Source of the DNA: Pseudoxanthomonas suwonensis
GTDB lineage: Bacteria; Pseudomonadota; Gammaproteobacteria; Xanthomonadales; Xanthomonadaceae
DNA: 64,000 bases
Direction of reading: 5' to 3'
Assembly: GCF_010093235.1 (NCBI RefSeq)
Contig: NZ_PDWP01000012.1
Location: 1 to 64,000 of the forward strand
In this document: positions 1 to 64,000 of the stretch, piece after piece
Position numbering within the stretch: the first letter of the stretch is position 1
Layout: every line of letters starts with the position of its first letter
Translations under genes and position numbers: made by a program
The notes under the pieces: model-generated
What the model was told of the DNA's origin: nothing
The model's database searches: none
Seen by the model: only the letters and a program-made list of their open reading frames with translations

Positions 1-320
1 CGGATCGCGGGATCCGCGTAGACCTCGACATGGTCGACCGGCAGGTCGTGCTGGCGGGCGAACTCGCCGGCCAGTTCCGGCACCAGTCCGAACTGGTAAC
101 GGCCGCCGCGCGGCAGGATCGCGCGGACCGCCTCCTGCGCGGCGGGGCAGGGTCCCAGCGGGCACTCGTTGAAGTTCAGCAGCACCGGCGCCGCTGCGTC
201 CCCGGCGGCGCCTGCGGCGGGCGAGGGCGCGGCGAACACGGACGGCAGCGCCCCGGTCGCCAGGCCCGCGGCCGCCAGGCCGCTGCCGCGGAGGAAGGTT
301 CTGCGGGAGACCGGGCTCAT
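1..320 (-). CDS. Tat-exported HisC-like PLP aminotransferase (N-terminal part, cut by window start)
   Basis: Only the first 106 codons are present; the gene continues beyond base 1. The ATG at 318-320 opens with a twin-arginine signal (SRRTFLRG at residues 5-12), an Ala-rich hydrophobic stretch and an AAP-type cleavage region, so export through the Tat system is expected. The mature part begins LNFNECPLGP, the N-terminal signature of fold-type I aminotransferases related to histidinol-phosphate aminotransferase (usually LNxNENPxGP). The PLP lysine lies outside the window, so activity cannot be judged. Periplasmic HisC-like aminotransferases with a Tat signal occur in Xanthomonadaceae; their substrate is unknown to me. 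The gene is divergent from ligA across a 124-bp gap. Confidence 0.8.
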   Translation of the reverse strand, partial: MSPVSRRTFLRGSGLAAAGLATGALPSVFAAPSPAAGAAGDAAAPVLLNFNECPLGPCPAAQEAVRAILPRGGRYQFGLVPELAGEFARQHDLPVDHVEVYADPAI

Positions 321-414
321 GGGCGGCAAGCGGTGGTGGCGTCGCCTGCACGCTAGCGCCGGCGCGGTCGCCCAGGCAAGCGCCGTCTGTCTGCCTTTAC
401 CGTGCGGCGGGTAA

Positions 415-3770
<3,356 letters not shown>

Positions 3771-3846
3771 ACGGACCGTCATGCCGTTCACCGCGCATTG
3801 CGCCAGGCTGTCCAGAATCCCCCGGCAATGCCCTGAGGGGAATCGG

Positions 3847-4548
3847 ATGCAGATGCTGGGGAGTCGTGCTGGCGGCACCTGGATATTGTTCATGCTGGCG
3901 GCATCGGCCTGGCCGGCGGCCGCCGCCGCGCGTGCGGCGGATCTGCCGGAGCAGGTGCGTTGCGAATCGCAGGACGCGCGCCGCGTGCATTGCCCGATCG
4001 ACACCTCGCGGGGCGTGGTCCTGTCCCGGCAGCTTTCGCAGAACGCGTGCATCCGCGAGGCGGACTGGGGCGTGGATTCCCGTGGCGTGTGGGTGGCCCG
4101 TGGCTGCCGTGCCGAGTTCCGCGCCGTCCCGGCGGACCTGTCGGGCGCCCGCCACGTCGTGCGCTGCGAGTCGCGCCGGGCGCGGGTGGAGAGCTGCCCG
4201 GTGATCCTGCGCGGGGCCCCGGTGAGGCTGCTGCGCGAGCTGGCCCTGGCGCCATGCCGCCGTGGCGAGAGCTGGGAGGTGGGGCGCAACGAGATCCGGG
4301 TCTCGCGCGGCTGCAAGGGCGAGTTCGAGATCGGCGACCCGGAGACCGGTTTCCCACCCGGGCCGCGCCTGCTGGAATGCGCCTCGCGCGACCATCGGCG
4401 CCGCAGCTGCGGCACCACGGTCGAACGCGAGGTCGTGCTGGTGCGCCAGCTCTCGTCGGCCGCGTGCGTGGAGGGCGTCAGCTGGGGCTGGGACGCCGAG
4501 CGCGTCTGGGTGGACGAAGGCTGCCGCGCCGAGTTCGCGGTGGAGTAG
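3847..4548 (+). CDS. Exported protein with three tandem DUF3011 repeats
   Basis: Predicted secreted or periplasmic protein of 233 residues. A signal peptide (hydrophobic residues about 11-30, Ala-rich cleavage region) is followed by three copies of a roughly 60-residue cysteine-rich unit. The units begin at about residues 37 (VRCESQDARRVHC), 103 (VRCESRRARVESC) and 176 (LECASRDHRRRSC), and each ends in W..D..G(V/I)WV..GC(R/K)(A/G)EF. Each unit carries four cysteines, so disulfide pairing within each unit is likely. The pattern matches DUF3011; its function is unknown. The start is the ATG at 3847 behind GAGGGG; an in-frame upstream extension to 3745 overlaps epmA and is unlikely. Transcription may continue from epmA. 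Confidence 0.85.
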   Translation: MQMLGSRAGGTWILFMLAASAWPAAAAARAADLPEQVRCESQDARRVHCPIDTSRGVVLSRQLSQNACIREADWGVDSRGVWVARGCRAEFRAVPADLSGARHVVRCESRRARVESCPVILRGAPVRLLRELALAPCRRGESWEVGRNEIRVSRGCKGEFEIGDPETGFPPGPRLLECASRDHRRRSCGTTVEREVVLVRQLSSAACVEGVSWGWDAERVWVDEGCRAEFAVE

Positions 4549-4559
4549 CCGCGCGCCGC

Positions 4560-4571
4560 TAGAATGGCGCG
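4560..4571 (+). promoter_or_regulatory. mtnA -10 element, possibly leaderless transcript
   Basis: TAGAAT at 4560-4565 lies exactly six bases before the ATG of mtnA, which would put the transcription start on or next to the initiation codon. No good -35 or Shine-Dalgarno is seen. The same arrangement precedes nfuA. Inferred from sequence only. Confidence 0.5.
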
Positions 4572-5630
4572 ATGGATACCGCCTTCGACTTCGACCGTTA
4601 CGACCATATCCGCCCGATCCTGTGGACCGGCGAGGCGCTGGAGCTGCTGGACCAGCGCAAGCTGCCGTTCGTGGTGGAACACGTCACCTGCCGCGACAGC
4701 GACGAGGTCGCCCAGGCGATCCGCGACCTGGCGGTGCGTGGCGCCCCGGCAATCGGCATCGCCGCGGCCTGGGGCGTGGTGCTGGCCGCGCGTACGGTCG
4801 AGGCCGACGACGGCGCGCAGGCACTGCAGAAGCTCGAGCCCGCGCTGCAGCGGCTCAATGCCGCGCGCCCGACCGCGGTCAACCTGGGCTGGGCGCTGGC
4901 GCGCATGCGCCGCGCACTGGCCGCCGCCGGCGCCGACTGGCGCGATGTCGCCGACCGCGAGGCCCAGGCCATCGCCGACGAGGACCTGGCGGCCAACCGC
5001 CATATGGGCGCGCTGGGCGCGGCCCTGATCGCGCCGGGCAGCGGCGTGCTGACCCATTGCAACACCGGTTCGCGGGCCACCGCCGGATTCGGCACCGCCC
5101 TGGGCGTGATCCGCGCCGGCATGGCCGAAGGCCGGATCGCGAAGGTCTATGCCGGCGAGACACGGCCCTGGCTGCAGGGCGCCCGCCTGACCGTGTGGGA
5201 GCTGCAGCAGGACGGCATCGACGCCACCCTGATCGCCGACTCGGCCGCTGCCCACCTGATGAAGACCGGTGCGGTGCAGTGGGTGGTCGTCGGTGCCGAC
5301 CGCATCTGCGCCAATGGCGACACCGCCAACAAGATCGGCACCTACCAGCTGGCCATCGCCGCCCGCCACCATGGGGTGAAGTTCATGGTGGTGGCGCCGT
5401 CCTCGACCGTGGACCTGGACACCGCCAGCGGCGAGGCGATCGAGATCGAACAGCGCGACCCCGGCGAGCTGCACGGCCTGGGTGGCGTGCGCACCGTGGC
5501 CGAGGGCATCGCCGCCTGGAACCCGGTGTTCGACGTCACTCCCGCGGAGCTGATCGACGCCATCGTGACCGAGCGTGGCGTGGTCGAGCGTCCCGATCCG
5601 GGAAAGTTGCGGGCGCTGTTCGCCGCCTGA
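4572..5630 (+). CDS. mtnA: S-methyl-5-thioribose-1-phosphate isomerase MtnA
   Basis: Isomerises methylthioribose-1-phosphate to methylthioribulose-1-phosphate in the methionine salvage pathway, which recycles methylthioadenosine from polyamine synthesis and similar reactions. The 352-residue protein has the family signatures [13 protein letters not shown] (56-68), LTHCNTG with catalytic Cys163, and [10 protein letters not shown] with catalytic Asp243. The length is normal for the aIF-2B-like isomerases. No other mtn gene is next to it. The ATG at 4572 sits directly downstream of a TAGAAT box with no obvious ribosome binding site. Confidence 0.96.
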
Positions 5631-5792
5631 TCCGTGCCCCCGGTCCGCCGCCCGGACCCGCCAGCGGGTGGGCGACGGCGGGGAAGGGGGCCATGCCGGG
5701 GCCTGTCGCCGCGAAATGCCTGCCGGACGGGTGCCGTCCGTCGCGCAAGTGCTTGTTTATGCGTGGAAACCGGCCCTTCGGGAGGGTCTGGT

Positions 5793-5802
5793 GTGCTACA
5801 AT
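5793..5802 (+). promoter_or_regulatory. Extended -10 promoter of gyrA
   Basis: TGCTACAAT (TG at 5794-5795, TACAAT at 5797-5802) is a good extended -10 element about 80 bp before the gyrA ATG, with no clear -35. The 253-bp mtnA-gyrA gap otherwise holds only GC-rich short dyads, such as GGTCCG-CCGCC-CGGACC at 5642-5658, and no gene. Confidence 0.5.
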
Positions 5803-5883
5803 CGACCACTTGCCCGAAGCGGTCCGTTGCGCCCGGCGTGGTTGCCGCCGCTTCCGCCGACCGAACCAGTCTGAAGAGTCCAG

Positions 5884-8490
<2,607 letters not shown>

Positions 8491-8510
8491 CCTCCTCCCG
8501 GCGGCACATG

Positions 8511-8541
8511 CGACAAGGGCGGCCCTGGGCCGCCCTTGTCG
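8511..8541 (+). terminator. Strong stem-loop after gyrA
   Basis: A perfect 14-bp stem (CGACAAGGGCGGCC ... GGCCGCCCTTGTCG) with a 3-base loop lies 20 bp past the gyrA stop and before the convergent gene at 8568. There is no T-run, so it is a terminator or 3'-end stabiliser by position and stability rather than a canonical intrinsic terminator. Confidence 0.5.
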
Positions 8542-8567
8542 TATCCGGTCATGGTGGATCGGTCGCG

Positions 8568-9560
8568 TTACTGCGTGCGGCACTGCCGCCAGCGGACCTG
8601 CTCGTCGCGGCCGGGGCGGGGATTGAGCTGGACCCGCACGGTGCGCAGCGCCGGGTAGCGCTCCAGTTCCGCGCAGATCAGCGGCCAGATCGCGTCGATG
8701 CTGCCGGTGCGCTCCACCACCAGGGTGTTGTGGGTCATCCAGTGGGTGCGGCCGATGCCCGGCTGCAGCGACACCGCACGCACGACCTCGCTGCGGTAGA
8801 ACTGCAGGGTTTCATCGTCCGGGAACGCTTCGATGTCCGCATCCTCGGGCAGCGGGCCGGAAACGGCCGGAAGCGCCGGCTCGCGGGTGGCTTCGGTGGG
8901 GGGCTGGGCCGGAACGGCGGCAGCCGCTTCCCTGCGCGCGGCCAGCGTCCCGGCCAGCGATTGTCCCAGGGCAGGCCCCCAGAGCGCGGTCGCGACGCCC
9001 AGCAGCAGCGCCGCCAGGACCGCGACGACGCTTTCCAGGCGCGCGCGGCGGTCGGCGCCGGCCTCGACCTGGCTGCGCAGTTCGGTCGACAGGTAGGGGC
9101 GGAGCAGCGGCCACAGGCGGCGGCCGTCGATCACCTCCACGCCATGGCGGGCGGCGGAAGCGAGCGCGCGTGCACGGACGCGGCCTTCGGTCAGCAGGAT
9201 GCCGTGTCGCGCGCCGGCGGCTTCCATCTCCTCGGCCAGTTCGCGCACATGGTTGTCGCCGAGGTGGTAGGCGAGGCCGTGCTTGCAGGACAGCAGCCAG
9301 CGCTGGCTGCCGTCGGTCATGACCAGGCGGCTTCCGCGCCCATCGCCGCCGGGATCATCGCCGTCGCGGCCACCGTGGCGCAGGCCGCGCTGCTGCATGG
9401 CCTGGCCCACCAGGGTGGCGAACTCGCGCCAGCGCAGCCCGGCAAGCGCATGCAGGCCGGCCACGGTGGCGTTGCCACGACGGCGCACGAACCAGATATA
9501 GGGCAGGCCCACGGAAACCGTGAGCAGGGCAAGAGCGCCCCCCAACACCCATGCCGACAT
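8568..9560 (-). CDS. Membrane-anchored protein with Mrr-like (PD-(D/E)xK) nuclease domain
   Basis: 330 residues. An N-terminal membrane segment (about 5-26) is followed by a domain resembling the Mrr/restriction-endonuclease fold: LRWREFATLVGQAMQQRGLR, then a strand ending LLSCKHG (the CK of the usual vqCK motif), then ILLTEGRVRARALASAARHGVEVIDGRRLW, which matches the late helix and strand of Mrr-type proteins. A second membrane segment lies near residues 180-200, and a Pro/Ala linker leads to a C-terminal part of about 100 residues that I do not recognise. Proteins like this are usually annotated as restriction endonuclease, but no methylase is nearby and the membrane anchors argue against a classical restriction role. 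It is convergent with gyrA. Confidence 0.7.
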   Translation of the reverse strand: MSAWVLGGALALLTVSVGLPYIWFVRRRGNATVAGLHALAGLRWREFATLVGQAMQQRGLRHGGRDGDDPGGDGRGSRLVMTDGSQRWLLSCKHGLAYHLGDNHVRELAEEMEAAGARHGILLTEGRVRARALASAARHGVEVIDGRRLWPLLRPYLSTELRSQVEAGADRRARLESVVAVLAALLLGVATALWGPALGQSLAGTLAARREAAAAVPAQPPTEATREPALPAVSGPLPEDADIEAFPDDETLQFYRSEVVRAVSLQPGIGRTHWMTHNTLVVERTGSIDAIWPLICAELERYPALRTVRVQLNPRPGRDEQVRWRQCRTQ

Positions 9561-9633
9561 ATTTCCCCGTTACTTCTTCATGGTTTTTGCCGGATGGTAC
9601 ACACGCCCGGCTTGCTGGTGGCTTACGGACACG

Positions 9634-9696
9634 AAAAGGCCCGCCAGTCCGAAGCCGAGAGGGGAGGGGAGCAAACGGCGAGGGGACTGGCGGGCC
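9634..9696 (-). terminator. Candidate terminator downstream of the phasin gene
   Basis: GGCCCGCCAGTCC at 9638-9650 pairs perfectly with GGACTGGCGGGCC at 9684-9696. Read on the minus strand the hairpin (33-base loop) is followed by TTTTC, which fits the end of the phasin transcript. The loop is longer than usual. The rest of the 204-bp gap contains an AT-richer patch (about 9720-9765) that may hold the promoter of the downstream gene. Confidence 0.5.
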
Positions 9697-9764
9697 GGCT
9701 TCGATTCTGCCGAAGCGATTTGTGCTTTGCAACAATGCGGTATTAACACCAACAGAATGCTGCG

Positions 9765-10277
9765 TTAGCCGATATTCGCATCCGGATGCGTATGGATATT
9801 GCCCGCCGTCGGCGCCGGAGGCACCACCGGCTCCGGCTGCGCGGCGGTGCGCAGCCGGAGCTCGCGGGTCAGCGCGTCGATGCGTGCGCCGAGCGCATCG
9901 AAGTCCTCGCGCGTGGGCACGTCCATCTGCCGCAACGCCTGCTGCACGCGATGCTCGAACGAGCGGCCGACGCTGTCCCAGGCCTCGTTGGCCTTGGCCG
10001 TGACCCGGCCCAGGGCGCCGTCCAGGGCCTGGCGCAGGCTTTCCAGGCGCGCCGCGGCGCTGGCGCTGGAGGCGTCCTGGCCTTCGCCGACCGCGCGGCC
10101 TTCCTCGGCCAGCTGCTCGAAGATACGGCTGCCCTCGGCCTGCGCGCGCGCCAGCGCGCCGATCCCGGCCAGCCATACCTGCTGGGCCGAGTCGCCCAGT
10201 TCGCGGGCAAACCGCCCGGCCTGGGCCTGGATGTCGGCGGCGCTGGGGATTTCGCGGTGGCGGTTTTCAGCAGTCAT
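9765..10277 (-). CDS. Phasin-family polyhydroxyalkanoate granule-associated protein
   Basis: A 170-residue protein of the PHA-granule-associated/PhaF-like phasin group, expected to coat storage granules. Visible features are the amphipathic helix region ARELGDSAQQVWLAGIGALARAQAEG (about 21-46), alternating charged helices, and the segment MDVPTREDFDALGARIDALTREL (about 117-139), a typical phasin oligomerisation coiled coil. A Pro-rich tail follows. The start is the ATG at 10275-10277; the longer open frame upstream has no family similarity. It stands 67 bp downstream of a second PHA-system gene in the same direction, so the two probably form an operon. No PHA synthase lies in this window. Confidence 0.82.
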   Translation of the reverse strand: MTAENRHREIPSAADIQAQAGRFARELGDSAQQVWLAGIGALARAQAEGSRIFEQLAEEGRAVGEGQDASSASAAARLESLRQALDGALGRVTAKANEAWDSVGRSFEHRVQQALRQMDVPTREDFDALGARIDALTRELRLRTAAQPEPVVPPAPTAGNIHTHPDANIG

Positions 10278-10344
10278 GGCCGGATCCTCGCGTGTGGGAA
10301 ACACGCGCCAGTGTCCCGGCCGCACCGCAAAGGCGGCGTGATCC

Positions 10345-10620
10345 TCAGTCGAGCTTTTCCGCGAGCACGCGGCGGATCTCGGCCTCGACCAGGCCCTTGA
10401 GCGCCGAGAACAGGAAGCCCAGTTCGGCCTGGACCCGGACCTTGCCGGGGAGCATCTCGATCCGCCCGTCGATCCCCGGGCCGCCCAGGGCCAGGGCATC
10501 GCCCTCCCAGCGGCTGGACAGGCCGTGCCGCTCCTGCAGCTTGGCGGCGATGCCTTCCACCGCCTGGCGGACCTGTTCGGGCGTGCGCGAATGGGCGTGT
10601 TCGATGTCGATGCGGGACAA
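10345..10620 (-). CDS. Polyhydroxyalkanoic acid system family protein (PHA_gran_rgn)
   Basis: A 91-residue small protein matching the putative polyhydroxyalkanoic-acid-system family: it starts SRIDIEHAHSRTPEQVRQAVEGIAA and has a conserved central LGFLFSALKGLVEAEIRRVL. The only plausible start is the TTG at 10618-10620; no ATG or GTG is available upstream before the divergent FHA gene. Its molecular function is not established. It probably forms a two-gene unit with the phasin gene. Confidence 0.75.
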   Translation of the reverse strand: MSRIDIEHAHSRTPEQVRQAVEGIAAKLQERHGLSSRWEGDALALGGPGIDGRIEMLPGKVRVQAELGFLFSALKGLVEAEIRRVLAEKLD

Positions 10621-10705
10621 GTCCTGGGCTCCGGGGTGCAAGGGACGGGGCGCGGCCGCACGTGGAACTGGCGGCTGGCGCGATGGCGCTGATAGTCTGC
10701 CACGC

Positions 10706-11497
10706 ATGCAAGAACACGCACTGCACCTGCACTTCAGCAATCGCCAGCAGCCCGACCACCCGCTCGCCGCGGGGGTGCTGCGCCTGGTCCGCCAGGCCAA
10801 CGGGACGCTGGGCCTGGGCGAGGCGCCCGGGGCGCTGCTGGCCCAGTTCTGCCTGGACCGGCGGGGGTTGTGGCTGCAGGTGGCCAATGGCGCGCGCGGC
10901 ATCCACGTCAACGGTCGCCCGGTGCGGCGCATGGCGCTGCTGCGCGCCGGCGATGCCGTGTACGCCGATGGGGTGGAGCTGCTGGTGCGCGCGGCGCCGC
11001 GCCAGGCGACGGAGTTGCAGCAGGCAGCGGCCGCCAGCGTGCACGAGGCCTGCGCCGTGTTGCGCGGCGTCGGCGGTGCGCACCACGGCCGCAGCTTCAC
11101 CCTGGGCCAGGCCCGGGTGGTCGGTTCGATGCGCGAGGCGGACATCCGCATCGACGAGCCCACGTTCGCGCCACGCCACGCGGTGCTCGAACGCCAGGGG
11201 GGCGCCGTGCTGCTGCGCGACCTGGGCTCGGCCGAGGGCAGCGTGGTCAAGGGCGTCCCGGTACGCGACGCGGTGCTGGCGCACGGCGACCAGGTGGTGG
11301 TCGAAGGCCAGCATCGGTTCGTGGTCGAGTTCCCGGCCGCCGCGCCGCGGGTCGCGGACGAAGAGGCCGCGCGCCGGCCCGTTCCGGCGCAGCCGACGGC
11401 GCCGGCCCGCAGCGGCGTGCGCCTACCGTGGCTGCTGCTGGCCGCGATCCTGCTCGCGGGCGCGCTCAGCGCGCTGCTGTGGTTCGGCGCGCCCTGA
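10706..11497 (+). CDS. FHA-domain protein with C-terminal membrane anchor
   Basis: 263 residues. The N-terminal about 105 residues look like a degenerate FHA-like beta sandwich (HVNGRPVRRMALLRAGDAVYADGVELLVR). A clearer FHA domain follows at about 120-210, with ARVVGSMREADIRIDEPTFAPRHAVLE and the DLGSAEGSVVKGVPV strand-loop region; in FHA domains these loops bind phosphothreonine. A Pro-rich linker leads to a C-terminal transmembrane helix (about 240-260), so the domains face the cytoplasm. No kinase or phosphatase is adjacent. The start is the ATG at 10706, with a GATAGT -10-like box only nine bases upstream. The last 32 bases overlap the end of the convergent msrQ. Confidence 0.83.
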   Translation: MQEHALHLHFSNRQQPDHPLAAGVLRLVRQANGTLGLGEAPGALLAQFCLDRRGLWLQVANGARGIHVNGRPVRRMALLRAGDAVYADGVELLVRAAPRQATELQQAAAASVHEACAVLRGVGGAHHGRSFTLGQARVVGSMREADIRIDEPTFAPRHAVLERQGGAVLLRDLGSAEGSVVKGVPVRDAVLAHGDQVVVEGQHRFVVEFPAAAPRVADEEAARRPVPAQPTAPARSGVRLPWLLLAAILLAGALSALLWFGAP

Positions 11498-12074
11498 GTT
11501 TCAGTACCACGCGCCAGCCGAGCAGCACGGCGAGGATGCCGGCATACAGTGCCGGTTCGCGGATGTCGGATTTCACCAGCCACCAGAAATGCAGCACCGC
11601 CAGCACGCCGATGGCGTAGACGGCGCGGTGCAGCTGGCCCCAGCGCCGGCCCAGACGGCGCATCCAGCCCTGGGTCGAGGTCACCGCCAGCGGCACCAGC
11701 AGCAGCCAGGCCAGGAATCCGACGGTGATGAAGGGGCGCTTGGCGATGTCCTCGAACAGCTGCATCCAGTAGCCACCCAGGTCCAGGGCCAGGTACGCCG
11801 CCAGGTGCAGCGAGGCGTAGGAGAACGCGTACAGCCCCAGCATGCGCCGGAACCGCAGCAGCACCGCCTGGCCGGTGAGCCGGCGCAGCGGGGTGATGGC
11901 CAGGGTGAGCAGCAGCAGGCGCAGGGCCCACAGGCCCGTGAAGTGTTCGATCTCGGCCACCGGGTCCGCTCCGAGCGCGTCGCTGCCCGTGCGCCAGACC
12001 TCGGCGACCTGCCAGGCCAGCCATGCCGCCGGTGCCAGGGCCAGGGCATGCACCGTGGCCTTCGCCGCCAGCAT
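11466..12074 (-). CDS. msrQ: Heme-binding membrane subunit MsrQ of the MsrPQ methionine sulfoxide reductase
   Basis: A ferric-reductase-like membrane protein that passes electrons from the quinone pool to periplasmic MsrP. About six transmembrane helices are visible (for example ALALAPAAWLAWQVAEV, LRLLLLTLAITPLR, YAFSYASLHLAAYLALDL, GFLAWLLLVPLAVTST, AVYAIGVLAVLHFWWLV), with heme-ligand histidines in ASLHLAAY, LHRAVYAIG and LHFWW. The ATG at 12072-12074 gives 202 residues. A GTG just inside the 3' end of msrP would add about 22 residues and couple translation. It lies directly downstream of msrP. The 3' end overlaps the FHA gene by 32 bp. Confidence 0.93.
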   Translation of the reverse strand: MLAAKATVHALALAPAAWLAWQVAEVWRTGSDALGADPVAEIEHFTGLWALRLLLLTLAITPLRRLTGQAVLLRFRRMLGLYAFSYASLHLAAYLALDLGGYWMQLFEDIAKRPFITVGFLAWLLLVPLAVTSTQGWMRRLGRRWGQLHRAVYAIGVLAVLHFWWLVKSDIREPALYAGILAVLLGWRVVLKLRARRTTAAR

Positions 12075-12124
12075 CCCGGGCGTGGCCCCCGTGCGCCTGC
12101 GCCCCGGCGTGGCCGGCGGCCGGC

Positions 12125-13093
12125 TCAGAACCACTTGCGCAGGTCCATGCCGGCGTACAGCGCGGCGACCTGGTCGGCGTAGCCGTTGAACGGCTGGGTG
12201 GGAATGCGGCCGGCGAACAGCCTGCTCTTCGTCCCGGCGATGCGGCGCTCGGTCTTCTGGCTCCAGCGGGGATGGTCCACGGCCGGATTGACGTTGGAAA
12301 AGAAGCCGTACTCCGAAGGCTGCAGCTCGTTCCACGCCGTCTTCGGCATGCGTTCGGTGAAGCGGATGGCGACGATCGACTTGATCGACTTGAAACCGTA
12401 TTTCCACGGCACCACCAGGCGCAGCGGCGCGCCGTTCTGCTGCGGCAGCGGTTTGCCATACAGGCCCGTCGCCAGCAGGGTCAGCGGATGCATGGCCTCG
12501 TCGATGCGCAGGCCCTCGCGGTACGGCCAGTCGATCGAGCGGTAGCGGATGCCGGGCATCTGCTGTGGATCGGCCAGGGTGGTAAAGGCCACGTACTTTG
12601 CTTTCGAGGTCGGCTCGAAGCGCTTCAGCACCTCGCCCAGCGGCACGCCGGTCCACGGGATCACCATGGACCAGCCTTCCACGCAGCGCAGGCGGTAGAT
12701 CCGCTCCTCGGGGGCAATGCCGCGCAGCAGGTCCTCCAGCCCGATCGTGCCCGGCTTCGCGCACTCGCCATCGACCGCCACCGACCAGGGCGCGGTGCGC
12801 AGGGTCTTCGCCGCACGCGACGGATCGTCCTTGTTGGTGCCGAATTCGTAGAAGTTGTTGTAGCTGGTGATGTCCTCGTAGCGGGTCGGCTCCTCGCTGG
12901 TACTGAACCCGGCGCGGGCCTGGGCGCGGGTGGTGCGGGTCGACGGAGGAGGCGGCGGTTCGGCCTCGGCGCATCCGGACAGGCCCAGCAGCGGGCTGGC
13001 GGCGAGCATTCCCAGGAGCCGGCGGCGGTCGCGGTAGACCGCTTCGTCGGTGATCTCGCTGGCGGGAATCCGGGGCAGGTTGCGCAGGCGCAT
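12125..13093 (-). CDS. msrP: Protein-methionine-sulfoxide reductase catalytic subunit MsrP
   Basis: Periplasmic molybdopterin enzyme repairing oxidised methionine in envelope proteins. The 322-residue protein carries a twin-arginine-type signal ([10 protein letters not shown] at 21-30, then a hydrophobic segment), and a cysteine (Cys137) in [10 protein letters not shown], the molybdenum ligand of the sulfite-oxidase fold. It also has the MsrP signatures [11 protein letters not shown] and [16 protein letters not shown]. The SGCAEAE after the hydrophobic stretch resembles a lipobox, but a Tat-exported soluble protein is the usual form. It pairs with msrQ just downstream. Confidence 0.95.
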
Positions 13094-13233
13094 GGGGGCG
13101 ATTCCAGACAGGTGCGGGGATTACGACCACGGTCGCGGCGGGACGGTTCCCCGGCGCTTCCGGGGGCGGGCTTGGTTGCGCCCGCAACTGGTGCACTGCG
13201 GCATACTACGGGCCCCTTCGTTATGGGTGCTTC

Positions 13234-14325
13234 ATGACGCGCGCGTACAACTTCAGTGCCGGCCCTGCGACGTTGCCGGAAGCGGTCCTGCGCCAGGCGC
13301 AGGCGGAGATGCTGGACTGGAACGGGACGGGCGCGTCGATCGTCGAGCTCAGCCACCGCGGCGCCGAGTTCATGGCGGTGGCGGCCCAGGCCGAGGCCGA
13401 CCTGCGCACCCTGATGTCCATCCCGGACGACTACGCCGTGCTGTTCCTGGCCGGTGGCGCGACCACCCAGCAGGCGCTGATCGCGCTGAACTTCGCCGCG
13501 CCGGGGCAGGCCGCCGATTACGTGGTCACCGGCCACTGGAGCAAGACCGCGATCAGGCAGGTCAGGCCCTACGTCAACGTGCACGTGGCCGCCAGCAGCG
13601 AGGACCCGGACGGCGGCTTCCGCAGCATCCCGCCGCGCGAGCAGTGGCAGCTCAGCGGTGACGCGGCCTACGTGCACATCACCGCCAACGAGACCATCCA
13701 TGGCGTCGAGTACCGCGACACTCCGGACGTGGGCGGGGTGCCGCTGTTCGCCGACTTCAGCTCCTCGATCGCTTCCGAGCCGATCGATGTTTCGAAGTAC
13801 GGCCTGATCTACGCCGGCGCGCAGAAGAACCTGGGCCCGGTCGGCATCTCGGTGCTGGTCGTGCGCCGCGACCTGCTGGAGCGCGCCGGCCAGCCGCGCG
13901 CCGACATCTTCAACTACGCCTCCCACGCGGCGCGCGACTCGATGCTCAACACGCCGCCGACCTGGAACTGGTACCTGCTTGGCCTGACCGTGCGCTGGAT
14001 GCTGGAGCAGGGCGGCGTGGAGGAATTCGCCCGCCGCAACGCGGCCAAGTCGGCGCTGGTCTACGGGGCCATCGACGGCTCCGGCGGCTTCTACCGCAAC
14101 GAGGTGGCGCCGGAGGTGCGTTCGCGCATGAACATCCCGTTCTTCCTGCCGGACGAAACGCTGACCGCGCGCTTCGTCAGCGAATCGAAGGCGGCCGGCC
14201 TGCTGGCGCTGAAGGGCCACAAGGCCGTCGGCGGCCTGCGCGCCTCGCTGTACAACGCCATGCCGCTGGAGGGTGCCCAGGCACTGGTCGATTTCATGGC
14301 CGACTTCCAGCGCCGCAACGGCTGA
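13234..14325 (+). CDS. serC: Phosphoserine aminotransferase
   Basis: Converts 3-phosphohydroxypyruvate and glutamate to phosphoserine in serine synthesis, and 3-hydroxy-4-phosphohydroxythreonine formation in pyridoxine synthesis. The 363-residue protein shows the family start [15 protein letters not shown], the phosphate-binding GGATTQQ (74-80) and the PLP lysine, Lys198, in [12 protein letters not shown]. The C-terminus [15 protein letters not shown] binds substrate. It starts a block serC-pheA-aroA, an arrangement widespread in gammaproteobacteria, with a 55-bp gap to pheA. Confidence 0.97.
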
Positions 14326-14380
14326 TCCCCACGAACGCACGCGACGGCCCCGGCCGCCGCCCGCGACAACGGAACTTTCG

Positions 14381-15556
14381 ATGGCAACCAGCAAGAGCAA
14401 GAAGGACAGCGCGAAGAAGCCGGTCCAGCCCGCGCGCAGCAAGGCAGCCCGGGCGGCAGCCTCGCGCGAGCCGGCCCCGCCGGTGCTGGCCGACGTGCGC
14501 GCCCGGATCGACGGCATCGACCGCCAGATCCAGGAATTGATCGCGCAGCGCGCGCGCTTCGCCCTGCAGGTCGGCAAGGCCAAGGGCAAGCTGGCCGCGG
14601 CGGTGGACTACTACCGTCCCGAGCGCGAGGCCCAGGTGCTGCGCATGGTGGTGGACCGCAACGAGGGCCCGCTGTCGGACGAGGTCCTGGTGCATGTGTT
14701 CCGCGAGATCATGTCCGCCTGCCTGGCCCAGCAGGAGCCGCTGAAGATCGGCTACCTCGGCCCGGAGGGCACCTTCAGCCAGCAGGCCGTGCTCAAGCAC
14801 TTCGGCCGCTCGGCGCACGGGCTGCCGCTGGGCAGCATCGAGGAGGTGTTCCAGGAAGTCGACGCCGGCAACGCCGACTTCGGCGTGGTGCCGGTGGAGA
14901 ACTCGGGGCAGGGCACGATCCAGGTGACGCTGGACATGTTCCTGACCTCGCCGTTGAAGATCTGCGGCGAGGTGGAGCTGAAGGTGCACCAGTACCTGCT
15001 GTCGCGCAGTGGCCGGATCGAGGACATCGAACGCATCTACGCCCATCCGCAGGCCTTCGCCCAGACCGCGGGCTGGCTGCGCGCCAACCTGCCGAAGGTG
15101 GAGAAGATCCCGGTGTCGAGCAATGCCGAGGGCGCGCGCCGCGCGCGCGGTGCCGACGACGCGGCCGCGATCGCGGGCGAGAGCGCCGCGCACGTGTATG
15201 GCCTGAAGAAGGTCATCATGCAGCCGATCCAGGACGACCGGGACAACACCACGCGCTTCCTGGTCATCGGCCGCCGGCTGTTCCCGCCGTCCGGCCACGA
15301 CCGCACCTCGATCCTGGTGTTCATCCACGACAAGCCCGGCGCGCTGTTCGACGTGCTCAGCCCGTTCGCGCGCCACGGCATCAGCATGAACCGCATCGAG
15401 TCGCGTCCTTCGCACCAGGCCAAGTGGGAGTACGCGTTCTTCATCGACCTGGCCGGCCATGTCGAGGACGAGGCGATGAAGAAGGCGCTGGCCGAGCTGG
15501 ACCGGCACGTGGCCAAGGTCAAGGTGCTGGGTTCGTATCCTGTCGCGGTGCCGTAA
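14381..15556 (+). CDS. pheA: Bifunctional chorismate mutase / prephenate dehydratase
   Basis: Catalyses chorismate to prephenate to phenylpyruvate for phenylalanine synthesis. 391 residues. After a Lys-rich leader of about 35 residues come the AroQ chorismate mutase helices (VRARIDGIDRQIQELIAQRARFA ... KAKGK), the dehydratase domain (KIGYLGPEGTFSQQA, VPVENSGQGTI, DDRDNTTRFLVIG) and a C-terminal ACT domain with GALFDVLSPF and ESRPS, the phenylalanine feedback-binding motifs. The start is the ATG at 14381; an upstream in-frame extension overlaps serC. The basic leader is longer than in E. coli PheA. A 12-unit heptamer array begins six bases after its stop. Confidence 0.96.
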   Translation: MATSKSKKDSAKKPVQPARSKAARAAASREPAPPVLADVRARIDGIDRQIQELIAQRARFALQVGKAKGKLAAAVDYYRPEREAQVLRMVVDRNEGPLSDEVLVHVFREIMSACLAQQEPLKIGYLGPEGTFSQQAVLKHFGRSAHGLPLGSIEEVFQEVDAGNADFGVVPVENSGQGTIQVTLDMFLTSPLKICGEVELKVHQYLLSRSGRIEDIERIYAHPQAFAQTAGWLRANLPKVEKIPVSSNAEGARRARGADDAAAIAGESAAHVYGLKKVIMQPIQDDRDNTTRFLVIGRRLFPPSGHDRTSILVFIHDKPGALFDVLSPFARHGISMNRIESRPSHQAKWEYAFFIDLAGHVEDEAMKKALAELDRHVAKVKVLGSYPVAVP

Positions 15557-15561
15557 GGGCT

Positions 15562-15645
15562 CATTCGTGATTCGTCATTCGTGATTCGTGATTCGTGATT
15601 GGTGATTGGTGATTGGTGATTGGTGATTGGTGATTGGTGATTCGT
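15562..15645. repeat. 12-copy heptanucleotide tandem array
   Basis: Twelve contiguous 7-bp units fill 84 bp: two CATTCGT, four GATTCGT and six consecutive GATTGGT (15597-15638). The array is far more AT-rich than its surroundings and lies between pheA and aroA. The unit is not a multiple of three, so changes in copy number shift any reading frame crossing it. On the minus strand it encodes the spurious ITNHQSP-type peptide repeat sometimes annotated in Xanthomonads. Confidence 0.95.
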
Positions 15646-15689
15646 TCGCGGTGCTGGAAGGCGCCGGGCGTGCAGACGATGGAGAGCTG

Positions 15690-17000
15690 ATGTCGCAGTC
15701 TTCGCAACACTGGATCGCAAGCGCGGGGCAGTCGCTGCGCGGCACGCTGGAGATTCCCGGCGACAAGTCGATTTCGCACCGCGCGGTGATGTTCGCCGCG
15801 CTGGCCGACGGCACCTCCACCATCGACGGCTTCCTGGAGGGCGAGGACACCCGCGCCACCGCGGCGATCTTCGAGCGGCTGGGCGTGCGCATCGAGACGC
15901 CGACGCCATCGCGGCGCATCGTCCACGGCGTGGGCGTGGACGGGCTGAAGCCCGCCGGCGGGCCGCTGGACTGCGGCAACGCCGGTACCGGCATGCGCCT
16001 GCTGGCCGGCCTGCTGGCCGGGCAGGCGTTCGACAGCGTGCTGGTCGGCGATGCGTCGCTGTCCAGGCGCCCGATGCGCCGGGTCACCGTGCCGCTGGCG
16101 CAGATGGGCGCGAAGATCGATACCGGCGAGGAAGGCCGGCCGCCGCTGCAGATCCATGGCGGGCAGGCGCTGCACGGGATCGACTACACGCTCCCGGTGG
16201 CCAGCGCCCAGGTCAAGTCGGCGCTGCTGCTGGCCGGCCTCTACGCCCAGGGCGAAACCTTGGTCACCGAACCGCACCCGACCCGCGACTACACCGAACG
16301 CATGCTCGCCGCGTTCGGCGTGGACATCGAGTTCTCGCCCGGCTACGCCCGCCTGCGCGGTGGCCAGCGCCTGCGCGCCACCGACATCGCGGTGCCGGCG
16401 GACTTTTCCTCCGCTGCGTTCTTCCTGGTGGCCGCCAGCATCGTGCCCGGCTCGGAGCTGCGGCTGAAGGCGGTCGGCCTCAATCCGCGTCGCACCGGCC
16501 TGCTGCACGCGTTGCGGCTGATGGGGGCGGACATCGCCGAGGAGAATCCGTCCACCCATGGCGGCGAGCCGGTGGCCGACCTGGTGGTGCGGCATGCGCC
16601 GCTGCGCGGGATCGAGGTGCCCGAAGCCCTCGTGCCGGACATGATCGACGAGTTCCCGGCACTGTTCATCGCTGCAGCCTGCGCCGATGGGCCGACCGTG
16701 GTGCGCGGCGCCGCCGAGCTGCGGGTCAAGGAATCCGACCGCCTGGCCGCGATGGCCGGTGGCCTGCGCACGCTGGGACTGCGGGTGGACGAGACGCCGG
16801 ACGGCGCCACCATCCATCCCGGCCAGCTGCACGGAGGCACGATCGAGAGCCTGCACGACCACCGCATCGCCATGTCCTTCGCGGTGGCGGGGCAGCGCTC
16901 GGACGGCCAGGTCCGGATCAACGACGTGGCCACGGTAGCCACCTCGTTCCCCGGCTTCGACCAGCTGGCCCGCGGCTGCGGCTTCGGCCTCCAGGGATAG
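15690..17000 (+). CDS. aroA: 3-phosphoshikimate 1-carboxyvinyltransferase (EPSP synthase)
   Basis: Joins phosphoenolpyruvate and shikimate-3-phosphate in the common aromatic pathway, supplying chorismate to PheA encoded upstream. The 436-residue protein has IPGDKSISHRAVMFAAL, CGNAGTGMRLLAGLL, the GDASLSRRPMRRV loop, ELRVKESDRL and DHRIAMSFAVAG. The wording of these motifs resembles class II (CP4-like) enzymes, but the residue after GNA is Gly rather than the Ala of CP4. The start is the ATG at 15690 behind GGAGAG; an in-frame GTG at 15627 inside the repeat array would give a longer, non-homologous N-terminus. Confidence 0.96.
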   Translation: MSQSSQHWIASAGQSLRGTLEIPGDKSISHRAVMFAALADGTSTIDGFLEGEDTRATAAIFERLGVRIETPTPSRRIVHGVGVDGLKPAGGPLDCGNAGTGMRLLAGLLAGQAFDSVLVGDASLSRRPMRRVTVPLAQMGAKIDTGEEGRPPLQIHGGQALHGIDYTLPVASAQVKSALLLAGLYAQGETLVTEPHPTRDYTERMLAAFGVDIEFSPGYARLRGGQRLRATDIAVPADFSSAAFFLVAASIVPGSELRLKAVGLNPRRTGLLHALRLMGADIAEENPSTHGGEPVADLVVRHAPLRGIEVPEALVPDMIDEFPALFIAAACADGPTVVRGAAELRVKESDRLAAMAGGLRTLGLRVDETPDGATIHPGQLHGGTIESLHDHRIAMSFAVAGQRSDGQVRINDVATVATSFPGFDQLARGCGFGLQG

Positions 17001-17027
17001 GCGGGCCAAGGCCGGCCGGGGCGGGGA

Positions 17028-17543
17028 TCAGCCGCGGCGGAATTCGACTGGCAGGTGGACGGTGGACGGCACCGCCTCGCCCCCGCGCATCGCCGGTTCG
17101 AAGCGCCACTGTCGCGCCGCTTCGATCGCGGCGCGGTCGAACGCAGGGTCCTGGCTGCCGGAACGCCCGATCACCTGCACGTCCATGGGGCGCCCGTCCA
17201 CGCCAATGAGGATGCTCAGCAGGACATCGCCCTCGCTGCCGTTGCGCAGGGCGGCGCGCGGATAGCGGGGCACGGGGTTGCCGGCCAGCGGCCTTGGTGC
17301 CCGGTCCATGGCCTGCCCGGATCCGTCGGGATCCGCGAGGGCGGACATGCCGCCGCCGCCCGCGTCCATGGACGCGATGGCATCGGGGCTCGTACGCGTC
17401 TGCCCGTCGCGGCCTGCATGCCAGGCGATGGCCATCGCAACCAGGGCCGCCAGGACCGCGCCAACGACCACAGGCGAAGCGCGCCGGGTCGCGGCCGCCC
17501 TGGAGGGTGCGTGCGGACGTCCGCTGTCGTAGTAGGTACCCAT
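17028..17543 (-). CDS. TonB C-terminal-domain protein, single membrane helix
   Basis: 171 residues: a short cytoplasmic basic segment, one transmembrane helix (SPVVVGAVLAALVAMAIAW, about 25-43), a Gly-rich spacer and a TonB-type C-terminal domain (PVPRYPRAALRNGSEGDVLLSILIGVDGRPMDVQVIGRSG ... AARQWRFEPAM). Such proteins may link inner-membrane energy to TonB-dependent receptors, but no exbB/exbD or receptor gene is near and the periplasmic linker is very short. The start is the ATG at 17541-17543. It is a near neighbour of a second TonB-like gene in the same direction (119-bp gap), probably paralogous. Confidence 0.8.
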   Translation of the reverse strand: MGTYYDSGRPHAPSRAAATRRASPVVVGAVLAALVAMAIAWHAGRDGQTRTSPDAIASMDAGGGGMSALADPDGSGQAMDRAPRPLAGNPVPRYPRAALRNGSEGDVLLSILIGVDGRPMDVQVIGRSGSQDPAFDRAAIEAARQWRFEPAMRGGEAVPSTVHLPVEFRRG

Positions 17544-17662
17544 GGCTTTCCCCGGTTCGTTGGCTGCGAACCGAGTCTGGACAGGGGCGTGTGTCGGGAA
17601 TGTGGTCGGGCGATGAACCTGGCGCGACATGGCCATACGGTTCATCGCCATGAGTGGCGCGT

Positions 17663-18298
17663 CTATTCGGTCTCGAATTCCACCGGGACGGTCGCATAGC
17701 CCGGGATTGCGCGTCCCTCGGCGTCGCGCGCGGGCTGGAAGCGCCAGCGCAGGGCCGCTTCGGCGGCAGCGCGGTCGAGGTCGCGCGAGCCGCTGCGCTC
17801 GACGATCTCCACGTCGCCGGCGCGGCCTTCCGCATCCACCTGGACGCGCAGGACCACCGTGCCGCGTTCGCCGCGCCTCAGTGCCCTGGAGGGATAGCGG
17901 GGCGCCGGCTGGTCGGGCAGCAGCTCCGGTGCCTGCACCGGGCCTGCCGACGCCACCGGCGCCGCGGGCTCCACGCTGGGAGGCAGTTCGGCCTGGGGTT
18001 CGGGTTGCGGAGGGGGCGCCGGCGCCGGTTCCTCCACCAGCCTGGCTTCCTCGCCATCGTCGGCCTGCGGCAATGGCGCGCTGGTGCCGGCAGGCATCGG
18101 CGCGGGCAGCGGATCGGAGGGCAGGGCGGCCAGCGCGGCCGCCGGGGCGGCTTCCCCCGGGGCCGGTTCGCCCGACTGGCGGGTCACCACCAGCAGGAAC
18201 AGTACCCAGCCCAGCACGAAGGCGGCGGCGACCACCGCCCAGCGGCCCTGGACCAGATGCGCCAGTGCGCCCGCGGGATGTTCGTCGGTTCGGCTCAT
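17663..18298 (-). CDS. TonB C-terminal-domain protein with Pro-rich linker
   Basis: 211 residues: an N-terminal transmembrane helix (AVVAAAFVLGWVLFLLVV, about 21-38), a Pro/Ala/Glu linker (about 45-125) and a TonB-like C-terminal domain (APRYPSRALRRGERGTVVLRVQVDAEGRAGDVEIVERSG ... ALRWRFQPARDAEG). The linker could span part of the periplasm, as in energy-transducing TonB. The start is the ATG at 18296-18298. It is divergent from serS, with a shared 96-bp intergenic region. No ExbBD genes are adjacent; the receptor partner is unknown. Confidence 0.82.
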   Translation of the reverse strand: MSRTDEHPAGALAHLVQGRWAVVAAAFVLGWVLFLLVVTRQSGEPAPGEAAPAAALAALPSDPLPAPMPAGTSAPLPQADDGEEARLVEEPAPAPPPQPEPQAELPPSVEPAAPVASAGPVQAPELLPDQPAPRYPSRALRRGERGTVVLRVQVDAEGRAGDVEIVERSGSRDLDRAAAEAALRWRFQPARDAEGRAIPGYATVPVEFETE

Positions 18299-18356
18299 GC
18301 GCCCGATTCTGGCACAGCCCCGCGCCACGGGCGGGCGCGGGCGCTGCCGGTTGGGG

Positions 18357-20768
<2,412 letters not shown>

Positions 20769-20772
<4 letters not shown>

Positions 20773-21356
20773 GCGGCTTGGGACACGGTCCCAACCGCGG
20801 CCGGAATGGCGGCGCGGGCGGCGGCCAGCGCCTCGGTGCGGTGCTGCGGCGACAGCGACACGCCCTCGGCGCGCACGAACTGCAGGTCGTCGATGCCCAG
20901 GAAGGCGAATACCTGGCGCAGGTAGGGCTCCTGGAAATCCGAGGGCGAATTGCTGTGCACGCCGCCGCGGGCGCTGGCGATGATCACCTTGCGGCCGCCG
21001 GCCAGGCCCTCGGGGCCATTGGCGGTGTAGCGGAAGGTGCGCCCGGCCACCGCGATGCGGTCGATCCAGGCCTTCAGCGTGGACGGGATGCCGAAGTTGT
21101 ACATCGGCACGCCAATCACCACGATGGTGGCCGACAGGAACTGTTCCAGGACGCGCGCGGACTCCTCCGCCTCGGCCGGATCGGCCTTCGCCAGGCTGGC
21201 GCCGGTCAGGTGGGGCAGGGGATTGCTATCCAGGTCGCGGTACTCTACTTCCAGGCCTGGATGGCGGGCCTGCCACTGGGCGACGATGGCAGCGCTCAGC
21301 TCGCGGCTGACCGAGTTGGCGCCCAGTGCGCTGGAATCCAGATGCAGTAGTTTCAT
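20769..21356 (-). CDS. azoR: FMN-dependent NADH-azoreductase
   Basis: A flavodoxin-fold quinone/azo reductase that protects against electrophilic quinones. The 195-residue protein begins KLLHLDSSALGANSVSRELS (FMN phosphate site), and has VPMYNFGIPSTLKAWIDRIAVAGRTF and ASARGGVHS around the flavin. The length is close to E. coli AzoR (201). It is divergent from a LysR regulator across 118 bp, the classic layout for a regulator controlling its neighbour, so LysR-dependent induction by azo or quinone compounds is likely. Confidence 0.93.
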
Positions 21357-21430
21357 GGCTGTGCTCCTCTCTCTTTAGGCGGCGACGCCGCGGACGGGCA
21401 CAGCTTCCATCGTTGCGCCAATGGAATAAA

Positions 21431-21447
21431 GGTGGTTATATGGCACC
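21431..21447. promoter_or_regulatory. Imperfect dyad in the azoR-lysR divergent region
   Basis: GGTG-GTTATATGG-CACC lies 28 bp before the lysR ATG in an AT-richer patch between the two divergent genes. It is a possible LysR-type regulator binding site; only four bases of each arm match, so the call is weak. Confidence 0.3.
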
Positions 21448-21474
21448 ATCTGTTGCGTCTGTGGAGGCAGCGCC

Positions 21475-22455
21475 ATGCAGGACCTGAACGACCTCTACTA
21501 CTTCGCCATGGTCGTCGAGCACGGCGGCTTCGCCGCCGCCGAGCGCGCACTGGGCATCCCCAAGTCGCGCCTGAGCCGCCGCATCAGCCAGCTGGAGACC
21601 GACCTCGGCGTTCGCCTGTTGCAGCGTTCCACCCGTCGTTTCGCCGTTACCGACGTGGGCATGAGCGTGCATCGCCACGCGCAGACCATGCTTGCCGAGG
21701 CCCAGGCTGCACGCGAGGTGGTCGACCGGCTCAGTGCGGAGCCGCGCGGCCTGGTGCGGGTCAGCGTGCCGGTGGCCATCGCCCAGCAGCAGCTGCCGAA
21801 GCTGCTGCCGAAGTTCCTCGAGCAGTACCCGAAGGTGCGCCTGCAGCTGCACGTCAACAATCGCCGCGTCGACCTGATCAACGAAGGCTTCGACGTGGCC
21901 CTGCGCGTGCGCACGCGCCTGGACGACGACGGCAGCCTGGTCATGCGCAGCTTCGGCCAGATCCAGGAACTGATGGTGGCCAGTCCGAAGTACCTGGACC
22001 GCGCCGGCAGGCCTAAGGATCCGGCGGACCTGGCCTCGCACCTGACCCTGAGCATGCACGAGGACGAGGCGCACCAGCGCTGGGAGCTGCACGGCCCCAA
22101 CGGCGAGGTGCGCCGCGTCGACAACCTGCAGCCGCGGGTGGCCGGCTTCGACTTCCCGCTGCTGCTGGCCATGGTCAAGGACGGCTTTGGCATCACCATG
22201 CTGCCGGAGACCGTCTGCGCCGAGGCCGTGCGCAACGGCGAGCTGGAAGTCGTGCTGCCGGAGTGGTCGCTGCCGCAGGGCATCTGCCATGCCGTGTTCG
22301 CATCGCGTCGCGGCCTGCTGCCGGCGGTGCGGGTGTTCATCGACTTCCTGGCCGAGCACCTGCCGAAGCAGATCGAGGCCTCGCGCCTGGACTGCGGCAA
22401 CTGCGGCAACCGCGAAGCCATCACCGAGGTCGCCGAAGTCGTCGGCGCTGGCTGA
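21475..22455 (+). CDS. LysR-family transcriptional regulator
   Basis: 326 residues with an N-terminal winged helix-turn-helix (DLYYFAMVVEHGGFAAAERALGIPKSRLSRRISQLETDLGVRLLQRSTR, about 5-55) and a periplasmic-binding-protein-like effector domain (about 90-300). The C-terminus has a CGNCGN motif of unknown role that could sense redox state. It is most similar in layout to LysR proteins that control quinone or azoreductase genes, and it is divergent from azoR. The start is the ATG at 21475. Confidence 0.9.
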   Translation: MQDLNDLYYFAMVVEHGGFAAAERALGIPKSRLSRRISQLETDLGVRLLQRSTRRFAVTDVGMSVHRHAQTMLAEAQAAREVVDRLSAEPRGLVRVSVPVAIAQQQLPKLLPKFLEQYPKVRLQLHVNNRRVDLINEGFDVALRVRTRLDDDGSLVMRSFGQIQELMVASPKYLDRAGRPKDPADLASHLTLSMHEDEAHQRWELHGPNGEVRRVDNLQPRVAGFDFPLLLAMVKDGFGITMLPETVCAEAVRNGELEVVLPEWSLPQGICHAVFASRRGLLPAVRVFIDFLAEHLPKQIEASRLDCGNCGNREAITEVAEVVGAG

Positions 22456-22787
22456 TCAGGCGCCCCGCGGCATGCGACAATCCCGCCCGGTCGCGACGGC
22501 CGGGGTCCGCAGGCGTGGGAACCGGCCGCGACGCGACCGGCGTGCCGGCGCAAGGCCCGGTTCCATTCCCGGGCGACAAGGTGGCACGCACCCCGGCGCG
22601 CCGCCAGGGCGGAAACGTTGGAAGCCGTACATCATGGCGGGCGGTCCGCGGATGCGGCTTGCCGGTGCGATGCGAAAGCAACGCTTGCGGCAGGGCGTGA
22701 TGACCGTGGGGTCAGGCACGTCCCGGGCCCGCAGGCCCGACCCGGTCGAGGCGGAACGACCGGCACTGCGCAAGCAGTGCTTGCGAT

Positions 22788-22885
22788 GACGCAGCCGAGG
22801 CAAGACCGGCGGCGCCGCGCAAGCGGCGTGGTAGTAGAGCGACAATTCGGAGAGATGGCCGAGCGGTTTAAGGCACCGGTCTTGA
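22788..22885 (+). repeat. 98-bp direct repeat, copy 1
   Basis: Matches 22916-23013 at an offset of 128 bp with two mismatches. It contains one GCAA hairpin, the leader ending GCGACAATTC and the first 37 bases of tRNA-Ser up to the anticodon. After the anticodon the sequence departs from tRNA. Confidence 0.93.
22849..22885 (+). pseudogene. Truncated 5' half of tRNA-Ser(UGA)
   Basis: Bases 22849-22885 are identical to positions 1-37 of the intact tRNA-Ser at 22977, ending exactly at anticodon TGA. The 3' half is missing and is replaced by GC-rich hairpin sequence, so this copy cannot fold as tRNA. It is part of the 98-bp duplication. Confidence 0.9.
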
Positions 22886-22915
22886 CCCGGAGGCCGGCAG
22901 GCCGGAGGGCGCCTC

Positions 22916-23013
22916 GACGCAGTCGAGGCAAAACCGGCGGCGCCGCGCAAGCGGCGTGGTAGTAGAGCGACAATTCGGAGAGATGGCCGAGCGGTTTAAG
23001 GCACCGGTCTTGA
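22916..23013 (+). repeat. 98-bp direct repeat, copy 2 (intact tRNA-Ser leader and 5' half)
   Basis: Second member of the pair described at 22788-22885. Here the repeat runs into the complete tRNA-Ser gene. The only differences are T for C at 22923 and A for G at 22931. Confidence 0.93.
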
Positions 23014-23066
23014 AAACCGGCGAAGGGTCAAACCTTCCGTGGGTTCGAATCCCACTCTCTCCGCCA
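22977..23066 (+). tRNA. tRNA-Ser (anticodon UGA)
   Basis: A 90-nt gene with the encoded CCA end. The acceptor stem is GGAGAGA (22977-22983) with TCTCTCC (23056-23062), discriminator G at 23063 and CCA at 23064-23066. The anticodon stem CCGGT/ACCGG encloses CTTGAAA with TGA at 23011-23013. The long variable arm and GGTTCGAATCC T-loop are typical of serine tRNA. It would be charged by the SerS encoded at 18395. Confidence 0.98.
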
Positions 23067-23075
23067 CTTTTCCGG

Positions 23076-23108
23076 CGCCGCCGGCGGCCTGGTTGCCCGC
23101 CGGCGGCG
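23076..23108 (+). terminator. 12-bp stem-loop after tRNA-Ser
   Basis: CGCCGCCGGCGG (23076-23087) pairs perfectly with CCGCCGGCGGCG (23097-23108) around a 9-base loop, starting 10 bp after the tRNA CCA. No T-run follows; likely transcript end or processing signal. Confidence 0.45.
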
Positions 23109-23212
23109 TGGCTGCAACAGGGTTGTGCGAGCAACCGTTTCGCCCGTTTCCGAAGCTTGCTCCGCCCAGAACGGAACGCTAGGCTCAGTCGTGGGCATAC
23201 CGAGGGAGCGGC

Positions 23213-23860
23213 ATGACCATTCGCGTATTTCTGATCGACGACCATGCGCTGGTCAGGACGGGCCTGCGCATGATCCTGGGAGCCGAGACCGACATCGAGG
23301 TCGTCGGCGAAGCCGAGAACGGCGAGGACGCCCTGCGGCAGCTGCGAACGCTCAGGACCGACGTGGTGCTGTGCGACCTGCACCTGCCCGGCATCAGCGG
23401 CCTGGAAGTGACCGAACGCATCGTCAACGAGGGCCTGCCGGTCCGCGTGCTGATCGTCTCGGTCCTGGAGGATGGCCCCTTGCCCAAGCGCCTGCTGGAC
23501 GTGGGCGCCTATGGCTACATCGGCAAGGCCGGCGACGCACGCGAGCTGTTGCGCGCGGTCCGCGACGTGGCCATGGGCAAGCGCTACCTGGGCAGCAGCG
23601 TGGCGCAGAACCTGGCTCTGGCTGGCGTCGAGGGCGGTGGCTCGCCGTTCGACGTGCTTTCGCCGCGCGAGCTGGAGGTGGCGATGCTGCTGGTCCAGGG
23701 CCTGCGCCAGGAAATGATCGCGCGCCGGCTCAAGCTCAGCGCCAAGACCGTCAACACCCATAAGTCGCGCCTGTTCGAGAAGATCGGCGTGCAGGACAGC
23801 ATCGCCCTGGCGCGCCTGGCGGCCCGCTACGGGCTGATGGATCCGGGGCAGGCGCTGTAG
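23213..23860 (+). CDS. LuxR/NarL-family response regulator, GacA/UvrY-like
   Basis: 215 residues: a receiver domain with acidic pair Asp9-Asp10, phosphoacceptor Asp55 (VVLCDLHLPGISGLE) and conserved Lys in YIGKAGDA, then a NarL-type helix-turn-helix (LSPRELEVAMLLVQGLRQEMIARRLKLSAKTVNTHKSRLFEKIGVQD). The size and wording fit GacA/UvrY, which drives Csr small-RNA expression in response to the GacS/BarA kinase. Neither a kinase gene nor uvrC, the usual downstream neighbour of gacA, lies here, so the assignment is by similarity. The start is the ATG at 23213; the gene is convergent with rne. Confidence 0.87.
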   Translation: MTIRVFLIDDHALVRTGLRMILGAETDIEVVGEAENGEDALRQLRTLRTDVVLCDLHLPGISGLEVTERIVNEGLPVRVLIVSVLEDGPLPKRLLDVGAYGYIGKAGDARELLRAVRDVAMGKRYLGSSVAQNLALAGVEGGGSPFDVLSPRELEVAMLLVQGLRQEMIARRLKLSAKTVNTHKSRLFEKIGVQDSIALARLAARYGLMDPGQAL

Positions 23861-24049
23861 CGACGCCGGTCCGACCCGCGGGGCGCCCGGTCCATGCGGA
23901 CGGGCGCGTGGCGTGGTGCGGGAGGGCAGGTCGTTTGGCTGGCGTGGTCATCTGGCGCCGGGCGGCGGCTGCAGGGTGCGCGGATGTGCCCCGGTCGCGG
24001 CCGTCCTGTCCGTCCGCCCCCGACGACCACGGTTCGCACGAAGACACGC

Positions 24050-24078
24050 AAAAAAAGGCCCGCCATTGGCGGGCCTTT
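24050..24078 (-). terminator. Intrinsic terminator of rne
   Basis: On the minus strand a hairpin AAAGGCCCGCC-AATGG-family loop-GGCGGGCCTTT is followed by a run of T (24050-24056 are A on the plus strand). It lies about 20 bp after the rne stop. It could also act for the convergent response-regulator gene. The rest of 23861-24049 shows no gene. Confidence 0.85.
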
Positions 24079-24099
24079 CCGTGTCGCCTCACTGGAGGA

Positions 24100-27000
24100 T
24101 CAGGGCTGCGGGCGCGGTGCGTCCGTCTGCTCCTGTTCGCCCGGCTCTTCGGCCTTGGCGGCTTCCTCGGTGGCCTGGTCCTGCGACTGGGGGTCTCCCG
24201 GCCGCTGGTCGAACAGACCGGCAGTCGTGAACGGACCCGGATTCGCCGGCTCGTCCGCGGCCGGGGCTTCCTCTGCAACCTGCGGCTGGGCCTGCACCGT
24301 CTCGGCCGGCGATTCGCTGGCCGGGGCTTCCGCGGCGGCGACCGCGGCCGCGTCGGCGGGCGTGGTTTCCACCGCCGGCACCGGCGCGGCTTCCGGCTCG
24401 GCCGCGGCCTGGGCGGCGGCTTCGGCCGGGGCCGGCGTGGCAGTGGCGATCTCCTCGACGACAGCCTCGGCCGGGGCGACCGGCTCGGCGGCCGGGGCCG
24501 GGTCCGGGGTGGTGATCGCCACCGGGGCCGGGACGGCTTCGGCTTCCGCTTCCACCGCCGGCTGGGCGGTTTCAACCGCAGCCGGAGCCTCGGTAACCGC
24601 AGCGGTGGCCACCGGGGTGGCCGTATCGGCCTTCGCCTGCGGCGCGGGGGGCGTTTCGGCCCGGATCACGTCAGCGGCGGCGGCAGGAGCCGGCGTCGCC
24701 ACCGCCGGTGCCGGCAGATCGTCGAAGTCGAACTCCGGCTGGTCGGCCGGGACGACCGGCGCGGCCGCGGAGGCGGCAACGTCGCCATCGCTGTCCTCGT
24801 CGCCCTCGGCGTCGTCGGACAGATCCTGCGCGCCCTCGGCGGCAGCACCTTCGGCGGCGGTGCCACGACGGCGGCGACGGCCACCACGGCGGCCGCGACG
24901 ACGGCGGCTGCCGCCCTCGGCGGTCGCTGCCTCCTCGGTCGAGGGGGCTTCGGTGCCGGTCGCGGCGGACTGCGCAGCCTCGGTATCGGCTTCGGCCGGC
25001 TGCAGGGCGGTCGGCTCGAGCGCGGCCACGGCTGCCGGTGCGGCGATGGCAGCTGCGGTGGTCAGCGTGGCTTCGGCCTCGGCAGGGGCCTGCGTCGGCA
25101 GGCGCGCAGGCTGGGCCGCTTCCTCGGTGCGCTGGCGCTGCGGCTGCTGGGCGGGACGGGCAGCAGCGGCGTCGGCCGCGGCGGCCTCCGGCTGCTGCTT
25201 CGGCACGCGCTGGCCCTTGTCCTGCTTCGGCTGCTGCTTGTTGCTGCCGGCGTTGGCCTGCTGGGCGTTGCGGCCCTGCTGCTGCCCCTTGTCCTGCTTC
25301 TCCTGGCGTTCCTGCTTCTGGCCCTGCGGCTGCTGGCCCTGGGCGTTGCCGCCCTTGGCCTGCTGCTGGCCGCGCTTGCCACGGCCCTGGCCCTGCGGCT
25401 GGCCGTTGCCGGCCTGCTCGCCGCGTTCACGGCGCGGACGCTCGTTGCGGTTGCCGCGACCTTCGCCCTTGCCGGCGGCCGGGGTGCGCGCGGGCTTGGC
25501 CGGCGCCGGGGCCGGGTCGGCCGCGCCGAACAGGCGCTTGAGGAAGCCGACCACGCCGCCGCCCGTGCTTGGGGCGGGGACGGCGACCGGCGCGGGCGCC
25601 GGCTGCACCGGGGCCTCCTCGCGCTCCTCGCGCACCGGGGCCGGGCGCGGCGGGGCCACGCGGGTGACCGCCGGCGGCGGCGGGATGTTGAGCTGGGCCT
25701 TGGTCAGGGCATGCACCGGCAGCTTGCGCGGGGTGCCGCGCTGGTAGGACGGCTTGTTGCTCTCCTCGCCCAGCTCGTTCTCGCGCAGGCGGGTGACTTC
25801 GTAGTGCGGGGTCTGCAGCTGCTCGTCGGCGACGATGATGATCGGCGCGTCGTGGCGCTGCTCGATCTCGCGCAGGGCGCCACGCTTCTCGTTGAGCAGG
25901 AAGTTGGCGATCTCCACCGGGGCCTGGACCAGGACCTGCCCGGTGTTCTCCTTCATCGCGTGCTCCTCGGCGACGCGGATGATGGACAGCGACAGCGACT
26001 CGATGCTGCGCATGCGGCCGTGGCCTTCGCAGCGCGGGCACACGATCTGGCTGGACTCGCCGAGGCTGGCGCGCAGGCGCTGGCGGCTCATCTCCAGCAG
26101 GCCGAAGCGGCTGATGCGGCCGATCTGGACGCGCGCGCGGTCGTACTTGAGCGCGTTCTGCAGGCGATCCTCGACGGCACGCTGGTGCTTGGACGAGGAC
26201 ATGTCGATGAAGTCGATCACCACCAGGCCGCCCAGGTCGCGCAGGCGCAGCTGGCGGGCCACTTCCTCGGCCGCCTCCAGGTTGGTCTGGAACGCGGTCT
26301 CCTCGATGTCGCCGCCCTTGGTGGCGCGCGCCGAGTTGACGTCGATCGCGGTCAGGGCCTCGGTCTGGTCGATCACCAGGGCGCCGCCGGAGGGCAGGCG
26401 CACGGTGCGCTCGTAGGCGTTCTCGATCTGCGACTCGATCTGGAAGCGGTTGAACAGCGGGATGTCGTCGGTGTAGTGCTTGAGCTTGCGCAGGGTCTGC
26501 GGCATCACCTGTTCCATGAACTGCCGCGCGTCGTTGTACATCTCCTCGGTGTCGACCAGGATCTCGCCGATGTCGGCGCGCAGGTAGTCACGCAGGGCGC
26601 GGATGATCAGCCGCGATTCCTGGTAGATCAGGAACGGCGCCGGCTTGCTCAGGGCGGCCTCGGCGATCGCGCGCCAGGCGGCCAGCAGGTAGTCCAGGTC
26701 CCACTGCAGCTCTTCCGCGTCGCGGCCCACGCCGGCGGTGCGGATGATCACGCCCATCTCGTCGGGTATGTTCAGGGCGTCCATGGCGCGCTTGAGCTCG
26801 GCCCGGTCCTCGCCCTCGATCCGGCGCGAGACGCCGCCGGCGGTCGGGGAGTTGGGCATCAGCACCATGTAGCGGCCGGCCAGGGAGATGAACGTGGTCA
26901 GGGCCGCGCCCTTGTTGCCGCGCTCGTCCTTGTCCACCTGGACCACGACTTCCTGGCCCTCGCGCAACAGCTCGCGGATGCCGGCCTTGTTCGGGTCGAC

Positions 27001-27243
27001 GCCGGCCTGGAAGTAGTCGCGGGAGATCTCCTTCAGCGGCAGGAAGCCGTGGCGCTCGGCGCCATAGTCGACGAAGGCCGCCTCGAGGGAGGGTTCGAGC
27101 CGGGTGATGCGGCCCTTGTAGATGTTGGACTTCTTCTGTTCCTTGGACGGCTGTTCGATGTCGATGTCGTACAGGGTCTGGCCGTCCACGATGGCCACGC
27201 GCAGTTCCTCTGCCTGCGTGGCGTTGATCAGCATTCGCTTCAT
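24100..27243 (-). CDS. rne: Ribonuclease E
   Basis: The main endonuclease of mRNA decay and rRNA/tRNA maturation and the scaffold of the degradosome. The 1047-residue protein starts [17 protein letters not shown] and has the S1 domain, the 5'-sensor/RNase H-like region, the catalytic DNase I-like aspartates around [11 protein letters not shown], and the zinc-link [11 protein letters not shown] that joins subunits into a tetramer. From about residue 520 onward it is low-complexity: basic Arg/Gln/Asn-rich segments ([24 protein letters not shown]), an Arg-rich block [14 protein letters not shown], then long Ala/Pro/Glu/Val repeats. This disordered tail fits RNA and partner binding. The start is the ATG at 27241-27243 with AGGAA upstream. 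Confidence 0.97.
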
Positions 27244-27660
27244 GTTGCGTTCCTCGCGCGCTCTGACGCGCGGAACGCCGGGCGTTCGCCGTACTGGAAT
27301 CCTGTCCGGCCGCCTTCCGGCGGCATGGCAGGCTTCGCCGCCCTCGCGCAACCGCGCGGCCGGGCGGATCCTGGTTCCAGCGCTGCAACACCACGGCGGG
27401 CCGCGGGAGCGCTCTAGCTTTGTCTCGTTTTGGTACAGCGGGCCGGCGGCGCGGACGCCACGCGGGACATGTTCAGCTACCGGTGCTCTGACCCACCGGG
27501 CCATGGCCGGGTCTGCCTGCAAGCCGCTAACATGGCCGCCCCGGGGGCGGTGGTCGCGTACTGTGCCGGGGTCGCGGGAAGCCCGGGCTTTCGGCCCTGT
27601 GACTTCTTCCAGCGGAATCAAACCCTTACATCGCCCCCCGAGTCTAACAGAATTAGCCCC
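27244..27660 (-). promoter_or_regulatory. Hairpin-rich 5' leader region of rne
   Basis: The 417-bp gap between rne and the divergent rluC holds no gene. Next to the rne start are three perfect hairpins: CGCGCG-CTCTGA-CGCGCG (27255-27272), GAACGC-CGG-GCGTTC (27273-27287) and GCCGCC-TTCC-GGCGGC (27309-27324), written on the plus strand. In E. coli the rne leader hairpins let RNase E cut its own mRNA and adjust its level; a similar autoregulatory leader is inferred here. AT-richer sequence at about 27415-27440 could hold the promoter. Confidence 0.55.
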
Positions 27661-27662
27661 CG

Positions 27663-28622
27663 ATGACCGACGCATCCCCCCGGGCCGGAGCCCGCACCGT
27701 TACCGTGCCCGAAGACCGTGACGGCCAGCGGCTGGACAACTTCCTGCTCGGCCAGCTCAAGGGCGCCCCGCGCAGCCTGGTCTACAAGCTCGTGCGCAGC
27801 GGCCAGGTCCGGGTGAATGGCGGCCGCGCCAAGGCCGAACGCAAGCTCGCCGCGGGCGACGAGGTCCGGATCCCTCCCGTGCGGCTGGAGACCGAGGCCG
27901 AACGCGGAACCCCGGCGCCGGGCCTGCTGCAGCGGATGGAAGCGTCGATCGTCTTCGAAGATGCGCGCATCCTCGTGATTGACAAGCCTTCCGGCGTGGC
28001 CAGCCACGGCGGCAGCGGGATCAGCTTCGGCGCGATCGAGACCCTGCGCGCCCTGCGCCCGGGCCAGACCCTGGAGCTGGCGCACCGCCTGGACCGGGAC
28101 ACCTCCGGCATCCTGGTGGTGGCCAAGAAGCGCTCGGCGCTGGCCGAGCTGCAGGCACTGATGCGCGAGGGCGGCTCCGGCGGCGGCATCCGCAAGCGCT
28201 ACCTGACCCTGCTGGCCGGGCGCATGCCCGACGGCACCATGAGCGTGGACGCCCCGCTGCACGTGGGACTGCGCCAGGGTGGCGAACGCCATGTCCAGGT
28301 CAACCAGGCTGGCAAGCCTTCGGTCAGCCACTTCCGGGTGCTGGAGCGGCGCGGCGGGCAGTCCTATTGCGAGGTGCGGATCGAGACTGGCCGCACCCAC
28401 CAGATCCGCGTCCATGCCCGGCACATCGGCCACCCGGTGGCTGGCGACGACAAGTATGGCGATCCGGAGGTCAACCGCCGCCTGCGCGACAAGGCCGGGC
28501 TGCGCAGGCTGTTCCTGCACGCGGCCTCGCTGGAATTCGCCCTGGACGCCGGCCGCACCCCGTACACCCTCAATGCGCCGCTGCCGCCGGAGCTACGCGA
28601 GGTGCTGGATCGGCTGGAATGA
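27663..28622 (+). CDS. rluC: 23S rRNA pseudouridine synthase RluC
   Basis: Converts three uridines (955, 2504, 2580 in E. coli numbering) of 23S rRNA to pseudouridine. The 319-residue protein has an N-terminal S4 RNA-binding domain ([34 protein letters not shown]), then the RluA-type catalytic core with [16 protein letters not shown] (catalytic Asp) and [28 protein letters not shown]. Its position back-to-back with rne is the common gammaproteobacterial arrangement and supports RluC over RluA or RluD. The start is the ATG at 27663. Confidence 0.94.
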
Positions 28623-28637
28623 GGCCGATCGGCCCGT

Positions 28638-29447
28638 TCACCACTTGAACAGGACCAGGCTGACCGCCAGCACGCCCATGCCGCTGACCAGGCCGTAGAC
28701 GGTCTCGTGGCCCTTGCCGTAGCGCTTGGCCGCCGGCAGCAGCTCATCGATCGCCAGGAACACCATCACCCCGGCGATCACGCCGAACACCGCGCCGAAT
28801 ACCGCCTCCGACAGCACGGTGGACAGCAACCCGTAGCCGATGGCCGCGCCGACCGGCTCGGCCAGGCCGGAGACCAGGCTGGCGCCGAAGGCGTACCACT
28901 TGTTGTTGGTCGCGAAGTAGACCGGCACCGCGATGGCGATGCCTTCGGGGACGTTGTGGATGGCGATCGCGAAGGCCAGCGGGAGGCCGACCGCCGGGTT
29001 CTCCAGGGTGGCGAAGAAGGTTGCCAGCCCCTCCGGGAAGTTGTGCGCGGTGATCGCGATGGCGGTCATCAGGCCCACCCGGCGGATGTATTCGCGGTTC
29101 TGCTCGCGCAGGGCCGGGTCGTCGCTGGCCAGGGTGTCGTGCGGGTTCGGTACCAGCCCGTCGATCAGCATGATCGCCACCACGCCGGCCAGGAAGGCGA
29201 CCGTCGCGAAGGTGAAGCCGTCCCTGGCGCCGTAGGCGAGGGTGAACGAGGCGATCGACTTGTTCAGGATTTCCGACAGCGACACGTAGACCATCGCGCC
29301 GCCGGCAAAGGCGAGGCCGAACGCGAGCACGCGCGGATTGGGTCCCCTGGCGAAGATCACCAGCAGGCTGCCCAGGCCGGTGGCCAGGCCGGCGGCCAGC
29401 GTCACCGCCAGCGCGCTGAGCACCGCCGAAGTGGAGACTTCAAGCAT
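28638..29447 (-). CDS. zupT: Zinc transporter ZupT (ZIP family)
   Basis: Inner-membrane uptake protein for zinc and probably other divalent metals. The 269-residue protein has eight predicted membrane segments. The metal-binding helix IV motif AITAHNFPEGLATF and helix V AIAIHNVPEGIAIAVPVYF carry the HNxPEG signatures that distinguish ZupT. A variable loop (NPHDTLASDDPALREQNREY) lies before helix IV. It is convergent with rluC (15-bp gap), and a small lipoprotein gene lies 33 bp upstream. Confidence 0.95.
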   Translation of the reverse strand: MLEVSTSAVLSALAVTLAAGLATGLGSLLVIFARGPNPRVLAFGLAFAGGAMVYVSLSEILNKSIASFTLAYGARDGFTFATVAFLAGVVAIMLIDGLVPNPHDTLASDDPALREQNREYIRRVGLMTAIAITAHNFPEGLATFFATLENPAVGLPLAFAIAIHNVPEGIAIAVPVYFATNNKWYAFGASLVSGLAEPVGAAIGYGLLSTVLSEAVFGAVFGVIAGVMVFLAIDELLPAAKRYGKGHETVYGLVSGMGVLAVSLVLFKW

Positions 29448-29480
29448 GCAGGGTTGCCTTGCAGGGGGAGGGGGCTGGCC

Positions 29481-29897
29481 TCAGGGACGGCGGCCGGCGT
29501 CCAGGGCGAAGCACTCGTCCGGACGGACCTGCGGCGGAGTGAAGTTCACGGGGACCTGGATGGTGCGCGCGATCGGCTGGCCGCCGCGGGTGGCCGGGCG
29601 GAACTTCCAGCCCTGGACCGCTTCCTGGGCCAGGCGGTCCAGATCGTCGTTGCCGCTGGTGCGCAGCAGGCTGACCCGGGTGGGGACGCCCTCGGTCCCC
29701 ACCTCGACCTGCAGCACGCTCTGCCCACCGATGCCGGCGCAGCCCAGTTCGATCGGGTACTGCGGCGGCGGGGTGTCGATCGCCGCGATCTCGGTGGGCG
29801 GCGGTACCGGCGTGGCCTGCTGTGCCTCGTCGCGGCCGCAGGCAGCCAGCGCCAGGGCACAGGCGAGGCCGGTCACGGGAAGGATCCAACGGTCCAT
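29481..29897 (-). CDS. Lipoprotein with TonB-like C-terminal domain
   Basis: 138 residues. A lipoprotein signal (LACALALAACGRD, lipid-attached Cys about residue 20) is followed by a short acidic/Pro segment and a TonB-type C-terminal fold (PQYPIELGCAGIGGQSVLQVEVGTEGVPTRVSLLRTSGNDDLDRLAQEAVQGWKFRPA). The lipid anchor instead of a membrane helix makes classical TonB energy transduction unlikely; function unknown. It is 3 bp downstream of phhB on the same strand, so probably cotranscribed with it. Confidence 0.8.
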   Translation of the reverse strand: MDRWILPVTGLACALALAACGRDEAQQATPVPPPTEIAAIDTPPPQYPIELGCAGIGGQSVLQVEVGTEGVPTRVSLLRTSGNDDLDRLAQEAVQGWKFRPATRGGQPIARTIQVPVNFTPPQVRPDECFALDAGRRP

Positions 29898-29900
29898 GGT

Positions 29901-30245
29901 TCAGTCCTCGATCAGGGCGGCCGCCTTGGCGGCGCAGATGAAGTCGTTCTCGCTCAGTCCGCCCACGTCGTGGGTGGAGAAACGCACCACGCAGCGGTCG
30001 TAGTGCACGCCGAGGTCGGGATGGTGGTCTTCCCGGTGGGCGATCCAGGCCAGCGCGTTCACGAAGGCCACGGTGTGGTGGTAGTCGCGGAAGCGGAAGG
30101 TCCGTACCAGGGCGCGGCCGTCCTCGGCCAGCTCCCAGCCGGGAACCTGCGGCAGCAGTTCGGCCACGCGGGCCTGTCCGAGGCGGTGCTCGACGCCCTT
30201 GCGGGGGATGCAGTGCGCCTGCGACAGCGGAATGAGGTCTGGCAT
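29901..30245 (-). CDS. phhB: Pterin-4a-carbinolamine dehydratase
   Basis: Recycles 4a-hydroxytetrahydrobiopterin made by phenylalanine hydroxylase; the protein may also affect molybdopterin metabolism. The 114-residue protein carries the family motif [32 protein letters not shown]. The ATG at 30243-30245 gives the normal family length; the open frame extends 25 codons further without similarity. No phenylalanine hydroxylase gene lies in the window. It is divergent from nfuA. Confidence 0.92.
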
Positions 30246-30350
30246 GCCGATCCGTTCTCCATCTGCCGGCGGATGATCCGCATGGCGGCGTGCACGCAGC
30301 GTTGCAGCCGGACGTGGCACACCGGCTGCGGGAGGGTGCCGGGACCCGGC

Positions 30351-30362
30351 TAGAATACCCGC
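30351..30362 (+). promoter_or_regulatory. nfuA -10 element, possibly leaderless transcript
   Basis: TAGAAT at 30351-30356 stands six bases before the nfuA ATG, so transcription should begin at about the A of the start codon. No Shine-Dalgarno fits in between. It is the same geometry as mtnA. Confidence 0.5.
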
Positions 30363-30959
30363 ATGATCAATATCTCAGACACCGCGCAGTCGCATTTCCG
30401 CAAGCTGGTCGAGCGCGAGGGCATCCCCGGACTGGGCGTGCGCCTGACCGCAGTCGATCCGGGCACCCCGCGCGCCGACGCGCGGCTGGAGTTCGCCGAA
30501 CCCTCCGAGCTCGCCGGCGACGAATGGGCGGTGGATTGCGAGGGCTTCACCCTCTACGTGGCGGCCGACAGCGTGCGCTGGCTCGACGGGGCGGAGATCG
30601 ACTACGTCTTCCAGGGCACCGGCGCGCAACTGACCATCCGCGCGCCGAAGATCAAGGGCGAGGCGCCCGGCGAGGCCGCATCCCTGGTCGAGCGCGTGCG
30701 CTGGGTGATGGAGAACGAGATCAACCCGCAGCTGGCTTCGCATGGCGGCCGGGCCACCGTGGAGGAGGTCTCAGCCGACGGCACGGTGTGGCTGCGCTTC
30801 GGTGGCGGCTGCCACGGCTGCGGCATGGCCGACGTCACCCTCAAGCAGGGCATCGAGAAGACCCTGATGGCGCGGGTGCCCGGGGTCACCGCGGTACGCG
30901 ACGCCACCGACCACGATTCCGGTTCGGCGCCGTACATGCCGCGCGGTCGCGCTGGCTGA
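30363..30959 (+). CDS. nfuA: Fe-S biogenesis protein NfuA
   Basis: Carrier that delivers 4Fe-4S clusters to apoproteins such as aconitase, encoded twice further along this window. 198 residues: an N-terminal degenerate A-type (HesB/IscA-like) domain without the cysteines (about 1-95) and a C-terminal Nfu domain with Cys150 and Cys153 in GGGCHGCGM, which bind a cluster at the dimer interface. The length agrees with E. coli NfuA (191). Confidence 0.95.
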
Positions 30960-30974
30960 TCCGGCGGCCTTGCG

Positions 30975-32825
30975 GTGACGCGGGCGGCCGAAATCATCCA
31001 GGCGTTGAACGCGCGCGAACGCGGCCGCGTGCCGCTCGAGCGTAGCACCGGCCTGCCGTATGGCTGGGCGCTGTGGATGAAGGCGGTGCGGGCCGTGCCT
31101 ACAGGTTCCGTGGTGCGGCCGGACGAGGTGGTCGCGCTGCTGGCCGCGCGGCCGCCGGCACCGTGGCCGCGCGGCGAGGAGCTGGACCGCTGGCAGGCCC
31201 TGCTGGCGCTGTTCCGGCAGGGCTGGCTGCCGGCGCCGCGGGACGAAAGGCCGCTGCGGGCGGTGGCATGGACGGGCAGCGCGGCACTGCACGTGCTGTT
31301 CGTGGTGCTGCTGGCGTGGATCTCCTACCTGCAGTCGCTGTTGCCGCCACCCCGCCAGGCGGGCGGTGGCGGGGGCGACCGCATCGGGGTAGGCTTCGTC
31401 GAGCGCGGCGAAGGCGCCGCCGGCAGCGGCACGCCGGAACGGCAGGCGGAGCCGGGGGCGGCGGACGGGGATGTCCAACGCCCTGCCAGCCGGCAGGCGT
31501 CCCGGACGAACCCGACGACCCGGCAGACGGCCCGGGCAACGCCCGCCACGGTGCAGCCGGCCGAGGCCGCGGCGGAGGAAGAGGCGGCATTCGACGTGCC
31601 GCCGGTGGCGGCCATCACGCCGGTGGAGGTGGATGTCCCGCAGCGTCCCGCACCGGCCATGCCCGAGGGGCGCGGCCGCGAGGTGCCGATGCCGGAGCCG
31701 GAGGTCGACGTCACCGGGGTGCCCGCGCCGCAGGTACCCGTTGCCGTGCGCGAGGTCGCGATGCCCGGGCCGCGCCTGCAGGTGCCCGAACGCGAGGTGG
31801 CGGTGGTCCAGGCCCCGGCGATCCAGGCGCCGCGTCCGCGCGAGGTCGATGTCCCGCTGCCGGTGGCCCGCGAGCCGGAATTGCGCCAGCGCGAAGTCAC
31901 CGTGGTCGAAGCGCCGGTGGTGCCCGCGGCCACGGCGACGCGGCCGGTGGAGGCGCGGGCGCCCGAAGCGCGCCTGCCGGAGCTGCGCCAGCGCGAGGTC
32001 TCCGAACCGCTGCCGCCGGTCGCCGTGGCACCGCCGCAGGTGCCTGCGCGGCAGCTGGAGCCGCGGCCACGCCCGGTCGAGCCGACCCTGCGCCAGCGCG
32101 AGATTGGCATGCCTGCAGCGCCAGCGTCGGCGGCCGCCACGCCTGACAGCGGGCCTGCGGAACCTGCCGCGACGCCGCCGACGGTGCATCCAGCGCCAGC
32201 GTCGCAGCCATCCCCGCGGGCCGCGCCGTCCGCCGTGGCCGGTGCGCCACGACCGGCACCGCCCGGCGCAGGCCAGGCCAGCGGCGCATCCGCCCGGCAG
32301 GCAGGGCAGCCCGGATCCGATCCCTGGGCGAACACCATGGCCGACGACCGCTGGGGCCCGCCGGCGCGGGAGGGTGCCCGGGCGCCGGGCCTGTTCGATG
32401 CCGAGGGGCGGGCGCGCCTGCCCGGCGACGGCGCGGGGCAGGGCAGCGGCCCGGGCCAGGGCGTCGCCGAGCGTGGCGCGCCGGGTGGCGACAGCGACAC
32501 CTGGACGCGCGAGCGGATCGAACAGTCCGGCACCTGGCTCAAGCGCCCGCCGTACGACCACCAGCCCACCAGCTTCGACCGCTACTGGGTGCCCAACGAA
32601 TCGCTGCTGGCCGAATGGGTGCGCAAGGGCATCAAGTCGGTGGCGATCCCGATCCCGGGCACCAACGGCAAGCGGATCAACTGCGTGGTCTCGCTGCTGC
32701 AGCTGGGCGGCGGCTGCGGGATCAGCGATCCCAACCTCAACGAGCAGGCGGCCGAGGCGCGTCCGCCGCCGGAGGTGCCGTTCAAGCCGGAACTGCAGGA
32801 AGACAACGGCAGCGTCCGGCCCTGA
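30975..32825 (+). CDS. Xanthomonad transmembrane repetitive protein
   Basis: 616 residues in three parts: a globular N-terminal region (about 1-90), one transmembrane helix (ALHVLFVVLLAWISYLQSLL, about 104-123), and about 340 residues of Pro/Ala/Val/Arg low-complexity sequence. The last part contains irregular repeats built around REV and LRQREV (for example RPREVDVPLPV, ELRQREVTVVEAPVV, ELRQREVSEPLPP, LRQREIGMP). The C-terminal about 110 residues are ordered again (RPPYDHQPTSFDRYWVPNESLLAEWVRKGIKS ... CVVSLLQLGGGCGISDPN) and are the best candidate functional domain, probably periplasmic. Similar genes are annotated transmembrane repetitive protein in Xanthomonas. The start is a GTG at 30975, 15 bp after nfuA. 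Role unknown. Confidence 0.8.
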   Translation: MTRAAEIIQALNARERGRVPLERSTGLPYGWALWMKAVRAVPTGSVVRPDEVVALLAARPPAPWPRGEELDRWQALLALFRQGWLPAPRDERPLRAVAWTGSAALHVLFVVLLAWISYLQSLLPPPRQAGGGGGDRIGVGFVERGEGAAGSGTPERQAEPGAADGDVQRPASRQASRTNPTTRQTARATPATVQPAEAAAEEEAAFDVPPVAAITPVEVDVPQRPAPAMPEGRGREVPMPEPEVDVTGVPAPQVPVAVREVAMPGPRLQVPEREVAVVQAPAIQAPRPREVDVPLPVAREPELRQREVTVVEAPVVPAATATRPVEARAPEARLPELRQREVSEPLPPVAVAPPQVPARQLEPRPRPVEPTLRQREIGMPAAPASAAATPDSGPAEPAATPPTVHPAPASQPSPRAAPSAVAGAPRPAPPGAGQASGASARQAGQPGSDPWANTMADDRWGPPAREGARAPGLFDAEGRARLPGDGAGQGSGPGQGVAERGAPGGDSDTWTRERIEQSGTWLKRPPYDHQPTSFDRYWVPNESLLAEWVRKGIKSVAIPIPGTNGKRINCVVSLLQLGGGCGISDPNLNEQAAEARPPPEVPFKPELQEDNGSVRP

Positions 32826-32852
32826 GCCGCGTGGGCAGGGCCGTCATCCTGC

Positions 32853-32858
32853 TAGAAT
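32853..32858 (+). promoter_or_regulatory. prfB -10 element
   Basis: TAGAAT at 32853-32858, 32 bp before the prfB ATG, gives a leader of about 25 bases. No clear -35. Confidence 0.4.
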
Positions 32859-32890
32859 CGGCGACCGCTTTTCACCTGCCAGTCGACGCC

Positions 32891-34019
32891 ATGATCGAGC
32901 TCAATCCCATCCGCCAGCGCATCGCCGACCTGACCGGTCGCGTGGTCTCGCTACGGGGGTATCTTTGACTACGACGCCAAGAAAGAGCGTCTGGAAGAAG
33001 TAAACCGCGAACTGGAACTGCCCAACGTCTGGGACGACCCGGAACGGGCGCAGGCCCTGGGCCGCGAGCGCGCCATGCTTGAGAAGACCGTCGGCGGCAT
33101 CGCCTCGGTGCTGGAAGGCCTGGAGGGCTCCACCGAGCTGCTTGAGCTGGCCGAGAGCGAGCAGGACGAGGAAACCGCCCTGGCGGTGGTGGCCGACGTC
33201 GACCGCTTCGAGAAGGAGATCGAGAAGCTGGAGTTCCAGCGCATGTTCTCCGGGCAGATGGACGGCGCCAACGCCTTCGTCGACATCCAGGCCGGCGCCG
33301 GCGGCACCGAGGCCCAGGACTGGGCCGAGATGCTGCTGCGGATGTACCTGCGCTGGTGCGAATCGCGCGGCTGGAAGACCGAGCTGCTGGAAGTCTCCGG
33401 CGGCGACGTGGCCGGCATCAAGTCCGCCACCTTCCGCGTGGAGGGCGAGTTCGCCTACGGCTGGCTGAAGACCGAGACCGGCGTGCACCGCCTGGTGCGC
33501 AAGAGCCCGTTCGACTCGGACAACCGCCGCCACACCAGCTTCACCTCGGTGTTCGTCAGCCCCGAGGTCGACGACAAGATCGACATCGAGATCAACCCGG
33601 CCGACCTGAAGACCGACGTCTACCGCTCCTCGGGCGCCGGCGGCCAGCACGTCAACAAGACCGAATCGGCGGTGCGCATCACCCACGTGCCCAGCGGCAT
33701 CGTGGTGGCCTGCCAGACCGAGCGCAGCCAGCACGCCAACCGCGACCGCGCGATGAAGATGCTGGCGGCCAAGCTGTACGAGCTGGAGCTGCAGAAGCGC
33801 AACGCCGAGAAGGACGCGGTGGAGGCCACCAAGTCCGACATCGGCTGGGGCAGCCAGATCCGCAACTACGTGCTGGACCAGAGCCGGATCAAGGACCTGC
33901 GCACCGGCATCGAGCGCAGCGATACCCAGAAGGTGCTGGACGGCGACCTGGACGAGTTCGTCGAGGCCAGCCTCAAGGCCGGCCTGCAGGTCGGCGCCAA
34001 ACGGACCGACGCGGCCTGA
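32891..34019 (+). CDS. prfB: Peptide chain release factor 2 (programmed +1 frameshift)
   Basis: Recognises UGA and UAA stop codons and triggers peptide release. The first 25 codons (ATG at 32891 to CTT at 32963) end at an in-frame TGA (32966-32968). Reading resumes in the +1 frame at GAC (32967), giving 375 residues, with the rest continuous to 34019. The downstream part has the catalytic GGQ loop ([21 protein letters not shown]) and the SPF tripeptide ([14 protein letters not shown]) that reads UGA. The frameshift is the classical autoregulation: low RF2 lets the ribosome slip and make more RF2. It is followed by lysS, 123 bp away, as in Xanthomonas. Confidence 0.97.
32954..32969 (+). promoter_or_regulatory. 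prfB programmed frameshift signal
   Basis: CGGGGGTATCTTTGAC: a Shine-Dalgarno-like GGGGG three bases before the CTT slip codon, TGA in the A site, then C. This is the same as the E. coli prfB signal apart from the first bases. It is the point where reading moves by +1. Confidence 0.97.
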
Positions 34020-34142
34020 CGCGCGGCGGCCCCGGCCGCCAGCCCGCCCCCCGCGTCCGCAAACACGACGACAGGCCCGGCGCCGACAGCGCGCCGGGCG
34101 CCCCGAATCCAGGCGCGCCCCGCGCCACGTCCGGTCCAGAAC

Positions 34143-35672
34143 ATGAGCCAGTCCAACGAAACCGCCCCTGCCGTCGCGCCCGTCGACGAGAACCACCTGA
34201 TCGCCGAGCGTCGCGCCAAGCTTGCCGCGCTGCGCGAGCGCGGCATCGCCTTCCCGAATGACTTCAAGCGCGCCGACTACGCCGGCGACCTGCAGGCCGA
34301 ATTCGCCGACGCGGAAAAGTGGACCGGCGAAGCGCTGGAAGCGCTGCCGCGCACCGTGGCCATCGCCGGCCGCCTGATGGCCAAGCGGGGGATGGGCAAG
34401 GCCAGCTTTGCCCAGGTGATGGACGAGTCCGGGAAGATCCAGCTGTTCCTGCAGGGCAACGTGCTGGGCGAGGCCTACGAGGCGTTCAAGTCCTTCGACG
34501 TGGGCGACATCATCGCGGTCGAGGGCGGGTTGACCCGCACCCGCACCGGCGAACTGTCGGTCAAGGCGACCAGCCTGCGCCTGCTGGTCAAGTCGCTGCG
34601 CCCGCTGCCGGACAAGTGGCACGGCCTGGCCGACGTGGAGCAGCGCTACCGCCAGCGCTACGTCGACCTGATCGTGACCCCGGAAGCGCGCGAGGTGTTC
34701 GTCAAGCGCAGCAAGATCATCCGCGCGATCCGCTCCTGGCTGGACGAGCGCCGCTTCCTGGAAGTGGAGACGCCGATGATGCATTACATCCCCGGCGGCG
34801 CCACGGCCAGGCCCTTCGTCACCCACCACAACGCCCTGGACCTGCAGCTGTACCTGCGCGTGGCGCCGGAGCTGTACCTCAAGCGCCTGGTGGTCGGCGG
34901 CCTGGAGCGGGTGTACGAGATCAACCGCAATTTCCGCAACGAGGGCGTGTCCACCCGGCACAATCCCGAGTTCACCATGCTCGAGCTGTACGAGGCCTAC
35001 GCCACGTACCACGAGATCATGGACCTGACCGAGAACGTGATCCGCGACACCGCGCAGGCGGTGCTCGGCACCACCGAAGTGGAGTGGGAAGGGCAGAGGA
35101 TCGACCTGGGCCCGGCGTTCCGCCGCTGGCGCATGGACGAGGCCGTGCGCCACCATAACCCGGAGATCAGCGCCGCCGATTGTACCGACCGCGACGCGCT
35201 GCTGCGCCACTGCGAGCGCCTGGGGATCAAGGTCAAGCCGGCCTGGGGCTGGGGCAAGCTGCTGCTGGAGATCTTCGAGGCCACGGTCGAGCACCACCTG
35301 GTGCAGCCGACCTTCATCACCGACCACCCGGTGGAGGTCAGCCCGCTGGCGCGCGCCTCGGACACCGAACCGGGCTATACCGACCGCTTCGAGCTGTTCA
35401 TCAACGGCAAGGAGCTGGCCAACGGCTTCTCCGAGCTCAACGACCCCGAGGACCAGGCCCGGCGCTTCCAGGCGCAGGTCGCGGCCAAGGAGGGCGGCGA
35501 CGACGAGGCCATGCACTACGACGCCGACTACATCCGCGCGCTGGAGTACGGCATGGCCCCGACCGGCGGCCTGGGCATCGGCATCGACCGCCTGGTGATG
35601 CTGCTGACCGGCAGCACCTCCATCCGCGACGTGCTGCTGTTCCCGTACATGCGTCCGGGTCAGCCCGGCTGA
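34143..35672 (+). CDS. lysS: Lysyl-tRNA synthetase (class II)
   Basis: Charges tRNA-Lys. 509 residues: an N-terminal OB-fold anticodon-binding domain ([22 protein letters not shown], about 75-96) and the class II catalytic core with motif 1 ([23 protein letters not shown]), motif 2 ([31 protein letters not shown]) and motif 3 ([15 protein letters not shown]). In Xanthomonas this gene lies between prfB and rpfG exactly as here. The ATG is at 34143; the 123-bp gap to prfB has no visible terminator, so prfB-lysS may be cotranscribed. Confidence 0.97.
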
Positions 35673-35748
35673 CCGACCGGCGTGTCCGTCCGGACACGCG
35701 GATGCCGCCCCCGCCGGAACTTCGGTGCCGGCGCGGGGTCGCACCGGT

Positions 35749-36897
35749 ATGGAACCGGTGCAGATGCCGCGCAGCGGCCCCGCGCGTTATGCTGCGGGAA
35801 GGATCACGGGCGGGACGGGCACGGCCTTGGATATCGCCATCGTCGACGACCAGGCATCGGCGCGCACGATGCTGCGTCACATCATCGAGGACATCGCCTC
35901 GGAGCTGAAGGTCCACGACTTCGGCGACGCACGCCAGGCCCTGGCCTGGTGCGAGGAGCATCCCGTCGACCTGCTGCTGCTGGACTACCGGATGCCGGGC
36001 ATGGACGGCCTGGAATTCGCGCGCCGCTTCCGGCGGTTGCCGAGGCACCGCGACATCCCCATCATCCTGATCACCGTGGTCGGCGACGAGCCGGTGCGGC
36101 AGGCGGCGCTGGAAGCCGGCGTGATCGACTTCCTGGTCAAGCCGGTGCGCCCGCGCGAGCTGCGGGCGCGCTGCCACAACCTGCTGCAGCTGCGGCAGCA
36201 GGCCGAGACCGTCAAGCAGCGCGCGCTGTCGCTCGAGCAGCGCCTGCTGGCGAGCATGCACGAGGTCGAGGAGCGCGAGCGCGAGACCCTGTCGCGCCTG
36301 GCGCGGGCGATCGAGTTCCGCGACGCCGGCACCAGCGCGCACCTGGAACGCATGTCGCGCGTGGCCTCTTTGATCGCCGAGTCGATGGGCCTGCCCGAGG
36401 AAGAGGTCAGGATGATCGAAGCGGCCGCGCCGCTGCACGACATGGGCAAGATCGCCATCCCGGATTCGGTGCTGATGAAGGCCGGCCAGCTGAGCCCCGA
36501 GGAAATGGCGATCATGCGCCGGCATCCGCGGATCGGCTACGAACTGCTCGCCGACAGCTCCAACCGCTTCATCCAGGCCGGCGCGCTGATCGCGCTGCGC
36601 CACCACGAGCGCTGGGATGGCAGCGGTTACCCGGACGGCCTGGCCGGCGAGGCCATCCCGCTGGAGGCCCGGATCGTGGCGGTCGCCGACGTGTTCGACG
36701 CCCTGATCTCGCGTCGCCCCTACAAGGAAGCCTGGAGCATCGACGCCGCGCTGGCATACCTGTGCGCCCAGCGCGGACGGCTGTTCGATCCGGCCTGCGT
36801 TGACGCGCTGCTGCGCGCGCGCGACCGCCTGGTCGAGATCTGCGAGCGGTTCTCCGAGGCCTCCGCCCGTCCGGCCGGGGAGGCGACCCGTGCGTGA
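35749..36897 (+). CDS. rpfG: Two-component response regulator RpfG (HD-GYP cyclic-di-GMP phosphodiesterase)
   Basis: Output arm of DSF quorum sensing: when phosphorylated by RpfC it degrades cyclic di-GMP. The receiver domain (LDIAIVDDQASARTMLRHIIED ... LLLLDYRMPGMDGLEF) is followed by an HD-GYP domain with HDMGKIAIPD and HHERWDGSGYPDGLAG, the full catalytic set. The ATG at 35749 gives 382 residues, near the 378 of X. campestris RpfG. A GTG at 35725 and later starts (ATG 35764, TTG near 35826) are possible because the N-terminus is variable. It ends overlapping rpfC by 8 bp, so the pair is translationally coupled. Confidence 0.95.
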   Translation: MEPVQMPRSGPARYAAGRITGGTGTALDIAIVDDQASARTMLRHIIEDIASELKVHDFGDARQALAWCEEHPVDLLLLDYRMPGMDGLEFARRFRRLPRHRDIPIILITVVGDEPVRQAALEAGVIDFLVKPVRPRELRARCHNLLQLRQQAETVKQRALSLEQRLLASMHEVEERERETLSRLARAIEFRDAGTSAHLERMSRVASLIAESMGLPEEEVRMIEAAAPLHDMGKIAIPDSVLMKAGQLSPEEMAIMRRHPRIGYELLADSSNRFIQAGALIALRHHERWDGSGYPDGLAGEAIPLEARIVAVADVFDALISRRPYKEAWSIDAALAYLCAQRGRLFDPACVDALLRARDRLVEICERFSEASARPAGEATRA

Positions 36898-39064
36898 ACT
36901 GGCCGCCTGGCTGGAGCAACGCCTGTCGCGCCGCCCGGACAGCGAGCACGGCCAGGCGCTGGTGCGCGTCGCGCTGATCCTGCTGATCCTCTGCTACGTG
37001 CTGCTGCCGTCCTCGCGCGCCGGGCTGGACCCGGCGCAGTACCGCGACGTGCTGGCCATCGTGCTGGGCGGGCTGGTGCTGAGCCTGGGGATCTTCTCCG
37101 CGCTGCTGGCGTGGCCGGGACGCTCGGACGCGCGCCGCGTGGCCGGCATGCTGGCCGACTACGGCCTGATGGCCGCCGGCATGATCCGCATGGGCGAGCC
37201 GCTGGCCTGGGTCTACATCGTGGTGATGTGGGTGACCGTCGGCAACGGCCTGCGCTACGGCAACCGTTACCTGGTGGCCGCGGTGGCGATGGCCGTGGCC
37301 AGTTTCGGCTCGGTGCTCCTGCTGACCGATTTCTGGCAGCAGGTGCTGCCACTGGGCGTCGGCCTGCTGGTGGGACTGGTGGCGGTGCCGATGTACCTGT
37401 CGAGCCTCCTGCGCCAGCTGACCCGCGCCACCGACGAGGCGCGCCGCGCCAGCGAGGCCAAGAGCCGCTTCCTGGCCAACATGAGCCACGAGTTCCGCAC
37501 GCCGCTCAACGGGCTGGCGGGCATGACCGAGCTGCTGTCGGCCACGAACCTGGACAGCGAGCAGCGCGAGTGCGTCCGTACCATCCAGGCCTCGACCCGC
37601 AGCCTGATGGGCCTGGTCGAGGACGTGCTGGACATTTCCGCGATCGAGGCCGGCAAGGTCAAGCTCAACCTGGAGGACTTCTCGCCGCGCGAGGCCCTGG
37701 ATTCGGTCGGCCTGATCCTGCAGCCGCAGGCGCGGCAGAAGCAGCTCGACTACCTGGTGGTGGTCGAGGACGCGGTGCCCGACCAGGTGCGCGGCGACGC
37801 CGTGCACCTGCGCCAGGTCCTGCTCAACCGGGTCGGCAACGCGGTGAAGTTCACCGATTCGGGGCGGGTGCGGATCGACGTGTCGGTCGTCGGCGCGGGC
37901 GAGGGACAGGTGGTCCGCCTGCGCTTCGTGGGCAGCGACACCGGCATCGGCATTCCCGAATCCATGCGCCACCGCCTGTTCGAGGCCTTCGAGCAGGCCG
38001 ATGCCGGCCTGGCCCGCCGCTACGGGGGCACCGGCCTGGGCACCACCATCGCGCGCGGCCTGGTGGAAGCCATGGGTGGCCGCATCGGATACGAGAACCT
38101 GGAGCCGCGTGGCAGCCGCTTCTGGTTCGAGGTTCCGTTCCAGCCGGCCAGGCCCGCGCGGCACGCGGCGGTACTCGATGCCGGCCAGCATGGCGCCGGT
38201 GGCCACGGCAAGGTCATCGCCTTCGCCGATCCGTTCCTGCGGCACCGTGCGCGGGTGCGCAGCATGCAGGTGCTGGTCGCCGACGACTACGAGGCCAACC
38301 GCATGGTCCTGCAGCGCCTGTTGCAGAAGGCAGGCCACCGCGTGACCTGCGTGGCGGGAGGCGAGGAGGTGCTGGACGCGATTGCCGCGCGCGACTACGA
38401 CGTGGTCGTCGTGGACCTGCACATGCCGGGCGTCAGCGGGCTGGACCTGCTGCGCCAGCTACGTGTGATCCAGGCCGGGGGCGGGCCCCGCACGCCGGTG
38501 GTGGTGCTCAGCGCGGATGTCACGCCCGAGGCGATCCAGGCCTGCGAGAAGGCGGGCGCCTACGCCTTCCTGGCCAAGCCCGTGGCTGCCGCGCGCCTGC
38601 TCGACGTGCTGGCCGACGTGGCGCTGCAGCGCGGCCGGCAACCCGGGCCTCCGGCCGCGCGGCCCGCGCCCCCCGCCGGCGCCGCCGTGGCGTCGGTCCT
38701 GGATACGTCGGTCCTGGACGAGCTCGCGGCGATGGGCATGGGCGAGGCCTTCGAGCGCGAGTTCGTCCGCCACTGCCTGGCCGACGCGGATGAATGCCTG
38801 GACTCGATCCGGCAGGCCGGCGAGGAGGCCGACTGGGCGCGCGTGCGCGACCACGCACATGCCATCAAGGGCGTGGCCGCGAACATGGGTCTGGTCCGGG
38901 TCGCCGACCTGGGTGGAGCACTGATGCGGCTGCCCGAGTGGCAGATGCGCGGCGAGTGGCGGGGGCACGCCGCCGCGCTTGCCGATGCGCTGGCGCAGGG
39001 CCGGCAGGCCGTGGAGGCGCGGCTCGGCGCTTCCGGCGAGGCGCGCGACGGACACGATTCCTGA
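36890..39064 (+). CDS. rpfC: Hybrid sensor histidine kinase RpfC (DSF sensor)
   Basis: Senses DSF, phosphorelays to RpfG, and at low cell density holds RpfF by its receiver domain. 724 residues: an N-terminal input region of about five membrane helices (25-170), a kinase core with His200 (NMSHEFRTPLNGLAG), N box NRVGNAVKF, G1 DTGIGIP and G2 GGTGLGTTIARG, a receiver with Asp509 (DVVVVDLHMPGVSG) and an HPt domain with His657 (DHAHAIKGVAANMG). All phosphorelay residues are present. The length matches X. campestris RpfC (726). The start is the GTG at 36890, inside the 3' end of rpfG. Confidence 0.96.
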   Translation: MRELAAWLEQRLSRRPDSEHGQALVRVALILLILCYVLLPSSRAGLDPAQYRDVLAIVLGGLVLSLGIFSALLAWPGRSDARRVAGMLADYGLMAAGMIRMGEPLAWVYIVVMWVTVGNGLRYGNRYLVAAVAMAVASFGSVLLLTDFWQQVLPLGVGLLVGLVAVPMYLSSLLRQLTRATDEARRASEAKSRFLANMSHEFRTPLNGLAGMTELLSATNLDSEQRECVRTIQASTRSLMGLVEDVLDISAIEAGKVKLNLEDFSPREALDSVGLILQPQARQKQLDYLVVVEDAVPDQVRGDAVHLRQVLLNRVGNAVKFTDSGRVRIDVSVVGAGEGQVVRLRFVGSDTGIGIPESMRHRLFEAFEQADAGLARRYGGTGLGTTIARGLVEAMGGRIGYENLEPRGSRFWFEVPFQPARPARHAAVLDAGQHGAGGHGKVIAFADPFLRHRARVRSMQVLVADDYEANRMVLQRLLQKAGHRVTCVAGGEEVLDAIAARDYDVVVVDLHMPGVSGLDLLRQLRVIQAGGGPRTPVVVLSADVTPEAIQACEKAGAYAFLAKPVAAARLLDVLADVALQRGRQPGPPAARPAPPAGAAVASVLDTSVLDELAAMGMGEAFEREFVRHCLADADECLDSIRQAGEEADWARVRDHAHAIKGVAANMGLVRVADLGGALMRLPEWQMRGEWRGHAAALADALAQGRQAVEARLGASGEARDGHDS

Positions 39065-39079
39065 CCGGGTCGCGCCACG

Positions 39080-39098
39080 GGCCCGGCCGCGCCGGGCC
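39080..39098. terminator. Hairpin at the convergent rpfC/rpfF junction
   Basis: GGCCCGGC-CGC-GCCGGGCC, a perfect 8-bp stem in the 48-bp gap where rpfC and rpfF meet. No T-run; a shared terminator is inferred from position. Confidence 0.35.
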
Positions 39099-39112
39099 AC
39101 GTGGCCACCTCC

Positions 39113-39976
39113 TCAGCCCGCCAGGCCGGCCCATCGCTCCTGCGCGCGGACGATCCGCTCCATCGTCCGCAGCGACTTCGCGTCCAGGGCCAGGGCCGTA
39201 TCGACCCAGACCTCGGTGATCCGCAGGAGCTCCTCGCAGGAAACCGGCTGGCCGATGCCGCGCACCGCGTTCATGGCCAGGTAGGCATGCGGCGCTCGCT
39301 GGTGCCTGCGGATCAGCTCGTGGACCGCGGCTTCACCTTCGCCCCTGGGCACCAGCACGTCGACCACGCCCAGGCGATGCATTTCCTCGCTGCTGTACAC
39401 CTCGCCCTCGAGGATCATCCTCTCGGCCAGGCGGGGGCTGACCCGCCTGCACAGGAAGGAGTACGCGCCCATGCCCGGGAACAGCCCGAACAGGACCTCG
39501 GGCAGGCCCATCCCCACGCCTTCCTCGGCCACGATGGTGTGGCAGGCCAGCGCCATTTCCAGGCCGCCGCCCAGCGCGTCGCCCTGGACCAGGGCCACGG
39601 TGTGGACGTCGCCGCCGAAGCCGGTGTGCAGGTGGTGCACGCCCTCCACGCAGCGCCGCGCGTACGCCAGCAGCCGGTCGCGGTCGCCGGCGCGGATCAG
39701 GCGCATGAACAGTTCCAGGTCGCCGCCCAGGTTGTAGGCACCGGCGGCCGATGCCAGCACGAAGTGGCGCAACCTGCCTGGAGTGCGCTGTTCCGGCGGC
39801 AGGGTCATGGCGCTCATGTGGCGCCACATGTCCTCCAGCATCTCGAACCGGCAGCAGGGGCGGATGCCGGTGTGGGCGTCGGCATGCATGTACAGCCAGT
39901 GGGCGCTTCCGTCCGCAGGTCCCTCGACGCGGATCGTGGGGTAACGGGCGAGGCGCAGCGTCTCGATGGTGTTCAT
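39113..39976 (-). CDS. rpfF: DSF synthase RpfF
   Basis: A crotonase-fold enzyme that dehydrates 3-hydroxyacyl-ACP and then releases the cis-2-unsaturated fatty acid signal (DSF). The 287-residue protein keeps the two catalytic glutamates, Glu140 (GGGLEMAL) and Glu160 (GMGLPEVLFGLFPGMGAYSF), which correspond to Glu141 and Glu161 of X. campestris RpfF. The C-terminal RITEVWVDTALALDAKSLRTMERIVRAQ matches as well. It is convergent with rpfC and downstream of rpfB, with a terminator between them, so it probably has its own promoter in the 179-bp gap. Confidence 0.96.
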   Translation of the reverse strand: MNTIETLRLARYPTIRVEGPADGSAHWLYMHADAHTGIRPCCRFEMLEDMWRHMSAMTLPPEQRTPGRLRHFVLASAAGAYNLGGDLELFMRLIRAGDRDRLLAYARRCVEGVHHLHTGFGGDVHTVALVQGDALGGGLEMALACHTIVAEEGVGMGLPEVLFGLFPGMGAYSFLCRRVSPRLAERMILEGEVYSSEEMHRLGVVDVLVPRGEGEAAVHELIRRHQRAPHAYLAMNAVRGIGQPVSCEELLRITEVWVDTALALDAKSLRTMERIVRAQERWAGLAG

Positions 39977-40078
39977 GGCCAGTCTCCGGGGGTGCCAGGG
40001 GGGTGGTCGTGCATTGGGGCGTACGGTCCTCGTACGCGGCCGATGCTACACCCCGGTCCACGCCGCCCCGGCGGCAAG

Positions 40079-40106
40079 AAAAAAGCGCGCCGGTTTCCCG
40101 GCGCGC
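40079..40106 (-). terminator. Intrinsic terminator after rpfB
   Basis: On the minus strand GCGCGCCGGG-AAA-CCGGCGCGC is followed by six T (A at 40079-40084 on plus). It separates rpfB from rpfF. Confidence 0.85.
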
Positions 40107-40155
40107 TCCATGTTCCATCCGGCAGGGCGGGGGAGCGGCGCTCCGCCGCGACCCC

Positions 40156-41862
40156 TCAGTGCGTGGCCGCCGGCTCGTCCTTCTTCGCCTGCGCCGGCTC
40201 GCGCAGTTCCTTGCGCAGGATCTTGCCGACGTTGCTCTTCGGCAGCTCGTCGCGGAACTCGATTTGGCGCGGCTGCTTGTAGCCGGTCAGCGCCTGGCGG
40301 CAGTAGGTCTTGATGTCCTCGGCGGTCAGGGCTGGGTCCTTCTTGACCACGAACAGCTTGACCACCTCACCGGAGTGCTCGTTCGGCACGCCGACCGCGG
40401 CCACTTCCAGCACGCCCGGCATGGCCGCGACCACGTCCTCGATCTCGTTCGGGTACACGTTGAAGCCGGAGACCAGGATCATGTCCTTCTTGCGGTCGAC
40501 GATGTAGACGAAGCCCTTCTCGTCGATCCGCGCCATGTCGCCGGTGTGCAGCCAGCCGTCGGCGTCGATGGTCTTGGCGGTCTCCTCCGGACGCTGCCAG
40601 TAGCCCTTCATCACCTGCGGCCCCTTGATGCACAGCTCGCCGATCTCGCCCAGCGGCAGGACCTTGCCGTCCTCGTCCTTGATGCACACGTCGGTGGAGG
40701 GAATCGGCAGGCCGATGGCGCCGTTGAATTCCTTGATGTCCAGCGGGTTGATGCAGGCCGCCGGGGAGGTCTCGGTCAGGCCGTAGGCCTCGACCAGGGT
40801 CACGCCGGTGACCTTCTTCCAGCGCTCGGCCACGGCGCGCTGCACGGCCATGCCGCCGCCCAGGGCGATCTTGAGCTTCGAGAAGTCGACTTCCTCGAAA
40901 CCGGGCGTGTTGAGCAGGCCATTGAACAGGGTGTTGACGCCGGTGATCGCGGTGAAGCCGGAGGTCTTCAGCTCCTTGACGAAGTTCGGCATGTCGCGCG
41001 GGTTGGTGATCAGGTGGTTGAGGCCACCGAGCTCCATGAACACCAGGCCGTTCGCCGTCAGCGCGAAGATGTGGTACAGCGGCAGGGCGGTGATGATCAC
41101 CTCCTCGCCGGGGCGCAGGTCGTTGGGGCTCAGCCACGCCGAGGCCTGGCGCATGTTCGCGACCAGGTTACGGTGGGTGAGCATCGCGCCCTTGGCCACA
41201 CCGGTGGTGCCGCCGGTGTACTGCAGGAAGGCGATGTCGGACGGGTCGATGTCGACCTGCGGCAGCGTGTGGCGCTTGCCCGCGGCCAGCGCGTCCTTGA
41301 AGCGCACGGCGCCGGGGATGTCGTACTCCGGCACCATCTTCTTCACGTACTTCAGGACGAAGTTGACGATCGCGCCCTTGGGGAAGCCCAGCATGTCACC
41401 GAGGCCGGTGGTGATCACCTGCTTCAGCGGGGTCTCGGCCAGCACTTCCTGCACGGTGTGGCCGAAGTTGTCGACCACCACGATCGCCGCGGCGCCGGCG
41501 TCGACCAGCTGGTGCTTCAGCTCGCGCGCGGTGTACAGCGGGTTGACGTTCACCACGGTCAGGCCTGCGCGCAGGATGCCGAAGGTGGCGATCGGGTACT
41601 GCAGGCAGTTGGGCATCATCAGGGCGACGCGGTCGCCCTTCTTCAGGCCGAGCTCGCCCAGCAGGTAGGCCGCGAACTGGTTGGCCAGCACGTCGGCTTC
41701 GCGATAGGTGATGGTCTTGCCGAAGTTGCGGTAGGCGGGACGGTCGGCATAACGGGCAACGGTCGCGTCGAAGACCGCGGCCACGGACCGGTACTGGTCC
41801 GGATCGATTTCAGCGGGCACACCTTTCGGATAGCTCTGCAGCCAGGGACGATCCGGATTCAT
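40156..41862 (-). CDS. rpfB: Long-chain fatty acid--CoA ligase RpfB
   Basis: Activates fatty acids to acyl-CoA. In Xanthomonas RpfB works in fatty-acid degradation and DSF turnover, lowering signal levels. The 568-residue protein carries the AMP-binding signature [27 protein letters not shown], and the C-terminal hinge and catalytic region [23 protein letters not shown] with [13 protein letters not shown] at the end. The ATG at 41860-41862 is preceded by GGAGGGAG and gives the N-terminus [19 protein letters not shown]; an in-frame ATG at 41910 would add 16 non-conserved residues. It ends the rpf cluster. No rpfH-like gene is present. Confidence 0.95.
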
Positions 41863-41981
41863 TGAGCTCCCTCCCGAGGAGTAATCTTGCGTCTGCATCG
41901 GTTCTGCCACGCCGTGCGAGGGCCGGCGTCTGGTTGCGGAGCATACCGTTACGGATGGAAAAGTCGAAGGAGATGCTGCCT

Positions 41982-42425
41982 ATGGACATACCCGCGGCGC
42001 CCGTCAAGTGGGCTCTCGCGCTCGTCGCCGTGCTGGCCCTGGTAGCCGCTTGCGCGCGCAATTCCCCTGAAGAACAGCTCCGGGGCACGCTTGCACGGAT
42101 GCAGCAGGCGCTGGAGGAGCGTGCCCCGGCGCGCTTCATGGAGCACGTGGCGGAGGATTTCGTCGGCAACGGGGGGATCGATCGTGATGCGCTGCAGCAA
42201 GCCGTGCGCGCGCAGGTCCTGGCCAACCAGCGCATCGGCCTGACCCTGGGACCGGCCGAGGTCGACATCCGCGGCGAAACGGCGACCGTACGGTTTTCCG
42301 CGCTCGCGACCGGAGGCAGCGGGCGCCTGCTGCCGGAACGGGGAGGCGCCTGGGAGGTCACCACCGGCTGGCGGGCCGAGGATGGCCAATGGCGCCTCTA
42401 CCATGCGCGATGGGACCGCCGCTGA
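41982..42425 (+). CDS. Small lipoprotein of NTF2-like type
   Basis: 147 residues. A signal sequence with lipobox (VLALVAACARN, Cys about 26) is followed by a domain of about 115 residues with the helix-strand pattern of NTF2/SnoaL-like proteins (LRGTLARMQQALEERAPARFMEHVAEDFVGN ... WEVTTGWRAEDGQWRLYHARW). Function unknown; such domains bind small ligands or act as scaffolds. The ATG at 41982 has AAGGAG nine bases before it; earlier in-frame ATGs at 41955 and 41973 have poorer sites. It is divergent from rpfB and ends at a terminator shared with acnA. Confidence 0.8.
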   Translation: MDIPAAPVKWALALVAVLALVAACARNSPEEQLRGTLARMQQALEERAPARFMEHVAEDFVGNGGIDRDALQQAVRAQVLANQRIGLTLGPAEVDIRGETATVRFSALATGGSGRLLPERGGAWEVTTGWRAEDGQWRLYHARWDRR

Positions 42426-42453
42426 CGGGGCGGTCTCCGGTCGGCACAAAAAG

Positions 42454-42478
42454 AAAGCCCCGCCTGCGCGGGGCTTTC
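42454..42478. terminator. Bidirectional terminator between lipoprotein gene and acnA
   Basis: AAAGCCCCGC-CTGC-GCGGGGCTTT, a perfect stem flanked by A-rich sequence on the left and TTT on the right. It can end the lipoprotein transcript (plus) and, better, the acnA transcript (minus, followed by CTTTTT). Confidence 0.85.
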
Positions 42479-42498
42479 CATTCCGAGGGCGGGGCGGC

Positions 42499-45252
<2,754 letters not shown>

Positions 45253-45390
45253 TGCGAGGCTCCTCTGGCTGGGGTTTGGGGGGGCGCCGCCATCAGGCGG
45301 CTGAAGGTTTCAGCTGGCTATTATTGGTCCGTCCGCATGACAGGTCCGTCTTCGCCCGCCCAACTGTAGGCCAGCGGACGGTACGCCGGA

Positions 45391-45432
45391 TTGAGTATGC
45401 ATGAAATGGTATGTATCATACCCGCATACCAT
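45391..45432 (+). promoter_or_regulatory. Promoter and operator of the VapBC-like operon
   Basis: TTGAGT (45391-45396) and TATCAT (45414-45419), 17 bp apart, form a good sigma70 promoter. Over the -10 lies the perfect palindrome GGTATG-TAT-CATACC (45408-45422). A further CATACCAT (45425-45432) pairs with ATGGTATG (45406-45413). Antitoxins of this type repress their own operon, so these half-sites are likely VapB operators. Confidence 0.7.
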
Positions 45433-45448
45433 CCGGCGGAGACCCACC

Positions 45449-45679
45449 ATGGAAGCGACCGTCGCAGAACGCGGCCAGATCACGCTGCCCAAGCCCGTCC
45501 GTGACGCCCTGGGGCTGACCAAGGGCACCCTGCTGAAGGTGGAGCTGGACGGCAGCCGCATCATCCTGCGCAAGAGCGTGGACGACGCCATTTCCCGCGC
45601 CCGCGGCAAGTTCGCGCTGGATGGCTTCGCTTCCTCGACCGAGGCGGTCGAGCGCCTGCGCGACGAAGGCGGGGCATGA
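45449..45679 (+). CDS. AbrB/MazE-family antitoxin (VapB-like)
   Basis: 76 residues. The N-terminal half is a swapped-hairpin AbrB DNA-binding fold ([39 protein letters not shown]). The C-terminal half ([29 protein letters not shown]) would wrap the toxin. It should neutralise the PIN protein and repress the operon. The start is the ATG at 45449; an upstream in-frame ATG at 45401 would run through the promoter. The stop overlaps the toxin start as ATGA, the usual antitoxin-toxin coupling. Confidence 0.88.
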
Positions 45680-46074
45680 TCGCCGTCGACTCCCCGGTCC
45701 TGATCGAGCTGCTCAGCGACGGCCCCCGCGCCGACGCGGTGGAGGCCTGCCTGCGCCAGGCGCTGGTCGGAGGACGGGTGGTCGTATGCGGCACCACCCT
45801 GGCCGAGCTGTGCGCCGCCCTCCGGGGGGGCGCCGAGGTCCAGGAGGCCCTGGAGGAGATGGGCATCCACTTCAGCCCGCTGGAAGCCAAGTCGGCGTTG
45901 CGCGCCGGCGAGATGCACCGCCGCCACCGCCAGCGCGGCGACGCCCACCGCGGCATCGGCGCGTTCCTGGTCGGGGCCCACGCACTGCTCCAGTGCGACG
46001 GCCTGGTCACCTGGAACGACGCCTTCTACCGAGATTACTTCAAGGGGCTGCGGCTGATCGTGCCGCAGGCCTGA
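45676..46074 (+). CDS. PIN-domain toxin (VapC-like) with altered active site
   Basis: 132 residues of the PIN ribonuclease fold: Asp5 ([12 protein letters not shown]) and Glu44 ([10 protein letters not shown]) match the first two acidic residues. The third, normally the Asp of a DFLIGAHA-like motif, is Ala96 here ([16 protein letters not shown]). In the last motif, usually T-R-D-x-G-F-Y, the sequence reads [11 protein letters not shown], with Asn114 at the expected Asp and Asp115 next to it. Loss of an acidic ligand could weaken Mg2+ binding and nuclease activity, or mark a subfamily with different chemistry. It is coupled to the antitoxin gene and lies 38 bp before acnB. Confidence 0.85.
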
Positions 46075-46112
46075 TTCCCCACCGTTTTCCGTTACCAAGC
46101 CCGGAGTTGTCC

Positions 46113-48704
46113 ATGTTGGAAGCCTACCGCCACCACGTCGCCGAGCGCGCAGCCCTCGGCATCCCGCCGCTGCCGCTGTCGGCGCAGCAGACCGCCGAGG
46201 TCATCGAGCTGCTGAAGAACCCGCCGGCGGGCGAGGAGCAGTTCCTGGTCGACCTGCTCACCAACCGCGTCCCGGCCGGCGTCGACGACGCCGCCAAGGT
46301 CAAGGCTTCCTACCTGGCCGCGCTGGCCTTCGGCAGCGAGAAGAACCCGCTGATCAGCCGCGAGCGCGCCACCGAGCTGCTGGGCACCATGCTCGGCGGC
46401 TACAACGTCTCGCCGCTGATCGAGCTGCTGGACGACGCCACCGTCGGCGCCATCGCCGCCGAGGGCCTGAAGAAGACCCTGCTGGTGTTCGATGCCTTCC
46501 ACGACGTGGAAGAGAAGGCCAAGGCCGGCAACGCCAACGCCAAGGCGGTGCTGCAGAGCTGGGCCGACGCCGAGTGGTTCACCAGCAAGCCGGAAGTGCC
46601 GCAGAGCCTGACCATCACCGTGTTCAAGGTGCCGGGCGAGACCAACACCGACGACCTGTCGCCGGCCCCGGACGCCACCACCCGTCCGGATATCCCGATG
46701 CACGCCCTGGCGATGCTGAAGAACAAGCGTCCGGATGCGCCGTTCCAGCCGGAAGAGGACGGCAAGCGCGGCCCGATCGGCGAGATCCTCAAGCTCAAGG
46801 AGAAGGGCCACCTGGTCGCCTATGTCGGCGACGTGGTCGGCACCGGCTCCTCGCGCAAGTCCGCCACCAACTCGGTGCTGTGGTGGACCGGCGACGACAT
46901 CCCGTTCATCCCGAACAAGCGCGCCGGCGGCGTGTGCCTGGGCGGCAAGATCGCCCCGATCTTCTACAACACCATGGAAGACGCCGGCGCCCTGCCGATC
47001 GAGCTTGACGTGTCGAAGATGGACCACGGCGACGTGGTCGAGCTGCGCCCGTACGAGGGCAAGGCGCTGAAGAACGGCGAGGTGATCGCCGAGTTCAAGG
47101 TCAAGTCCGACGTGCTGTTCGACGAGGTGCGCGCCGGTGGCCGCATCCCGCTGATCATCGGCCGCGGCCTGACCACCAAGGCCCGCGAGTCGCTGGGCCT
47201 GCCGGCCTCGGACCTGTTCCGCCTGCCGCAGCAGCCGGCCGATTCCGGCAAGGGCTACTCGCTGGCGCAGAAGATGGTCGGTCGCGCCTGCGGCCTGCCG
47301 GAAGGCAAGGGCGTGCGCCCGGGCACCTACTGCGAGCCGAAGATGACCTCGGTCGGTTCCCAGGACACCACCGGCCCGATGACCCGCGACGAGCTGAAGG
47401 ACCTGGCCTGCCTGGGCTTCTCGGCCGACCTGGTGATGCAGTCGTTCTGCCACACCGCGGCTTATCCGAAGCCGGTCGACGTCAAGACCCACCACACCCT
47501 GCCGGAGTTCATCTCCACCCGCGGTGGCATCTCCCTGCGTCCGGGCGACGGCGTGATCCACAGCTGGCTCAACCGCATGCTGCTGCCCGACACCGTCGGC
47601 ACCGGCGGCGACTCCCACACCCGCTTCCCGGTGGGCATCTCGTTCCCGGCCGGCTCGGGCCTGGTCGCCTTCGCCGCGGCCACCGGCGTGATGCCGCTGG
47701 ACATGCCGGAGTCGGTGCTGGTCCGCTTCAAGGGCCAGATGCAGCCGGGCGTCACCCTGCGCGACCTGGTCAACGCGATCCCGCTGTACGCCATCAAGTC
47801 CGGCCTGCTGACCGTGGCCAAGGCCGGCAAGAAGAACATCTTCTCCGGCCGCATCCTCGAGATCGAAGGCCTGCCGCAGCTGAAGGTCGAGCAGGCGTTC
47901 GAGCTGTCCGACGCCTCGGCCGAGCGCTCGGCCGCCGGCTGCACCGTGCGCCTGGACAAGGAGCCGATCATCGAATACCTCAACAGCAACATCGTGCTGC
48001 TGAAGAACATGATCGCCGAGGGCTACCAGGACGCCCGCTCGCTGGCCCGCCGCATCAGGAAGATGGAGGAGTGGCTGGCCAACCCGCAGCTGCTGGAGCC
48101 GGATGCCGACGCTGAGTACGCCGCGGTCATCGAGATCGACCTCAACGAGATCGTCGAGCCGATCGTGGCCTGCCCGAACGACCCGGACGACGTGAAGAGC
48201 CTGTCCGAGGTGGCCGGCACCAAGATCGACGAGGTTTTCATCGGGTCGTGCATGACCAACATCGGCCACTTCCGCGCCGCGGCCAAGCTGCTGGAAGGCA
48301 AGCGCGACATCCCGACCCGCCTGTGGGTCGCGCCGCCGACCAAGATGGACGCCTCCGAGCTGACCAAGGAAGGCCACTACGGCACCTTCGGCGTGGCCGG
48401 CGCGCGCATGGAAATGCCCGGCTGCTCGCTGTGCATGGGCAACCAGGCCCAGGTGCGCGAGGGCGCCACGGTGTTCTCCACCTCCACCCGCAACTTCCCG
48501 AACCGCCTGGGCCGCAACACCAACGTGTTCCTGGGTTCGGCGGAGCTGGCGGCGATCTGCTCGCGCCTGGGCAAGATCCCGTCCCGCGAGGAGTACATGG
48601 CCGACATCGGCGTGATCAACGAGAAGGGCGCCGAGATCTACCGCTACATGAACTTCGACCAGATCGAGGAGTACCGGAAGACGGCCGAGACCGTGGCCGC
48701 CTGA
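46113..48704 (+). CDS. acnB: Aconitate hydratase B
   Basis: The main TCA-cycle aconitase (bifunctional with 2-methylisocitrate dehydratase in many bacteria), cluster-sensitive and RNA-binding as apoprotein. 863 residues: HEAT-like N-terminal domain ([37 protein letters not shown]), swivelling domain ([22 protein letters not shown]), then the cluster domains with [57 protein letters not shown] and [13 protein letters not shown] supplying the cysteines. The start is the ATG at 46113 with GGAG upstream. It is directly downstream of the toxin gene and could be read through from that promoter. Confidence 0.97.
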
Positions 48705-48726
48705 TCCATCCGGCACCGCTGTACGG

Positions 48727-48758
48727 AACGCCCGGCCTTGCGCCGGGCGTTTCCTTTT
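48727..48758 (+). terminator. Intrinsic terminator of acnB
   Basis: AACGCCCGGC-CTTGC-GCCGGGCGTT followed by TCCTTTT, starting about 20 bp after the acnB stop. Confidence 0.85.
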
Positions 48759-48763
48759 GCGGG

Positions 48764-49192
48764 TCAGGCGGGCAGGGCCTCGTCGGCGTAGGCGGAAGCG
48801 AATTCCCCGGAAGGCGGGATCGGCTGGATCACGTCGACCAGCACGCCGTTGGGGGCGGCGGTGATGAAGTGGCGCTGGCCGAAGGCTTCGTCGCGCAGGT
48901 CCAGCAGCACCGGCAGGCCTGCAGCGGGCAGCCGGGCGCACTCGGCGTCCACGTCCTCGACCTCGAAGTTGAGCAGCAGGCCACCTGCGTGGCGGTCGCG
49001 TGCCACGGCGGGGATGGGGGAATGGCCTGCCGCAAGTACGGCCAGGTTGACCTCCGGCTGGCCCTCCAGCTGCAGGTGCACGTACCAGTCGGAAGTGAAC
49101 AGTGGACGGAAGCCGAAGTGCCGCTGGTAGAAGTCGGCGGTGGCGGCGACATCGCTGGCCTGGATGACGGGGTAGTAGCTGCTGACCTTCAT
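48764..49192 (-). CDS. VOC (glyoxalase/bleomycin-resistance) family protein
   Basis: A 142-residue protein with two beta-alpha-beta-beta-beta modules of the vicinal oxygen chelate fold: [39 protein letters not shown] and [55 protein letters not shown]. Members are metal-dependent isomerases or dioxygenases, or binding proteins that sequester drugs; the substrate is not known. The ATG is at 49190-49192. It is divergent from a TetR regulator across a symmetrical operator region, so expression is very likely controlled by that repressor and its ligand. Confidence 0.88.
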
Positions 49193-49210
49193 GGCTTGCC
49201 TCCGTTGACC

Positions 49211-49265
49211 CATAAACATACAGTCTGTATGTAATTCGACGATACATACAGACTGTATGTTTATG
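49211..49265. promoter_or_regulatory. TetR operator: 22-bp perfect inverted repeat with nested palindromes
   Basis: The arm at 49211-49232 is repeated in perfect inversion at 49244-49265 around an 11-bp spacer. Each arm itself contains a 17-bp palindrome: ACATACAG-T-CTGTATGT (49216-49232) and ACATACAG-A-CTGTATGT (49244-49260). The two sites are 28 bp centre to centre and fill the 84-bp gap between the divergent VOC and TetR genes, so one repressor would control both. Confidence 0.85.
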
Positions 49266-49276
49266 CAAGAAGTGAC

Positions 49277-49855
49277 ATGGCCAGAACCAATCGCGAACGT
49301 ACCGAAGCCACCCGCGCGGCCCTGATCCAGGCGGCCCGCGGGCGGTTCGTGGCCCAGGGCTATGCCGCTACCGGGACGCCTGACATCGTGGCAGCGGCCG
49401 GCATGACGCGCGGGGCGCTCTACCACCACTTCGCCGACAAGCTGGACCTGTTCCGGGCCGTGGTGGAGGCCGAGCAGGCGGCCGTGGCCGCAGCGATCGA
49501 AGCGGCGACTCCCCGATCGCTGCCGCCCCTGCAGGCACTCAAGGCCGGCAGCGCCGCATTTCTCGAGGCGATGGCGGTGCCGGGGCGCACGCGTCTGCTC
49601 CTGGTCGAGGCGCCCGCGGCGCTGGGCGTCGCGGCACTGGACGCGATCGACGCCAGCCATGGCGGGCGCACCCTGCGCGAGGGCCTGGCGCAGGCGATGG
49701 ACGAGGGCCTGCTGCGGCGACTGCCCCCGGAGCCGCTGGCCGCGCTGCTGTCGGCAGCGTTCGACCGTGCCGCGCGGGCGGTGGCCGAGGGCGCCGACCG
49801 CCAGGCCTGGCAGGAGACCCTGGACGCCCTGGTCGACGGGCTGGCGGTGGCCTGA
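49277..49855 (+). CDS. TetR/AcrR-family transcriptional regulator
   Basis: 192 residues with a typical N-terminal helix-turn-helix ([51 protein letters not shown], about 12-63) and an all-helical ligand-binding domain. It probably represses itself and the divergent VOC gene through the palindromes at 49211-49265. The start is the ATG at 49277. The ligand is unknown; the VOC partner suggests an electrophile, antibiotic or aromatic compound. Confidence 0.9.
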
Positions 49856-49927
49856 GCAGGGACGCCGCCAGGGCTACGCGTACCTGGTATCGCGCCTGCG
49901 GCCGCCGGCGGCGCTGCCGCCCGCGGC

Positions 49928-52576
49928 TCAGGCCTTGCGCACCAGCTCGATGATCAGCCGCTGCAGCGCCGGATCGTCGTCCAGGCTGCCGTGGGTGGCG
50001 GCGGTGGTGCTGCGGCTGGCGCTGCCATCCAGCCCCAGTTCGCTGGGCAGGCGGGTGATCTCGCTGGCCGGGCTGGCCACGGCCATCATCCGCGCGCCCC
50101 AGGGCAGGGTGGCGCGCGCCGGGACCAGGTGCCGCTCCAGGCCCAGCAGCGGCGTCTCGCGCCGGTCCTCGAAGGCGCGCGATACCAGGTACAGCAGCGA
50201 GTGCCCATACGGCCTGCAGGTCGGGTCGGCGCGCTCGGCCGCATCCGACAGGTGCGCCACCAGCATGCGGGTGCCTGCCTTCAGCGCGGCCTTGCCCAGG
50301 GTGTGGTCGAACTCGTCGATGCGTACCGCCGGGGCGATCAGGCTGGCCGTGCGCAGGTCGAAGCCCTCGGCCGCCATGGTCGCGCCCAGGTGCGAGTGCA
50401 GGATGGCGCCGGCCGAATGCCCGACCAGGTGCAGGCGCAGCGCCGGCAGGCCGTAGGCCCGGGCGTTGGCCCGGTACAGCGCGAGCAGCTGGCGGATGCC
50501 GGACTCGGGGCTCGTGCCGATGCGCAGTGCGTTCTGCTTCATTTCGCCCCACAGCGGGCGCCCCAGCGGCCGTGCCACCGACTCCACACGCTGGTTCCAC
50601 CATTCCTTCCAGCGCTCGCGCAGCTTGCGCAGCGTGCCGGCGGCGCGCTCCCGTTCCGGTGCCAGGCGGTCCTCGATCAGGTTGGAGAGCGTCTTGACCG
50701 CACCGGTCTCCCACATCAGGAACACCGGGAAGATCCGCTCCTCGTACAGCTTCGGCACCCAGCGCCGCGCCGAGCCGGCCGCCGCTTCCTCGTCGGTGAG
50801 CCCGCCATGGGCGTAGATGGCCACGTCCACTGCGCCGTCGGGTCCGATTTCCCAGCGGCGGCAGGCCTCGGCCAGGTGGATGCGCAGCAGCGCGTCCAGG
50901 GCCGAGGGCTGGGGGCGGAACTGGCCGCGCCGGCTCAGGCGGCCGTTGTTCTCCATGTTGATGATGAAGGGGGCGAGCTCGTGCGCGGCCAGGATCGGAT
51001 TGCGCGACACCACCGCGCAGCGGCCCTGGGCATCGGTGCGCAGCGAGGTGGCTTCGGCGATCGCCTCGTGCTCGGAGGTCACCACGCCCAGCTGCGCGAC
51101 CCAGCAGTCCATCGCGTTCTCCAGCCAGTCGCTGTAGCGCAGGACGGCCAGGCCGCCCTTGCCCCAGCGCGTTCCCCAGGAGTTGTGCACGATGAAGCCG
51201 TCGCGGGTGTAGCCGACGATGGCGAAGGCGTGGCCGGCGCCCGGATCGCCGCGCAGCCGCCGGATAAGCGGCAGGTCGGACGGATCCTCGGGCCGTGGCA
51301 GGGGCTCATCGCCGAGCAGCTCCTCCCAGCCGGCGTGGGTCCAGGCACTGGCGTAGACGGCGCCGACCTGGTCGATGGCCACGTGCATGTCGCGCAGCGA
51401 GCGCGGATCGATGCGGTAGTAGGCGCCAAGCGGGCGCTTGAGCGCGTCGGTCCACCAGTCCTCGCAGGCGTCGGCCTTCGGTTCGGGCATCGCCGGCTTC
51501 GGCCACAGGCGGGCGCTGGCGGCGCCGTGGCGTAGCCAGCCCTTGAGCGCGCCACGCAGCGAGGAGCCGATCCCGCTGTCGTTGCCGCTGCCGTCGTCCT
51601 CCTCGTCGGCCCACTCGTCGTAGCGGCGGGCCATGCTGTAGAGCATGTGCGGCGACACCGGTTCGACATGGCGGCCAGCGCGCACCAGCAGGTACTCGAT
51701 CACCGTGGCCAGTGCATAGCCGGTGCAGGCGCAGGTGTCGCCCTGGTCCAGGACCGGGCGCACGTCGTGCGGATAACGCACGTCGCGTGGCGCCGAGGAG
51801 ACCGGGGGCTGGTACTCCCAGTCGCGCAGGTCGACGCTGTCGGGACGGACGTTGAGGACCCGCCGCCGCTGCCTGCGCACCGATCCGGTGGGCGGGCGCG
51901 CCGCCAGGTCCGGCGCCGCCGGCTCCGGCCGCCCGGGCGGCAGCTGGCGCGTGCCGCGACCGGCGGCGCGGCCGCCCGCACTGCCGGCATGGCGGGCATA
52001 GGCCGCGGCGAGCTTGCCGTCGTAATCGTTCTGACGGTATCCGGGGCCGTTGTAGAGACGCGCGAAGCGCGCCCAGTCCTTGCGCCGCAACGGCAGCAGC
52101 AGAGGCGAACCCGGGCGGGCGATGAAACTGGCGAAGGCCTCCAGCTGGCCATCGGCCCCGGAGGACTGGGCCTCAACGAAGGCCCCGACGCAGTCGAAGC
52201 CGCACAGCGCGTAGTTGAAGCCCATGATCTGGAACGCGCCCCAGCTGGCCGACTGCATCGCCGCGGCGGCATCCAGCGCGGCGGCGCGGTCCAGCCGCTT
52301 CCATTCCCCGGCCAGCGACCCGGAATACTTCCTACGGTCCCATTGCGGATGGCTGAGGTTGGGATGCGAGGCGCCGTAGCGGCCTGCCGTCAGGCGATGG
52401 AAGACATGGCCCTCGAACAGGACCTTGGGCCGGCGGTCCGGCGCCGGAAGGAAGCCGCTGCCAGCCGACTCGACCTCGGCCACCGCGCGCAACGCCGCCA
52501 GTTCGACGTCCAGCCGCGCGGCCAGGCGCTCCCACATCTGCGGGGTGACGTCGCGCTCCAGTTCCTTCTGTTCCAT
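49928..52576 (-). CDS. Three-domain protein: N-acetylmuramidase + papain-like (C1) peptidase + alpha/beta hydrolase
   Basis: 882 residues joining three hydrolase folds. (1) About 10-195: endolysin-type N-acetylmuramidase resembling PF11860, with candidate catalytic Glu34/Glu36 (AVAEVESAGSGF), KVLFEGHVFHRLT and SASWGAFQIMGFN. (2) About 235-500: C1A papain fold with oxyanion Gln278, nucleophile Cys284 (DQGDTCACTGYALA), His449 (GAGHAFAIVGY) and Asn465 (VHNSWGTRWGKGG), entered through an Arg/Pro-rich linker (about 200-240). (3) About 580-800: alpha/beta hydrolase with IYAHGGL and nucleophile Ser721 in LVGHSAGAIL. No signal peptide is visible, so the route to any cell wall or extracellular target is unclear. 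All three sites look intact. No phage or secretion genes are adjacent. The DUF2939 gene 68 bp downstream may be cotranscribed. I do not know an established family with this architecture. Confidence 0.82.
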   Translation of the reverse strand: MEQKELERDVTPQMWERLAARLDVELAALRAVAEVESAGSGFLPAPDRRPKVLFEGHVFHRLTAGRYGASHPNLSHPQWDRRKYSGSLAGEWKRLDRAAALDAAAAMQSASWGAFQIMGFNYALCGFDCVGAFVEAQSSGADGQLEAFASFIARPGSPLLLPLRRKDWARFARLYNGPGYRQNDYDGKLAAAYARHAGSAGGRAAGRGTRQLPPGRPEPAAPDLAARPPTGSVRRQRRRVLNVRPDSVDLRDWEYQPPVSSAPRDVRYPHDVRPVLDQGDTCACTGYALATVIEYLLVRAGRHVEPVSPHMLYSMARRYDEWADEEDDGSGNDSGIGSSLRGALKGWLRHGAASARLWPKPAMPEPKADACEDWWTDALKRPLGAYYRIDPRSLRDMHVAIDQVGAVYASAWTHAGWEELLGDEPLPRPEDPSDLPLIRRLRGDPGAGHAFAIVGYTRDGFIVHNSWGTRWGKGGLAVLRYSDWLENAMDCWVAQLGVVTSEHEAIAEATSLRTDAQGRCAVVSRNPILAAHELAPFIINMENNGRLSRRGQFRPQPSALDALLRIHLAEACRRWEIGPDGAVDVAIYAHGGLTDEEAAAGSARRWVPKLYEERIFPVFLMWETGAVKTLSNLIEDRLAPERERAAGTLRKLRERWKEWWNQRVESVARPLGRPLWGEMKQNALRIGTSPESGIRQLLALYRANARAYGLPALRLHLVGHSAGAILHSHLGATMAAEGFDLRTASLIAPAVRIDEFDHTLGKAALKAGTRMLVAHLSDAAERADPTCRPYGHSLLYLVSRAFEDRRETPLLGLERHLVPARATLPWGARMMAVASPASEITRLPSELGLDGSASRSTTAATHGSLDDDPALQRLIIELVRKA

Positions 52577-52644
52577 TCCGATCCTCCAGGCTGGACGGCG
52601 GATGCTCCGGGTCCTGCAAAAACTACCGGACGGACAGGGCTGCG

Positions 52645-53241
52645 TCAGGCCGGTGGCGGCGCGGCCGGGTCGCCCGGCAGGCGGACATCGACCAGGCGCC
52701 AGCGCAGGCCCTGGCGCTGCAGCACCCAGACGCTGGTATTGCCGGGCGCATGCTGAACGGTCACGGTGGCCCGGGAAAGCGATTCATAGCTCAGCCGTGC
52801 ATCCCGCAACGGACGTGCCGGTTCAACGCTCCAGCCCTCGCTGGAGCCACGGTCGCGGCCGCGCACCCGCTGCCACAGCACGTGGCCCTGCAGCAGGGCG
52901 GCCACGCCCTGCGGAGTAGCCGCCAGCTCGACCCCGGCGCCTGCGACGCTGCCTGCGGCAGCCAGCGCCAGCGCCCCCAGTGGATGCGAGGCCACGTCCG
53001 CACCGGCCGCGCGCACCATGCGGTCCTGCACCTGCGCCCGCAGGTTGGCCTGCAGCCGCGGGAAATCGACATGGCGGGCGAGGGCAGTGCTGTCGCGCCG
53101 TTCCAGCGCGTCGGCGATGCCACGCACCGCCAGCCACGGGCCCGCGGCGATCCAGGCGGCCAGCAGGACCAGGAGCAGGCCGGCGCCAACCAGCGGCAGG
53201 CGCCAGCGGCTCTTTCGGGAAGGAACGGGCATTGCGGCCAT
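52645..53241 (-). CDS. DUF2939-family membrane-anchored protein
   Basis: 198 residues: an N-terminal transmembrane helix or uncleaved signal (LPLVGAGLLLVLLAAWIAAGPWLA, about 15-38) followed by the DUF2939 pattern WLAVRGIADALERRDSTALARHVDFPRLQANLRAQVQDRM and a C-terminal half ending in WRLVDVRLP. The protein is expected at the periplasmic face; function unknown. The ATG at 53239-53241 comes 2 bp after the upstream DUF2461 stop, so it belongs to the sbcB-DUF2461-DUF2939 operon. Confidence 0.83.
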   Translation of the reverse strand: MAAMPVPSRKSRWRLPLVGAGLLLVLLAAWIAAGPWLAVRGIADALERRDSTALARHVDFPRLQANLRAQVQDRMVRAAGADVASHPLGALALAAAGSVAGAGVELAATPQGVAALLQGHVLWQRVRGRDRGSSEGWSVEPARPLRDARLSYESLSRATVTVQHAPGNTSVWVLQRQGLRWRLVDVRLPGDPAAPPPA

Positions 53242-53243
53242 GC

Positions 53244-53930
53244 TCAGAACTCCAGGTCCAGGGCGGCGCAGAGGTAGTCGACGAACGGGGCCAGCGCGGC
53301 CAGGTCCTTCTCCAGCGTCGTGCGCAGGCGCGGGCCGGTCATGGTGGCATCGTCCAGCGGTCGCCAGAACACCCAGTTGCGGTGGCGCAGGTCGTCGATG
53401 AACTCGAAATCGGCCGGGAAACCGCGCGGCGTGCGTACCAGCACCTCGGTGGCGTCCAGGTCGAAGCGGCGGCGGAATGCCGGCGCGTGCGCCGAGCGGC
53501 GCCAGCTTTCCGGGTTGTCGAAGATGAACTGGCGGACCTTGCGCTGGGTGTCGGACTCCGGATGCCACAGGCCGGCACCGACGAAGCTCCCGCCGGGCTG
53601 CAGATGGATATAGAACGAGGGCGCGGCCACTTCGCGCCGGCGCTCGTGGAACAGGCGCGCACCCTGCCAGGTCTTGTACGGCGACTTGTCGTTGGAGAAG
53701 CGCGCATCGCGGTGGATGCGGAACAGCGAGCCGCCCACCGGCCGCGGATCGGCGCGGAAGTGCGGGCTGATCGCGGCCACCGCCGGCTGCAGGTCGCCGA
53801 CCAGGCGCAGGAATGGCTGGCGTACGTGCGCCTCGTAGTCGGCGCGGTGTGCCTGGAACCAGGCCTTGTCGTTGTGTCGCGCCAGGCCGCGCAGGAAACG
53901 CAGGCTGGCCTCGCTGAAGTAGGCAGTCAT
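53244..53930 (-). CDS. DUF2461 (TIGR02453) family protein
   Basis: A conserved 228-residue protein of unknown function, with the family signatures YFSEASLRFLRGLARHNDKAWFQAHRADYE, SLFRIHRDARFSNDKSPYKTW and SFYIHLQPGGSFVGAGLWHPE. Cytoplasmic, no signal peptide. The ATG at 53928-53930 overlaps the sbcB stop (ATGA), so the two are coupled. No specific role can be inferred. Confidence 0.9.
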   Translation of the reverse strand: MTAYFSEASLRFLRGLARHNDKAWFQAHRADYEAHVRQPFLRLVGDLQPAVAAISPHFRADPRPVGGSLFRIHRDARFSNDKSPYKTWQGARLFHERRREVAAPSFYIHLQPGGSFVGAGLWHPESDTQRKVRQFIFDNPESWRRSAHAPAFRRRFDLDATEVLVRTPRGFPADFEFIDDLRHRNWVFWRPLDDATMTGPRLRTTLEKDLAALAPFVDYLCAALDLEF

Positions 53931-55366
53931 AGTCCGTCCTGCAGCCCGCGGCCCCAGGCCTCCAGCTGGTCCAGCAGCACCAGCCGCTGGCCATCGCCGG
54001 CATGGGTCGCGCGCAGCGTCGCAATCTCGGCAAAGAAGGTGTCGAAGGTGTACTCGGACAGGCCGCTGTCGGCCTGCAGGCGCCTGCGCCGGTAATCGTC
54101 CCAGCGGCCGCGCTCGTCCGCGCCGAGGGTTTCCGGCCAGTTGCGGGCGCGGTAGCGGAACAGCAGCTCCGGCAGGCGCGGATCGCGGAAATCGAAGGCG
54201 CGGCGGCCCAGCTCGGCCGGGGCGGTGGCGCGCACCTGGGTGCACAGGCGGCGGTCGCCGTCGCCGCAGAAGCCCGAGTACAGCGACGCGTCCACGTCGT
54301 CCTGGCCGCCTTCGCGGGCGCCGGCATAGACCTGGCGCGCCTTCTCGGCCAGCTCGGGGCCGTGCGCACGGAGGCGTTCGGCGCGCGCCAGCACCTGGTC
54401 CGGATCGATGCCCAGGCGCTCGAAGTCCGGCGCGCGCAGGTGCGCCCACGGCACCAGCATCGGCGAGCGGTTGAGGTGGACCTCCTTGAGCGGCACCCGC
54501 GACACGCCCGGCGGCAGGTCGGCCACCGGCGTGTACAGGCGGTCGGCGATCTCCGCGGGCGTCTGCTCCAGCAGCGTGTCGACGTCGCCATCCAGGTCGA
54601 AGACGATCACCCGGTTGCCGATCTGCGGATGCACGGCCAGCGGCAGCACCGCCGCGGCGCACAGGCGCGAGGCCGGGTAGCGCTGCGAGACGTGCAGCAC
54701 CGGCTGCATGGCGAAGGTGTCCAGCAGGCTGGCGGCGTGGCGCTTGTCGCGCAGGCGCAGGGCGTAGTCCCACAGCCGCGGCTGGGCGCGGCGCAGCAGC
54801 CGGGCCATGCCGATGGTCGCGTACACGTCCGAAAGCGCCTCGTGCGCATCGCCTTCGCGCACGTCGTTGGCAAGCGCCAGCTGCTCGAGCCTGAAGGAGG
54901 TCGCGCCGTCCTCGCGCTTCGGCCAGGCGATGCCTTCGGGGCGCAGGGCGTGGGCCAGCCGCAGCACGTCCAGCAGGTCCCAGCGCGAATTGCCTCCGCG
55001 CCACTCGCGCTCGTAGGGGTCGAAGAAATTGCGGAACAGGGTGTGGCGGACGTACTCGTCGTCGAAGCGCAGCGAGTTGTAGCCCAGGGTGCAGGTGCCC
55101 GGACGCGCCATTTCCTCGACCATGCGCGCGGCCGCCTCGGCCTCGCTGATGCCCTCGCGCAATGCGTGCTGCGGGGCGATGCCGGTGATTAGGGTGGCGA
55201 CGGGCGAGGGCAGCAGGTCGTCGGCCGGCTTCACGAACAGGCTGATCGGCTCGTCCACGACCTGCAGTTCGCGGTCGGTGCGCACGGCGGCGAACTGGGC
55301 GATGCGGCTGCGGCGCGGATCGGCGCCGAAGGTCTCCAGGTCGTAGAACAGGAAGCTTTCGGTCAT
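53927..55366 (-). CDS. sbcB: Exodeoxyribonuclease I (SbcB)
   Basis: A single-strand 3'-to-5' DNA exonuclease in recombination, mismatch repair and phage recombination control. 479 residues with the DEDD catalytic set: FYDLETFGADPRRSRIAQFAAV (Exo I), LGYNSLRFDDEYVR (Exo II) and GDAHEALSDVYATIGMARLL (Exo III), followed by the SH3-like and C-terminal helical ExoI domains. The length is about that of E. coli (475). The start is the ATG at 55364-55366; a longer frame to 55411 adds a non-conserved N-terminus. Confidence 0.95.
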   Translation of the reverse strand: MTESFLFYDLETFGADPRRSRIAQFAAVRTDRELQVVDEPISLFVKPADDLLPSPVATLITGIAPQHALREGISEAEAAARMVEEMARPGTCTLGYNSLRFDDEYVRHTLFRNFFDPYEREWRGGNSRWDLLDVLRLAHALRPEGIAWPKREDGATSFRLEQLALANDVREGDAHEALSDVYATIGMARLLRRAQPRLWDYALRLRDKRHAASLLDTFAMQPVLHVSQRYPASRLCAAAVLPLAVHPQIGNRVIVFDLDGDVDTLLEQTPAEIADRLYTPVADLPPGVSRVPLKEVHLNRSPMLVPWAHLRAPDFERLGIDPDQVLARAERLRAHGPELAEKARQVYAGAREGGQDDVDASLYSGFCGDGDRRLCTQVRATAPAELGRRAFDFRDPRLPELLFRYRARNWPETLGADERGRWDDYRRRRLQADSGLSEYTFDTFFAEIATLRATHAGDGQRLVLLDQLEAWGRGLQDGL

Positions 55367-55424
55367 GCCGGTATTGGACGTGGCGCGCGCGATCGCCGCA
55401 AGCCCATGCATGCAGTGCGGCGGT

Positions 55425-56807
55425 TCAATGCGCGCCTTCCAGTTCGTCCAGCTCGGCGTGGATGCGCCGCGCCAGCGAATCCCAGTCGATGCAGGACAGG
55501 TCGCTGCGGTCGCGGGTGGCGTCGACCAGGATGCGCCGCTGCACCTGGCTGCGTTCGTGCGCGACCGCGTACGGCACGCGCATGAAGGTCACCATGGTGT
55601 AGTGGGGCACGAAGCGGGTCGGATGCCGCGCCTGCAGCGCCTGCTCCAGTTCGCGCTGCAGCAGGAAGTCCGGGTCGTCGACCAGGTCGCGCATCTCGAT
55701 GTAGTTCTCCAGCGCCATGGCCTGGATCGCGGCGGCATTGGGCTTGCGCTCGGCCTCGAACGCGGCGAAGGCCTCGGCCAGCGAGCCGTGGCGGTCCATT
55801 GCATCGGCCAGGGCCACGCAGTCCTCGAAGGCGCAGTTCATGCCCTGGCCATGGAACGGGACCATGGCATGCGCGGCGTCGCCCAGGACCACCGCGCGGC
55901 CGCCCATGTGCCAGGTATCGAGGTACAGCGTACCGAGCAGGCCCGGCGGGTGGTTCTCCCAGTCGCGCTCCAGGTCCGGGATCAGCGGCAGCGCGTCCGG
56001 GAAGTCGCGCGCGAACAGGGCGCGCACCTCGGCGCCGCTGCGCACGCTGGCGAAGCAGGGGTCGCCGCTGCCCGGCGCGGCCTGGTTGGGGAGGAACAGG
56101 GTGACGGTGAAGGTGCGTTCGTCGTTGGGCAGGGCGATGCACATGTAGCGCCCGCGCGGCCAGATGTGCAGCGCATGCGGCTCGATCATGAAGCCCCCAT
56201 CCGGCGCCGGCGGGATGGTCAGCTCCTTGTACGAGTGGTCCAGGAACTCGGTGCGTTCGCCGATGCCCGCCCGGTGCACCATCTCCGCGCGCAGGGCCGA
56301 GCCGGCCCCGTCGGTGCCGATCAGGGTGTCGAAGCGGATGTCGTGAGGCTGGTCGTCGCGGTCGTCGATCAGGCGGGCGTAGCCGGCATCGAAGTCCACG
56401 GTGTGCAGGCGGCGGTGGAAGTGGATGGTGGCGCCGGCGCGCTCTGCCGCTTCCAGCAGGGTCATGTTGAGGTCCGCGCGGTGCACCGACCAGATCACCT
56501 CCGAATCGTCGCGGCCGTAGCGGTGCAGGGTGGTGCTGCCGTCGAGGGCATGGACCATGCGCCCGCGCATCATCACCGCCTGGCGCATCACCGCCTCCTC
56601 CACGCCGGCCGCGCGCAGGGCGTGGCGGCCGCGTTCGGCCAGGGCGAGGTTGATCGAGCGGCCGGATTCGTAGCCCTTGATCCGCGGATCGCCGCGGCGC
56701 TCGTAGATGGTGACGTTCCAGCCACGCCGGGAAAGCAGGATCGCCAGCAGCGAACCGGCGAGGCCGGCGCCGATCAGGGTCAGGGAACGGGAGTCGGTGG
56801 TGTCCAA
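55425..56807 (-). CDS. kmo: Kynurenine 3-monooxygenase
   Basis: FAD-dependent hydroxylation of L-kynurenine to 3-hydroxykynurenine, the first of three consecutive steps encoded here towards quinolinate and NAD. The 460-residue protein has the FAD-binding LTLIGAGLAGSLLAILLSRRG, the KMO signature GYESGRSINLALAERGRHALRAAG, and AVVLGDAAHAMVPFHGQGMNCAFEDC. The C-terminal hydrophobic membrane tail of eukaryotic KMO is missing, as usual in bacteria. It lies 152 bp downstream of kynU on the same strand; the gap holds no gene. Confidence 0.95.
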   Translation of the reverse strand: MDTTDSRSLTLIGAGLAGSLLAILLSRRGWNVTIYERRGDPRIKGYESGRSINLALAERGRHALRAAGVEEAVMRQAVMMRGRMVHALDGSTTLHRYGRDDSEVIWSVHRADLNMTLLEAAERAGATIHFHRRLHTVDFDAGYARLIDDRDDQPHDIRFDTLIGTDGAGSALRAEMVHRAGIGERTEFLDHSYKELTIPPAPDGGFMIEPHALHIWPRGRYMCIALPNDERTFTVTLFLPNQAAPGSGDPCFASVRSGAEVRALFARDFPDALPLIPDLERDWENHPPGLLGTLYLDTWHMGGRAVVLGDAAHAMVPFHGQGMNCAFEDCVALADAMDRHGSLAEAFAAFEAERKPNAAAIQAMALENYIEMRDLVDDPDFLLQRELEQALQARHPTRFVPHYTMVTFMRVPYAVAHERSQVQRRILVDATRDRSDLSCIDWDSLARRIHAELDELEGAH

Positions 56808-56959
56808 GCAGGTTCCTGTGCGCCCGCGCCGCGGGATGCGTAGTTGGGATGGGCCTTCAGGGGGAGGGCGACGGCTGGATCATGGTTGGCGGCGTCGCCG
56901 GTCGGCATGCGGAGTCATGAGGGCCGGCAGTGCTGGCCTTGCCTCGTGCAACGGGCAGC

Positions 56960-58228
56960 TCAGCCGGCACGCCAGCGGTCCACTTCCTCGACCAGTTCCA
57001 GCACGTCTGCGTAGCGGTTGTAGAGCGGCACCGGGGAGATCCGGATCACGTCCGGCTCGCGCCAGTCGCCGAGGAAGCCGCGGTCGCGCAGGTGCTCGAA
57101 CAGCGCCCGGCCGCGCTCGCGGCCGCCGGCCACGCGCAGGGACAGCTGGCAGCCGCGGCGCCGTGGCTCGGTGGGAGTGACCACCTGCAGGGTGTCGGCC
57201 AGGCGTTCGTGGATCAGCCGTTCCAGCAGGCCGGTGAGCTGCTCGGACTTGGCGCGCAGCGCGGTCATGCCGCCGGCACGCTCGAACTGCTCCAGCGACG
57301 CGCGCAGCGGGGCCATCGCCAGCACTGGTGGATTGGAAAGCTGCCAGCCTTCCGCGCCCACGGCCGGCACGAATTCCGGCGCCATGCGGAAGCGGGTGGA
57401 GGCCTCGTGGCCCCACCAGCCGGCCATGCGCGGCAGCCCGGCGCTGCCATGGCGCTCGTGGACGAAACAGCCGGCCACCGCGCCAGGACCTGCATTGAGG
57501 TACTTGTAGTGGCACCACACGGCGAAGTCGGCGTCGGCGTCGTGCAGGGCCAGCGGCAGGTTGCCCACCGCGTGCGCCAGGTCGAAGCCGCACTTCGCAC
57601 CCTGGGCGTGCGCCAGCGCGGCGATGCGCGCAAGGTCGAAGGCCTGCCCGGTGCGGTACTGCACGCCCGGCCACAGCACCAGCGCCAGGCGCGGGCCATG
57701 GGTGGCGATGGCCTGGGCGACGGCTTCGTCCGACAGGGTGCCATCGGGCTCGTCGGCCTCGACCTCGACCAGGCATTCGGCGGGGTCCAGGCCATGCAGG
57801 CGGATCTGCGACTCGACCGCGTGGCGGTCGGAAGGGAATGCACCGGCTTCCATCAGCACCACCGGACGCTGCGCGTCCGGGCGATAGAAGCTGGCCAGCA
57901 TCAGGTGCAGGTTCACCGTCAGCGTGTTCATCGCCACCACTTCGTCCGGACGCGCACCGACCAGGCGGGCGAGTGGTTCGCGCACCAGGCGGTGGTATTC
58001 CATCCACGCGGTATCGCCGGTGAAGTGGCCCTCGACCGCTTCGTTGGCCCACTTGTCCATCACTTCCAGCACGTACGACCGCGCGGCGCGCGGCTGCAGG
58101 CCCAGCGAGTTGCCGACGAAATAGCGCTGCTCGCCGCCGGCGTGCGGGGGGATCAGGAACTCGTCGCGGAAGTGGCGCAGCGGATCGGCCGCGTCCAGCT
58201 CGCGAACCTGCGCGGCGAGGTCGCTCAT
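56960..58228 (-). CDS. kynU: Kynureninase
   Basis: PLP-dependent cleavage of 3-hydroxykynurenine to 3-hydroxyanthranilate and alanine. 422 residues with [14 protein letters not shown], the long central FGAFPSD-type loop ([20 protein letters not shown]), and the PLP lysine in [17 protein letters not shown]. The ATG at 58226-58228 overlaps the end of the dioxygenase gene by 4 bp, so the two are translationally coupled. Together with kmo and haao it gives the de novo NAD route from tryptophan; tryptophan 2,3-dioxygenase is not in this window. Confidence 0.95.
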
Positions 58229-58782
58229 CCAGCTACCTCCAGGACCGGCTGCGGCGCCTCGGCGCGCGGCGGATGCACGTGCCCGCAGTTGCGGCACGTG
58301 CGCTTCTCGAGCGAGCCGTGGAATCGCTCGAACACCGGCGGGAAATCGCGCTCGATGTCCTGCAGCTGGAAGAACTCCTCGTACAGCCTGTGGTTGCAGC
58401 GCTCGCAGTACCACAGCAGGCCGTCGCGCTCGTGCGGCAGGCGCACGCGCTCGATCACCAGGCCGACGCCGCCGGCCATGCGCTGCGGCGAATGCGGCAC
58501 GCGAGGCGGCAGCAGGAAGGTCTCGCCGGCGCGGATCGGGATCTCGCGCAGCGAGCCCGGGCCGCCCTCGGGGCGCTCCTGCACGCGCAGCACCATCTCG
58601 CCCTCGAGCTGGTAGAACCACTCCGGGCCTTCGTCCCAGTGGAAGTCGGTGCGCGCATTGGGACCACCGACCACCATGACGATGAAGTCGCCGTTGTAGA
58701 TGCACTTGTTGCCGACGGGCGGCTTGAGCAGGTGGCGGTGTTCCTCGATCCAGGCCTGCAGGTTGAGCGGGGCGGAGAACAT
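58225..58782 (-). CDS. 3-hydroxyanthranilate 3,4-dioxygenase
   Basis: Opens the ring of 3-hydroxyanthranilate to give the semialdehyde that cyclises to quinolinate. The 185-residue cupin has the Fe ligands His48, Glu54 ([15 protein letters not shown]) and His97 ([10 protein letters not shown]). A C-terminal rubredoxin-like Cys4 site (CERC ... CRNC) is typical of the bacterial enzyme. Symbols used elsewhere are haao or nbaC. The start is the ATG at 58780-58782. The carbonic anhydrase gene ends 23 bp upstream on the same strand. Confidence 0.95.
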
Positions 58783-58805
58783 GGCGGGTTCCTGCTTGGT
58801 GGGGG

Positions 58806-59471
58806 TCAGCGCAACTCGTGGTCCTGCTTGATCCTGGCCAGGGCGGCCTCGTACTTCGGTTCCAGGTCCTCGATGCGGTCCACGTCCATGCCCAGGTGGT
58901 GGACGCGGCCGTCGCGCAGGCTGTAGACCCAGCCGTGCACGGTCAGTTCCTGGCCACGGTCCCAGGCGTCGCGGATCACGTGGGTCTTGCACACGTTGAC
59001 CACCTGCTCGAGCACGTTGAGCTCGCACAGGCGCGCATGCTGCAGCTCGGTCTCGCCGGCATTGTGCAGGCAGTCGGCATGGTGCTCGGCCACGTCGGTC
59101 ACGTGGCGGATCCAGTTGTCGACCAGGCCCAGGCGCTGGCGGGTCAGCGCGGCGTACACGCCGCCGCAGCCGTAGTGGCCCACCACGAGGATGTGCTTGA
59201 CCTTCAGCACGTCCACCGAGAACTGGATGACCGACAGGCAGTTGAGGTCGGTGTGCACGACCACGTTGGCGACGTTGCGGTGGACGAATACCTCGCCCGG
59301 CGCCATGTCGATGATCTGGTTGGCCGGCACGCGCGAATCGGAGCAACCGATCCACAGGTATTCCGGTGCCTGCTGCTTGGACAGGCGCGAAAAGAATTCC
59401 GGATCCTCGGCGCGGACGCGCTCGGACCAGGCATGGTTGCGGCGGATCAGGTCGTGGAGGTCTTCGCTCAT
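58806..59471 (-). CDS. can: Beta-class carbonic anhydrase
   Basis: Interconverts CO2 and bicarbonate to feed carboxylases at ambient CO2. 221 residues with zinc ligands Cys43 (with Asp45 in [11 protein letters not shown]), His99 and Cys102 ([14 protein letters not shown]). The length and wording agree with the E. coli Can group. It heads the kynurenine gene string with a 23-bp gap, so it may be cotranscribed; a functional link to NAD synthesis is not evident. Confidence 0.94.
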
Positions 59472-59522
59472 CGCCGCATTATCCCCGAGTGGCTCGCCCG
59501 CGGCACGCGGCAGGGAGCCGCC

Positions 59523-60155
59523 TCAGCCTTCGCGCCGGGCCAGGCGTTCAGCCATCAGTGCGGCGACCTGAGCCGCGTTGTCGCCGGGCAGGGCCTGCAG
59601 TCCCTCGATGGCGCCGCGCACATTCGCCGGCGGATGGTTCTGGTTGAGCTTGAACTTCAGCTCGATCCGCGAGGCGCGGAAATGGAAACCGACGATGCCA
59701 CGGAGCTGGGCGCGTTCGCGCGGGTCGGCGTGGTCATAGGCCCAGTTGCCGCCGACGCCGGGTTCGAAGCGCTCGCCCAGGCGGGCGACGACGGAGGCCA
59801 GGGAGGCTTCGTCGTCGAATGGTTCCAGGGTGCCGTACAGGTGCGCGGCCGCGTAGTTCCAGGTCGGCACCCGGGCCGACTCGGCCTTGTCCGGATACCA
59901 GCCGGGCGAGATGTAATGGTGCGGGCCATGCACGATCGCCAGCGCCGGGCCGGCGTGGCCTGCCTGCGGATTGGGCCTGGCCCAGTGGCCTTCCAGTTCC
60001 ACCGAATCGTCCTCGCGCCGGTGCAGTACCGGCAGGTGACTGGCGAAGGGCAGGCCGTCGGCGCCGGTGGTGACGAGGGTGATGAACGGGTCGCGCGCCA
60101 GCAGGCGGTCGAGCTCCGCCAGGTCGGTTTCGGCGAAGGCGCGCGGGGTGTACTT
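59523..60155 (-). CDS. PaiB-like FMN-binding negative transcriptional regulator, start codon missing
   Basis: A PaiB/FMN-binding split-barrel family protein. The reading frame from 60155 encodes the full family sequence from its normal second residue (YTPRAFAETDLAELDRLLARDPF ... LEGHWARPNPQAGHAGPALAIVHGPHHYISPGWYPDK ... IELKFKLNQNHPPANV), about 210 residues. The codon where family members have ATG reads AAG, preceded by GCC and then the TGA of the upstream gene. The first usable start downstream is a GTG at 60002, which would lose about 50 conserved residues; one CTG lies at codon 12. Either the gene is newly inactivated, uses a non-standard start, or the base is an error. No frameshift or internal stop. 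Confidence 0.75.
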   Translation of the reverse strand, partial: KYTPRAFAETDLAELDRLLARDPFITLVTTGADGLPFASHLPVLHRREDDSVELEGHWARPNPQAGHAGPALAIVHGPHHYISPGWYPDKAESARVPTWNYAAAHLYGTLEPFDDEASLASVVARLGERFEPGVGGNWAYDHADPRERAQLRGIVGFHFRASRIELKFKLNQNHPPANVRGAIEGLQALPGDNAAQVAALMAERLARREG

Positions 60156-60158
60156 GGC

Positions 60159-60458
60159 TCAGGCCCGGCGGCCGAGGTCCACCGTCATCAGCCGGACCAG
60201 CGATTCGTCGTCCTCCGCGCGCGGCGGCGCGACCTCGTCCAGCGAGAAGCCGCGCTCCAGCGCGTCGTCCTCGTCCAGGCCGTCGAACTCGACGAAGTCG
60301 GCATCCAGCAGCATCGAGCGGGCGGTGTCCTCGCTGTCGTAGGAATGCAGGGTGCCGTCGTGGTCCAGCACCTCGGCGGTGCCGGCCTCGCGTTCGCGCA
60401 GTCGCGCCCAGTGCAGGGTGCGGCCGAGGGTGGCAAGCCACCAGCTGTCGTGTGTCAT
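60159..60458 (-). CDS. Conserved small acidic protein, function unknown
   Basis: 99 residues starting MTHDSWWLATLGRTLHWARLRER and with an acidic second half (DADFVEFDGLDEDDALERGFSLDEVAPPRAEDDES). No signal or membrane segment. I do not recognise a family. Its ATG at 60456-60458 overlaps the end of the small membrane-protein gene (4 bp) and its stop is 3 bp before the paiB-like frame, so the three form a tight operon. Confidence 0.72.
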   Translation of the reverse strand: MTHDSWWLATLGRTLHWARLREREAGTAEVLDHDGTLHSYDSEDTARSMLLDADFVEFDGLDEDDALERGFSLDEVAPPRAEDDESLVRLMTVDLGRRA

Positions 60459-60760
60459 GGACTTGCCTCCGAAACCAGCCAGAGCAGGGCAGCCATGCCC
60501 AGGCCGATGAAGATGGTGATGAGCGCGACCCGTGCCGGGGTGGCCAGGCCGCTGAGGGAACGGTCGCCGATGGCGCGGTAACGCCCGCTGAGCAGCCAGC
60601 CCAGTGCCGCCGGGGCCAGGAAGGCGCCGGCGCCGAAGTCGGCCTCGCCGCCGGCGTGGCGGTCGCGGATGTGGACCAGGGTCAGTGGCCAGAAGATCAC
60701 GAAGGCCGTGGCCCCGGCGATGGCCACGCCCACGAAGCACAGGGCAAGGAACAGGAGCAT
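60455..60760 (-). CDS. Small membrane protein, function unknown
   Basis: 101 residues with an N-terminal membrane helix (LFLALCFVGVAIAGATAFVIFWPL), a polar middle (HIRDRHAGGEADFGAGAFLAPAALGWLLSG), and a C-terminal helix (VALITIFIGLGMAALLWLV). No family recognised. The first gene of the small operon with the acidic protein and paiB-like gene; the ATG is at 60758-60760. Confidence 0.72.
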   Translation of the reverse strand: MLLFLALCFVGVAIAGATAFVIFWPLTLVHIRDRHAGGEADFGAGAFLAPAALGWLLSGRYRAIGDRSLSGLATPARVALITIFIGLGMAALLWLVSEASP

Positions 60761-60796
60761 GGGGGCGTGATGGGTTGTTCGTGACTTGTGATCCGG

Positions 60797-60830
60797 AAAA
60801 CCAGCCTCCGTGCCCGTGGGACGCGGAGGC
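60797..60830 (-). terminator. Candidate terminator of asnS
   Basis: On the minus strand GCCTCCG ... CGGAGGC (60804-60810 with 60824-60830 on plus) forms a hairpin with a 13-base loop, followed by TGGTTTT, about 12 bp after the asnS stop. Confidence 0.55.
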
Positions 60831-60841
60831 CTGCTTGCCGA

Positions 60842-62242
<1,401 letters not shown>

Positions 62243-62378
62243 GGCTTGAATCCTTGTGTCGTGAAGCCCATCTGGAAGGGCGGAAGTGTAGCGGTTGCAC
62301 GTGCCGGCCGGCGAGGCGCCGTGCCGGCCGGGTCGCTGCGTTCCATGCCCGGGCCGGTGGCCCGCCACGCAGGCCGCC

Positions 62379-62384
62379 TATAAT
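62379..62384 (+). promoter_or_regulatory. iscA -10 element (TATAAT)
   Basis: A perfect TATAAT at 62379-62384, 28 bp before the iscA ATG. No clear -35. A GGAGG Shine-Dalgarno follows at about 62400-62405. Confidence 0.5.
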
Positions 62385-62411
62385 GGGCGTGCTGTTTCCC
62401 GGAGGTTCCCC

Positions 62412-62744
62412 ATGGCTGTCATCCTTACTCCCGCCGCCCTGGAGCGCGTCCAGCGCTTTCTGCAGCGTGACCCGCAGGCCCTGGGCCTGCGCTTCGGCGT
62501 GGAGCGCACCGGGTGTTCCGGCTGGGGCCACGTGGCCGACCTGGCCCGCGACCAGCGCGAGGGCGACACGGTCTTCGAGCAGGACGGGGTACGGATCTAC
62601 GTCGACGCCACCAGCCTGCCGCTGGTGGACGGCACCGAGATCGACTTCGCCCGCCAGGGCCTGGGCGAGGGCTTCATCTTCAGGAACCCGAACGCCAAGG
62701 CCGAGTGCGGCTGCGGCGAGAGCTTCACCACCCAGCCGGCCTGA
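62412..62744 (+). CDS. Iron-sulfur assembly protein of the IscA/HesB family
   Basis: An A-type carrier for Fe-S cluster assembly. The 110-residue protein has the three conserved cysteines Cys35 (TGCSGWG), Cys99 and Cys101 (ECGCGESF), at the same positions as E. coli IscA. The start [17 protein letters not shown] fits. No other isc genes are adjacent, so it is a stand-alone carrier that could equally be named by its IscA similarity. Start ATG at 62412 with GGAGG upstream. Confidence 0.92.
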
Positions 62745-62798
62745 GCCGGTTCCAGCCCGCCGGGCCCGTTTCCGGCCCGCCATTGCGCCCAAGTCCCT

Positions 62799-62922
62799 GA
62801 GCCGGCATAATTTCCGGCTCTCCGCGCCTGCGTGCAGGCCGGGGACCCTTGCCCCACCGCTTCCATCCAGGTCGACGGGGGGCTGCCAGGCCCGCAAGGG
62901 CCGCATCCACAAGGAAAACACA
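62799..62922 (+). promoter_or_regulatory. rpsF promoter and 5' leader
   Basis: CATAAT at 62806-62811 is a likely -10, within a small dyad GAGCCGG-CATAATTT-CCGGCTC (62799-62820). The roughly 110-base leader contains the hairpin GGCCC-GCAA-GGGCC (62889-62902), 20 bp before the rpsF ATG, with AAGGA between. Many bacteria regulate rpsF-rpsR by an S6:S18-binding leader RNA; such a role is possible here but I cannot identify the consensus with certainty. Confidence 0.4.
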
Positions 62923-63351
62923 ATGCGTCATTACGAAGTCGTGTTCCTGGTCCATCCGGACCAGAGCGAGCAGGTGCCGGCGATGATCGAGCGCTACAAG
63001 GGCCTGATCGAGAACGCCGGTGGCACCATCCACCGCCTGGAAGACTGGGGCCGCCGCCAGCTGGCCTACCCGATCCAGAACCTGGTCAAGGCCCACTACG
63101 TGCTGTTCAACGCCGAAGTCGGCCAGGCCGCCATCGACGAGCTGGTCGAGACCTTCCGCTTCAACGACGCGATCCTGCGCCACCTGGTCATCCGCCGCGA
63201 CGGTCCGGAGACCGAACAGTCGCTGATCATGAAGAGCAAGGACGAGAAGGGCGACAAGCCCGAGCGTGGCGAGCGCCGCCGCCGTGACGAGGAAGGCGAG
63301 GGCACTGCCGCCGCCGAAACCGACGGCGACAACGCCGAAGCCGCCGCCTAA
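62923..63351 (+). CDS. rpsF: 30S ribosomal protein S6
   Basis: Binds S18 and the central domain of 16S rRNA. 142 residues: [51 protein letters not shown] and [13 protein letters not shown], then a long charged tail ([22 protein letters not shown]) ending acidic. Such tails can be glutamylated by RimK in some bacteria. It is followed by rpsR after 11 bp. Confidence 0.97.
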
Positions 63352-63362
63352 GGAGCACACCC

Positions 63363-63593
63363 ATGTCCAAGTTCTTCCGTCGTCGCAAGTTCTGCAAGTT
63401 CACCGCCGAGGGCGTCAAGGAGATCGATTACAAGGATCTCAACACCCTGCGCCAGTACCTGACCGAGAACGGCAAGATCGTTCCGAGCCGCGTGACCGGC
63501 ACCAAGTCGCGCTACCAGCGCCAGCTGTCGACCGCGATCAAGCGCGCCCGTTTCCTGGCCCTGATCCCGTACACCGACAACCACGACATCTGA
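63363..63593 (+). CDS. rpsR: 30S ribosomal protein S18
   Basis: 76 residues: [69 protein letters not shown], the standard bacterial S18, with one cysteine (Cys11) and so no Zn-binding CxxC set. Partner of S6. AAGGAG is present just before the ATG at 63363. The following 139 bp before rplI contain no gene and no priB, and may include a processing site or promoter. Confidence 0.97.
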
Positions 63594-63732
63594 TGCGTGG
63601 CATCCGCGGGGCCGCATCCGTGCGGTCCCGGCGGAACCCGCGCCAGCTGGCTGGCTGCAACCCATTCGTCCGATCCGGACAGCACGCGTTGCCGCGCATC
63701 ATGCCGCGGCTAACGGATAGAGGAGCAACACC

Positions 63733-64000
63733 ATGGAACTGATCCTTCTGCAGAAGGTCGTCAACCTCGGCAACCTGGGTGACAAGGTCACCGTGAAGCC
63801 GGGCTACGGCCGCAACTACCTGGTCCCGCAGGGCAAGGCCGTGCCGGCCACCGCCGCCAACCTGGCCGAGTTCGAGGCCAAGCGCGCCGAGTACGAGGCC
63901 AAGGCCAAGGCGCTGCTGGACGAGGCCCAGGGCCGCCTGGCCAAGCTGGAAGGCGCCAGCGTGACCGTCAAGGCCAACGCTTCGACCGAAGGCAAGCTGT
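63733..64000 (+). CDS. rplI: 50S ribosomal protein L9 (cut by window end)
   Basis: The first 89 codons: [40 protein letters not shown], then the long connecting helix ([27 protein letters not shown]). The N-terminal rRNA-binding domain is complete; the C-terminal domain lies beyond base 64000. GAGGAGCAAC precedes the ATG at 63733. Third gene of the rpsF-rpsR-rplI set. Confidence 0.96.

Follow-up and report, generated by a model that had tools for sequence, protein, structure and literature searches.

Why would one chromosomal gene join a cell wall hydrolase, a protease, and an esterase-type enzyme in a single chain? The question is raised by a gene at positions 49928..52576 of the window, the 64,000-nucleotide stretch of Pseudoxanthomonas suwonensis DNA analyzed here. 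The gene and all its parts lie on the minus strand. The 882-aa product, residue i of which begins at window position 52576 − 3(i − 1), has the order muramidase, linker, C1 peptidase, and alpha/beta hydrolase (ABH).

The first domain, residues 8 to 198 (51983..52555), is an endolysin-type N-acetylmuramidase with catalytic Glu36. It matched Pfam family PF11860 with 210.2 bits against a cut-off of 22.3 (E value of 3.5e-62), covering profile positions 1 to 174 of 175, and a PHROGs endolysin family at 5.4e-69. In alignments to structures 5nm7, 7q4s, and 7rum, Glu36 was the equivalent of Glu101 of AP3gp15. The middle domain, residues 241 to 500 (51077..51856), is a papain-like C1 peptidase with Gln278, Cys284, His449, and Asn465. 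Its Pfam Peptidase_C1 score was just below threshold (20.2 bits versus a cut-off of 20.7), and relatives L085, L087, L114, L120, and L122 score above that cut-off. Both the Gln-Cys-His-Asn active site and the papain fold characteristic of C1A peptidases are present, a PHROGs peptidase family matched residues 440 to 483, and, when the predicted model was used for a structure search, the 50 matches listed were all on the C1 part and none on the ABH. The four catalytic residues are invariant in 70/70 aligned C1-ABH proteins.

The last domain, residues 520 to 882 (49931..51019), contains a Y588-x-HGG oxyanion-type motif, Ser721, Glu781 or Asp784 as the acid, and His862. In the model, a strand at residues 712 to 720 ends at Ser721 and is followed by a helix at 723 to 736, as expected of a nucleophile elbow. 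With this predicted elbow and with the acid and histidine of a triad, for which Glu781 and Asp784 are the candidate acids, the domain is assigned to the alpha/beta hydrolases. Ser721, Glu781, Asp784, His862, and the HGG-type motif are invariant in 76/76 aligned domains. No Pfam cut-off was reached when Abhydrolase_3, DUF900, and Lipase_3 were considered (Abhydrolase_3 came to 19.6 bits versus 25), and no other Pfam family matched. A PDB profile search returned a single chain at an E value of 0.46, and NCBIfam profiles gave no match to the window protein at E values up to 1. DUF900 was matched by 16 of the 76 ABH relatives at E values up to 0.01; the best of them (3.8e-8) is probably above the cut-off of that family, and the ABH is likely kin to DUF900. 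The domain probably acts on lipid and may be a lipase or phospholipase.

The original prediction had read these three domains from the letters alone and considered all visible catalytic residues intact. Pfam, PHROGs, and structure alignment bear out the domain calls. The ten catalytic residues checked, Glu36 included, are all kept in 14/14 orthologues, in line with the invariance in the wider alignments. At the level of sequence, the presence in one chain of three domains with intact predicted catalytic residues is thus established.

To compare constraint along the chain, we used dN/dS-like ratios, which are simple Nei-Gojobori counts in GC-rich genes and are to be read as relative values only. 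In nine comparisons within the genus (L003 to L011), the ratio was 0.17 to 0.34 for the muramidase, 0.25 to 0.38 for C1, 0.32 to 0.62 for the ABH, and 0.56 to 1.01 for the linker. Four wider comparisons (L013, L060, L062, and L063) gave 0.30 to 0.38, 0.25 to 0.52, 0.31 to 0.67, and 0.52 to 0.88, respectively. The linker is therefore less constrained than the domains, and the ABH is the least constrained of the three domains. Compared to the 99% identical L002, the ABH had a ratio of 0.74, a value that reflects very few changes. The linker itself, residues 199 to 240 (51857..51982), is Arg/Pro-rich and disordered, with pLDDT below 50 at residues 201 to 236. A PGR motif at residues 214 to 216 (51929..51937) is found in 11/11 muramidase-type proteins examined, whose linkers are variable otherwise. 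In GH19-type relatives, the linker carries an [LF]-x-R-G-x-[ED] motif in 10/12 proteins (9/11 without the duplicate L101), a count from which L175 and L176 were left out; the motif is absent from L122 and L123. These motifs may be binding or cleavage sites.

Close relatives of the window protein are from Pseudoxanthomonas. The gene was matched in 13 of 16 other genomes of the genus and gave no match in 3. It is a single open frame in 10 of the 13; in the other three, it is spread over more than one contig, truncated at a contig end, or interrupted by broken frames, the last being the case in Pseudoxanthomonas NC8 (L064/L040), whose assembly completeness is 57%. When 14 loci of the genus were read, sbcB was found on one side in 12, acnB on the other in 11, and at least one of the two in 14/14: L035 has acnB and lacks the sbcB side within ~5 kb, and at L030, the sbcB side is present and acnB is missing within ~7 kb. 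The genes lying between the window gene and acnB vary among these loci. In genome G009, sbcB is 92% identical and DUF2939 is followed by acnB after ~140 bases, with no match to the window gene, the TetR gene, or the glyoxalase gene. At L038, from another genus, none of the window neighbours was found within the 19 kb read. Synteny in the genus together with absence from some genomes points to an inherited, dispensable chromosomal gene that is not mobile.

The ten window neighbours, one of them a TetR gene adjoining the window gene, are ordinary by Pfam and form a housekeeping context; no phage, holin, trypsin, NucA, STAND, EAD-type, or inhibitor-type gene is among them. This agrees with the earlier statement that no phage or secretion genes adjoin the gene. 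A mobile or phage gene is unlikely given the genus synteny and the lack of a full-length phage match to the C1-ABH part: a phage search with that part gave only short, weak matches in 18 records, none covering 80%. A search with the whole protein returned 633 records, and many phage endolysins match its muramidase part by itself. One IMG/VR contig of 28 kb (L150), which may be phage or misassigned host DNA, carries a C1-ABH gene. DUF2939 was considered as an immunity partner and rejected. It is present at 11/14 genus loci; of the others, L041 ends inside the gene, and L035 and L036 have the gene but no DUF2939. Three genomes that lack the gene retain DUF2939, which is thus no obligate partner. 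Long antisense open frames lie over real genes of the window (46092-49268, 49991-51535, and others); such frames are expected in GC-rich DNA and are no evidence of genes.

If the three enzymes act on a cell, it has to be asked on whose. A hydropathy scan found an N-terminal hydrophobic segment or export signal in 0/90 family proteins, a set that includes some chains cut at contig edges (L088, L091, and L098); for chains with a first domain beginning within the first five residues, only the full chain was assessed. Nor was any transmembrane or holin-like segment seen by hydropathy. The absence of a signal peptide, as originally predicted, is borne out. The type VI secretion system (T6SS) sheath family PF05943, used as the single marker of T6SS, is absent from the window genome (G000) and from 15/16 other genomes of the genus, 12 of which have the gene. 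VirB4, the type IV secretion system (T4SS) ATPase family PF03135 and likewise a single marker, is absent from the window genome; of 11 other genomes of the genus, a single one has it, and the window gene is missing there. Delivery by T6SS or T4SS is therefore unlikely for this genus.

T6SS effectors include muramidase, GH19, and amidase domains, and by this likeness the protein might be a toxin injected into other cells via a type VI, type IV, or contractile system. With PF05943 absent here and from 15/16 other genomes, PF03135 absent here and from 10/11 others, and no Pfam delivery domain in the window chain, we consider such a role highly improbable. The delivered effector proposed in the original prediction is accordingly not supported: the check it had called for, co-occurrence of homologues with type VI genes, yielded 12 gene-bearing genomes of the genus without PF05943. 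The accessible part of the work on TseP, a chimeric T6SS wall effector (PMC11893102), describes more than one wall-cutting activity per chain, in which the window protein, with its several enzymes, resembles it. Unlike TseP, the window protein has no T6SS sheath gene in its genome, and protease and esterase-type domains replace the second wall hydrolase.

The same lack of export signals is compatible with an inactive cytoplasmic enzyme store that is freed when the cell dies of other causes and then digests neighbours, debris, or a predator. Here, the protein itself would trigger no lysis and would serve as a public good or in posthumous antagonism. Three broad predicted degradative activities fit such a store, as do the solitary position of the gene on the chromosome, where the adjoining TetR gene is the only regulator seen, and the groundwater named in records of some relatives. 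However, a living cell would have to keep a cytoplasmic protease and esterase in check, and the ten neighbours include no inhibitor-type gene; nor is it obvious why a pure store should need its three enzymes fused. We regard this explanation as possible but rather doubtful.

The wider family bears on the choice. A single genome scan confirmed 495 relatives; the 80 best were retained, so that this sample leans toward the window protein. Among 116 ABH domains, the architectures were C1-ABH (75), GH19-C1-ABH (13), muramidase-C1-ABH (10), Amidase_2-ABH-caspase (10), ABH alone (7), and ABH-caspase (1). Pfam confirmed GH19, Amidase_2, caspase C14, and Trypsin_2 on sampled chains. An N-terminal wall hydrolase is thus present in 33/116 proteins and belongs to one of three unrelated kinds, muramidase, GH19, or Amidase_2. 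In 11/116 proteins, caspase C14 replaces C1, with C1 located before the ABH and caspase after it. By Pfam, neither caspase C14 nor Amidase_2 occurs in the window protein, and both occur in the ABH-sharing relatives L044 and L109. Cut, broken, or duplicate copies (L059, L064, L090, L091, and L101) were left out of the ABH set A4; L059, L090, and L101 were also left out of the tree, and L064 was left out of the counts.

In the ABH tree, the muramidase type forms one clade (SH-aLRT 99). A single clade of GH19 fusions was rejected (AU p 0.00027), as was a single origin of all wall fusions (AU p 1.7e-9). At least five changes between wall-fused and not wall-fused states, which may be gains or losses, are required on this tree. 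The change count and the AU tests were made without L098, which starts at a contig edge. In evenly drawn genomes, the ABH was found in 15/398 from the phylum of the window genome, 4/345 from that of G453 (Hymenobacter), 11/297 from that of G454 (an acidobacterium), and 3/292 from that of G455 (a cyanobacterium), numbers that include the known positives G000, G002, G453, G454, and G455. With these five excluded, the draws contributed 28 loci, which were typed with our own profiles and some of which are cut by contig ends: 17 C1-ABH, 2 GH19-C1-ABH, 4 Amidase_2-ABH-caspase, and 5 shorter, diverged ABH-like proteins. By homology, the window protein is one version of a larger ABH family. Within the family, the alignments and tree demonstrate, as far as sequence can, that the same ABH has been fused with unrelated wall hydrolases on more than one occasion and is paired with cysteine proteases of two unrelated kinds, one or the other per chain. 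Nothing else points as strongly to a shared task of the ABH and wall cutting as this repeated fusion with unrelated wall hydrolases.

These data also bear on a housekeeping or metabolic role, in which the fusion would act in storage polymer, lipid, or peptide turnover and the muramidase domain would serve for binding only. Inheritance at one place among housekeeping genes and the 75/116 C1-ABH proteins without a wall domain agree with this idea, but retention of Glu36 in every orthologue and the separate fusions of unrelated wall hydrolases make it very unlikely.

The family pattern instead suggests a built-in cell-lysis device over an injected weapon. The explanation we favor, tentatively, is a self-contained cytoplasmic envelope-destroying enzyme turned on its own cell in programmed or infection-triggered lysis. 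As with phage endolysins that lack a signal peptide, a wall hydrolase in the cytosol does no harm as long as the inner membrane holds. The protein would stay idle in the cytoplasm with its muramidase out of reach of the wall until a trigger switches on the C1 peptidase, which may cut the disordered linker and release the muramidase. The ABH, as a lipase or phospholipase, would then open the inner membrane. The muramidase would reach the periplasm and cut peptidoglycan, and the cell would lyse, with the protease meanwhile degrading proteins. The whole would resemble a phage lysis cassette in one polypeptide, with the ABH in the place of the holin.

Self-directed lysis agrees with the kept catalytic residues, the repeated wall fusions, the caspase swap, the lack of an export signal, the wall-hydrolase genes next to relatives at three loci (see below), the higher constraint on the domains than on the linker, and the absence of a T6SS sheath or VirB4 from the genome. 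Against it stand the lack of a linked sensor or regulator family among the neighbours of relatives, the ordinary character of the ten window neighbours, the 75/116 proteins without a wall hydrolase, the lack of a transmembrane or holin-like segment by hydropathy, the absence of a PADLOC match, the 3/16 other genomes of the genus without the gene, and the position of the ABH as the least constrained domain. Of the roles that had been proposed, lysis or self-lysis agrees best with what is seen across the family. The disordered linker, which keeps its PGR motif, may be the place of the self-processing that had also been suggested.

If self-lysis is the function, a cell could lyse without a cassette of separate genes or a pore opened by a separate protease, since one chromosomal gene would suffice, and the 495 confirmed relatives would be test cases. 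As both the wall hydrolase and the protease are swapped around a constant ABH, the ABH should come first in assays. The architecture also lends itself naturally to the development of multi-enzyme lysins. A broader proposition, which we put forward with considerable doubt, is that the family forms a widespread class of bacterial lysis executors. Their core would be an ABH lipase that shares its chain with a cysteine protease of papain or caspase type and is activated by that protease. Wall hydrolases would have been grafted onto it repeatedly, and the resulting polypeptide, able to take apart membrane, wall, and proteins, would be a single-chain counterpart of lytic cell death.

Neither the C1-ABH family nor its muramidase and GH19 forms were found in the open-access literature searched, which also touched parts of PMC8195603 and PMC10380794. 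Four Amidase_2-metacaspase proteins, one of them with a GDSL lipase as well, were reported by Asplund-Samuelsson et al. (2012; PMC3501461), who in the accessible part of the article tie them to autolysis or to what seems to be a "highly destructive weapon." Those proteins likewise combine a wall hydrolase and a cysteine protease, once with a lipase, in one chain, and the ABH of the window protein recurs in the Amidase_2-caspase proteins of this analysis. In contrast, the window protein combines a muramidase with a papain-like peptidase, and the ABH, C1, muramidase, and GH19 forms are not mentioned in that part of the article. The suggestion of an undescribed activity thus holds, within the literature searched, for the C1 form; the caspase-amidase(-lipase) form has been known since 2012. 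With PF11860/DUF3380 phage endolysins such as AP3gp15 (5NM7; PMC5674055, in the portion available), the window protein shares the muramidase fold and a single catalytic Glu. It differs from them in that two further enzymes replace the cell wall–binding domain and in its chromosomal housekeeping context without phage neighbours. Xylellain (3OIS) of Xylella is a separate papain-type protease, whereas the C1 domain of the window protein is the middle of a three-enzyme chain.

The genes around relatives were examined as well. Three unfused relatives lie directly beside a wall-hydrolase gene: an amidase gene at L053, an M15 gene at L077, and a CHAP/NlpC gene at L051. A scan of ~8 kb on either side, made with profiles built from few seeds, found wall-hydrolase genes at only three unfused loci of the first set, to which L188 is added; most unfused loci show no such partner. 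The rarity of these neighbours, together with the 75/116 C1-ABH proteins without a wall hydrolase, indicates that the core function does not depend on the wall module. No universal operon partner was seen. Of 120 adjacent same-strand open reading frames (ORFs), 75 lie within 150 bases, nine loci having been left out, and no Pfam family occurs in more than 3 of these 75 (25 of 71 families listed), ORF calls being crude and some possibly spurious. The commonest adjacent families listed were CHAT (3, at three Hymenobacter loci) and alpha-amylase (3); those found twice include C14, Amidase_2, and GDSL lipase.

One further explanation adds a named trigger and overlaps with self-lysis: the protein may serve a conflict system, anti-phage or other, as an effector switched on by proteolysis, much as in the multi-peptidase systems that Kaur et al. 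described (2020; PMC7159879). Their "System 3," in the part of the paper at hand, comprises trypsin/NucA multi-peptidase systems with lysozyme and papain-like effectors, found mostly in alphaproteobacteria and proposed to be activated proteolytically; the combination of several peptidases with such effectors is a likeness to the window protein. The rhizobial relatives L051 and L203 have trypsin-like, subtilase, caspase, YEATS-associated-helix, or AAA genes nearby, and the same holds for L207 and L208, where companion GDSL or trypsin-type proteins occur without the ABH protein. However, no trypsin, NucA, STAND, EAD1, or other EAD-type gene is among the ten window neighbours, and System 3 effectors are, in the same part of that paper, separate EAD1 proteins. 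PADLOC models of anti-phage defence gave 0 families for the window protein at E values up to 1, and the gene occupies a fixed locus in the genus and no island. We therefore consider a conflict effector unlikely. The rhizobial loci look like conflict islands, and the Pseudoxanthomonas gene lies outside any such island.

Several loci of relatives deserve mention in their own right. On S. meliloti psymA (L051:6111-10843), a CHAP/NlpC gene, C1-ABH, and a GDSL lipase-caspase gene stand in a row, with SUMF1-type and VapBC genes near, and in R. etli, an amidase gene is followed by a C1-ABH gene. On a Thermoanaerobaculia contig (L077:5227-10428), subtilase, C1-ABH, and M15 peptidoglycan peptidase genes are packed together, with a 4-base overlap and a gap of ~14 bases by longest frames. 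On rhizobial plasmids (L203, L204, L205, L206, and L208), a GDSL esterase unrelated to the ABH occurs in proteins annotated as caspase, amidase, DUF882, or S8. Trypsin-like/serine protease, chitosanase, L,D-transpeptidase, or YEATS-associated-helix genes are near several rhizobial GDSL loci, and an AAA gene is present at a related S8-trypsin locus. A chain with fused GDSL-like and trypsin-like domains, by our own profiles, is encoded at L185:3010-5142, ~2 kb upstream of a C1-ABH gene. A free-standing muramidase gene (188 aa; L188:5586-6152) lies ~2.4 kb downstream of C1-ABH in one genome from the phylum of Hymenobacter. At three Hymenobacter loci (L109:10164-13610, L113:10119-13409, and L130:10218-13580), a CHAT-protease gene of ~1100 to 1150 aa starts ~40 to 61 bases after Amidase_2-ABH-caspase. 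The L109 CHAT protein also gave weak Pfam matches to LCAT/DUF7379 hydrolases and is perhaps a second esterase-protease chain.
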